NCBI GenBank assembly: GCA_900317945.1
Contig: ONIT01000025.1
Coordinates: 1 to 39,001, forward strand
DNA: 39,001 nucleotides
Direction of reading: 5' to 3'
Source of the DNA: an uncultured Pseudomonadota bacterium
GTDB lineage: Bacteria; Pseudomonadota; Gammaproteobacteria; Enterobacterales; Succinivibrionaceae
Shown here: positions 1 to 39,001 of the stretch, in pieces
Layout of the letters: each line of letters opens with the position of its first letter
Numbering within the stretch: position 1 is the stretch's first letter
The notes under the pieces: model-generated
What the model was told of the DNA's origin: nothing
Seen by the model: only the letters and a program-made list of their open reading frames with translations
Databases searched by the model: none
Program-made: the position numbers and the translations under genes

Positions 1-90
1 ATCCATGGGATACAGGACCTGCCATTTTTCCTCTTTAGGTGTACAAGGATTTTTGGCTGAGGTGGCTATGGGAACCACGGAGATTTTTAA

Positions 91-816
91 ATGCCCCGAT
101 TTAAGGACGTGTCAGATCCCGGCGTCATCAGAATGCTTGATGTCCGCGGAGGCGTTGTGGCTGTTCCGCTCAGCAGCGCTCCGCCGGGGCTTGCCGGAGA
201 GGTCCTCGCGCAGGGAGGGCAGTATCTCTTTACTGTCCCTGCGGGCAGCAGACCGCTGGAAGAGGAGGCTGGGCATGTATTCGTCACGCACTGCGGGGAT
301 GTCCTTTCGTCGGCAGTCCATGCTGACACCGGAGACGTGAAGAAAAAGAAAGTCACCGTGTCCATGCTGCCGGCTTCCCTGCTTCCTCAGTTTGTCACCG
401 CTTACTATGACGGCCTTGAGGGAGGCAGCATTGTCCGGGTTGACATGTCCGGAATAAGGGACAGCCGGAAAATCACCTCCGCGTGGTGCATAACCTCAAT
501 GGCGCCGGTGAGGGGGAATCTCGCAAGGATCGCCGAGGCTGCGGCGCCGTGCCTCCTGCAGGAAGAAGAGCTTCACTGGCTTGCGGACCTCCGCTTCGGT
601 GATGAGAGGATGCGGCCTGATGATCCGGTGTATCTCGCCAACAGGCAGGCGCTTTCCGGGACTGCGGAGTCTCTCCTCCGCTACTGGAGCATTGTCCGCT
701 GGGAGGAGCGCCTGTGTGACAAGCCTATGAGCATAAGCGCGGCGAGGGAGCTTGCCAGACAGCCAATCAAGGCGATGAGGTGTCTCTGCTCGCTGGGCAG
801 CCATTCGATTGCCTAG
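91..816 (+). CDS. Hypothetical protein, 241 aa
   Basis: I do not recognise this protein. An in-frame TGA lies at 58-60 and a TAA at 88-90, so the gene starts inside the window. The ATG at 91 is preceded by GGAG at a good distance. There is no signal peptide or membrane segment. A short lysine run (residues 83-87) falls between two beta-rich stretches, and the C-terminal half is more helical and charged, with several Trp and Arg. The gene converges on bioA and is not part of the biotin operon. Its base composition matches the GC-rich flanking genes, which supports a real gene, but no function can be assigned. Confidence 0.7.
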   Translation: MPRFKDVSDPGVIRMLDVRGGVVAVPLSSAPPGLAGEVLAQGGQYLFTVPAGSRPLEEEAGHVFVTHCGDVLSSAVHADTGDVKKKKVTVSMLPASLLPQFVTAYYDGLEGGSIVRVDMSGIRDSRKITSAWCITSMAPVRGNLARIAEAAAPCLLQEEELHWLADLRFGDERMRPDDPVYLANRQALSGTAESLLRYWSIVRWEERLCDKPMSISAARELARQPIKAMRCLCSLGSHSIA

Positions 817-818
817 GT

Positions 819-840
819 CCGCTGCCTTCTGAGCGGCAGC
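819..840. terminator. Possible terminator between convergent genes
   Basis: GCTGCC at 821-826 pairs with GGCAGC at 835-840, in the 52-bp gap between the hypothetical gene and the bioA stop. Neither strand has a good T-run after the stem, so this is only a candidate bidirectional terminator. Confidence 0.3.
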
Positions 841-868
841 AGGCCTTTAGGCTTTCCGGGGGCTCCTG

Positions 869-2086
869 TCAGCCCCTGTTCCTGCGGTCTGTCCACCAGG
901 CTTTCATGACATCAATGACCTGCTTTATCTGTTCCTCGGTGATGATGCTTGGCAGCATGCCGTACTGAACATCGAGGAACGGCCTCGCGAACACGCCGTT
1001 CTCAGCAGCGAAGTCCTGGAATCCTGCGAGATCCGCGGGGTTCTCCGCCTCAATCGCGAAGGCGCTCCCCATCGCCCTGGTCTCCTTCACGCCCTCGGGA
1101 TGGAAGCCCTCGAGCTCGCGCTTCACAATCCTCTCGATGTTCTTTATCTTCTCGAGCGTATGCTCGCGCTCGAATATCTCGAGCGACTTGAGCCCTGCCG
1201 CCATGGCAATCGGGTTCGCCATGAAGGTGGGGCCGTGCATGAACGCGTCAGATCTGGAATCCGACCAGAAGCCGCTGTAGACCCTGTCGTTCGCGACAGT
1301 CGCCGCGTGCCCAATGTGGCCGCCGGTGAGGGCCTTCCCGAGGCAGATGATATCCGGGCAGACCAGATCAGCCGCGAAGCGGTGGCCGGTCCTTCCGAAT
1401 CCGGTCGCGACCTCATCGTAAATGAGGATGACGCCGTACTCGTCGCAGAGCTCGCGGGCCCTCTTAAGGAACGAGGCATCGTACATCTTCATGCCGCCTG
1501 CTCCCTGCAGAAGCGGCTCCACGATCATCGAGCAGTACTGCTCCCCCTCCTTCCTGAAGGCATCCTCAAGCGCCTCAATGGTTACGGGGATGTGGGTAAC
1601 GTCAGGGTTCTTCGGGAACGCGCCGTGGAAATCCTCGTCATCGCCAACTGACATCGCCATGAAGGTGTCGCCGTGGTAGGCGTTTTTGAGGGAGAGGATC
1701 TTCTTCCTGGGCTTCTTCTGGTTTACGAAATACTGGTAGCCCATCTTGAGCGCGATCTCGACCGAGACGCTCCCGGAGTCGGAGAAGAACACATGATTGA
1801 GCGTTCCCGGGAGGATCTCAGCGAGGCGGTCGGAGAAGTCGCGGGCGCCGTCGTGGACGACGTTCGCCATCATCACATGCGGGAGTTTCATGGCCTGCTC
1901 CGCCATGGCGCGGCAGATTTCCTCGTTGCGGTAGCCGTAGATCATGCACCACCAGGACGAGGTCGAGTCGATGAGATCCCCCCTGTCAGTATGCATGTAC
2001 ACGCCGTCCGCTCCCGTTACGTGGAACGGCGCCTTCATGTGCTTCATCTGGGTATAGGGGTACCAAAGGTGTCCGATGTCTGTCAC
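869..2086 (-). CDS. bioA: Adenosylmethionine-8-amino-7-oxononanoate aminotransferase (DAPA synthase)
   Basis: BioA uses PLP to transfer an amino group from S-adenosylmethionine to 8-amino-7-oxononanoate, giving 7,8-diaminononanoate, the substrate of BioD. The 405-aa product has the class-III aminotransferase landmarks: WYPYTQ near the N-terminus, SSWW at 43-46, DEVATGFGRTG with Asp224, the PLP lysine K251 in LGKALTGG, and HGPTF. I chose the GTG at 2086 because it follows GGGAGGAG, overlaps the bioF stop by 4 bp (GTGA), and puts the conserved WYPYTQ at the usual distance. A longer frame reaching 2239 would run through bioF. It is the last gene of the leftward biotin operon. Confidence 0.95.
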   Translation of the reverse strand: MTDIGHLWYPYTQMKHMKAPFHVTGADGVYMHTDRGDLIDSTSSWWCMIYGYRNEEICRAMAEQAMKLPHVMMANVVHDGARDFSDRLAEILPGTLNHVFFSDSGSVSVEIALKMGYQYFVNQKKPRKKILSLKNAYHGDTFMAMSVGDDEDFHGAFPKNPDVTHIPVTIEALEDAFRKEGEQYCSMIVEPLLQGAGGMKMYDASFLKRARELCDEYGVILIYDEVATGFGRTGHRFAADLVCPDIICLGKALTGGHIGHAATVANDRVYSGFWSDSRSDAFMHGPTFMANPIAMAAGLKSLEIFEREHTLEKIKNIERIVKRELEGFHPEGVKETRAMGSAFAIEAENPADLAGFQDFAAENGVFARPFLDVQYGMLPSIITEEQIKQVIDVMKAWWTDRRNRG

Positions 2087-3252
2087 AGCTCCTCCCTGAA
2101 TGCTCTGATAATGGTCTCTGATGCGCGGGACAGCTCCTCCTCTGTATGGGCGGCTGTCACCGTGAGCCTGATTCTGCTGGTGCCCACCGGGACTGATGGC
2201 GGTCTGATGGCGGAGAGCAGGATATGCTGCTCCCGGCATTTTGCGGCAAGCCTCACCGCCTTCTCCGGATCGCCGAGGATGACCGGGATAATCGCGGTCT
2301 CACCGGGGACCACAGGAAGCCCCGCCTCCGTGAGCGTTTTCCTCATGAAGGCGACGTTCCTACCGAGCCTTTCCATAAGGCTCCCGCCCTCGTTCTCCAA
2401 AACGGTGAGGGCGGCGTCTGCCGCTGCCGCGGTCGACGGGGATATCGCGGTCGAGAAGATGAAGGGGCGCGAGCGGTTCCGGAGGAACTCGATGACGTTC
2501 TTTGACGAGGCGGCGCAGCCTCCCTCCGAGGCGAGGGTCTTGCTCAGTGTCCCGACAGTGAGGTCGGAGAGCCCCGGGTTCCCGAAATACTCTCCCGTGC
2601 CGCGCCCTGTCCTCCCGATGACTCCGGCGGCGTGCGCCTCGTCCGTGATGAGGAAGGCATGGTACTCATCGCGGAGCCTCGCGAGCTCGGGGAGCGGCGC
2701 GATGTCCCCGTCCATGCTGAACACGCCGTCAGTTACGATGAAGCGCTGCCCGTCAGTCGGGTTCTCTTTCATGAGCTTCTCAAGCGCCTCAGCATCAGCG
2801 TGGGGATAGACCACCACCTTCGCCCTGGAGATCCGGCAGCCGTCGATGATGCTCGCGTGGTTCAGCGCGTCGCTGAAGATGACGTCGTCCTTCGAGGCGA
2901 GGGCAAAGAGCACGCCGAGGTTCGTCATGTAGCCGGTGTTGAAGACAAGCGCGTCCTCTGAGCCGCGGAACCTCGCAAAATGCCTCTCGAGGCGCGAGAT
3001 CTCGAACGACGAGCCCGAGGTGAGCCTGGCGCCTCCCGAGCCGGTGCCGTACTGAAGCGCCTTGGCGGCCGCCTCAATGACCTCCCTCCGGTGGGTGAGC
3101 CCCAGGTAGTTGTTGGAGTTGAAGACGATGAAGCGCTCCCCCGAGGGGCTCTCCGCAAGAGTCGGGGTGATCATCCTGAAGTCCGCAACATGGCGGTAGA
3201 CTCCGGCAGCGCTCAGTTTCTGAAGAGCGGCCGGTATGTCCTTAATCAGCAT
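2083..3252 (-). CDS. bioF: 8-amino-7-oxononanoate synthase
   Basis: BioF condenses pimeloyl-CoA with L-alanine and releases CO2, using PLP. The 389-aa product is the normal length for the family. Visible landmarks are SNNYLGL (46-52), the glycine-rich GTGSGGARLTSG (69-80), DEAHAAG with Asp204, and the PLP lysine K238 in GTLSKTLASEGG. The ATG at 3252 has AGGAGGG just upstream and overlaps the end of the second bioW by 11 bp, so translation is probably coupled. It takes the pimeloyl-CoA made by the BioW enzymes immediately upstream. Confidence 0.96.
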   Translation of the reverse strand: MLIKDIPAALQKLSAAGVYRHVADFRMITPTLAESPSGERFIVFNSNNYLGLTHRREVIEAAAKALQYGTGSGGARLTSGSSFEISRLERHFARFRGSEDALVFNTGYMTNLGVLFALASKDDVIFSDALNHASIIDGCRISRAKVVVYPHADAEALEKLMKENPTDGQRFIVTDGVFSMDGDIAPLPELARLRDEYHAFLITDEAHAAGVIGRTGRGTGEYFGNPGLSDLTVGTLSKTLASEGGCAASSKNVIEFLRNRSRPFIFSTAISPSTAAAADAALTVLENEGGSLMERLGRNVAFMRKTLTEAGLPVVPGETAIIPVILGDPEKAVRLAAKCREQHILLSAIRPPSVPVGTSRIRLTVTAAHTEEELSRASETIIRAFREEL

Positions 3253-4099
3253 CGCTTCCCTCCTGAATTTCTATGAGAACAGGCGTGTTCTCCATATAGT
3301 CAGCATACTCCGCGATGTCAGTGCCGTGACGCACGAAGAAGATCCGGCCTCCGAGCTGGTCGCCCAAATCCTTCATCACGGAGATCCTCCTGTAGCCGTT
3401 CCTCCGCGAGGCGACGTAGCCCTTGGTGTGTCCCGGATCATCTGACCAGCAGAGCTCGGCCACGGTTGGGCCATCCGATACCACCTTGGAGGCGAGCACG
3501 AGGGCCTCCCTCGCGTGGAGATCCCCGGAGAGTCCTTTTCTCTCCAGGAGCCTCTGATACGCTCCCTCATCAGCGATATCCATCGAGGTGCAGCGGATGC
3601 CCCTCTCCGGATCCGGTGAGGGAACGCCGGGGCGGGGCAGGGTGTCGAGCCTCTCCCCGGTCCCGGCGTCAAGCACCATGGCGCCCCTCATGCTCTCCCG
3701 GAGAGCCTCAAGGAGGCGGAAGCCCGCAATGACGGCAGTTCTCCCGACTCCTGCCGCAATGAGCTCGTCAGCCGCGATCCTCCGGCCCTCGTCCTTCGAG
3801 GATGACTGGATCGAGCTGTAGCTGAGAATAGGAGCATGGACTGCCTCAGAGAGGCGGATCTCCTCGACCTTGATCTGTATGAAGTCCGCCCTGCCGCGCT
3901 CATGGGTCCTGGACCTCCTGAGCATTTCCCGGACGGTATACTCAAGGGCGCTTTCCGGAACGATCCGCTCCGCGCCCGAGATGTGCCTGCCGCCTCTCCC
4001 GTGCACTGAGCCGAGGCTTGAGCGCATCTTCACGCTGAAGCGTACGTCATCTTCTCTTTTGGCTGCGGCCTCAGGTGAGCACTGAATGTCACGCGGCAT
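3242..4099 (-). CDS. bioW: 6-carboxyhexanoate-CoA ligase, second tandem copy
   Basis: BioW activates free pimelate with ATP and CoA to pimeloyl-CoA. This 285-aa copy has the family signatures SVKMRSS and HISGAERI (22-46), RGKADF-like RGRADFIQIK (69-78), and TVAELCWSDDPG followed by GYV and GYRRI. It is about three-quarters identical by eye to the copy upstream. It has an N-terminal extension of about 16 residues, one extra Leu near residue 194, and HTK at 224-226 where the first copy has YVT and Bacillus subtilis BioW has YIT. I chose the ATG at 4099 (GGAGG upstream, 11-bp overlap with the first copy) over the longer frame from 4183, which would start deep inside the first copy. The frame is intact, so this is not an obvious pseudogene. 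Confidence 0.9.
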   Translation of the reverse strand: MPRDIQCSPEAAAKREDDVRFSVKMRSSLGSVHGRGGRHISGAERIVPESALEYTVREMLRRSRTHERGRADFIQIKVEEIRLSEAVHAPILSYSSIQSSSKDEGRRIAADELIAAGVGRTAVIAGFRLLEALRESMRGAMVLDAGTGERLDTLPRPGVPSPDPERGIRCTSMDIADEGAYQRLLERKGLSGDLHAREALVLASKVVSDGPTVAELCWSDDPGHTKGYVASRRNGYRRISVMKDLGDQLGGRIFFVRHGTDIAEYADYMENTPVLIEIQEGSDAD

Positions 4100-4898
4100 C
4101 GCCTTCCTCCGGCGTGTCGATGAGGACCGGGGTGTTCTCCATGTACCCGGTGTATTTCCCGGTGTCGGTGCCGTGCCTGACAAAGAAAATCCTGCCGCCG
4201 ACCGGATCGCCCAAGTCCTTCATGACGGTTATCCTGCGGTAGCCGTTCTTCCTCGAGCCGACATAGCCCGTGACGTAGCCCGGATCGTCAGACCAGCAGA
4301 GTTCGGCGACCGTTGAGGGCTCCGACTGCACCTTGGAGGCGAGGACCATGGCCTCCCTCGCGTGATCTCCGTAGAGCCCCCTTGCCTTCATGAACCTGCG
4401 GTACGCGTCCTCGTCAGCTATGTCCATAGAGCTGCAGCGGATGCCTCTTCTTGGATCCGGAGCGGGAGTGCCGGGGCGGGGCAGGGTGTCGAGCCTCTCG
4501 CCGGTCTCAGCGTCAAGCACCATGGCGCCCCTCATGCTGTCGGTGAGCGCTCCGAGAAGGCTCATTCCGGCGGTAACTGCCTTATGGCTTACGCCGGCTG
4601 CCTCGAGCTCCTCAGCCGCGATCCTCCGGCCCTCGTCCTTTGAGGAGGACTTTATCTCGCTGAAGCGGAGGAGCGGGGCGTGGACTGCCTTTGAAAGATT
4701 AAGCTCCTCGACCTTGATCTGAATGAAGTCAGCGGTTCCCCTCTCGTGGGTCCTTGCCCTCCGGAGCATCTCGCAGACGGTCTCCTCAAGGGATTTCTCC
4801 GGAACTATCCTCTCTGCCCCCGAGATATGCCTGCCGCCCATGCCGTGAACCGAGCCGAGGCTCGAGCGCATCTTGACGCTGAAGCGTGTCCTTTCCAT
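4089..4898 (-). CDS. bioW: 6-carboxyhexanoate-CoA ligase, first tandem copy
   Basis: This is the more canonical BioW, 269 aa against about 260 in B. subtilis. SVKMRSS (7-13), HISGAERI (24-31), HERGTADFIQIKVEE, SMRGAMVLD and TVAELCWSDDPGYVTGYV match the known pimeloyl-CoA synthetase at positions conserved from Firmicutes. It lies 3 bp after bioD and overlaps the second copy by 11 bp. BioW supplies the pimelate moiety by activating free pimelate, in place of BioC/BioH synthesis on the fatty-acid pathway. That is less usual in gammaproteobacteria. The source of pimelate (diet, cross-feeding or a BioI-type step) is not visible here. Confidence 0.94.
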   Translation of the reverse strand: MERTRFSVKMRSSLGSVHGMGGRHISGAERIVPEKSLEETVCEMLRRARTHERGTADFIQIKVEELNLSKAVHAPLLRFSEIKSSSKDEGRRIAAEELEAAGVSHKAVTAGMSLLGALTDSMRGAMVLDAETGERLDTLPRPGTPAPDPRRGIRCSSMDIADEDAYRRFMKARGLYGDHAREAMVLASKVQSEPSTVAELCWSDDPGYVTGYVGSRKNGYRRITVMKDLGDPVGGRIFFVRHGTDTGKYTGYMENTPVLIDTPEEGDAA

Positions 4899-4901
4899 GA
4901 C

Positions 4902-5591
4902 TTACTCCCGGTAAAGATCCATAAGCTTCGCCGCGTCGCAGTCAAGTGAGGTGTCGCCGTCCGAGACACGGGCGATCTCGGGGACTCCGGTGAGGTGGGT
5001 GCACATGAAGATGTTGTCATCCTCGAAGGCGCTGCCCTTGTGGCAGTGGTTATAGATGATGCCGGCGACGGGAAGCCCCTTGTCCTTCATGTAGTTCACG
5101 GTCAGGACCACATAGTTGATGGTGCCGAGGCCGGCGTCCGCCACAATTATTGAGGTGAGGCCGAGCTTCTTCACCATCTCATCGAGATAGAACTCACCCG
5201 AGTCAAAGGAGAGCGGGCAGGTGATGCCGCCGCTTCCCTCCATGGTGATGAAGTCCCAGCCCTGCAGCTCAAGTTTCTGGAGCCCTTCGTGGACCTTCCC
5301 GAACTCCACGGGGTTCCCCTCGATCCTTGAGGCAAGGTGCGGCGAGTAGGCATGCTCATAGACGTACGGGCACATGTCGGGTAGAGGCTCGGGCGTCTGG
5401 GACATTTTCTTAACGAACGCCGCGTCTCCCGGTATGAGCGAGCCGTCAGGCGCCCTAACGTTGCCGCTCATGGCGGCCTTGTAGTAGGCGGAGCGGAACC
5501 CGACGTCGTGGATTTTCTTTACGACAAGCCCTGATACATAGGTCTTCCCGATGTCGGTGCCTGTCCCCGTTATGAATATCTTCCTGCTCAT
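4902..5591 (-). CDS. bioD: Dethiobiotin synthetase
   Basis: BioD is an ATP-dependent carboxylase that closes the ureido ring of 7,8-diaminononanoate to form dethiobiotin. The 229-aa protein opens with FITGTGTDIGKT, a P-loop at residues 9-17 typical of BioD. It also has YKA after strand 2, EGSGGI (family consensus EGAGG) and the IIVADAGLGTIN segment. It is the first gene of the operon, with AGGGAA upstream of its ATG and a candidate BirA site about 60 bp upstream. Length and motifs are normal for the family. Confidence 0.95.
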   Translation of the reverse strand: MSRKIFITGTGTDIGKTYVSGLVVKKIHDVGFRSAYYKAAMSGNVRAPDGSLIPGDAAFVKKMSQTPEPLPDMCPYVYEHAYSPHLASRIEGNPVEFGKVHEGLQKLELQGWDFITMEGSGGITCPLSFDSGEFYLDEMVKKLGLTSIIVADAGLGTINYVVLTVNYMKDKGLPVAGIIYNHCHKGSAFEDDNIFMCTHLTGVPEIARVSDGDTSLDCDAAKLMDLYRE

Positions 5592-5651
5592 CTGAGACTT
5601 CCCTGCGGATCTTTTGAATTTCCTGACAAGTGTATGCCATATGAGGGACTT

Positions 5652-5684
5652 TGGTAAACCTTTAAGGAGAATAAAGAATTACAT
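5652..5684 (-). promoter_or_regulatory. Candidate BirA operator upstream of bioD
   Basis: TGGTAAACC (5652-5660) and GAATTACAT (5676-5684) are separated by 15 bp. The enterobacterial BirA operator is TTGTAAACC, 15-16 bp, GGTTTACAA. The left half matches 8 of 9 bases and the right half 6 of 9. It lies 60-95 bp upstream of bioD in the only long AT-rich gap before the operon, where biotin repression would be expected. A possible -35 (TTGATT on the minus strand, 5697-5702) sits just outside it. The site is seen; regulation by BirA is inferred. Confidence 0.5.
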
Positions 5685-5794
5685 TTGATTATTATTTAAT
5701 CAATTATGCTGGGAGGACGGCAGGACTGAGGAACAGGCATGGAAAAGCACTTACGGCAGAGGCTTAATGGGGAAACCCGCGCTGCATCAGGCTG

Positions 5795-6670
5795 TCAGAC
5801 CTCGCCGTTCCATTGGTGATTCCTGCGGGAGCGCTGTCTGACTGCATTTTGGACTGCTTCAAATGTTTCTCTGGAAACAATCGGAGGATGCTTCCCGGCA
5901 AGAGCATACTGATCGCGGCCGGAGCCTTTGAACAGAATGGTGTCGCCGATGTATTTCTCATTATGCAGCATTGTCTCTATGGCCCGCTTGTACCAGGTAT
6001 CCTTTCCTGCCGGGGATTTGACACCTTGTTCCCGGAGCTGTCTGATGATTGAGACAATGCTCTGCCCAGACAGGTATGCGTCAAAGATCCAGCGCACAAT
6101 CCGGGCTTCTTCTTCATTAATGATTAGATCTCCGTCCTCATCGTGATCGTAGCCGTAGCATTTTCTGTTAAAAAGCCTGCTAGTTCCGAGAGCGGCGCTT
6201 ATGGCCAGGCCCCTGCGGATATTAGCGCTGCGTGAGCCTTTTTCTGCCGGTGAGTCTGTGTTTATTGCCGAAATGATGACATGGTCTGTATCGGTACCGG
6301 AGCCAGCATTGTCATCAACGGCAATAACCCTTGCCCCATATTGCTTTGCATCATTGATAAAGGCAAGGATATCTGAGCAGCTGCTGCCAAGGCAGCCCAG
6401 GTTTTTAAGCAGAATGATGTCCAGCCTGCCCGCTGCACAGTCACCTGACATTCGCTCAAATTCCTCTCTGTGAGCTCTGTTTCTGCCATTGGGCATATCC
6501 AGATAGATATCAGAAAGGCGCCAGCTGTCATGAGCCGCAGCATATCTGGCAAGGGCAGAAAGCTGTTCTGAAAGTTTTTTCAGCTGTGCAACCCCGCCGG
6601 CACTGATGCGGCAGTAGATACCAACCTTGGAGGGGCGGTCTTTATCAGCCGGAGAATCATGTTCATTCAT
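5795..6670 (-). CDS. Serine-recombinase-like protein with degraded active site
   Basis: The 291-aa protein has an N-terminal resolvase domain (VGIYCRIS, residues 16-23, with Arg21 and the nucleophile Ser23 present) followed by the Recombinase domain (about 165-275). The helix that normally reads like LDRLGRD and carries two catalytic arginines (R68 and R71 in gamma-delta resolvase) reads NLGCLGSS here. Cys93 and Ser96 replace those arginines. The protein stops right after the Recombinase domain, without the zinc-ribbon and coiled-coil region of large serine integrases. Its ATG overlaps the YhcG stop (ATGA), so the two are translated together. It is probably unable to recombine DNA by the usual chemistry but may still bind it. 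It could be a decayed integrase or a co-opted DNA-binding subunit. Confidence 0.85.
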   Translation of the reverse strand: MNEHDSPADKDRPSKVGIYCRISAGGVAQLKKLSEQLSALARYAAAHDSWRLSDIYLDMPNGRNRAHREEFERMSGDCAAGRLDIILLKNLGCLGSSCSDILAFINDAKQYGARVIAVDDNAGSGTDTDHVIISAINTDSPAEKGSRSANIRRGLAISAALGTSRLFNRKCYGYDHDEDGDLIINEEEARIVRWIFDAYLSGQSIVSIIRQLREQGVKSPAGKDTWYKRAIETMLHNEKYIGDTILFKGSGRDQYALAGKHPPIVSRETFEAVQNAVRQRSRRNHQWNGEV

Positions 6671-7677
6671 TTGCTTTTTTCGTCTTTCGCATCGCTTATT
6701 GCCTGGTATTCACGATGAAGCTCTTCTGAAAGTTCTTTTTCAGAAGGGAGGTACAGCTTGTATTTTGACGCAAATACCTGAGTCTCATTTTCAGGCAGTG
6801 TGTATTTAACGAGCGAGTCACTTTTGTCCGCGCACAGCACAATGCCGATTGGCGGATTGTCACCTTCGTTCATCAGCTCCCGTTCATAGTAGTGGACGTA
6901 CATCTGCATCTGTCCTAGATCCTGGTGAGTCAGGTCTCCGATTTTCAGATCTATAAGTACGAAGCATTTCAGAATGTAATTATAGAAGACAAGATCAATG
7001 TAGAAATGCCTTCCGTCGAAGACGATATGCTTCTGGCGGGCAACAAAGGAAAAGCCTCTGCCAAGCTCCAGCAGGAACTTCTGCAGGTGGGAAATCAGCG
7101 CCTGTTCCAGATCGCTTTCGAAAAAATCATCGTCAGGATGGAGGCCGATGAATTCAAGAACATAAGGATCGCGGATAATATCCCTTGGATCCTTCGGAGG
7201 CTCCAGTTTCTGGATCTCGCCGGCAACCACTGCCTTGTTTTTGCTTGAAAGCAGCCTTTCATAAAAGAAAGTGCTGATCTGACGTTTCAGTTGCCTGGTG
7301 CTCCACTGGGATTTTACGGTCTCTTCAAGATAGAACTGACGTGCAGCAGGATTTTCCACGCGCATGATCATGCGGTAATGGCTCCATGTCAGTTCGCTGT
7401 GCAGTGTCTCTTTGTTTTGGAAAGTGAGATAGAACTGGCGCATGTCCCTAAGATTTGTAACAGTAAACCCCTTTCCGAACTCAGAAGTCATGCGCGCGGA
7501 CAGCTCCCCGATGAGCTTCTGCCCGTATTCAGCTTTGTCTGTTCCGCCCTGTTCATGAACTATGGCTTTGCCGATGTTCCAGTATGCATTGACCATTTCT
7601 GTGTTTGCAGTCCGGTACACCGAGTTTCTTGCATGCTGAAGGATATTGCTGATTGTCTGGTAAAAAGATTCTTCCAT
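6667..7677 (-). CDS. YhcG/DUF1016 family PD-(D/E)XK nuclease
   Basis: The 336-aa protein has the two parts of this family: an N-terminal helical DUF1016_N region (about 5-150, with the WNIGK motif at 33-37) and a C-terminal PD-(D/E)XK nuclease fold (about 165-310). The catalytic signature is visible as Asp228 in YIDLVFYN and LIDLK with Asp243 and Lys245. No biochemical role is firmly established for the family; it recurs in mobile and defence-rich loci. The start is set by AGGAGA 10 bp upstream. The gene overlaps the recombinase-like gene by 4 bp. A palindrome lies 27 bp upstream of the start codon, in the place of an operator. Confidence 0.9.
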   Translation of the reverse strand: MEESFYQTISNILQHARNSVYRTANTEMVNAYWNIGKAIVHEQGGTDKAEYGQKLIGELSARMTSEFGKGFTVTNLRDMRQFYLTFQNKETLHSELTWSHYRMIMRVENPAARQFYLEETVKSQWSTRQLKRQISTFFYERLLSSKNKAVVAGEIQKLEPPKDPRDIIRDPYVLEFIGLHPDDDFFESDLEQALISHLQKFLLELGRGFSFVARQKHIVFDGRHFYIDLVFYNYILKCFVLIDLKIGDLTHQDLGQMQMYVHYYERELMNEGDNPPIGIVLCADKSDSLVKYTLPENETQVFASKYKLYLPSEKELSEELHREYQAISDAKDEKSK

Positions 7678-7703
7678 AGGTAGCTTCTCTCCTGATTTTA
7701 AGA

Positions 7704-7726
7704 TTCACCGCGCAGTGTGCGGTGAA
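7704..7726. repeat. Palindrome 1 upstream of the yhcG-like gene
   Basis: TTCACCGC (7704-7711) and GCGGTGAA (7719-7726) form perfect 8-bp arms around GCAGTGT. The 27-bp block 7702-7728 recurs at 8194-8220 with only two differences, either side of the shared CAGTG core. It sits between the yhcG-like start and the large gap, so it may be an operator, an attenuator hairpin or a recognition site. Confidence 0.85.
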
Positions 7727-7728
7727 TT

Positions 7729-8121
7729 GTCAGTATGTCAGGGCTAATTATCATTATATTCAAATTGTATCATAAAACGCGAATACTTTAGGATAAAATG
7801 GATAAATATAGCCTAATAATCATATATTAGATGTTCTAGTGGCCAAAATGAAATTGTCATAATATCCTGATGACTGGTTCAGTGGTTCATGACAAATGTA
7901 GTTCTTTCAGCAGGCGGTTTTGTAAAGTACAAAGATTATATCTGAGGATTTTTTAATCAATACGTATTATGCCTGGTACTTTTGATAGATGAAAAGCCCG
8001 TAAGTTGCAGAAACAGGTATGAATAATGGACACTGTCGGATAAGGCAGTATGAATCTTGTAGTTACCACCGCTGGCATTTGCCTTTGCTGTGCACATAAT
8101 GATTACTGTTTTATGACAAAG
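7729..8121. other. AT-rich intergenic stretch with no supported gene
   Basis: I find no ORF with start and ribosome-binding support and no RNA gene here. Short frames on both strands resemble nothing I know. The stretch lies between palindromes 1 and 3 and probably holds the promoter of the yhcG-like operon. Confidence 0.6.
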
Positions 8122-8150
8122 CAATTCGCTACGCATTGAGTAGCGAATTG
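8122..8150. repeat. Palindrome 3
   Basis: CAATTCGCTA (8122-8131) and TAGCGAATTG (8141-8150) are perfect 10-bp arms around a 9-base loop (CGCATTGAG). The design resembles palindromes 1 and 2: arms starting AATTC/ATTC, with a CATTG or CAGTG core. No T-run follows on either strand, so a simple terminator is unlikely. Confidence 0.8.
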
Positions 8151-8195
8151 TAGTCTATGCGGATAATGGCAGAAACATGCACCAAATTGGTTAGA

Positions 8196-8218
8196 TTCAC
8201 CGCACAGTGCGCGGTGAA
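8196..8218. repeat. Palindrome 2, near-copy of palindrome 1
   Basis: TTCACCGC (8196-8203) and GCGGTGAA (8211-8218) flank ACAGTGC. It is a 27-bp near-copy of the block at 7702-7728 (25 of 27 identical as a direct repeat) and almost identical in inverted orientation too. It lies 22 bp past the stop of the YbjN-like gene. Confidence 0.85.
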
Positions 8219-8240
8219 TTTAAATGATTTTAATTCATGT

Positions 8241-8705
8241 CTATGACTCGAGCTTTGCGGCCGCGTCCTTCGGGGAGATCTCTCCCTTATCGACTGCCTC
8301 AAGGAGGGGCTCGGTGTCGTCAATGACCCGGAACGCCATCATGATTGACGCAAGAGTAGAGTCATCAGGCATGACGCCGCAGAGGCGCGAGTACGCCATG
8401 TAGCGCACGCTGCCTTTGTCAATGTCGAACTGCAGGCAGCCGAAGAGCATGTTCATGTTCACCCGGTGCAGAAACTCTGCGACATCGTTCCTGCGCTCAT
8501 CCCTTATATGGAGAGGCGAGGTGCAGAACGCTATGAGGCTGTCATCGCCGCAGACGGCCGCAACGCCGGCGACACCCCTGTCATTCTTCAGCTCCATGCC
8601 GAAGCCGAAGCCTTTGAGCTCCTCAGAGTAATTGAAGACAAGGCCCTGTCTTTTAAGGTAGTCCCTTACGCAGGGGATGAGTGCGTCTGCTGTTATCTTT
8701 GACAT
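8241..8705 (-). CDS. YbjN-like protein
   Basis: The 154-aa product resembles the YbjN family, which has a type III secretion chaperone-like fold and no agreed biochemical activity. The relevant features are the long amphipathic helix VAEFLHRVNMNMLFGCLQFDI, a following beta segment, and a C-terminal helix with acidic residues. I chose the ATG at 8705 (GGAG six bases upstream); the frame can be read back to 8927, but that part overlaps the adjacent gene relic and looks non-coding. The gene is GC-richer than the neighbouring island, so it may belong to the older chromosome. Confidence 0.75.
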   Translation of the reverse strand: MSKITADALIPCVRDYLKRQGLVFNYSEELKGFGFGMELKNDRGVAGVAAVCGDDSLIAFCTSPLHIRDERRNDVAEFLHRVNMNMLFGCLQFDIDKGSVRYMAYSRLCGVMPDDSTLASIMMAFRVIDDTEPLLEAVDKGEISPKDAAAKLES

Positions 8706-8905
8706 TTCTGCTCCATTCTGTGCCGCCGGGGCGGATTCGGTGAGTATACCCCAAAGGCAGGCAGACTGTACCGGCCCTGCAGAGCGTGTCAGAAAAGGAG
8801 GCTGGGATATGAGAGAGTCCGGACAGAAAGTGAATATCCGGCAAAAGGCCGACCGCGATCCGCGACGGAGCCGGGTGAGAAGTGGCTGCTTATGATTTCC
8901 GTTTG

Positions 8906-9025
8906 TCAGGAGAGCTGTTCCATACACTTGAGAAATGCCTTGCGGCAGGCATCATTGGGGCAGCGGTACCTGAATTTTGATGAGCCTCTCTCAGAAGGCG
9001 CGAGTGTCAGAAAGCCCCGGTACAT
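8906..9025 (-). pseudogene. AAA-ATPase/PD-(D/E)XK family relic, 3' part, cut by IS
   Basis: The minus strand from the IS edge reads MYRGFLTLAPSERG and then RYRCPNDACRKAFL, ending at TGA 8906-8908. This matches the intact relative at 13717-15480 (MYMGYLTIA, YRCPNEICYQVFL). Joined across the IS with one copy of the target duplication, it continues in frame from the piece at 10996-11115. The relic ends before the nuclease domain, so it was already truncated or has decayed since. Confidence 0.75.
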
Positions 9026-9100
9026 CCTTAACTTTTCCTAAAAATATACCCTAGCGACTTAAACCACTTAAAATGCCATGTTTTCAAACATGTGCAAATG

Positions 9101-10654
9101 TCAGAGTTTATCTATACAAGAGTCAATATCATCGATGGTCACACCAAGGCATTTCATAATGCGATTCTGCTTCCTTATTGGTTTGAAACGTCGTTTATAT
9201 TTCCCTGTGTTAAGGTCCTCATCAGCAGAAATTTCCTCGAGCAGATTAATGATGGAACGTACAGTGAAACTCTTTCTGTCTTTTTCCCTGAGTTCCATAG
9301 TACGATTGAAAATCAATGAATGGAGTATCGCTGCCAAAAACCAGATAAGCATTTTGGTATGAATGGAATCATCGCTGTACACTCCAATTTTCTCCATGCC
9401 CAAAGTCGACTTGAGAGCTGAAAAGACCTTTTCCACGCAGTCACGTTTGGAATAGGCCTCCATTGCTTCCCTGGTGTCCATTTTTTCAGACGACACCAGG
9501 ATGCGGAATCCGAACTTTTTTGCGCATTCATCGATGTTTTCAACATCACGCTCTGCTGAATTAATTACATATGATTCCTCTTCCTTAGTCTCGCCGGAGG
9601 CCTTGCGTCCTTTTTTATTATCTGGAACTGTTCCGGCTTTTGTTGAACTCAGCTTGAACCAGTCAGCGAAATCCATCATTTCATCGTAGGTTACCTGTTC
9701 TTTTCGCTCTATCTTTCTTCTTAACCTGAGTTCTTTTGCCGCAAGTTTGGTGAAAAACGTTTTGCGATCATCCTTTTCGCGATCCGATGACCAGACAATG
9801 TGGAAATACCTTGTCCTAGTGTCGCCAACAAAAAGCTGATCTGTTACAGTCATGCCATACTGGTCCGATTCAGGAATGTAATGTGCAGAGGAACGGACGG
9901 AGGCCGCGTATTTTTTTAGCAAATCCTTTGTAACGTTCATATTGCTTTTCAGCATCAGAAGAAAGTTAAGACTGGCATCATCCATCCGCTGCACGTTATC
10001 TTCAGACATATATCCGCGATCGCAGATAATTGTAATGGATGAATTTTTGAGGTCTTTCAGGGTACCCAAAAATTTAAGCATTTCAGTCGCCTCTACCATA
10101 TCAATTATGGCTCCGGGGAAGACTCTGAAAGTTACTGGAAGTCCGTCTCTCTGACGTACTACATAATCAACGTTCACCTGCTCCAGTGAATTATCATCTT
10201 TGGCGTGTCCCTTTTGGACAAGAAATACTCCCTCGGACTGAGAATTGATATTCGTTGAGTCGTAGCAAAAATAAAGTTTCCCGTCATCAATGGCCCGCTT
10301 TGCCCAAAGCTCATTAAACAGATTTATTCTTGAAAGGGAAATGCTTCCTTTCTGAAACCTGCTGATATAACTGTCGCTCCTGACAGACTCGGAAAAAATA
10401 GCGTGAGATCTGCCCCAATGCGGGTACTCTTGAAAAACCGCTGACTTTGCGCTCAGCATGAACATCGACAGGTCTAGCATGAGATAGGCTTCCTCCTCCG
10501 AGAAAACTTTCAACAGCTCTTCTGTCAGACCTGAATCCATGGCTAGCTTTCTGATTGCAGCATATATTCCTACGGAAATATTGGTATTCCTGTTTGGCTG
10601 TTCTGGAATCTGGTCTTTTGCAAAAATCAGGAAGTAATTTGAGTTAGGAACCAT
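9101..10654 (-). CDS. IS1634-type DDE transposase, main frame
   Basis: The 517-aa frame has the DDE landmarks of this family: YDSTNIN (first Asp), ICDRGYMSEDN (second Asp), and Y-x2-RD-x-VE-x2-F near residue 430 (the Glu). It catalyses cut-and-paste movement of the surrounding element. Known members are usually one frame of about 550-600 aa. Here the first part is a separate frame (10660-10848) that ends 5 bp before this ATG. 62 plus 517 residues make a normal full length, so the protein is either split, joined by -1 frameshifting at the A-run near 10669, or recently frameshifted. Confidence 0.9.
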   Translation of the reverse strand: MVPNSNYFLIFAKDQIPEQPNRNTNISVGIYAAIRKLAMDSGLTEELLKVFSEEEAYLMLDLSMFMLSAKSAVFQEYPHWGRSHAIFSESVRSDSYISRFQKGSISLSRINLFNELWAKRAIDDGKLYFCYDSTNINSQSEGVFLVQKGHAKDDNSLEQVNVDYVVRQRDGLPVTFRVFPGAIIDMVEATEMLKFLGTLKDLKNSSITIICDRGYMSEDNVQRMDDASLNFLLMLKSNMNVTKDLLKKYAASVRSSAHYIPESDQYGMTVTDQLFVGDTRTRYFHIVWSSDREKDDRKTFFTKLAAKELRLRRKIERKEQVTYDEMMDFADWFKLSSTKAGTVPDNKKGRKASGETKEEESYVINSAERDVENIDECAKKFGFRILVSSEKMDTREAMEAYSKRDCVEKVFSALKSTLGMEKIGVYSDDSIHTKMLIWFLAAILHSLIFNRTMELREKDRKSFTVRSIINLLEEISADEDLNTGKYKRRFKPIRKQNRIMKCLGVTIDDIDSCIDKL

Positions 10655-10659
10655 CCTTC

Positions 10660-10848
10660 TCAGTTTTCACCCACAATTAAGGCTTTCCCGATAATCACCT
10701 TTTTGTGGGTGGCATGCTTCTTTTGGGGATTGCTCTTCATTGGTACCCACTCTGTGGTCGTGTTGTAGTACACGTATCCCTTACTGCGTGAAACAGACAC
10801 ATTAATCGGAATTTCTACTGGGTCAAAACGCATTGAGGTTCTTGGCAT
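10660..10848 (-). CDS. N-terminal part of the IS1634-type transposase
   Basis: The 62-aa frame ends KKVIIGKALIVGEN and lies directly upstream of the transposase frame. In whole relatives a segment like VxIGK precedes the Pro-Asn-x-x-(Y/F) segment that opens the next frame (MVPNSNYF). The start has AAGGAG seven bases upstream, inside the right arm of the promoter palindrome. The reading frame differs from the downstream one by -1. Confidence 0.75.
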   Translation of the reverse strand: MPRTSMRFDPVEIPINVSVSRSKGYVYYNTTTEWVPMKSNPQKKHATHKKVIIGKALIVGEN

Positions 10849-10854
10849 ACTGGT

Positions 10855-10895
10855 GCTCCTTAGACTAGGGTATAGTATACCCTAGTCTAAGGAGC
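10855..10895. repeat. 41-bp perfect palindrome over the transposase RBS
   Basis: Two 20-bp arms (10855-10874 and 10876-10895) are perfectly complementary around a single base at 10875. The arm nearer the gene holds the AGGAG ribosome-binding site. The arms also contain CTAGGGTATA, which recurs in the IS terminal repeats. A transcript entering from outside would fold and hide the ribosome-binding site; one starting at the internal promoter would lack one arm. Confidence 0.9.
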
Positions 10896-10897
10896 AA
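10869..10897 (-). promoter_or_regulatory. Candidate transposase promoter
   Basis: On the minus strand TTGCTC (10892-10897) and TATACC (10869-10874) are 17 bp apart. The -10 lies within the palindrome, so transcription would begin near 10862, just before the ribosome-binding site. Confidence 0.45.
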
Positions 10898-10904
10898 GAA
10901 AAGC

Positions 10905-10944
10905 ATACGAAAAAAGGGCATAAACACGAGTGTCTATGCCCTTT
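10905..10944 (-). terminator. Terminator guarding the IS against read-through
   Basis: On the minus strand AAAGGGCATA pairs with TATGCCCTTT, followed by a run of six T (plus positions 10906-10944). It lies upstream of the transposase promoter and would stop transcripts entering the IS from the right. Confidence 0.75.
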
Positions 10945-10995
10945 CTGCTGGGGTGGGTGAATACTGGCTAGGGTATAATGTAGGGAAAGTTAAGG

Positions 10996-11115
10996 GTACA
11001 TCAGCAGTGACACCGTCTGGCTGTAATCGGAATGAAAGTTCCTGGTCGAATTAAAAATACCGAGATTTGCGCGGATGCTGAAGTCTTGGACCATGGGATA
11101 GAGTGAGACGAAAGC
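10996..11115 (-). pseudogene. AAA-ATPase/PD-(D/E)XK family relic, upstream part, cut by IS
   Basis: The minus strand reads open from after a TAG at 11116-11118 to the IS edge and includes DYSQTVSLLMY. The intact relative at 13717-15480 has DFSQAVSMLMY at the same place. The frame continues exactly on the far side of the IS (8906-9025). Everything upstream, including the ATPase domain, is missing; the next gene ends at 11244. Confidence 0.75.
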
Positions 11116-11243
11116 CTAGCCTGTAATAAAAATGGCGAGCTCTGAGAGCTGCTGTCTTCCTTCGCCCCTCGACTTTTTCAGTAAGGCGTACAGCAGCCGA
11201 TTTGCAGGCTGTGATCTTGTACCTGGCTATAGTCAGAGTGATT

Positions 11244-12854
11244 TCATTCAACAGTCTCATAATGAGTGAACTGCCTGACTTTGCTGTCACCGTTGAAAAC
11301 AAGTGCCAGCTTCAGGACAGGTTTCTCTGGCAGTGTTTCTCCGTAGTTTCTGTTTTTGATCTGTTCAACAGCCTCTGAGAGCTTCTTTTCACATTCTGCT
11401 TCTGTTTCAGCATATTTAAGCTCAAGCACCAGACGGCGTTTGCTATATTCGAGAATTATGTCACTTCTTCCTGTTGCGCTTTGGACCTCTGTCTGTACTG
11501 GTTGATCTGACCCAGCCATGTAGGCATGGAGGTACCCCTGAATGATCTTCTCGTCTATTTTCTTGAAATCTTCATAGCTGATTGTGTTAAACAGTTTGTT
11601 GAGCTTTCCGACTATATCTTCAGGAGTTGCCTCTGAAAACAACTTTTCATTCCTTGTTTTCGAGAAATCAGCTGTAGCAAATATGTTCTGCGACAAAAGC
11701 TTTTCAAATGAACGGCGTACTTCATTATCAGGGATGCCAACGGTCACAGAACCGCCATCAGGAACAGTTGATTTTACTGTTAGGTATCCGGTTTGGCACA
11801 TCAAAACTTCCTGCCTCATGTTAAGCAGTGAAGATGGGTTCCAGAAATCATTCATTTTGACATCGATATCATTTGCATAATTCTCTAGTCTTATCTTGTG
11901 TGTTTCGAGGTACCTTTCCAGAATTGAAGGCATCCCCCCATTGTCATACCAATAATCACCGAAAACAACATATCCTTTTTTATAGGCATTCATAAAGAAA
12001 CAGTTGATTGACCAGGTAGAATATACTTTTATCCTGTGGGTCTCATCAAAGCAGTAACCGTTATATTCTTCTGCAAGCCTATCCAAAAGTTCTTCTCGTT
12101 GCTCAGCAGTGACTTGTTCTTCCCGTATTCCTTTATCGAGTGAAACTGCAAGGTTTATATAGTCGATATAGTATTTTTTTAAATCTTCTCTGGTGAATCC
12201 TGTGATTTTGGCAACTTCTGAGGCATAACTTACATCGAGAATATCAGATCCTGCAGAAAAAACTGAAACGTCTTTTAATCTGGTAACTCCTGTAACCCCA
12301 AGGAATCGTATGCATGGATCGCCTTTCATGATCCCATACAGATTGCGAATTTCTTTCCTGAATTTTTCGTATAGTTCTGGATTGTTAATGTTGGCGGTCA
12401 GCTGAGTGTCGTACTCATCAATCAGAATGACTGTTTTCAAATTAAGTTCGTTCAGAGCCTTTAAAAGATCAAACATCAATTCATCAGGCTTGGAATTTGG
12501 TGTAATTTTCTCTCCTATTCCGAGTTTGTTGGCAAAATATTCAATGTCTTTAGAAAAAAGCCGTTTGAAATCATCATATTCGCTTGTGTACTTCAGAAAA
12601 TTCAGTCTTAGAACAGGATATTTCCTTTCTGTCCACTTATCATAAATCCAAGTGCCTTTGAAATAAGGCTCAACTCCTGATTCAAATAATGTCCCTACTG
12701 TATCTAACATGAGAGATTTACCGAAACGGCGTGGCCTTGAGATGAAAGCCCTTCTGTTTTTCAGAAGATTAAAGATCTGTTCTGTTTTATCAATGTAAAT
12801 ATAACCAAAATCTATTAAATCTGTAAAACTTTGAGTTTGCGCTATATTTTTCAT
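11244..12854 (-). CDS. AAA-ATPase-like/PD-(D/E)XK (DUF1703) protein 1
   Basis: The 536-aa protein has an N-terminal AAA-ATPase-like domain (PF09820 type) with the modified P-loop RPRRFGKS (40-47) and Walker B VILIDEYD (142-149). A C-terminal PDDEXK_9 nuclease-like domain carries Asp465 (GRSDIILE) and E478-x-K480 (LVLELKY). These proteins occur in many copies in gut bacteria and have no established function; nuclease and ATPase residues are both intact here. AGGAAG precedes the ATG. It lies 91 bp after a RelB/DinJ antitoxin on the same strand, probably in one transcript. It is AT-rich compared with the flanking chromosome. Confidence 0.92.
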   Translation of the reverse strand: MKNIAQTQSFTDLIDFGYIYIDKTEQIFNLLKNRRAFISRPRRFGKSLMLDTVGTLFESGVEPYFKGTWIYDKWTERKYPVLRLNFLKYTSEYDDFKRLFSKDIEYFANKLGIGEKITPNSKPDELMFDLLKALNELNLKTVILIDEYDTQLTANINNPELYEKFRKEIRNLYGIMKGDPCIRFLGVTGVTRLKDVSVFSAGSDILDVSYASEVAKITGFTREDLKKYYIDYINLAVSLDKGIREEQVTAEQREELLDRLAEEYNGYCFDETHRIKVYSTWSINCFFMNAYKKGYVVFGDYWYDNGGMPSILERYLETHKIRLENYANDIDVKMNDFWNPSSLLNMRQEVLMCQTGYLTVKSTVPDGGSVTVGIPDNEVRRSFEKLLSQNIFATADFSKTRNEKLFSEATPEDIVGKLNKLFNTISYEDFKKIDEKIIQGYLHAYMAGSDQPVQTEVQSATGRSDIILEYSKRRLVLELKYAETEAECEKKLSEAVEQIKNRNYGETLPEKPVLKLALVFNGDSKVRQFTHYETVE

Positions 12855-12945
12855 GTAACTTCTTCCTTTTTATATGGATTTTCTCAAATAGTGTGACCGA
12901 TTGACTGCACATGGCAGGATTACAATATTGATCCTAGCTGGTTTG

Positions 12946-13218
12946 CTATGTTCTATGAACATTTTCTGGATCATCTGTGCAGCCGGCTCTTTTGGCATCC
13001 TGATTTAGTAATGCCTTTTCATTAACTGCTGAAGCGTTGCTGAACTTTTTAGAATAGTCTGGCAGCTCCACTGCAAAAGGAAGTCCACCGTGAAGAATGC
13101 ACTGATGAAGAAACAGGTTTACGGCGCTGGACATGTCAAGACCAAGACTGGAGAACAACGACACTGCTTCCTTTTTGATATTTGTATCTATCCTAATCTG
13201 AGTTTGTGCTGTCGCCAT
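12946..13218 (-). CDS. RelB/DinJ-family antitoxin without a toxin
   Basis: The 90-aa protein starts with the ribbon-helix-helix pattern of RelB/DinJ: IRIDTNIKKEA, LGLDMSSAVNLFLHQ and GGLPFAVELP. These antitoxins bind DNA as dimers to repress their own operon and neutralise a RelE/YafQ toxin with the C-terminal tail. No toxin follows; the next gene on the strand is the AAA-ATPase/nuclease at 11244-12854. AGAGG lies upstream of the ATG. It may be an orphan left after toxin loss, or its partner may be the ATPase-nuclease. Confidence 0.85.
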   Translation of the reverse strand: MATAQTQIRIDTNIKKEAVSLFSSLGLDMSSAVNLFLHQCILHGGLPFAVELPDYSKKFSNASAVNEKALLNQDAKRAGCTDDPENVHRT

Positions 13219-13336
13219 GATAATACCTCTTTTTACATTGTACTATGATTGTATTTGTTTTGATTGACATTGTCGAGCTAATTTGAAATGACAGCAATGC
13301 TGGTAAACTCAATCAAATTCTTATAGGAGTGAAATT

Positions 13337-13597
13337 ATGATTGGAGATACTTTCGAAGAGCTGTAAGAGGAGCTCTCGGAGAACCACGAGGTGGAATTTA
13401 CCTACGACGGCCAGACATATACGATTGAGCCTGACTGCAATGGCGAGGGAACGGAGAGGGGATTCGTAATCTGGAACAATGACCCGAACGTGCATGGTGC
13501 AATATGCAGGTGTTTCCTGCCTGGCAACAGGGACATCAGGGAATCCATCGATATGCTTCTGAATGAGAAAGTCTTCAACGGAAAAATCATTTATTGA
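13337..13597 (+). pseudogene. Small ORF broken by one in-frame stop
   Basis: ATG at 13337 has a strong AGGAG eight bases upstream. Codon 10 is TAA (13364-13366), after which the same frame stays open for 76 more codons to TGA at 13595-13597. Without that stop the product would be 86 aa, acidic at the N-terminus (EEL, EELSENHE), then EFTYDGQTYTIEPD and a C-terminal helix. A GTG at 13391 could restart translation but has poor ribosome-binding sequence. I do not recognise the protein. A CAA to TAA change is the simplest explanation. Confidence 0.6.
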
Positions 13598-13716
13598 CGT
13601 GGAAAAAGATATTAAAGTGGACATTGTGTTCTAATCTCTCCTGGCATATTGTTCAGGTGTCATGCTTCTGGTAACAGCGTGTGTCCTGTGCAAAAGCAGA
13701 TATCCTGCCTATGCAG

Positions 13717-15480
13717 TCAGAGTTCTGCTGTTCGGAACACCCGTTGAACTTTTACCGCTTTACGTCCGGCAAACACTACAGCCCAGAGGTCCAAAGGTTT
13801 TGCACCGCGTAAATTCGGCCCTGCGCTGTAGCGCTGCAGTTGGGCAACGGCCTCGGAAAATTTGGCGTCGATGGCAGCTTCTGTAGCTTGTTTTTTTGAC
13901 AGATATTTGAGTTCAATTACGAATCTGTGCCCGTCAGGCCTGGAGTTGTCGATATAGATATCTGTTTTCCCGTGGTCACCGGTGTCATATTCCAGAAACG
14001 GGTGAAGTAAGCCGGATTTTTCCTGTTTTATGGCAAAATCAAAACACATCTGCAGAGTTCGCTCGTTAAAACCAGCTAAACCGGAATCTGGTAAATCTGA
14101 GATGATTGTCTCAACGCTTTTGATCAGCGAAGCAGGATCTGCTTCCTCGATCAAACCAAGCAGATCGATGTTCTGACTTTTCCTTAGTCCGAAGCAATAT
14201 TCACTGTAGTTCAGGAAAACCTGATAACAGATCTCATTCGGGCATCTGTAAACCAGCTTTCTAGAGCCTGGTAAAGAATATGCTATTGTAAGATAACCCA
14301 TATACATCAGCATTGAAACTGCCTGACTGAAATCAAAGAGATCATTCTGATTGAGGTTCAATGCTGCTGGTGGATCTGAAGAAATTTCCTCGCGTCTGAA
14401 TATGAGCTCTGCAATCTGATTACGGGCTTCCGGGATTGCAATCCGAAGCATGCCATCAAGTTTGCTCAGGTCTGCGCCAGCGCTTTCAGGTACAAGCTTT
14501 TCGGGCATTTCGTTTGCTTGAATCAAAGCCCTGAGGAAATAAAGGCACATGCTTGAATTAAAAATTCGTTCTTTTGCCTTGGGAGAAAAAGTGTATCCAT
14601 CGTAGAATTTTTCCATTACCTGAAGAATTTTGGTTTTATCAATCCCGGGCAACGCACTTAGATCAACTGTTTCATCGATTATTTTTGACAGTTCTGCATG
14701 GGTAAATCCAACCATGGAGTTGCACCACAGCTCATTGCTGATATTAGTGCAGATATTAAAGCCGGAGGTCAGGGAATCGAGTGATACCGAAGAGACTCCT
14801 GTAATGAAAAAGCGTTCGATAGGCCGGCTTCGATCTCCTCCCGATGCTTCTTTAAGATAAGAGTAAAATTGCTTAATGAAGCCTTCATGCTCTTTTGCAG
14901 TTGAGGTTATTTTCCTGAATGTTTCAGTGTCACGTGACAGAATGTCATTTGCAAAATGATCATACTCATCGATAATGACATACAGCAGGTCTCTGCCGGT
15001 TGAATGTCTGCGGAAATTCGCTACAAAAGCCTTCATGAGATCAGATGGCTCGGCATAAAGATCAGCTTTAAGTTCGCTGTATGGCAGTCCGAGATCAGGG
15101 TAACGATCGGTGAAATCCATCAGTGCATAGGCGATTTCGCCTGTGAAGCTGGCTTTAACCAGCTTCGCATCACCAGATACCGAAGAAAAATCAAAACGGA
15201 CACAGCAATATGAGCCTGCCAGTGAAGTCTTGTGCTCATGAATCCATGTTCCTTTGAAAGTACTGTCAAAACTACCGGCAAGTGAGCGGTCATAGTAACT
15301 CATCAGCATATCGGTAAACAGTGTTTTGCCAAAACGCCGGGGACGCAGGAAAACTGCAACCTTGCAGGCAGGATCTTCCTCCAGACGTGCTATAAATGGT
15401 GTTTTATCGGCATAGACAAGATTTTCCGCGTTGATCAGCCTCATTACAGTGTTGCTTGTACTTATTTTTTTATAAGTCAT
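13717..15480 (-). CDS. AAA-ATPase-like/PD-(D/E)XK (DUF1703) protein 2
   Basis: The 587-aa protein has the same architecture as the gene at 11244-12854 but is clearly divergent. The P-loop-like RPRRFGKT is at 46-53, Walker B VIIDEYDHF near 168-176, and the C-terminal nuclease-like core has Asp507 (DIYID) and E523-x-K525 (VIELKY). All signature residues are present. AGGCGG precedes the ATG. The region DFSQAVSMLMYMGYLTI and YRCPNE identifies the relic interrupted by the IS at 9026-10995 as a member of the same family. Function is unknown. Confidence 0.92.
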   Translation of the reverse strand: MTYKKISTSNTVMRLINAENLVYADKTPFIARLEEDPACKVAVFLRPRRFGKTLFTDMLMSYYDRSLAGSFDSTFKGTWIHEHKTSLAGSYCCVRFDFSSVSGDAKLVKASFTGEIAYALMDFTDRYPDLGLPYSELKADLYAEPSDLMKAFVANFRRHSTGRDLLYVIIDEYDHFANDILSRDTETFRKITSTAKEHEGFIKQFYSYLKEASGGDRSRPIERFFITGVSSVSLDSLTSGFNICTNISNELWCNSMVGFTHAELSKIIDETVDLSALPGIDKTKILQVMEKFYDGYTFSPKAKERIFNSSMCLYFLRALIQANEMPEKLVPESAGADLSKLDGMLRIAIPEARNQIAELIFRREEISSDPPAALNLNQNDLFDFSQAVSMLMYMGYLTIAYSLPGSRKLVYRCPNEICYQVFLNYSEYCFGLRKSQNIDLLGLIEEADPASLIKSVETIISDLPDSGLAGFNERTLQMCFDFAIKQEKSGLLHPFLEYDTGDHGKTDIYIDNSRPDGHRFVIELKYLSKKQATEAAIDAKFSEAVAQLQRYSAGPNLRGAKPLDLWAVVFAGRKAVKVQRVFRTAEL

Positions 15481-15590
15481 AATTTACCGCCTATAATTAA
15501 CTGATGATTGCACACATTCCTGATAATTGCTTGCAATACACACGGCATTATTCAGTTTATGAGCCTGTCAGCAGAACGTGTCTCCTGCTC

Positions 15591-15746
15591 TTAATCTGTT
15601 TCACTGCTTCCTTTTTTATATTCTGCATCATTTTCAGCGTATTTGAGCTTAAGCACAAGGTGGCTCTCATCAAGAGCTTTGCCACTTCTGTCAGACCCGT
15701 TCTGGGTTTTTGTCTTCACTGGCTGATCTTCTACGGACGCGGACAT
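15591..15746 (-). pseudogene. C-terminal relic of an AAA-ATPase/DUF1703 gene
   Basis: A 51-codon open frame on the minus strand contains DQPVKTKTQNGSDRS and HLVLKLKYAENDAEYKK. The intact gene at 11244-12854 has DQPVQTEVQSATGRSD and RLVLELKYAETEAECEK in the same order. The nuclease motif is damaged (LKLK for LELK) and a stop follows soon after. Nothing upstream aligns, so this is a 3' fragment of a further family member. Confidence 0.7.
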
Positions 15747-15807
15747 TTACCATGGCCAGAATGTATTTTTTCCTTAAGTGCAATTATTTCACAACATCAC
15801 TACTGAT

Positions 15808-16110
15808 TCAGACCCAGTTGATTTCATGAAGGATGCTGCGCTTCATTTCCGGATCTTCCATTTTCTCTGCTCTATACCGGTAAGCTTCAATGAACCTGTT
15901 ATCATGAGTCGCATCCCACATGTCGCAGAGAATCTCATTCAGCATATAAACCTCGAAGTCCGTGCCAGCTCTTTTGATAAACTCAAGTGCTCCATCGATG
16001 TCACTGAGAACTGTCATGAGTTCCTCAGACCTTGCCTTGTCAACTGCAGGATCATCTTCATCAAATGTTGCTACCCTCTTTGCAACTGCATTTTTCAGAT
16101 CTTCAGTCAT
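15808..16110 (-). CDS. Hypothetical protein, 100 aa
   Basis: A charged, helical protein with many Asp, Glu and Arg and no signal peptide or membrane segment. The ATG at 16110 has AAGGA about nine bases upstream. I do not recognise it. It could be complete, or the surviving part of a longer gene, since it sits between two gene remnants in the island. Confidence 0.5.
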   Translation of the reverse strand: MTEDLKNAVAKRVATFDEDDPAVDKARSEELMTVLSDIDGALEFIKRAGTDFEVYMLNEILCDMWDATHDNRFIEAYRYRAEKMEDPEMKRSILHEINWV

Positions 16111-16190
16111 TTTTCTGTTCCTTCTTGATTTGAGTCCGGGAATATTGTTCCGGTCTGACTATCGGTAATAATCACTCCTGCTCTGATTCC

Positions 16191-16403
16191 TCAATAAATA
16201 CCTCGTATATCAAATGAATCTTGCCTTATAAACACCTTCTCTTCGGCAGTCAGATCATGGCACAAGCCGCTTATTTTTAACCTAAATGCATTCTGCGTGG
16301 CAGAGTTTGGACTGTTTATGCATATTTTTCCGCCCAGTGCCCTGTAATCAAACGCTTTTTCCTTGAATCTGCTTTCTGGGCATAAGCATTTCCGAGAGAA
16401 AAT
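16191..16403 (-). other. Open fragment without a start, possible gene relic
   Basis: The minus strand is open for 70 codons and ends HDLTAEEKVFIRQDSFDIRGIY before TGA, which reads like a natural protein C-terminus. There is no ATG or convincing alternative start in this frame, and a TGA lies upstream at 16404-16406. It is most likely the tail of a lost gene. The rest of 16111-16505 shows nothing else I can support. Confidence 0.3.
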
Positions 16404-16505
16404 TCAGGTATACGGCAGGTACATGAATAATGCGCTGTGCGTGAGCCTGCCTCGGGCCGGAGTTACGGCCTGAGCAGGCTTCTCTCCGGCTGGATCAGGC
16501 TGCCT

Positions 16506-17900
16506 TTATTTCCCGCCAGCAGCGTCTCCATGTGGAGGATCTGCGGGTTTCTGTCCTTCAGCCGCATTCTTCTCCTCCCTGAGTTTTCTGTGCATGTACT
16601 TTGCCCACCTGAGCTTCTGCGCAAAGGTCTTCTCGACCCCCTCCTCGGTCGGACGGTAGTAGGAGCGGTCAATGAGGCGCTCCGGGAGGCATACGAGCCC
16701 CGTGATTTTATCCTTCGCGTCATGGGCGTACTCATAGCCCTTCCCGAACCCCAAGTCCTTCATGAGCCTGGTCGGGGCGTTCCGGATCTGCATGGGCACC
16801 GGCTCGTCAAGGTCCTTCGCCGCGTCCCTCTTCGCCCGCTCGTAGGCAAGGTATGCGGAGTTCGACTTCGGGGCCAGGGAGAGATAGATAACCGCCTCCG
16901 AGAGATGGACGGAGCACTCCGGCATGCCGATTAGCCTGCAGGCCTCGAAGGCCGCGACAGCAAGGCGCAGCGCGTTGGGATCCGCAAGCCCCACGTCCTC
17001 GGCGGCAAACCTGGTGACCCGGCGGGCGATATATATGGGATCCTCGCCTGCCTCTAGCATCCTCGCGAGCCAGTAGACCGCTGCGTCAGGATCGGAGTTT
17101 CTCATCGACTTGTGCAGCGCCGAGATGATGTTGTAGTGCTCCTCGCCGTTGCGGTCATAAAGGAGCGATTTCCTCGAGGTGCACTGCTCGATGTCCTCCT
17201 TGGTGATGACTGCCTCTCCGCCATCATCCCGCTCCGCGTTCATGGCGGCCATCTCAAGGACCGAGAGGGCGGTGCGGGCGTCGCCGTTCGAGAACACCGC
17301 GATCCTCTCAAGGAGAGCGCGGCTGCAGGAGACATGATCGTCCCTGAGCCCCTCGGGGGAGGAGAGCGCTTTCTCGAGGATGGAGACGATGTCGTCCGTC
17401 GTGAGCTGCTTGAGCACGAACACGCGGCACCTCGAGAGGAGCGCGCCGTTGACCTCGAACGAGGGGTTCTCGGTCGTGGCCCCGATGAGGATGATGCTCC
17501 CCTTCTCCACGAAGGGCAGGAAGGCGTCCTGCTGCGCCTTGTTGAAGCGGTGGATCTCGTCGACGAAGACGATGGTCCGGAATCCGGCCTCGCGCCTTTT
17601 CTCGCTCTCGCGCATCACGTCGCGGATCTCCTTTATGCCGCTCGTGACCGCAGAGAAGTTGATGAATTCGGCCTTCGTCATCCTCGCGATGATCCGGGCA
17701 AGCGTGGTCTTCCCGGTCCCGGGAGGTCCCCAGAAAATCATGGAGGGGATGCGGTCGCTCTCGATGAGCTTCCTGAGAACCATGCCTTTTCCGAGCAGGT
17801 GCTTCTGCCCGGCGTAATCATCCAAAGTCTCCGGCCTCATCCTCGAGGCGAGCGGCTCGTTCTCCCTGTTCTCGAAGAGGGACTGCTGTCCGTATTCCAT
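16506..17900 (-). CDS. rarA: Replication-associated recombination protein A (RarA/MgsA) AAA+ ATPase
   Basis: RarA acts at stalled replication forks and is related to the clamp loader. The 464-aa protein has Walker A GPPGTGKTT (58-66), Walker B VFVDEIHRF (111-119), sensor 1 GATTENPSFE, SRCRVF, and the C-terminal tetramerisation part with KSNSAYLAYERA. I chose the ATG at 17900 (MEYGQQSLFE), with GGAG and AAGGA upstream, because related proteins start there; the frame can be read back to 18020 but without support. GC-rich like the core genome, it marks the right edge of the island. It is divergent from the reductase gene. Confidence 0.95.
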   Translation of the reverse strand: MEYGQQSLFENRENEPLASRMRPETLDDYAGQKHLLGKGMVLRKLIESDRIPSMIFWGPPGTGKTTLARIIARMTKAEFINFSAVTSGIKEIRDVMRESEKRREAGFRTIVFVDEIHRFNKAQQDAFLPFVEKGSIILIGATTENPSFEVNGALLSRCRVFVLKQLTTDDIVSILEKALSSPEGLRDDHVSCSRALLERIAVFSNGDARTALSVLEMAAMNAERDDGGEAVITKEDIEQCTSRKSLLYDRNGEEHYNIISALHKSMRNSDPDAAVYWLARMLEAGEDPIYIARRVTRFAAEDVGLADPNALRLAVAAFEACRLIGMPECSVHLSEAVIYLSLAPKSNSAYLAYERAKRDAAKDLDEPVPMQIRNAPTRLMKDLGFGKGYEYAHDAKDKITGLVCLPERLIDRSYYRPTEEGVEKTFAQKLRWAKYMHRKLREEKNAAEGQKPADPPHGDAAGGK

Positions 17901-18100
17901 AGCTCCGGTCCTTAAAATCTGCTGCTGAAAAGGCGCCTCATCATTATGGCACGGCAAGCCGCGCGCGGCGCGTGCAGGGGGAGCGTCCGGGTAGACTTTC
18001 CCTCCTGCGACAGCGCTCAAGGTTATTCCGCTTTCCCATTCCTATAATCAATGGGAATTATGCTGAATCAGGGCAGCACTGCTGTTTCCCGGGAGGACAA

Positions 18101-19759
18101 ATGACGAAGACCGTGATCATAGGCGGAGTCGCGGCAGGAGCGAGCTGCGCCGCGAGGCTCAGGAGGCTTGACGAGAGCGCTGAGATAGTGATGCTCGAGA
18201 AGGGGCCTTATGTCTCGTTCGCGAACTGCGGGCTTCCGTATTTTGTGGGAGGAGTCATCAGGGATCGGTCCGATCTCAGCGTGCAGACGCCGGAGCGCCT
18301 TAAGAGCAGGTTCAGGATTGACGTGAGGACGGAGAGCGAGGCACTCTCGATTGACCGCGCGGCAAAGACCGTGAGGGTAAGGGGAGCTGACGGCAGGGAG
18401 TACGATGAGCCCTATGATCGCCTCGTCATCGCGACAGGCGCCTCTCCTATAGTTCCGGATATCCCTGGGATAAGGCTCAAAAGGGTCAGGACGCTCACGA
18501 CCGTTGACGATGCGGTGGGGCTCCGGAGCCTGGTGTCAGTCCACCGCTTCATGAGTGCCGCTGTAATAGGCGGAGGCTTCATCGGGCTGGAGGCGGCGGA
18601 GAACCTCCGGGAGGCAGGCTGCTCGGTCACTCTCATCGAGGCGTCGCCCCAGATCATGCCTCCCCTCGATCCGGAGATGGCCGAGGTGCTGACGGGAGAG
18701 CTGAGGCGGAACGGCGTTGAGCTTCTCACCGGCACTGCCGCCGAGGAGTTCCAGGAGAGGGATGACGGAGGGCTTCTCATCAGGCTCTCGGGCGGGAGAA
18801 CAGTGGAGGCGGATCTCGCCGTTCTTGCCATCGGCGTGCGGCCGAACTCCGCCATCGCGCGGGACGCAGGGCTTGAGATTGGGAAGACCGGCGGAATCGC
18901 GGTCTCGCCTGAGCTTGTGACGTCCGATCCTGACATCTACGCGGCAGGCGACGTCATTGATGTCACGGACTTCATCTCCGGGGAGAAGACCAGCATACCG
19001 CTCGCGGGGCCCGCGAACAGGCAGGGCAGGATTGCCGCAAACAACATCGCGCTCGGGAATCATGAGGCCTATAAGGGGACTCAGGGCTCCTCGGTCGCGA
19101 AGGTGTTCGGCCTCACCGCGGCCTCCACAGGAAGCTCTGAGAAGGCGCTCGTGAAACGGGGCCTTCTGAAGGGCAGGGACTATGAGTCCGTGATCATCTC
19201 GGCAGGAAGCCACGCAGGCTATTACCCGGGAGCCTCCGACATGTTCATCAAGCTCCTCTTCTCACCTGACGGGAGCAGGGTTTTCGGCGCGGAGATTGTG
19301 GGAGGCGCCGGAGTGGACAAGCGCATCGACGTCATCGCCGCGGCCATAAGGCTCCATGCGGGCGTCCGTGCTCTCGCAGAGCTGGAGCTTGCCTACGCGC
19401 CTCCCTACTCAAGCGCCAGGGATCCGGTGAACATGGCCGGGTTCACCGCCTCGAACGTCATCGACGGCCTCGTCTCGTTCGCTGCCTGGGATGAGCTCGA
19501 GAAGCACCCCGAATGCACTGTGCTTGACGTGCGTGAAAAGGGAGAGCTTGCCGAGTTCTCCTTCAGGGGCGCTGTGCATATCCCCTTCGGGAGCATCAGG
19601 GAGAGAGTCATGGAGCTCAACCCCTCAAAAACATTCATCGTCATGTGCCGGGGAGGCGTGAGGGCGTATGACTCCGCGAGGATCCTGCAGCAGAAGGGCT
19701 ATAAGGTGAAGGTCTATCCGGGCGGAACGCTCTTCTACCGCGCCGTGCACCATGTCTGA
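18101..19759 (+). CDS. CoA-disulfide reductase-type flavoprotein fused to rhodanese
   Basis: The 552-aa protein has an FAD-binding GGVAAGASCAARLRR at the N-terminus and the single redox cysteine Cys43 in SFANCGLPY, the position used by CoA-disulfide reductases. A second Rossmann motif (GGGFIGLEAAENL) binds NAD(P)H. A C-terminal rhodanese domain of about 95 residues has Cys516 in CRGGVRA. Such fusions reduce CoA disulfides, CoA persulfide or polysulfide. The ATG at 18101 has GGGAGGA five bases upstream; the frame read back to 17972 lacks a ribosome-binding site. It stands alone, divergent from rarA, and probably serves thiol or sulfane-sulfur balance. Confidence 0.92.
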   Translation: MTKTVIIGGVAAGASCAARLRRLDESAEIVMLEKGPYVSFANCGLPYFVGGVIRDRSDLSVQTPERLKSRFRIDVRTESEALSIDRAAKTVRVRGADGREYDEPYDRLVIATGASPIVPDIPGIRLKRVRTLTTVDDAVGLRSLVSVHRFMSAAVIGGGFIGLEAAENLREAGCSVTLIEASPQIMPPLDPEMAEVLTGELRRNGVELLTGTAAEEFQERDDGGLLIRLSGGRTVEADLAVLAIGVRPNSAIARDAGLEIGKTGGIAVSPELVTSDPDIYAAGDVIDVTDFISGEKTSIPLAGPANRQGRIAANNIALGNHEAYKGTQGSSVAKVFGLTAASTGSSEKALVKRGLLKGRDYESVIISAGSHAGYYPGASDMFIKLLFSPDGSRVFGAEIVGGAGVDKRIDVIAAAIRLHAGVRALAELELAYAPPYSSARDPVNMAGFTASNVIDGLVSFAAWDELEKHPECTVLDVREKGELAEFSFRGAVHIPFGSIRERVMELNPSKTFIVMCRGGVRAYDSARILQQKGYKVKVYPGGTLFYRAVHHV

Positions 19760-19816
19760 CTGAAAATGCTCCGGACGTGGTGCCGGGGCTATGCCGGATA
19801 TTAGGTCCTGTGTTCA

Positions 19817-19849
19817 GCTGCCAGGTGAGACCTGCCCGGGCCTGGCAGC
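19817..19849. terminator. Hairpin between convergent genes
   Basis: GCTGCCAGG (19817-19825) and CCTGGCAGC (19841-19849) form a perfect 9-bp stem in the 99-bp gap between two convergent genes. T-runs are weak, so it may be a bidirectional terminator of modest strength. Confidence 0.5.
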
Positions 19850-19858
19850 GCTTCCCGC

Positions 19859-20257
19859 TTATTCGCCGCGGCAGATGACGGGCCTTGCCTTCTTCGCGTC
19901 GGCGCTTCCGAGGTCCTCGGCCTTTTTCACCAGGAGGCAGCCCTCCTTCTTGTCCTGCTCTATGCCGCGCCCGGTGATTTTCATGACGCCGATGTTGAAT
20001 ACCGCGCGGGGATAGTTTTTCTCCGCGGACTTTTTATACCAGTAGTAAGCGGCGCCGTAGTCGGCTGGCACCAGGGCGCCTCCTGCGTAGATTTCGCCCA
20101 GATCGTTCGCTGCTGCCGGATCACCTGCGGCGGCCTTATCCTCAAGAGCTTTAAGATCGGGGGCCGCGGCTTTCTCCGCTTTAGAGCAGGAGGAAAGCGG
20201 CAGGGCGGCAGACAGCATAAGCGCTGCTGCCACGGCGGTTTTCTGAATATGCTTCAT
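19859..20257 (-). CDS. Sel1-repeat lipoprotein
   Basis: The 132-aa protein has a lipoprotein signal: a basic MKHIQK start, a hydrophobic stretch, and the lipobox LSSC with the lipidated Cys at 24. Two Sel1-like repeats follow (DPAAANDLGEIYAGG...YWYKKSAEKNYPRAVFNIG and GRGIEQDKKEG), a helical scaffold for protein contacts. Its ATG overlaps the stop of the XseA-like gene (ATGA), so the two are translated together. Both would sit at the inner or outer membrane, suggesting a shared complex, but that is inference. Confidence 0.8.
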   Translation of the reverse strand: MKHIQKTAVAAALMLSAALPLSSCSKAEKAAAPDLKALEDKAAAGDPAAANDLGEIYAGGALVPADYGAAYYWYKKSAEKNYPRAVFNIGVMKITGRGIEQDKKEGCLLVKKAEDLGSADAKKARPVICRGE

Positions 20258-21237
20258 TGCTGCCTCATGAGGAGCCAGACCATGACGCCAGCGAGGGCGA
20301 TGACCAGGAGTACCAGTATGGCGAGGACGATGTTCTCGACGCGGTCCTTCATGTTCGCGCGGGTCTCGCTCGAGGCGCGCCTCAGGATTGAGACGGCCTG
20401 GGTCGGGGTCGAGGCGTGGCGGGTCGCCGCAAGGTCAGTGAGGACCTGATCGCGGTTGTGTCCGACGGCGCTGATGACCGGGATGGGCGATGAGGCGACC
20501 TTCCTCACCAGCATCTCGTTGTTGAAGGCCCGGAGATCCTCCTTGGCGCCGCCTCCGCGAGTGAGGATGAGCACGTCAGCGTTATTGTCGCGGACCGCCT
20601 TGTCGATAGCCTTCGCGAGCGACTCTGCGGCACCGGAGCCCTGGACGCTCGCGGGATAGAGTATGACCCTGACCCAGGGCATGGCCGCGCGCAGCTCGCT
20701 CTCGATGTCGCCGCGCGCAGCGCCGCTCCCGCTCGTGATGATGCCGATGGCCGCGATGTGGGCAGGTATCTCTGGCTTTGACTTGACGTCAAAGACACCT
20801 TCCCTGTCGAGCCTGCTCTTGAGCTTCCTGAGGCCTGCCTCAATCTCGCTGAGGCCGATTCGGCTCATTTTTACGGCACGGAGCTCAAGTGAGCATTTGC
20901 GGATGAGGAAGGAGGGCTGTCCCTGTATGGCGACAAGGTCGCCGTTTGACGGAATGAACCCTGCCCCGGCGCAGTCGCTCGGGTACATGAAGACACGGAT
21001 GGAGGCTCTGGTGTTCTCCGGCTGGGAGTCATCCTCAAGGGTGAAGTACCAGGTGCCGCTGACTATCCTGAAGTCTGAGACGGAGCCCGTTATTCTCGAG
21101 AGGCTCCCTGCGGGCCAGAGCTTTGAGACTGCCCAGGAGGCCTTCTCCGCTATTGCTCCCACAGAGGACTGATCCATGTTCTTCCATGGAACGTCCTTCA
21201 TCTTGTCTGCCCTGTTCAGATCGTCAACCAGAGACAT
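20254..21237 (-). CDS. XseA-like exonuclease VII large-subunit relative with a membrane anchor
   Basis: The 327-aa protein has the OB-fold (about 45-125) and catalytic core of the exonuclease VII large subunit. It keeps the four residues reported as essential in E. coli XseA: Asp177 (ARGDIESE), Arg227 (TRGGGA), His260 and Asp263 (GHNRDQ). XseA is normally about 440-460 aa with a long coiled coil that binds XseB. Here that region is missing, and after RASSETRANMKDRVEN a single strongly hydrophobic helix (302-324) ends the protein. The predicted orientation is nuclease in the cytoplasm, tethered to the inner membrane. It is coupled to the Sel1 lipoprotein. The canonical xseA is presumably elsewhere; function is unknown. 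Confidence 0.85.
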   Translation of the reverse strand: MSLVDDLNRADKMKDVPWKNMDQSSVGAIAEKASWAVSKLWPAGSLSRITGSVSDFRIVSGTWYFTLEDDSQPENTRASIRVFMYPSDCAGAGFIPSNGDLVAIQGQPSFLIRKCSLELRAVKMSRIGLSEIEAGLRKLKSRLDREGVFDVKSKPEIPAHIAAIGIITSGSGAARGDIESELRAAMPWVRVILYPASVQGSGAAESLAKAIDKAVRDNNADVLILTRGGGAKEDLRAFNNEMLVRKVASSPIPVISAVGHNRDQVLTDLAATRHASTPTQAVSILRRASSETRANMKDRVENIVLAILVLLVIALAGVMVWLLMRQQ

Positions 21238-21401
21238 CTCACTCTCCGCAATTCTCCTTTAGGCTGCACGTCAGCCGTACGGTGCACTGATTATAGCCAA
21301 CGGGCGGAATAGATCCACGTGAGCGGACGGGAAATGTGAAATGGGGTAGCAATTGACGGCGCCTTAAGGCTATGCGCAGACATATGATGATGTTTCTTCC
21401 G

Positions 21402-21436
21402 AAAACAGAAAGGCCCCCGGATTTCTCCGGAGGCCC
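21402..21436 (-). terminator. Terminator of the hsp20 gene
   Basis: On the minus strand GGCCTCCGG pairs with CCGGGGGCC (one mismatch) around AGAAAT, followed by TTTCTGTTTTC. It lies 50 bp after the hsp20 stop. Confidence 0.75.
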
Positions 21437-21484
21437 GGTGTCGCCAGCCACCATTAAGTCAGGCAGAGAAGCCTGCGAAGGTTA

Positions 21485-21919
21485 TCAGTTAATCTTGATG
21501 GCAGTCGACTGCTTCTGCGGAACTTTCTTCAGGCACACGTCGAGCTCGCCGTTCGCGAAGGCTGCGCTGATGTCCGAAGGATCCGCGTCATCGAACCTGA
21601 AGCTCCTCTCGTAGGTGCCGTAGGAGCACTCCTCAACGAGGTAGCCCTTCTTCTCGTTGCCCTGCTTCTTCTCGGTGTTGTGCTCGGCCTTGATGGTCAG
21701 AACCCCGTCATCGAAGGAGAGCTTTATGTCTTCCTTCTTGACGCCCGGCATCTCGGCCTTCACCTGATAGCGGTCGCCTTTGTCCTCTACGTCAGCCTTG
21801 AAGCCTTCGTCCTCCATGTCAAAGCCGCTGAATGCTGAAATCGGGCGGCTGAAGAAGTCGAACAGGGTAGGAACTCCGAATTCTCCGCGGCAGAGTGCAT
21901 TGTTATGATTCTTTGACAT
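21485..21919 (-). CDS. Small heat shock protein, Hsp20/IbpA family
   Basis: The 144-aa protein holds an alpha-crystallin domain (about 45-140): the start YQVKAEMPGVKKEDIKLSF, then DGVLTIKAEH, YGTYERSFRF, and the end ANGELDVCLKK, where L-x-(I/V)-x-(I/V/L)-P-K would be typical. It holds unfolding proteins in a refoldable state. I chose the ATG at 21919 (GGGAGA upstream); an upstream ATG at 21991 in the same frame lies inside the likely promoter region. A sigma-32-like promoter and a strong terminator frame it as a single-gene heat-shock unit. Confidence 0.9.
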   Translation of the reverse strand: MSKNHNNALCRGEFGVPTLFDFFSRPISAFSGFDMEDEGFKADVEDKGDRYQVKAEMPGVKKEDIKLSFDDGVLTIKAEHNTEKKQGNEKKGYLVEECSYGTYERSFRFDDADPSDISAAFANGELDVCLKKVPQKQSTAIKIN

Positions 21920-21995
21920 TTTTGAAATCTCCCGGGCCTCAGGTCTCAGCCTTCGGCCCTTATCAGTTCTTGTATTATTTCCTTTGCACATTCCT

Positions 21996-22023
21996 ATATG
22001 ATGATGGCAAGGGGAAATTCAAG
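21996..22023 (-). promoter_or_regulatory. Candidate sigma-32 heat-shock promoter
   Basis: On the minus strand CTTGAAT (22017-22023) and CATCATAT (21996-22003) are 13 bp apart. The sigma-32 consensus is CTTGAAA with CCCCATNT about 13-15 bp later; the matches are 6 of 7 and 6 of 8. It lies about 80 bp upstream of the hsp20 ATG, where it is expected. Confidence 0.5.
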
Positions 22024-22165
22024 AAAAACACGGGGAAATTTTCATAAATTAAATTTACGCCTGTGGGGTTGAAATACTGAAAACTTGCCATATATACAGA
22101 TTGGATATATGTTTAATGCGGACATGCGGTGCCGGAACTTCAGTAACCTCCAGGAGAACAGGCAC

Positions 22166-22192
22166 AAAAAAAAGCCGGTCCTAAGACCGGTT
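22166..22192 (-). terminator. Terminator of the pilin gene
   Basis: On the minus strand ACCGGTC TTA GGACCGGC is followed by eight T. It lies about 30 bp after the pilin stop. Confidence 0.85.
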
Positions 22193-22220
22193 CATCTTCT
22201 TTGACAGCATTGCTGCCTGG

Positions 22221-22979
22221 TCAGCAGCCCTTGGTGAATACTTTGATGATCGGGGTTGTTTCGGTGAATCTTCCTGACACGTTTTCACCCAGCTCATGAA
22301 TTGTGCCCGATCTGTAGTAAACGCCGCAGGTTGACTTGCCGGACTCTGCCGAGTCTTTTTTGTCCTTTCCGTAATGGCTTGCTTTCTTTGCGTCAGCCGG
22401 AGCGCTTTTTGGGACAAAAACCAGACCGCCCAGCACCGTTCCTCCGGTGCTGTCCACGCGGTACACGATCCAGTCAGTCTTGTTGGCCGATGTCTCGCAC
22501 TTGTAACCGTTCTTTTCATCCGCCATCATGTTGATGTAGTCTTCGCCCTTCATGGCAACACCAAGGTCAATTGCCCCGACTATAGTCGCTTTGATGCTGT
22601 TGTTGCCGCCGCTGTAGCCTGAAATCGGATACCCTTTGTCTGTTACGCCGATCCAGCCGTTTCTTGCCTCAGCAGCATTGTACAGATCCTGTGTTTTCTT
22701 CTGCTGTTCCTCAGCTGACAGGTATTCCTCTCCGATGCACTCATCTGTCGCGCATACATAGGACGGGTTTGCCCCGTTCCTGTTGACCTTGCTTTTGGCG
22801 TAAATAGTCTGGCTTGCGGATCTTATTGCTCCGGCGAGCCCCTTGACGACTGCCGAGTTGGCATCTGAGGTGAGGTTCATGAACTTCGGGGCGGCAGTGA
22901 CGGCGAGAATGCCGAGGATGACAATGACGACGATCAGCTCAATGAGAGTGAATCCCTGCTCTTTATGGCATTCTGTCAT
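22221..22979 (-). CDS. Type IV prepilin, MSHA-like
   Basis: The 252-aa preprotein starts MTECHKEQG, then FTLIELIVVIVILGILAVTAAPKFMNL: a type III signal peptide cut after Gly9, Glu at mature position 5, and the long hydrophobic assembly helix. The AAPKF-x-NL continuation is typical of MSHA pilins of marine and gut gammaproteobacteria. The C-terminal globular part has six cysteines, including the last residue. GGGAGG and AGGAAC precede the ATG at 22979; the frame can be read back to 23078 without support. No other pilus genes are nearby, so assembly must rely on machinery elsewhere. Confidence 0.88.
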   Translation of the reverse strand: MTECHKEQGFTLIELIVVIVILGILAVTAAPKFMNLTSDANSAVVKGLAGAIRSASQTIYAKSKVNRNGANPSYVCATDECIGEEYLSAEEQQKKTQDLYNAAEARNGWIGVTDKGYPISGYSGGNNSIKATIVGAIDLGVAMKGEDYINMMADEKNGYKCETSANKTDWIVYRVDSTGGTVLGGLVFVPKSAPADAKKASHYGKDKKDSAESGKSTCGVYYRSGTIHELGENVSGRFTETTPIIKVFTKGC

Positions 22980-23225
22980 GTTCCTATGGCCTCCCGTTAA
23001 AACCGCCCTGGAAAAGAAGTGCTGCAGGCGTGTCAGCACAGATCCTCTGATTGCAGCACGCTGATGTATCGGCCTCATGCCTGAAATCTTTATATTCTGC
23101 CGGAGGTCACAGGAAAAATGACGTGATGCTGCGGGGCAGCGGAGAAAACGTCCCGCCTCTTTAATGCGGGCTCATGATGCATGGGGAAATGGGGCAGTGA
23201 TGATTTAAGCCCCGCGTGCCGCATC

Positions 23226-23624
23226 TCATGGCAGTGCGTTCTCGTCAAGGAAGTCTACAACCGGGAAAGTTCTCTCATCGCCTTTCTCTGCCTTATAGCG
23301 GAATGTCCCGACCTGCATCGCGATCTTCCCCTCGGGGACGGTGATGATCTGCTCGTCGTAAAAGCTGTTCACGCCGCCGGCGGGGAAAAGCACTGTTGTG
23401 CCGCTGTACATCACGCCGTCAGATCCATCATTCTCTGCCGCGTTCGCGAGGGCCCCTTCCTTTATTACATGGAATACTTTGAACGAGCGCGCGTCAAAGC
23501 GGTCGCCCGGCCTCTCGAGCATGAGAATGCCGCCGCGCGCCTTGCCGGAGCCTGAAAGGAGCTTCGGAGCGAAGACTATCAGCATCAGCACGATGCCAAC
23601 TATTGCGCCTAAGATGAAGACCAT
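23226..23624 (-). CDS. Small membrane-anchored protein of unknown function
   Basis: The 132-aa protein begins with one hydrophobic helix (about 2-20), then a soluble domain rich in beta strands that would face the periplasm. AAGGA lies nine bases before the ATG. Its base use matches the core genome and it is flanked by non-coding sequence. I do not recognise a family. Confidence 0.65.
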   Translation of the reverse strand: MVFILGAIVGIVLMLIVFAPKLLSGSGKARGGILMLERPGDRFDARSFKVFHVIKEGALANAAENDGSDGVMYSGTTVLFPAGGVNSFYDEQIITVPEGKIAMQVGTFRYKAEKGDERTFPVVDFLDENALP

Positions 23625-23777
23625 GGTTTTGATTCCTTATTCTGTCCGAGTGCCTGAAAACTATCATATCAGCTCAGGAAGTGTCTGTGAGATGAGGCAC
23701 TTTATGAGACGGTAACTCACTGGCGGCCTCACTGCCGCGTCACATTCCTATGATCTTTCGAGGCTGTCAGGATCAAG

Positions 23778-23809
23778 GTTTCAATCCACGCTCCTCATGC
23801 AAGGGGCGC
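23778..23809. CRISPR. Solitary type I-C-like CRISPR repeat
   Basis: The 32 bases begin GTTTCAATCCACGC, identical to the conserved end of type I-C repeats (for example in Desulfovibrio). CGCTCC and GGGGCG then form the internal stem around TCATGCAA. The final bases depart from the usual GCGAC. No second copy is found 60-75 bp to either side or elsewhere in the window, and no cas gene is present. It is best read as a relic of an array. Confidence 0.5.
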
Positions 23810-24183
23810 TGTCCGACTGTTTCAGTTCTGCGGCAGAGTTTCCGGAAGAGCTCAGCATAGCTTTCGCAGTCATGACAGGAAGAACATACCGTGTATTGCC
23901 GAAATCGAGCGGACCGCAGTTCATGGTCTGTTCATTCAATACCGACTATGATAGCTGGCACAGGTGGATCGATCAAATTTATAAACCTGTAACAATGTCA
24001 TAGTGAGTCATGCACCGTGTATTTGTTAAATCCAGTCTATTTGAAGCGGTAATGGACAGCATTGAACAAGTGGACTTTCCTCTGGCAGGCATGTAATGTT
24101 TTTGAGCATTCCGTTTTTAACTCATGAGATTGAATTGTCGTGCAAATCGGCCTGGAGATTTAATTATGACAGTTAATGTACTA

Positions 24184-24224
24184 CATTCCGAATTAAGGTA
24201 AATTTTTACTTTTTTTTCGTAATG
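24184..24224. repeat. Hairpin repeat, copy 1
   Basis: CATTCCGAATTAAGGT starts this copy, as it does copy 2 about 109 bp further on. The closing arm is TTCGTAATG, one mismatch from perfect, and the middle is a T-rich inner hairpin. Confidence 0.65.
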
Positions 24225-24292
24225 AATTAGTAGCTGGCAGATGCCTGAGGCAGAGTGTGACTTGGTGCAGAACAGAAGACCATGGGATCTTG

Positions 24293-24334
24293 CCATTCCG
24301 AATTAAGGTGATTTTTTACCTTTTTTCGGAATGG
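24293..24334. repeat. Hairpin repeat, copy 2
   Basis: CCATTCCGAA (24293-24302) and TTCGGAATGG (24325-24334) are perfect 10-bp arms. Inside them AAGGT (24305-24309) and ACCTT (24318-24322) form a second stem. Together with copy 1 it looks like a small dispersed palindromic element (REP or MITE type). Confidence 0.75.
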
Positions 24335-24485
24335 CTCCGCCTTAAGCATGTCTCAGACTGCGCGATGGCTGACCAGGTGCTCAGTGCCTCCATGAGCGGC
24401 GAGCCTCTTTGGGTAGGTGTTCCTATGCTTTGAACAAAGACATGCTGCCTTTGGAAGGCTGCCAGGAAATTGCGAGGTGGAGAAA

Positions 24486-24513
24486 CAAAAAAGCCGCGGA
24501 TTGGACGCGGCGA
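24486..24513 (-). terminator. Strong terminator with no visible gene
   Basis: On the minus strand GCCGCG TCCAATC CGCGGC is followed by TTTTTTGTTT. It would end a leftward transcript starting somewhere in 24.5-25.0 kb, where I find no supported coding gene. Confidence 0.7.
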
Positions 24514-24947
24514 AAATACATGTTTTAAGGAACTAACTGCGGCTTGATGTGGATCTTCTTGCCGCTGCTGCCTTCCGGAGACCGCATTCCATGGAGCACT
24601 CCTGGTGAACATATCGGCCGTAGTTCCGGTTGGCTGTTCCATATTAGCACCTGAAAAAGCAAAATGGTTGATATTTACTCACATAGGCGCCTGAATTTTA
24701 ACTATTTTGAGATATAGATAACATTTTTAATAAAAATTGCCGGAACTTTTTGCTGGCATATTTCCCGTACAAAGCCCCACGTCCGTTTCCAGGGCAGGGC
24801 GCTCCTTCTTCTCCTTTTTCTCATGCATATGCCCGCAGGAACGCAGTACGGTACGCCCTGCGCATGCCACGAAGTGTGAAAGTGTGAGACAGCCTGCACT
24901 CTCATGATTCTTCATGTGAGATACGGCCAGTTTTACCTGCATCCGTG

Positions 24948-24976
24948 TTAATAACGGGCTTTTTCTGCGGTACACT
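24948..24976 (+). promoter_or_regulatory. Weak candidate promoter for the binding-protein gene
   Basis: TTAATA (24948-24953) and TACACT (24971-24976) are 17 bp apart, giving an mRNA leader of about 105 bases before the ATG at 25090. The match is modest. Confidence 0.25.
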
Positions 24977-25089
24977 ACAAGCCTGCCGGATCCGGGCCCG
25001 CAGCGGATGCCCAGCTTCAGATCTGATCGCAAGAATCGGAAGGGCTGCCGCAAAGCGGCGCAGGATCGCCAGTCACGGAGATATAACAG

Positions 25090-26280
25090 ATGAATAAAAT
25101 TGTTCTCGCGGCCGCCATTGCCGCCTCAGTTGCCGCATTTCCAGCTCTTGCAGAAGAAGACAGCGCCGTTGATCCGCTCCTTACCATCTGGACGCGCGAC
25201 GCGACTGACTACAATGCGTTTTCCAAGGTCGCGGAGCGCTATACCAAGGAAACCGGAATAAAGGTAAAGATTGAGAACCAGGAGCAGTCCGAGATCAAGT
25301 TCGAGAAGGCCGCCTCCCGCGGCGAGGGTCCGGACATCTACCTCTGGGCGCATGACCGCTTCGGCCAGTGGGCGAACGCCGGCCTCATAGCTCCTGTCTC
25401 GCCGAGCGAGGAGGAGAAGGCCAAGTTCTTCAGGTTCTCCTGGGACGCGCTCACCATGCAGGGCAAGACCTGGGGCTATCCCATCAGCGTCGAGGCCATC
25501 TCCATGATCTGCAACCGCTCGATCATCGAGGACAAGGACGTGCCTGACTCCCTTGAGGATCTGGTGAAGCTTGATGATGAGCTGCAGAAGAAGGGCATCC
25601 ACGCGATTGAGTGGGACTACTCGCAGCCTTACTACTCCTTCCCGATCATGGCCTCCCAGGGCGCCTATGTATACAAGAAGACCGCCACCGGCTATGACGT
25701 CAATGACACCGGCGTCGGCAACCAGGGCGCGAGGACCGGCCTCAAGTTCATCGTCGATCTCATAAAGCAGAAGCACATCGTGAAGGGCACCGACTACGGC
25801 ATCATGCAGGATGACTTCGTGAACGGCCGCGTCGCCTGCGTCCTCGACGGCCCATGGTCATGGTCCAACTACGAGCAGGCCAAGGTTGACTTCTCCGTGA
25901 ACCGCCTGCCGACCCTCAACGGCAAGCGCATGAAGGCGATGGTCGGAGTGCTGGGCCTCATCATCAATGCCCACTCGAAGAAGAAGGACATCGCCATACA
26001 GTTCATCGAGAACTACGTGCTGACTGACGAGGGCATGACCGAGATGAACTACCGCCGCTCCCTCGGCGCGTTAGCCCTCAAGTCCTTCCAGGCGAAGTCG
26101 AAGAACGATCCGCGGGTGAACGTCACCATGCAGAACGCGCAGGACGGCGAGCCGATGCCCTCTGTCCCGCAGATGATCAAGTTCTGGTCCGCAATCCAGG
26201 GCGCCATCACCAACTCGACAAGCGGCAGGCAGGATGTTGACGCGGCCCTCTCCACCGCTCATCAGAGAGTGCTGAACTGA
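25090..26280 (+). CDS. MalE-like periplasmic sugar-binding protein
   Basis: The 396-aa protein has a clear signal peptide (MNKIVLAAAIAASVAAFPALA, cut before EED). The maltose-binding-protein pattern follows: LTIWTRD, YTKETGIKVKIEN, GEGPDIYLWAHDRFGQWANAGLIAP, GKTWGYPISVEAISMICNR, VACVLDGPWSW and a C-terminal helical cap. It would deliver maltose or maltodextrin to an ABC importer. No permease or ATPase gene is adjacent, and a strong terminator follows directly, so it is a single-gene unit. The substrate is inferred from resemblance only. GGAG lies nine bases before the ATG. Confidence 0.88.
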   Translation: MNKIVLAAAIAASVAAFPALAEEDSAVDPLLTIWTRDATDYNAFSKVAERYTKETGIKVKIENQEQSEIKFEKAASRGEGPDIYLWAHDRFGQWANAGLIAPVSPSEEEKAKFFRFSWDALTMQGKTWGYPISVEAISMICNRSIIEDKDVPDSLEDLVKLDDELQKKGIHAIEWDYSQPYYSFPIMASQGAYVYKKTATGYDVNDTGVGNQGARTGLKFIVDLIKQKHIVKGTDYGIMQDDFVNGRVACVLDGPWSWSNYEQAKVDFSVNRLPTLNGKRMKAMVGVLGLIINAHSKKKDIAIQFIENYVLTDEGMTEMNYRRSLGALALKSFQAKSKNDPRVNVTMQNAQDGEPMPSVPQMIKFWSAIQGAITNSTSGRQDVDAALSTAHQRVLN

Positions 26281-26319
26281 GAGAGGCTCTGAACGGCACA
26301 TTGCCCTTATTTCGCGCAG

Positions 26320-26357
26320 TGTCCCGGTGTCCCATGGATGCCGGGGCATTTTCTTTT
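26320..26357 (+). terminator. Terminator of the MalE-like gene
   Basis: TGTCCCGG (26320-26327) pairs with CCGGGGCA (26341-26348) with one G-T pair, followed by TTTTCTTTT. Confidence 0.8.
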
Positions 26358-26508
26358 CTGCGAGCGCCGGGCCCGCTCTGCCGGCACCGGCCTTCGCAGC
26401 TCTGCTGTTTTTCCCTCCTCATCCCGGCGCAGGATTTTTCCTCCGCGGTCACTGTAAAAACCGCACCTTTGGCGGATAATAGGGGCATCTTTTAATCGGA
26501 GGCTCTTT

Positions 26509-27471
26509 ATGTTTGTTGTAACAGGCGGCGCCGGCTTCATCGGCAGCAATCTTGTGAAGCTCCTGAACGAGAAGGGGCACAGCGATGTCGTTGTCGTCGA
26601 TGATCTGAAGGACGGCCACAAGTTCATCAATATCGCGGATCTCGAGATCTATGACTACATGGACCGCAATGACTTCATGGCGAGGATCCTCGCGGGCGAC
26701 GACTTCAGCTCCTGGGGAAAGATCGACTGCATCTTCCACGAGGGCGCCTGCAGCGACACGACCGAGTGGGACGGCTGCTACATCATGAAGAACAACTATG
26801 AGTACACCAAGAACCTCATGGACTTTGCCGTCAGGAACTCCGTGCCTCTCATCTACGCCTCCTCAGCCGCCACCTACGGCGGGCGCGACCGCGACTTCAT
26901 CGAGGAGAGGCAGTACGAGGGGCCGCTCAACATCTACGGCTATACCAAGTTCATGCAGGACCAGTACCTGCGCCGCCTGCTCCCCACGCTCAAGTCCCAG
27001 ATCGTGGCCCTCCGCTACTTCAATGTCTACGGCCCGCGCGAGCAGCACAAGGGCAGGATGGCGTCGGTCGCCTTCCACCTGAACGGCGAGATGCTGAGGG
27101 GCGAGAACCCGAGGCTCTTCAAAGGCTGCATGGGCTACGGCGACGGCATGCAGATGAGGGACTTCGTGTACGTGCGCGACGTCTGCGCGGTGAACTACTG
27201 GTTCTATGAGCACAGGGGCGCCTCAGGGATCTACAACTGCGGCACCGGAAGGGCCGAGCCGTTCCTCAACATCGCGAAGGCGGTCATCGCCTACCACGGG
27301 CACGGCGAGGTCGAGTTCATCCCGTTCCCGGATGATCTTGTAGGAAAGTACCAGGCCTTCACTCAGGCGGACCTCACGAAGCTCCGCGCCGCAGGCTGCG
27401 ACGTCAGGTTCCATACCGTCGCCGAGGGCGTCGGCGAGTACATGGAATGGCTCAACGGAAAGAAGAAGTAA
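26509..27471 (+). CDS. hldD: ADP-L-glycero-D-manno-heptose 6-epimerase
   Basis: HldD (RfaD) converts ADP-D-glycero- to ADP-L-glycero-D-manno-heptose, the precursor of the LPS inner core. The 320-aa protein is normal length for the family. It has the NADP-binding [10 protein letters not shown] (5-14), the family signature [13 protein letters not shown] (77-89), SSAATYGG with Ser118/119, and the YxxxK pair Y143 and K147 in IYGYTKF. CGGAGG precedes the ATG. It shows that the organism makes heptose-containing LPS, hence a Gram-negative envelope. It converges on the transfer operon. Confidence 0.95.
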
Positions 27472-27481
27472 TCAGAAACAA

Positions 27482-27506
27482 AAAAGCGGGAGAGTCATCC
27501 CCCGCT
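27482..27506 (-). terminator. Terminator of the transfer operon
   Basis: On the minus strand AGCGGG (27501-27506) pairs with CCCGCT (27485-27490), followed by TTTTTTGTTTC. It ends the leftward traN transcript, in the 40-bp gap before hldD. Confidence 0.8.
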
Positions 27507-27511
27507 CAGCA

Positions 27512-29638
27512 TCAGCGGCTCAGGTCCTCCATTGAGCCGCCGCTCTCCGCCGCGGCGTCAAGCTTCTCCGCGGAGGCCTCCGCGCGCTGGTATGAGCGCC
27601 CATAGAGATCCGTCCCGAGGTTCTCCCCTGCCTTCGCCGCTTTCTCCTCATCGGGGAAGTGCCCGGTCTCCTTCTCAATCTCCACCCATTCGCTGAGATC
27701 CATCATGTCCCAGTCGAGCGCTCCGAGCTCCTCCATGGTAAATCCCCGGCACTCCGGGTGTCTCGCGGAGCCGAAGGAGCGGGCGAGCTGCGCGCGCCCC
27801 TGCTCCTGCACGATCCTCGCAAGGGGCGAGGAGAAGCAGCACCAGGAGCTGCGCCTCGTGAGGCAGACGCCCAGCACCTTCCTGCTGCACCAGCTCCCGA
27901 GATAATGGCAGCTCCTCGAGACGGCTCTGGTGGTGGCGCGGAGATCATCCTCCGGGCAGCTCAGGAGGTCCCCGAAAATATTCCTCACCCCGAACTCCTC
28001 GAAGGCGTCCATCAGCGAGGGCATGGTTTGCGATCTCCCCTTCCTGAAGGAGCTTCCGTCTGAGGAGAAGAGCTTCGAGGCGGATGAGTCCCCATACTTC
28101 TGCCGGAACTCCTCCGAGGTCTCCCTCGTGGTGTCCTCATCCCCTTTTTTCTCGGGCGTGCCGGCGTCAGCGGAGTCTTTCCCTGAGGAGACAGGCTTTT
28201 CCGTAACGTCCTTCTCGCTTTCGGTGTCTCCCGACCAGAGCGCGTCCTTTCCTCCCTCGCGGCTCTTCCCGCGCCGGAGGATGTCACGCACCCCGGAGTA
28301 CATGTCCATGTAGTCGGTGAGCCTGGAGCTTCCTCCTTTTTTGCAGCAGTTGACGAGCCCACCGGCCTTCCGGCTGCAGCCCCTTCCGCTTCCGCTGAAT
28401 ACCATGCAGGCGCCGCCGTCGCAGCTCATGTCGGTGTCGGCACCCATCGCGGCCTCGCTGATGGCCGAGGCCTTCGCGAGATCGCTCCCTGTCTCCCGGA
28501 CGGTTTCACGGGCGCACTCCGTGCCGTAGCAGGGCACGCTGCAGCCGCCTCCGTCTGAGACCGTCCTTGTCTCCTCCGTATAGGTCCTGGTCTCGCAGGA
28601 GTAGACTTTCTCGAGCTCGCCGCACTCGCCGTTAGAAAGCTCAGTGCCCTCGACGCACTCTGAGCGTCTGAGCGCGCAGCCTTTTACATCGCTCCCGCAC
28701 TCGTCGCTCCGGTCGGGGATTTTCCGCCCGCTGAAGGCTATGACCGCCTCGAGGCACACGGAGCCCAGGCCGTCTCCTCCCTCATAGAGGGATCCTTCCG
28801 GCGGGGCGGCGCCCTGGAGCGCCGGATCTCCCTCATGGATCTCCCTCGTACAGGTGTATGATGCCGTCTCACCCTCAAGCGGCGAGCAGAGGCGCTCCGA
28901 GGGGGAATACTCAGGATGCCAGGCCATTCTCCTCACTGATGCCGTTATGGAGCAGCTGCTTCCGGGGCAGGCCAGCACCGCGGTCCAGCCGTTCCCGGGC
29001 GAGGGAAGGCTCACTATGTAGGTGTTACTGTCTGCCGTAAAGGTGACATCGGCGGGATACGTCCCCCTGAGCTCCGGAAACGGGGCGTATTCAATGACCG
29101 TCCCTGGCGGCCCGTTCCGGCCTTCTTTCATGATGGTCTCAGTCTCCATGGACATGATCCTTGTGACAGTGCAGGCGGGATGCTCCCAGTACTCCGTGCA
29201 GATCCTCTCCTCATGGGAGACGTGCTCAGTCCTCACCGCAACGCTCCTCTCCCCTCCCAGGGCGCACTCAGGAGCGGATCTTCTGCTGGCCGAGTCAGGC
29301 ACCAGCGCCTCCATTGAGCTGTCCTTTCTCTGGTAAAGCGCGGCCTCGTTCAGAATGGCGCTTTCCCTGCCTGCTGCTACCGAATCCTCCTCTCTGCTCT
29401 GCACTCCCTGAAGCGCGCTGAGATCGGCCTCCTCTCCGCCGCCGAGCTCCCTCACGCTAATCCCGTCAAGGCCCGGAGCGGCTCCCTTCAGGAGCTCATC
29501 TCCCGTGCTGAGCCCCTCCGCGGCGCCGCTCCTGAGCTCCCTCTCCTCTCCCTGCGGCGCCGCGGCCTGGCTCACACCCGGGCAGAGCATCGCCTGCAGG
29601 ATGAGAATGGCGCAGGCCGGCCTGATTGTGCTTTTCAT
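27512..29638 (-). CDS. traN: Conjugal transfer mating-pair stabilisation protein TraN
   Basis: The 708-aa protein has a signal peptide (MKSTIRPACAILILQAMLCP...SQAAA) and about 40 cysteines, many in the C-terminal half. The segments SCHYLGSWCSRKVLGVCLTRRSSWCCF and LARIVQEQGRAQL are characteristic of TraN. TraN is an outer-membrane protein that stabilises contact between donor and recipient in F-type conjugation. The centre has a Ser/Glu/Lys-rich linker (about 465-540). AAAGGAG seven bases before the ATG at 29638 sets the start; the frame can be read back to 29737 but that part overlaps traU. It is the last gene of the block. Confidence 0.9.
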   Translation of the reverse strand: MKSTIRPACAILILQAMLCPGVSQAAAPQGEERELRSGAAEGLSTGDELLKGAAPGLDGISVRELGGGEEADLSALQGVQSREEDSVAAGRESAILNEAALYQRKDSSMEALVPDSASRRSAPECALGGERSVAVRTEHVSHEERICTEYWEHPACTVTRIMSMETETIMKEGRNGPPGTVIEYAPFPELRGTYPADVTFTADSNTYIVSLPSPGNGWTAVLACPGSSCSITASVRRMAWHPEYSPSERLCSPLEGETASYTCTREIHEGDPALQGAAPPEGSLYEGGDGLGSVCLEAVIAFSGRKIPDRSDECGSDVKGCALRRSECVEGTELSNGECGELEKVYSCETRTYTEETRTVSDGGGCSVPCYGTECARETVRETGSDLAKASAISEAAMGADTDMSCDGGACMVFSGSGRGCSRKAGGLVNCCKKGGSSRLTDYMDMYSGVRDILRRGKSREGGKDALWSGDTESEKDVTEKPVSSGKDSADAGTPEKKGDEDTTRETSEEFRQKYGDSSASKLFSSDGSSFRKGRSQTMPSLMDAFEEFGVRNIFGDLLSCPEDDLRATTRAVSRSCHYLGSWCSRKVLGVCLTRRSSWCCFSSPLARIVQEQGRAQLARSFGSARHPECRGFTMEELGALDWDMMDLSEWVEIEKETGHFPDEEKAAKAGENLGTDLYGRSYQRAEASAEKLDAAAESGGSMEDLSR

Positions 29639-29651
29639 TGGGTTTCTCCTT

Positions 29652-30713
29652 TTACCAGGCTGTCTGGCAGCACTCCTCAAAGCGCCAGATGAGATAGACC
29701 GGATCCTCGCCCGTGCCCGGGATCTGCCGGTCGCCACCTGTCAGCATGGTGCTGACTCCGGTGCCGTGGTTCGAGCGGCTCTCGGGGCGCGGAAAAATCA
29801 TGCTGTAGCGGTACATGCTCTTCTGCATGAAGGGATTGGGCGGCCAGGAGCAGAGGCTCCCGCTTCCCATGGTCTGCACGGCAAGCCCCCTCCGGTGGAG
29901 CGCCATGATGACGCGCCCCATAAGCTCGCTGGTGTTCTCGTTGATGGAGCCCGAGGAGAAGGTGTAGCCCGCGAGCGGGTAGGTGGTCCCCCAGGCGCCG
30001 AGGCACCAGAACATGGCGTCAAGCGGCTCTCCTGACTGCGACGCCGCGGCGTCCGCGGCGCATGAGGCGACTGCCGGGGCGTTCGCGAAGAGCGCCGACT
30101 CGGGCGCCGTGATGGCGGCGAGCTTCTCCTTCTTCCAGGTCGGATCAAGCTCCGACAGGTACATCAGATCCATCGAGGAGTAGTCCCCGGAGGCGCATCT
30201 CGAGAGGAAGCCCATGTCGAGCATCGAGAGGAGCGGGAATGAGAAATAGTGCCAGTGGTAGAAGGCGAGATCCCCCGCGTCATTCACGCCCTCGCCGTGG
30301 GCGCCCAGATCTGCCCTGTTCCTCGCGGGGAGCACCGCGCCGTTGAGCACCGGCGAGCAGCCGGGATCCCTGGTGAACTCGATGAGCCTCGCTGGGCTCC
30401 ACATGCCGATGGTTGCTCCCGGCGCCGGGATGCCGAAGGCCCCGGGGCAGACGCACATGGGGTTCTGGGCCGAGGCGGCGGGGACAGTTCCCTTCCCGAC
30501 GCGCGCTGCGGCGATCTTGATGGGGAAGATGCACTCGTAGCAGATGTCGGTAAGGAGGCGCGAGCTGAAGAGCTCAGATCTGTTGCAGGTCCCGGCGGCA
30601 GATGCGTCTCCCGCTATGAGGGCAAGCGCGGGCAGGGCGGCTATAAGGCTTTTCACTGCCATGCCGCGCGCGCTGCCTGCCGGCTTTTCATTCATTTTCA
30701 CTTTGCTGCCCAT
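29652..30713 (-). CDS. traU: Conjugal transfer pilus assembly protein TraU
   Basis: The 353-aa protein has a signal peptide ending near ASAAG, then cysteine-rich periplasmic sequence with TraU hallmarks: TDICYECIFPIKIA, CVCPGAFGIPAPGATIGMWSP, HWHYFSFPL, and the C-terminal CSWPPNPFMQKSMYRY. TraU helps in DNA transfer and pilus assembly in F-type systems. Of three possible ATGs I chose 30713, with GGAGG six bases upstream. It overlaps the end of the traW gene by 26 bp. It is 13 bp from traN. Confidence 0.93.
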   Translation of the reverse strand: MGSKVKMNEKPAGSARGMAVKSLIAALPALALIAGDASAAGTCNRSELFSSRLLTDICYECIFPIKIAAARVGKGTVPAASAQNPMCVCPGAFGIPAPGATIGMWSPARLIEFTRDPGCSPVLNGAVLPARNRADLGAHGEGVNDAGDLAFYHWHYFSFPLLSMLDMGFLSRCASGDYSSMDLMYLSELDPTWKKEKLAAITAPESALFANAPAVASCAADAAASQSGEPLDAMFWCLGAWGTTYPLAGYTFSSGSINENTSELMGRVIMALHRRGLAVQTMGSGSLCSWPPNPFMQKSMYRYSMIFPRPESRSNHGTGVSTMLTGGDRQIPGTGEDPVYLIWRFEECCQTAW

Positions 30714-31716
30714 CGCTGCCTCCGTCTCCGAATGTCTCTGCAACCATCCTTTTCCCCTCGGTCCTCACTAGCGTCGGGAGCGCCTTTATGCCAAGCCTCT
30801 CCGCGAGATCACGCGGGAGGAAGGCGGGCGTTCCGAGCTCCATGGGGAGCTCCCGGAGAGCATTCTCATCGCTGGGGTAGTCCGGGCAGGCCGCGGTGAT
30901 GTCCGGATAGCGCCTCTGTGCCTCCCTGAATATCTCCGCGGCATTCCCGGGGCTTTTGCAGGAGAACGCGAGGAGCGCGTCCTCCTTCCCGCCCTCGGGG
31001 AGAAGATCGATGGTCTTTCCGGCCATCTCCCGGAGAAAGGGGAAGTGTGATTCAGCGAGGCTCAGGGGAACGGTTATCCGCGGGACTCTCGCAGAGACCA
31101 TGCTCATTTCTGCCCTGGGGAGGGACCAGGAGGGGACCGACCTCAGGAACCTCTCCACGGCCTTCCTTCTCTCAAGGGAGGCATCGAGGCCCGCGGCCCT
31201 TTTCCTGATTTCAGTGAGGAGATCGGGCTCGGAGACGGCAGAAACGGGGCCAGCTTTGCGGAAGCCCTCAGTCTTCCGGAGAAGCTCCGCCGAATAGGAG
31301 CCCTCGGAGACGGCGGCGATCCGGCCGTCCCTTACCCTGACTCCCGCAGGCACTCCCGCGGTGCCGCTCTTCAGGAAGAGCTCCGGATCGATTATGGTGT
31401 CCGGGATGGCGCTTTGCCCGCTGATGAGCCTCACGAGCCCCTTTATCCCGCCTTTCCCAAGCCCCCTGAAGACCGCTGTGCAGCCCGCGTCAGCGGCCTC
31501 CTCCAGGGCTTTCCTGAGGAGCGCCTCGCCGAGCGACTCCGAGAGCAGGATGTAGCAGCCGTCAGAGGCCCTTATCTCCCGCTCCGGGGCAGGGCTCAGG
31601 ATGAAGGCATCCGGGACGGGCGGCAGGGCGCTCATGTCAGGCTCCGCAGCCGGGACGGCTAGCGCCGCCGGAGCGGCAGCTGCCATCAGAAGAGCGGAAA
31701 CGCGCGTCCTTCGCAC
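30688..31716 (-). CDS. traW: TrbC-TraW fusion, F-type pilus assembly
   Basis: The 342-aa protein has a signal peptide (MRRTRVSALLMAAAAPAALA). Its first half (about 50-140) reads like TrbC: YILLSESLGEALLRKALEEA, then AGCTAVFRGLGKGG, IIDPELF and GVPAGVRV. The second half (about 210-330) reads like the TraW C-terminus: LLAFSCKSPGNAAEIFREAQ and LAERLGIKALPTLVRTEG. TrbC is fused to TraW in SXT/R391- and R27-type systems, in contrast to F. The GTG at 31716 is chosen because GGGAGGAG lies directly upstream. It overlaps the peptidase gene by 31 bp and traU by 26 bp. Confidence 0.8.
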   Translation of the reverse strand: MRRTRVSALLMAAAAPAALAVPAAEPDMSALPPVPDAFILSPAPEREIRASDGCYILLSESLGEALLRKALEEAADAGCTAVFRGLGKGGIKGLVRLISGQSAIPDTIIDPELFLKSGTAGVPAGVRVRDGRIAAVSEGSYSAELLRKTEGFRKAGPVSAVSEPDLLTEIRKRAAGLDASLERRKAVERFLRSVPSWSLPRAEMSMVSARVPRITVPLSLAESHFPFLREMAGKTIDLLPEGGKEDALLAFSCKSPGNAAEIFREAQRRYPDITAACPDYPSDENALRELPMELGTPAFLPRDLAERLGIKALPTLVRTEGKRMVAETFGDGGSDGQQSENE

Positions 31717-32171
31717 AGCTCCTCCCTCACCGTGCCGGTGTACCTTGAGTCAAGCGATCTGTCGTTCGTTCCCGTCAGGAAATACTTCCCGTAGGGAACG
31801 GCGAGGCTCCTTATAAAGTAGCTTTTATCATGGCCGAACTTCTCCGCCATCGAGGGGCCTCCCGAGACCCTGATGCCGTTCACCTCGGTGCGGCCCTCCC
31901 CAACTGTTACGATGTCGCCCGGCACGCCCGTTACCTCCTTGACGAGTATTGATCCGTCCTTGATCATGGGCTCAAGCCCCTCGGCGCGGAACGCGTAGGC
32001 GCCTCCCCGGTAAATCTCGCCGCAGCCGTGCCTGATGATGTAGACCCGGTCGTCAAGGCAGGTGGTGTCCTGCAGGTCAAGACCTATGGAATAGTTTTTC
32101 GCGAGCATCACGAATCCTGCGGCGCCAAGCACGATGAGCGCCGCTCCCCTGATGAATCCTTTTTCGGCCAT
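31686..32171 (-). CDS. TraF/TrhF-type S26 signal peptidase of the conjugation system
   Basis: The 161-aa protein has an N-terminal membrane helix (about 8-25) and the S26 boxes LVKEVTGVPGD with Lys78 and TNDRSLDSRYTG with Asp141. In RP4 TraF the nucleophile lies in TTASIPLGVY; the matching stretch here is DTTCLDDRVY, with Cys38 at the Ser position and Asp in place of Pro. The sequence TGC is unambiguous. The enzyme would process or cyclise pilin in a type IV secretion system. AGGAGG precedes the ATG. It is the first gene of the leftward block and lies immediately before TraW, the order seen in SXT-type elements. Confidence 0.82.
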   Translation of the reverse strand: MAEKGFIRGAALIVLGAAGFVMLAKNYSIGLDLQDTTCLDDRVYIIRHGCGEIYRGGAYAFRAEGLEPMIKDGSILVKEVTGVPGDIVTVGEGRTEVNGIRVSGGPSMAEKFGHDKSYFIRSLAVPYGKYFLTGTNDRSLDSRYTGTVREELCEGRAFPLF

Positions 32172-32340
32172 TTCTGCCTCCTCTGTTCTTCCGGGCAGAT
32201 GATGTTCCGGGGCCGTTCCGGGGCATTCCTGAAAAGATGCCCTTATGGGAGGCTTTTGGACGGCGGTTCCGCTCCTCTCAGGCTGGGACGGAGCTTTTCC
32301 TCAGGAAAAAGATTGAATAGGATCAGACTTTTCCGCCGCT

Positions 32341-32368
32341 GTCACATTTTTGGATAAGACATTACAAT
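32341..32368 (+). promoter_or_regulatory. Candidate promoter for the Sel1 gene pair
   Basis: GTCACA (32341-32346) and TACAAT (32363-32368) are 16 bp apart, 64 bp before the ATG at 32432. The -10 matches 5 of 6. The 260-bp gap also serves the divergent transfer block. Confidence 0.4.
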
Positions 32369-32431
32369 AGACTGAGAGCTATGTGCGTCCTCTCTGCCGC
32401 CGCCCGCGGCATGGGACTCTGGAGGAAAATT

Positions 32432-33556
32432 ATGGAAAATCTTCTGCAGCCGGCATTCGAGCCGGCCGATTTTGTGCCTGAGCGCGGCTCTGCCGCGTTT
32501 TTCCGCGATGCGGCCGGACGGGGAAGCCCCGCTGCCATTTCCAATCTCGGAGTCCTTTATGCGCGCGGCGAGGGCGGCGTGGAGAAGGACGGGCAGGAGG
32601 CCCTGAAGTGCTTCCGCGAGGCCGCTGAGAAGAAATATCCCGCCGGAGTCCTCAACCTCGGCATCTACCTCCTTACAGGACCGCTGGAGCTGCGCGACGA
32701 GCATGAGGCGGAGAAGATCCTGACGGGCGAGGCCGAGAAGGGATCTCCCGCGGCGCAGTGCGCGCTGGGGCTCCTCTACAGCGGAAGGCTCTATCCTGCC
32801 GCCGCGGATCAGGAGAGCTCCCTGGAGTGGCTCAGGAAGTCGTCAGCCCAGGGCTTTCCGGAGGCTGACTACCTCCTGGCGCTCGCGAGCCTTGAGGGCA
32901 GGGGCGTGAAGGAGGACAAAAGCACCGCCTTCGCCCTGATGGGGAGGGCCGCCTCTAGCGGCGTCGTCGCGGCGCAGTACCGCATAGGCTGCTTCTTCCG
33001 CGACGGCACCGGCACCGCCGCGGACTTCCGTAACGCGGCCAAGTGGCTTGAGCGGGCGGCGCTCCGGGGATCCCCCGAGGCGGCCGCTGGGCTTGGCAGC
33101 CTCTACGAGTCCGGGCGCGGCGTGCAGCGCGACAACCAGCAGGCGGTCATGTGGTACAAAAAGGCCGAGAAGATCGATCCGGCGCTCGGCGGCTACTTCC
33201 TCGCGAGGATGTACGAGGTGGGCAGGGGCGTAACGAAGAGCTTCCACGAGGCCATGGTCCGCTATGAGATCTCCGCTGCCGCTGGCTACCCTGACGCTGC
33301 CTGGCGCCTCGGCAAAATCTATGAGGAGGGGCGCGGCACTGTCATAGACCTCGAGAAGGCCTGCAGGTACTACCGTGACGCGGCCGAGCACGGATCCCCG
33401 GACGCGGCCTACCGCATGGGGCAGCTCTCTGAGTCTGACGAGCTGGGCGGGCGCGATCCGGAGAAGGCCTGCTACTGGTACAGGACCGCTGCCGACATCT
33501 GGCGCGCCGAGTCCCCGGTAGGCGACTCGTTCAGGCCGGTGAGGAAGAAGGCCTGA
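32432..33556 (+). CDS. Sel1-repeat protein, 374 aa
   Basis: About nine Sel1-like repeats of 34-38 residues fill the protein from residue 30 on, recognised by phrases such as AISNLGVLYARGEG, AAGLGSLYESGRGV and AWRLGKIYEEGRGT, each followed by an aromatic helix like YYRDAAEHGSPDAA. Sel1 repeats form an alpha-solenoid for protein contacts. No signal peptide is visible, so it is probably cytoplasmic. The ATG at 32432 has GGAGG six bases upstream and fits better than the ATG at 32381. It is transcribed away from the conjugation block and seven bases before a second solenoid gene. Confidence 0.88.
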   Translation: MENLLQPAFEPADFVPERGSAAFFRDAAGRGSPAAISNLGVLYARGEGGVEKDGQEALKCFREAAEKKYPAGVLNLGIYLLTGPLELRDEHEAEKILTGEAEKGSPAAQCALGLLYSGRLYPAAADQESSLEWLRKSSAQGFPEADYLLALASLEGRGVKEDKSTAFALMGRAASSGVVAAQYRIGCFFRDGTGTAADFRNAAKWLERAALRGSPEAAAGLGSLYESGRGVQRDNQQAVMWYKKAEKIDPALGGYFLARMYEVGRGVTKSFHEAMVRYEISAAAGYPDAAWRLGKIYEEGRGTVIDLEKACRYYRDAAEHGSPDAAYRMGQLSESDELGGRDPEKACYWYRTAADIWRAESPVGDSFRPVRKKA

Positions 33557-33563
33557 CACCTAA

Positions 33564-35198
33564 ATGATCACATCAGGAACAGGCGCCGCCGGCACGGAAG
33601 AGCAGGAAAATGACGCGCCCGGCTGGGCAGATGAGCTCAGCGGAAAGCCCGCGGAGCTGCTCGTCCGCGCCGTTATGGAGGAGTCAGGGCCCGGAAGCGG
33701 GGCAGGGAAAGAGGAGCTCGGGAAGGCCTGGCGCCGCCTGGAGGAGCTCGGGGATGCCTATGCCGCCTGGCGCCTCGGGCGGATGATGCTAGCTGACGGG
33801 ATGCAGGATAACGCGCTCTCCCTTTTCAGGCGCGCGTCGGCCCTGGGCTCCCCTGACGCCTCCCTGGATCTCGCTGAGCTCATCCTTAAGAGGATGATGG
33901 CTCCCCTCAGCGAGCCTGACACCGGGGTAATCTACCAGGGCGAGTGGATATTCAAGAACTGGGGAGCGCCCGGATCGCCTGAGCGCGAGATGGAATCTGA
34001 GGCCAGGCGCGCGCTCGAGGGCTTCGGGCGGGAGCAGAAGGCTGCCGCGGCGCTGAAGAAGGAGCTCGGAGAGCCCCGCAGCAGCGCTCTTCAGGGACTC
34101 ATGGCAAAGGCCGAGTACCTCATCGGGCGCGCCCTCTCCACCAACCTCCTCTGCCCACTTGACCGGGAATCCCCCAACAGCCCCTTCTGGTGGTTCCGCC
34201 TCGCGGCCGGGCACGGCTGCGCCGAGGCGTACTACTGGTACGCTAAGAGCTTCCTCGTGATTAAGGAAGGTACCTGGAGCAACGAGGGCGACAAGTATGT
34301 CCGCTACCTGACTGAGGGCGCCTCAAAGGGCGACGGCTTCGCGAGCTACGCGCTCTGCATCTGCCAGAGGGCAGGCATGGATGACTCAGCTGATGAGGAG
34401 TCGGCGCTCCAGAGGCTCCGCGAGGCGGCAGAGCGGGGCTGCGGCTTTGCCGTGCAGGATCTCTACATGATGCTGCGGGGCTATACAGGCGATGAGGAGG
34501 ATCAGGGCCAGAAGGACAGCGCCGCGGCAGCGAAGCTCCTCGAGAGCGTGAGGGAGCGCGCTCTCCCTGAGTACCAGGTCTGCCTCGGGGCTGACGCCGA
34601 GGCGGCGGACGATCACAAAAAGGCCTTCGCCTGCTACCGGGAGGCGGCTCTCGCCGGATCCTCCATCGGCGCGCTCCTCGCGGCCGAGTGCCTGATGAAC
34701 GGCATCGGCACCGATACTGACTATTACCGGGCAGGGTGGTACCTCTGGGTCGCGTCCTTGGGAGGCGCTCTCTACATCTCGCAGTCTGCCGCCGGGCTCC
34801 TTGCCGCGGGCGGCCTCGGGCGCGAGCGCGATCCGGATCTTGGCTTCAGGCTCTTTATGCATGAGGCAAGGTTCGGCAATGTCGAGTGCGGCAAGGCCGC
34901 GGCCGGCTGCCTCACGATGGCCCATGACATCGACCAGGCAGACGCTGAGTGGCTCACCGGGCTCTTCCGCGAGCTCGCCCACGGGAGCGTCGAGTACGCG
35001 CTTACCTACGCGGGGCTCCTCCTTCATGGCGGGCGGCCGGTGAAGGCTCTTGCCTATGCCGAGGCCGCGGAGGAGTCGGGCGTTGAGGGCGCCGCGGAGT
35101 TTGCCTCGGGGCTCAGGCAGAGGGTCGGCATCATCGGGAGGATTTACGCCTGGTTCCTTGCGAGGTCGATCTACGGGAAGTTCAACCGCGAGGCCTAG
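33564..35198 (+). CDS. Degenerate Sel1-like solenoid protein, 544 aa
   Basis: The repeats are looser than in its partner but recognisable: DAYAAWRLGRMMLADG, AEAYYWYAKSFLVIKEG, GFASYALCICQRAG, AFACYREAALAGSSIGALLAAECLMNGIG and GFRLFMHEARFGNVECGKAAAGCL. No signal peptide is seen. The C-terminus ends in a hydrophobic stretch (GIIGRIYAWFLARSIYG) that could contact a membrane. It follows the first Sel1 gene by 7 bp and is almost certainly co-transcribed. Translation probably depends on coupling, since the ribosome-binding site is poor. Function is unknown; an accessory or partner pair is likely. Confidence 0.82.
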   Translation: MITSGTGAAGTEEQENDAPGWADELSGKPAELLVRAVMEESGPGSGAGKEELGKAWRRLEELGDAYAAWRLGRMMLADGMQDNALSLFRRASALGSPDASLDLAELILKRMMAPLSEPDTGVIYQGEWIFKNWGAPGSPEREMESEARRALEGFGREQKAAAALKKELGEPRSSALQGLMAKAEYLIGRALSTNLLCPLDRESPNSPFWWFRLAAGHGCAEAYYWYAKSFLVIKEGTWSNEGDKYVRYLTEGASKGDGFASYALCICQRAGMDDSADEESALQRLREAAERGCGFAVQDLYMMLRGYTGDEEDQGQKDSAAAAKLLESVRERALPEYQVCLGADAEAADDHKKAFACYREAALAGSSIGALLAAECLMNGIGTDTDYYRAGWYLWVASLGGALYISQSAAGLLAAGGLGRERDPDLGFRLFMHEARFGNVECGKAAAGCLTMAHDIDQADAEWLTGLFRELAHGSVEYALTYAGLLLHGGRPVKALAYAEAAEESGVEGAAEFASGLRQRVGIIGRIYAWFLARSIYGKFNREA

Positions 35199-35214
35199 AA
35201 GCCTGCTGCAGCGG

Positions 35215-36054
35215 CTACTGGCACTCAGTGCGCCGGAATCCGCCGTCATCCGGGTCAGCCGGCTCGAATTTTCCGTCCCTCAGAACAAGGCGCCTTGAAT
35301 AGCAGATGTTCCAGCCGCAGGGCGAGTTGTCAGGATCATCAAATTCCTCGGTCCAGCTTCCCATGAGCGAGATCACCGCTGTTACGAGAGGCCTCACGGG
35401 ATCCGGCTTCAGGTCGATCGCGTACCGGCACTCGTGGGCCTTTCCCCGGCTGTCCATGACTCTGAATGTCTTGTACCTTTCTTCAGGGCAGAGGAAGAAG
35501 GGCGCGGCATCGATGTATTCCCCGGTCTTAAGGTCGATCATGGCCCAGTCAACACACATGGTGCCGGCGTCATAGCTGAAAAGGAAATAGCGCCCGGCGA
35601 AATTTATCTTCGGATCTGCGATTGTCTTGCCCCAGCCGATTTCAGGATTAAGGACATACTTCCATCTCCCTTCTTCCGTATCAATGGCAATGTCAGAAGG
35701 GAGCCTTAAGTCGCCGGACGCGCAGGGGTGACTGCTGTCAGCCGTGCCGTCCCGGCAGATCCGGCCCTTCTCCGGATAGCAGAACCCAGTGACGCCGCCG
35801 TGCGTGCCGCAGGCCTCTCCGCTCTCCTGGCTGCTCCCGCCGCCTGCTCCGGCATGCGGCGTTTCAAGCCTTGGCCTCCAGGCGGGATTATGGTCAACCG
35901 GGTAGTTATGCGGTACTGAGATGTGGTGTGAATGCCTGGCAATGATGACAGCGTCTCCGCTCACCGCGGAATAAAAAGCGTCACCGCAGGCAGGGTCCGC
36001 TGATGCAAGAATAAAGAGCATTGCTGAGAGTGATGCGGATAATAAGCGTCGCAT
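35215..36054 (-). CDS. Secreted protein of unknown function
   Basis: The 279-aa protein has a signal peptide (MRRLLSASLSAMLFILASADPACG, cut near CGDA). A His/Pro/Gly-rich linker (about 40-85) leads to a domain with repeated Cys, Trp and Asp (PSDIAIDTEEGRWKYVLNPEIGWG, FAGRYFLFSYDAGTMCVDWAMIDLKTGEY). Nine cysteines in the mature part suggest disulfides in the periplasm. GAGGAGG lies upstream of the ATG. I do not recognise a family. It converges on the Sel1 pair. Confidence 0.75.
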   Translation of the reverse strand: MRRLLSASLSAMLFILASADPACGDAFYSAVSGDAVIIARHSHHISVPHNYPVDHNPAWRPRLETPHAGAGGGSSQESGEACGTHGGVTGFCYPEKGRICRDGTADSSHPCASGDLRLPSDIAIDTEEGRWKYVLNPEIGWGKTIADPKINFAGRYFLFSYDAGTMCVDWAMIDLKTGEYIDAAPFFLCPEERYKTFRVMDSRGKAHECRYAIDLKPDPVRPLVTAVISLMGSWTEEFDDPDNSPCGWNICYSRRLVLRDGKFEPADPDDGGFRRTECQ

Positions 36055-36273
36055 TCCGGAATAGCCTCCTCAGACTCTGTGATATGCCGTATTATCACGC
36101 TTTTGCCACTGACGGGCAGCCTTACGCCTGAGGGGCATGCGGGTTGGGTGGGGACTTTTGGTGGGGCAGTCGCCTTGTGGGATTACTGGTGAGGCTTCTG
36201 CCTGCTGGGTGGCATCCCCGCCGTACGGGTGGTACTCTTGCTCCTGACGCTTGTTACTATGGGAGGAGCTGAC

Positions 36274-37170
36274 ATGCTGGATTTTTCAGGATTTGCCGGG
36301 CGGAAGGTCCGCTCCGCGGGGCTCGGCGAGGTTCTCTTTGATGTTTTTGCCTCAGGGCCGCGGCTCGGCGGCGCTCCGGCGAACTTCGCCTTCCACTGCG
36401 CGCAGAACGGCCTTGAGGCCGCTGTCATCAGCTCGGTCGGAAACGATGAGCTTGGAGAGAAGGCGAGGGAGCAGCTTGCCATGCATTTCCTGCCTGCACT
36501 CCTCCTCAGGAATGACCGTCAGACCGGCTTTGTGAAAGTTGATGTCGACGCGGCGGGAGTCCCCTCGTACACGTTCGCGGAGGACACCGCCTATGACAAT
36601 ATCCCGCTCGCGGAGAGCGCTCTTGCAATGGTGAGGAGCCTTGATCTAATCTGCTTCGGCTCGCTCGCGCAGAGGGGAGAGGTCTCGCGGAAGACCATCA
36701 TGGCTCTCCTTGACGCGATGCCGGAGGGATCGCTCAGGGTCTTTGACGTAAACCTCAGAAGGAACTATTACAGCAGGGCGGTGATTGAGGAGTCGCTCCG
36801 GCGCACGGATATTTTCAAGTGCAATGAGGATGAGCTGCCGGTGCTCTGCCGAATGGAAGGCCTCCGGGGCAGCGATCCTGATAGTTTCAATGATTTTCTG
36901 AGGGAGAGGGGCATCTTCTGCTTCGTTTATACCGAGGGCGCGAGGCAGAGCACAGTTTGGCTTAACAATGAGAAGTCAGTGCTCCCGACTCCCCGGGCAG
37001 ACGTCGTGGACACGGTGGGGGCGGGCGACTCCTTCACGGCGACTCTGGTCTCGCAGCTCATGCTGGGGCGGAGCCTTCCTGAGGCTCACCGGCGCGCGGT
37101 CAGCGTCTCGGCCTTTGTCTGCACGCAGAAGGGCGCGATGCCGGAGATACCCTGGGAGCTCCTAAAGTAG
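36274..37170 (+). CDS. PfkB-family sugar kinase, fructokinase-like
   Basis: The 298-aa protein is a ribokinase/PfkB-fold kinase: GLGEVLFDVF and the substrate-binding RLGGAPANFAFHCA near the N-terminus, VFDVNLRRNYY in the middle, and the ATP-site signature DTVGAGDSFTA (246-256) with catalytic Asp252. The GGAPxN motif and VNLR favour fructokinase over adenosine kinase or ribokinase. The ATG at 36274 has GGGAGGAG six bases upstream; the frame can be read back to 36229 without support. A single-gene unit with its own terminator. No sugar transporter is nearby. Confidence 0.88.
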   Translation: MLDFSGFAGRKVRSAGLGEVLFDVFASGPRLGGAPANFAFHCAQNGLEAAVISSVGNDELGEKAREQLAMHFLPALLLRNDRQTGFVKVDVDAAGVPSYTFAEDTAYDNIPLAESALAMVRSLDLICFGSLAQRGEVSRKTIMALLDAMPEGSLRVFDVNLRRNYYSRAVIEESLRRTDIFKCNEDELPVLCRMEGLRGSDPDSFNDFLRERGIFCFVYTEGARQSTVWLNNEKSVLPTPRADVVDTVGAGDSFTATLVSQLMLGRSLPEAHRRAVSVSAFVCTQKGAMPEIPWELLK

Positions 37171-37178
37171 TAGCATGA

Positions 37179-37206
37179 AGGCAGGCCGCTGGCCTGCCTG
37201 TTTCTT
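37179..37206 (+). terminator. Terminator of the sugar kinase gene
   Basis: AGGCAGGCC (37179-37187) and GGCCTGCCT (37191-37199) form a perfect 9-bp stem with a three-base loop, followed by GTTTCTT. Confidence 0.85.
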
Positions 37207-37242
37207 ATGTTAAATGACCAGCCTGCAGCGCAGGCGCGTTTC

Positions 37243-39001
37243 TCAGCACTCAAAATCGAAAGACGTGCTGTCCTTTCCGGAATCCGGCTCTTCGGGCCGC
37301 TGAGTCCTGGTTATGTCGATGTACTCCCTCAGATACTTCGCGGGAAACGGCAGGACGGTCCACTGACTCAGCCGGACAAAATCAACGCTCATGAGGCTCA
37401 GGATCCTGCTGACGAACTCCATGTCCGGCTCATCACCGTTGCAGCGCATGAGCTGCCTGATGATAATGCCTTTTGAGAGCCCGTTTTCAAGCGGAATCTT
37501 GACGCCGAGGTAGTAGCTGATGCTGTCCTTCCTGGTTTCGGACGGATTTTCAGAGTTGTAGGCCGGAGTCCTGAACCACCATCCGCCTGAGAGCTGATCA
37601 ATGCCGTACAGCCTCGCGTTGCCGCTTCCCTTGTTGCGTATCTTAATCGGAAGATGCCTGGCGAGATAAGGGATGATCTCTTTGTAGAGCGCCCGATGAG
37701 CCGGATTTTTGTTGCCTTTTGCGTCAAGGGCTTTCTGCAGCCTGTAACAGTTCAGGATATCCTTATCTCCGAATTCCGTGATGATTGATTCCCTGTACTC
37801 ACTGAGCTCAGTATTGCTGGATGATGCCTTGGCGAGCATGTCTCCCATGAATGCGGCATAGCATTCCTCAAATTCGCTGCGGGATATCTTCTTTTTCTCG
37901 TTCTCTGCCAGGGCCTCGAGTATCCTGCCAGTATCGGGAATTACGTGCTCGCTGGTTTTCCTGATGACATAGATGTCACCGGTGTCCTCCCAGACTGCGA
38001 GCTCGGTGCCCATTGGGTTGTGCTCGTAATTCTCACCATCAAGTCCGAAGGCCCGGGCGATCCTGAGATTGTCATTATTCTCATCCTTCACGTCACGGAC
38101 ATCGTTATAGGTGAAGCAGCGGAAGCTGAGAGCGCCGGTTGACGGATCAAGAGTCATGCAGTAATAGTGGGTCAGCCTGCGCTTGTCATCGATCTTGATG
38201 CGCCTTGCCATGGCGAAGCTGAGGGGCTTTATGAAGCGGTGCCCAGGGAGACCTGCTACGGTCATTCTCCCCATCTGAACGTCTCCCTTGATGGCAAGCG
38301 CGATGATGCAGGCCTTCAGCATGGTGGCAAGAACCTTGTCCTTATTCATGTGCCTGGCTTTTCCTTTGCGGTCTTTGGGACGGATGCTCTCTTCAGTGAT
38401 GCCCTGTATGGCGGCCTCTGGATGTGACCGGTAGAACTTTTGCGTCACATCCTCTTTCTTGTCCTTGTAGTATTCAGCATCGTGCCTGATGACAAGGTTG
38501 TACCTGCCATCGTCAAATCCAGAGGAGAGCTCGCTGTCTGCAAAGTCGAACCGCTCCTTCAGGATGCGGATAATGGCTTCAGCATCCTCAGCGGGAATGT
38601 CATCCCCGATCTGCGAGACAGAGAGCTTTCCCTTAAGGAGCCTGATGCAGGCTTTCAGGATCTGCTCATTGCGGTAGAGTTTGTCCTCGCTGAATTTATG
38701 CAGCTCTGTTTCAGAGTAATCCCACCACTGCAGCCTGACGTAGCGGCCTATGAGCCTTCGCATCCTTCTGTAGAACAGCGCGAGCTGCCCCATGCGTGTT
38801 TCTATGAATTCAGCATAGCTGCCGAATTTGAGAAATTCAAAAACTGCCGGCCTCTGCCGCTGTCCCTGCTGGTACATGGCAATGCCTTCCGGCTTTGGAT
38901 AATGGCGGATCCTTCCGTCCACAAACCTGTAGGCGTTGAACAGGTTTGCTATCGCTGCCTTTTCCTTGGTGGTCAGGAGGTACGGCTCGGCAGACGGGTA
39001 G
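37243..39001 (-). CDS. Large unknown protein, cut by the right edge
   Basis: The frame stays open to the last base of the window, so at least 585 codons are present and the true start lies outside. A GTG at 38922 gives an internal frame of 559 aa but is not a likely start. The protein is basic, rich in Arg, Lys and Tyr, with no membrane segment or signal. Segments such as RMRRLIGRYVRLQWWDYSE and KARHMNKDKVLATMLKAC have no motif I know. Arginine-rich helices in the N-terminal part hint at nucleic-acid binding, but that is weak. It lies downstream of and convergent with the sugar kinase. Confidence 0.7.
   Translation of the reverse strand, partial: YPSAEPYLLTTKEKAAIANLFNAYRFVDGRIRHYPKPEGIAMYQQGQRQRPAVFEFLKFGSYAEFIETRMGQLALFYRRMRRLIGRYVRLQWWDYSETELHKFSEDKLYRNEQILKACIRLLKGKLSVSQIGDDIPAEDAEAIIRILKERFDFADSELSSGFDDGRYNLVIRHDAEYYKDKKEDVTQKFYRSHPEAAIQGITEESIRPKDRKGKARHMNKDKVLATMLKACIIALAIKGDVQMGRMTVAGLPGHRFIKPLSFAMARRIKIDDKRRLTHYYCMTLDPSTGALSFRCFTYNDVRDVKDENNDNLRIARAFGLDGENYEHNPMGTELAVWEDTGDIYVIRKTSEHVIPDTGRILEALAENEKKKISRSEFEECYAAFMGDMLAKASSSNTELSEYRESIITEFGDKDILNCYRLQKALDAKGNKNPAHRALYKEIIPYLARHLPIKIRNKGSGNARLYGIDQLSGGWWFRTPAYNSENPSETRKDSISYYLGVKIPLENGLSKGIIIRQLMRCNGDEPDMEFVSRILSLMSVDFVRLSQWTVLPFPAKYLREYIDITRTQRPEEPDSGKDSTSFDFEC

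Follow-up and report, generated by a model that had tools for sequence, protein, structure and literature searches.

A covarying palindrome in yhcG nuclease genes and a short serine recombinase without its catalytic-loop arginines behind one of them

Most genes of the YhcG (DUF1016) nucleases contain a short palindrome with a stem of 12 bp and a loop of three nucleotides, which occupies one fixed position within the gene, covaries between homologs, and has further copies beside the gene. The window (the whole stretch of 39,001 nucleotides analysed here) encodes a member of this family whose gene is followed, in overlap, by a short serine recombinase gene that has lost both arginines of the catalytic loop. 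The palindrome is the stronger of the two results. It is present in the yhcG gene of E. coli K-12 and is the first candidate DNA target for this widespread family, one that is directly testable in E. coli. The pair of nuclease and dead integrase makes a smaller point, namely that one recombinase domain appears to have been kept after catalysis was lost.

The yhcG gene of the window and its upstream palindromes

The yhcG gene (6667..7677, minus strand) encodes 336 residues, comprising the helical DUF1016_N domain (Pfam PF17761, residues 9-141, E 7.7e-46) and the YhcG_C domain (PF06250, residues 166-320, E 1.5e-59). The PD-(D/E)XK nuclease domain (6718..7182, minus strand) reads FYIDLVFYN...LIDLKIG, so that D228, D243, and K245 are intact and the catalytic D...DxK motif is kept, as the earlier note had stated. 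Having both domains and the motif, the protein is a member of YhcG/DUF1016 (COG4804, PDC-S02) like the others, from which its gene differs in carrying no intragenic palindrome but three palindromes upstream instead. PADLOC assigns the protein to PDC-S02 (E 7e-147), which it treats as a phage-defence candidate only, and the literature searched contained no experimental report of anti-phage activity of YhcG/DUF1016.

A 25-bp palindrome, ATTCACCGCGCAGTGTGCGGTGAAT, lies in the leader of yhcG, 26-50 nt ahead of its start codon (7703..7727, 23.4 bits), and a second copy is found 492 bp further upstream (8195..8219, 17.2 bits). According to the covariance model of the element (R1, see below) a third palindrome, CAATTCGCTACGCATTGAGTAGCGAATTG (8122..8150, 26.9 bits), belongs to the same family. 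The fixed in-gene place before the LTWSHY codons (7388..7420, minus strand, 15.0 bits) is not palindromic here, with only one of ten inner pairs formed (p 0.99). The 2.89-Mb genome contains the 23-bp core of the palindrome at exactly two places, each upstream of yhcG, and this core was not found in the other 56 searched genomes of the host's family. In Fusobacterium, a yhcG gene with 70% identity is preceded, at an equal distance from its start, by a 25-bp palindrome whose sequence differs. Rfam gave no match in the window.

Palindromes at a fixed position within yhcG genes

The site of the palindrome in 63 non-redundant yhcG genes is located just before the codons of the LSWTHY motif. Compared to random synonymous back-translation, the palindrome reaches p <=0.01 in 28 of these genes, and the combined p is 3e-32; these p-values overstate independence, however, because the homologs share ancestry. 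A count over 57 genes at this fixed position gave 394 paired inner cells out of 570, against 235.6 (sd 9.3) under synonymous resampling with a maximum of 258 in 200 draws. In a set of 34 sequences 82% of the cells pair, a percentage that is inflated by 30 of the 34 having been chosen for a visible palindrome, whereas the 57-gene count was made without such a choice. The covariation score of this set is 0.60 compared to 0.16 for shuffles and 0.05-0.14 for slid controls, and 11 of the 12 pairs change on both sides. Stems that differ in sequence and yet stay complementary are safer evidence than the p-values. Upstream of yhcG, palindromes in general are not in excess (arms of at least 11 in 13% of cases, and in 13% of the controls); the signal is that of this one element at its fixed in-gene place.

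The covariance model R1 matched 58 of 73 YhcG sources at E-values up to 0.05, the 34 sequences being its training set, and had no match in 620,668 bases of recombinase control loci. Within 435 kb of YhcG loci, some of which overlap, there are 30 hairpins with the loop (A/G)CA(C/G)TG(C/T) and at least eight stem pairs; the remaining 974 kb contain four, all of them copies of the window's own sequence. As the two core copies flank the yhcG leader and are found nowhere else in the genome, the palindromes could be taken for sites of the recombinase, either operators or crossover sites. The element family is, however, present in or beside yhcG genes without a recombinase, including that of E. coli K-12, and absent beside related recombinases in the control loci. 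Operators of the recombinase were therefore rejected, the element following yhcG, and recombinase sites of either kind are highly improbable. To judge from this distribution, the palindromes go with yhcG and not with the recombinase.

In the structure model of YhcG the segment encoded by the palindrome (residues 85-96) forms a loop between two helices (mean pLDDT 73), and on this model such a loop would tolerate insertions. A search of the open literature brought up no paper that describes palindromes in connection with yhcG. At another yhcG locus (L179, 1200-1455) four copies of AATTCCCTAAACAGTGTCTAGGGAATT follow downstream of the gene, about 55-60 bp apart, one of them with a GGT centre.

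The yhcG gene of E. coli

The yhcG gene of E. coli K-12 contains three tandem in-frame palindromes (L263, 4130-4240), while strain NMBU_W05E18 has two and strain 08-3918 has one, and the resulting length differences are in frame. All three strains have a further palindrome 15 nt past the yhcG stop codon (L263, 4971-4995 in K-12). A 37-nt query for this post-stop palindrome matched in 4386 of the 5426 E. coli genomes, with six places at most in any one of them, where a palindrome may count on both strands. Given so few places per genome, the element is not dispersed in E. coli. A yhcG match is present in 4417 of the 5426 complete genomes. Partial matches were considered as allele exchange at the palindrome, which was rejected because the genes are interrupted by IS elements or truncated.

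Comparison with other palindromic elements

REP elements likewise are short palindromes whose stems vary and which go together with a nuclease-type gene, that of the RAYT transposase; they exist in many dispersed copies, and the transposase is of the HUH type. The yhcG genes resemble them in this combination. However, YhcG is a PD-(D/E)XK and not an HUH protein, and the copies stay at the yhcG locus with one inside the gene. The element of the window is likewise not of the REP type, given its PD-(D/E)XK protein and a core that is found twice in 2.89 Mb, both times at yhcG. Rickettsia palindromic elements, as far as PMC4316617 describes them (citing Ogata 2000, 2002), are in-frame palindromes of about 100-150 bp in coding genes. 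The yhcG palindromes are similarly in frame within a coding sequence, but differ from the elements so described in always having the same site in the same gene family, in being 25-39 bp long, and in occurring in several phyla.

The nuclease domain of YhcG has been predicted to be closest to the Holliday-junction resolvases (PMC1189080), and a fold search revealed a weak likeness to the archaeal repair endonucleases 2vld and 5gkj. Given the predicted kinship with the resolvases and the ability of the palindrome to form a hairpin or cruciform, it would be a natural guess that YhcG recognises its own palindrome in such a form. There is, in our view, an even chance that the YhcG nucleases co-evolve with a palindromic element of their own. 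Such an element would have a fixed in-gene site and further copies in the leader or behind the stop codon, its units would come and go without breaking the frame (one, two, or three in the three E. coli strains), and the nuclease would recognise it, folded into a hairpin or cruciform, either to regulate itself or to let the element spread.

The short serine recombinase

The recombinase gene (5795..6670, minus strand, 291 residues) has a start codon that overlaps the stop codon of yhcG, and the ATGA overlap described in the earlier note is found at 6667-6670 with both reading frames open. The protein consists of a resolvase domain (PF00239, residues 18-160, E 1.9e-14) and a complete recombinase DNA-binding domain (PF07508, residues 186-280, E 1.3e-23; 5831..6115, minus strand), the latter evolving at a normal rate according to the branches of a fixed tree. 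Codons 92-97 (6380..6397, minus strand) encode GCLGSS. At this place the sequence of intact relatives is SRF(G/A)R and then D or N, and SRF(G/A)R is present in 17 of 17 aligned intact relatives where the window copy has GCLGS at residues 92-96. C93 and S96 thus stand in place of both SRFGR-loop arginines, which correspond to R68/R71 of gamma-delta. R21 and S23 of the R-x-S motif and R68, which is the first of the conserved arginines and corresponds to R45 of gamma-delta, are invariant among the relatives and kept here. The reading of Arg21, Ser23, Cys93, and Ser96 in the earlier note was therefore right, as was that of a gene without frameshift or stop, all 291 codons being open.

The earlier note had also regarded the protein as lacking its C-terminal region. 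This is not a loss but a subfamily trait, the relatives having 281-346 residues, and decay of the C-terminus was rejected because intact members are equally short. The window recombinase falls into this length class, has PF00239 and PF07508, and lacks a zinc ribbon and coiled coil, which are the parts by which the large serine integrases exceed it; its DNA-binding domain is present. Related short proteins were found in Streptococcus and Gardnerella phages, on IMG/VR contigs, and also in the host's family, where two genomes have them. A profile sets them apart from the recombinases of about 520 residues, and all intact members keep both arginines. The window protein also matches the NCBIfam XisF family (E 2.7e-13). 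Its C-domain matches DNA-binding structures of integrases (phage A118 integrase, E 2e-6; 4kis, rmsd 2.9), and in the structure model two stretches, residues 120-131 and 137-144, have a pLDDT of less than 50.

The recombinases of Streptococcus phage Javan105 (QBX13794), of a Gardnerella phage (QQO40307), and of the loci L005, L011, and L012 have the same two domains and length class, no zinc ribbon, and about 33-44% identity to the window copy. Unlike the latter they keep both arginines (SRFGR), and none overlaps a yhcG gene; the two phage copies are followed by a hypothetical gene. At six genomic loci (L005, L006, L008, L009, L011, L012) a rumA/rlmD-type methyltransferase gene (PF05958) is located close upstream of the short recombinase, and such genes are, on the description given for example in PMC4701971, known as a place where streptococcal elements integrate. 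The close relatives L006-L009, which have the arginine motif, are frameshifted or interrupted genes; L006, L008, and L009 lie downstream of a rumA-type gene, and L007 was not seen in this position. The window recombinase has no direct PF05958 neighbour, being placed between bioD and yhcG; the two PF05958 genes of the genome are on contigs C151 and C159, and a search for a rumA relic in the window found none. Short serine recombinase genes a short way downstream of rumA/rlmD-type genes, many of them broken, were noticed in several phyla (L005, L006, L008, L009, L223, L224), which looks like a shared integration hotspot. At L005 (4974-6262) the recombinase frame continues for about 100 codons beyond the usual end up to the contig end, possibly representing a fusion to another protein.

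Divergence of the two recombinase domains

The catalytic domain of the window recombinase is about three times over-diverged (1.6 versus 0.5 changes per site) while the DNA-binding domain is normal. On the fixed tree the branch of the window copy has 1.57 changes per site for the N-domain and 0.56 for the C-domain. The bootstrap values of 1.62 [1.29-2.07] and 0.54 [0.37-0.73] have ranges without overlap, and the N-domain value was higher in every comparison; the other branches are mostly balanced or slower in the N-domain. Mean identities to the other short members are 35% (N) and 47% (C) for the window copy; the others have 56% and 54% with one another. Six of 18 otherwise invariant residues are changed in the N-domain, and three of 26 subfamily-invariant residues in the C-domain. 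A chimeric origin of the N-domain was rejected, its best identity being to the short subfamily (30-39%, against 25-29% to outgroup sequences). Uniform decay fits these data badly because it would raise the divergence of both domains. In a neutral simulation of the N-domain with 0.4-0.5 substitutions per site the frame stayed free of stops in 1-2% of the runs (indels not counted), which suggests that neutral change matching the divergence of this domain would usually leave stops.

The reading of the earlier note is supported as to the lost arginines and the maintained frame, and decay is not uniform. These data speak for a maintained protein without catalytic activity, but selection itself is inferred from one sequence, as no second genome with the dead form was found. 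Simple decay had been expected to show in close relatives with the arginines and a full C-terminus, of which the arginines are present but a longer C-terminus is not.

YhcG-recombinase pairs in other genomes

Among the related recombinases compared, both the arginine loss and the YhcG partner are unique to the window copy. Within 43 YhcG ORFs taken with 1 kb on both sides, some of them redundant, five have a serine recombinase-like ORF at most 1 kb away. These are the window, the Ilyobacter plasmid pILYOP02 (an overlapping 191-aa resolvase with intact SRLAR motif), another genome of the family (a resolvase with MDRLAR, 85 bp from the YhcG ORF), a short recombinase 623 bp upstream, and a large recombinase 946 bp away. 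Searches with fused queries revealed no record holding both genes among 599 and 840 plasmid records, and one among 326 phage records with both genes together. In this human-gut phage scaffold (MT837820.1; L269, 373-2936) YhcG overlaps by ATGA with a different recombinase, a full-length large serine recombinase of 489 residues with intact LDRFSR motif. An Acinetobacter junii match (H44) was rejected as a fusion because its yhcG lies between hsdM-like and hsdS-like genes. Neighbour counts showed that most YhcG loci have no adjoining recombinase.

A conserved pairing is accordingly not borne out, nor is the arginine loss conserved across pairs, since the two other overlapping pairs have different, intact recombinases. 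Fused queries, neighbour counts, and family-wide searches agree in that the pairing is rare and heterogeneous, and it was rejected as a conserved system. The partners differ each time, which points to recurrent co-residence on mobile DNA instead of one conserved system. Serine recombinases acting with a separate nuclease-fold protein are known from XisF and XisH of the fdxN element. The pair of the window is similar in its composition but XisF is long and active, and XisH belongs to a different family.

Possible meaning of the pair

By a small margin, we favour a reading of the pair as a non-cutting DNA-binding protein made together with the YhcG nuclease over that of a relic. The yhcG gene may have been acquired horizontally with palindromes typical of yhcG in its leader, and a short serine integrase would have become translationally coupled behind it, so that both proteins would be made from one transcript. 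The integrase would no longer catalyse strand exchange while its DNA-binding domain would still be under selection, and it might act beside the nuclease as a repressor or competitor at integrase sites. The ATGA overlap, the open frames, the over-divergence of the N-domain only, and the match of the C-domain to integrase DNA-binding structures argue for this. However, the dead form has been found in one genome only and selection is inferred from that single sequence, decay is common in the subfamily as seen in the broken genes of L006-L009, the residues R21, S23, and R68 are still present, and the model has the two stretches of low pLDDT.

Alternatively, the recombinase may be what is left of an integrase of the mobile element with which yhcG arrived; it would be decaying and without present function, its frame having survived by chance or recency. 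This is only slightly less probable. It is consistent with relatives that carry the arginines, with a pairing unique to this genome, with the pseudogenes L006-L009, of which L006, L008, and L009 were found downstream of rumA-type genes, and with the A+T-rich surroundings (G+C 0.39-0.49 versus about 0.62) containing a transposase and an antitoxin-like ORF. Decay should, however, have hit both domains and not only the catalytic one, and it has left neither stop nor frameshift in 291 codons. That nuclease and DNA-binding partner are a working two-gene system for defence or element control is unlikely: YhcG is a phage-defence candidate in PADLOC and overlapping pairs exist in two other backgrounds (pILYOP02 and the human-gut phage scaffold), but those partners belong to unrelated subfamilies with intact catalytic motifs, both genes are together in none of the plasmid records and one of the phage records, and most YhcG loci do without a recombinase.

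Surroundings in the window

Between 5700 and 16500 the G+C content of the window is 0.39-0.49, compared to about 0.62 on both sides. This low-G+C island holds yhcG and a transposase along with two AAA-ATPase_like/PDDEXK_9 proteins; a RelB-like antitoxin ORF is also present, for which no toxin partner is obvious. The DDE transposase ORF (9101-10654) is bounded by inverted ends of 22 bp that are 82% complementary (9034-9055 and 10967-10988), and a perfect 21-bp inverted repeat is found at 10854-10896 within this region (9034-10988). The genes bioD-bioW-bioW-bioF-bioA look like a biotin gene cluster, in which two overlapping bioW (6-carboxyhexanoate-CoA ligase) ORFs are arranged in tandem (3242-4183 and 4089-4898), an apparent tandem duplication.
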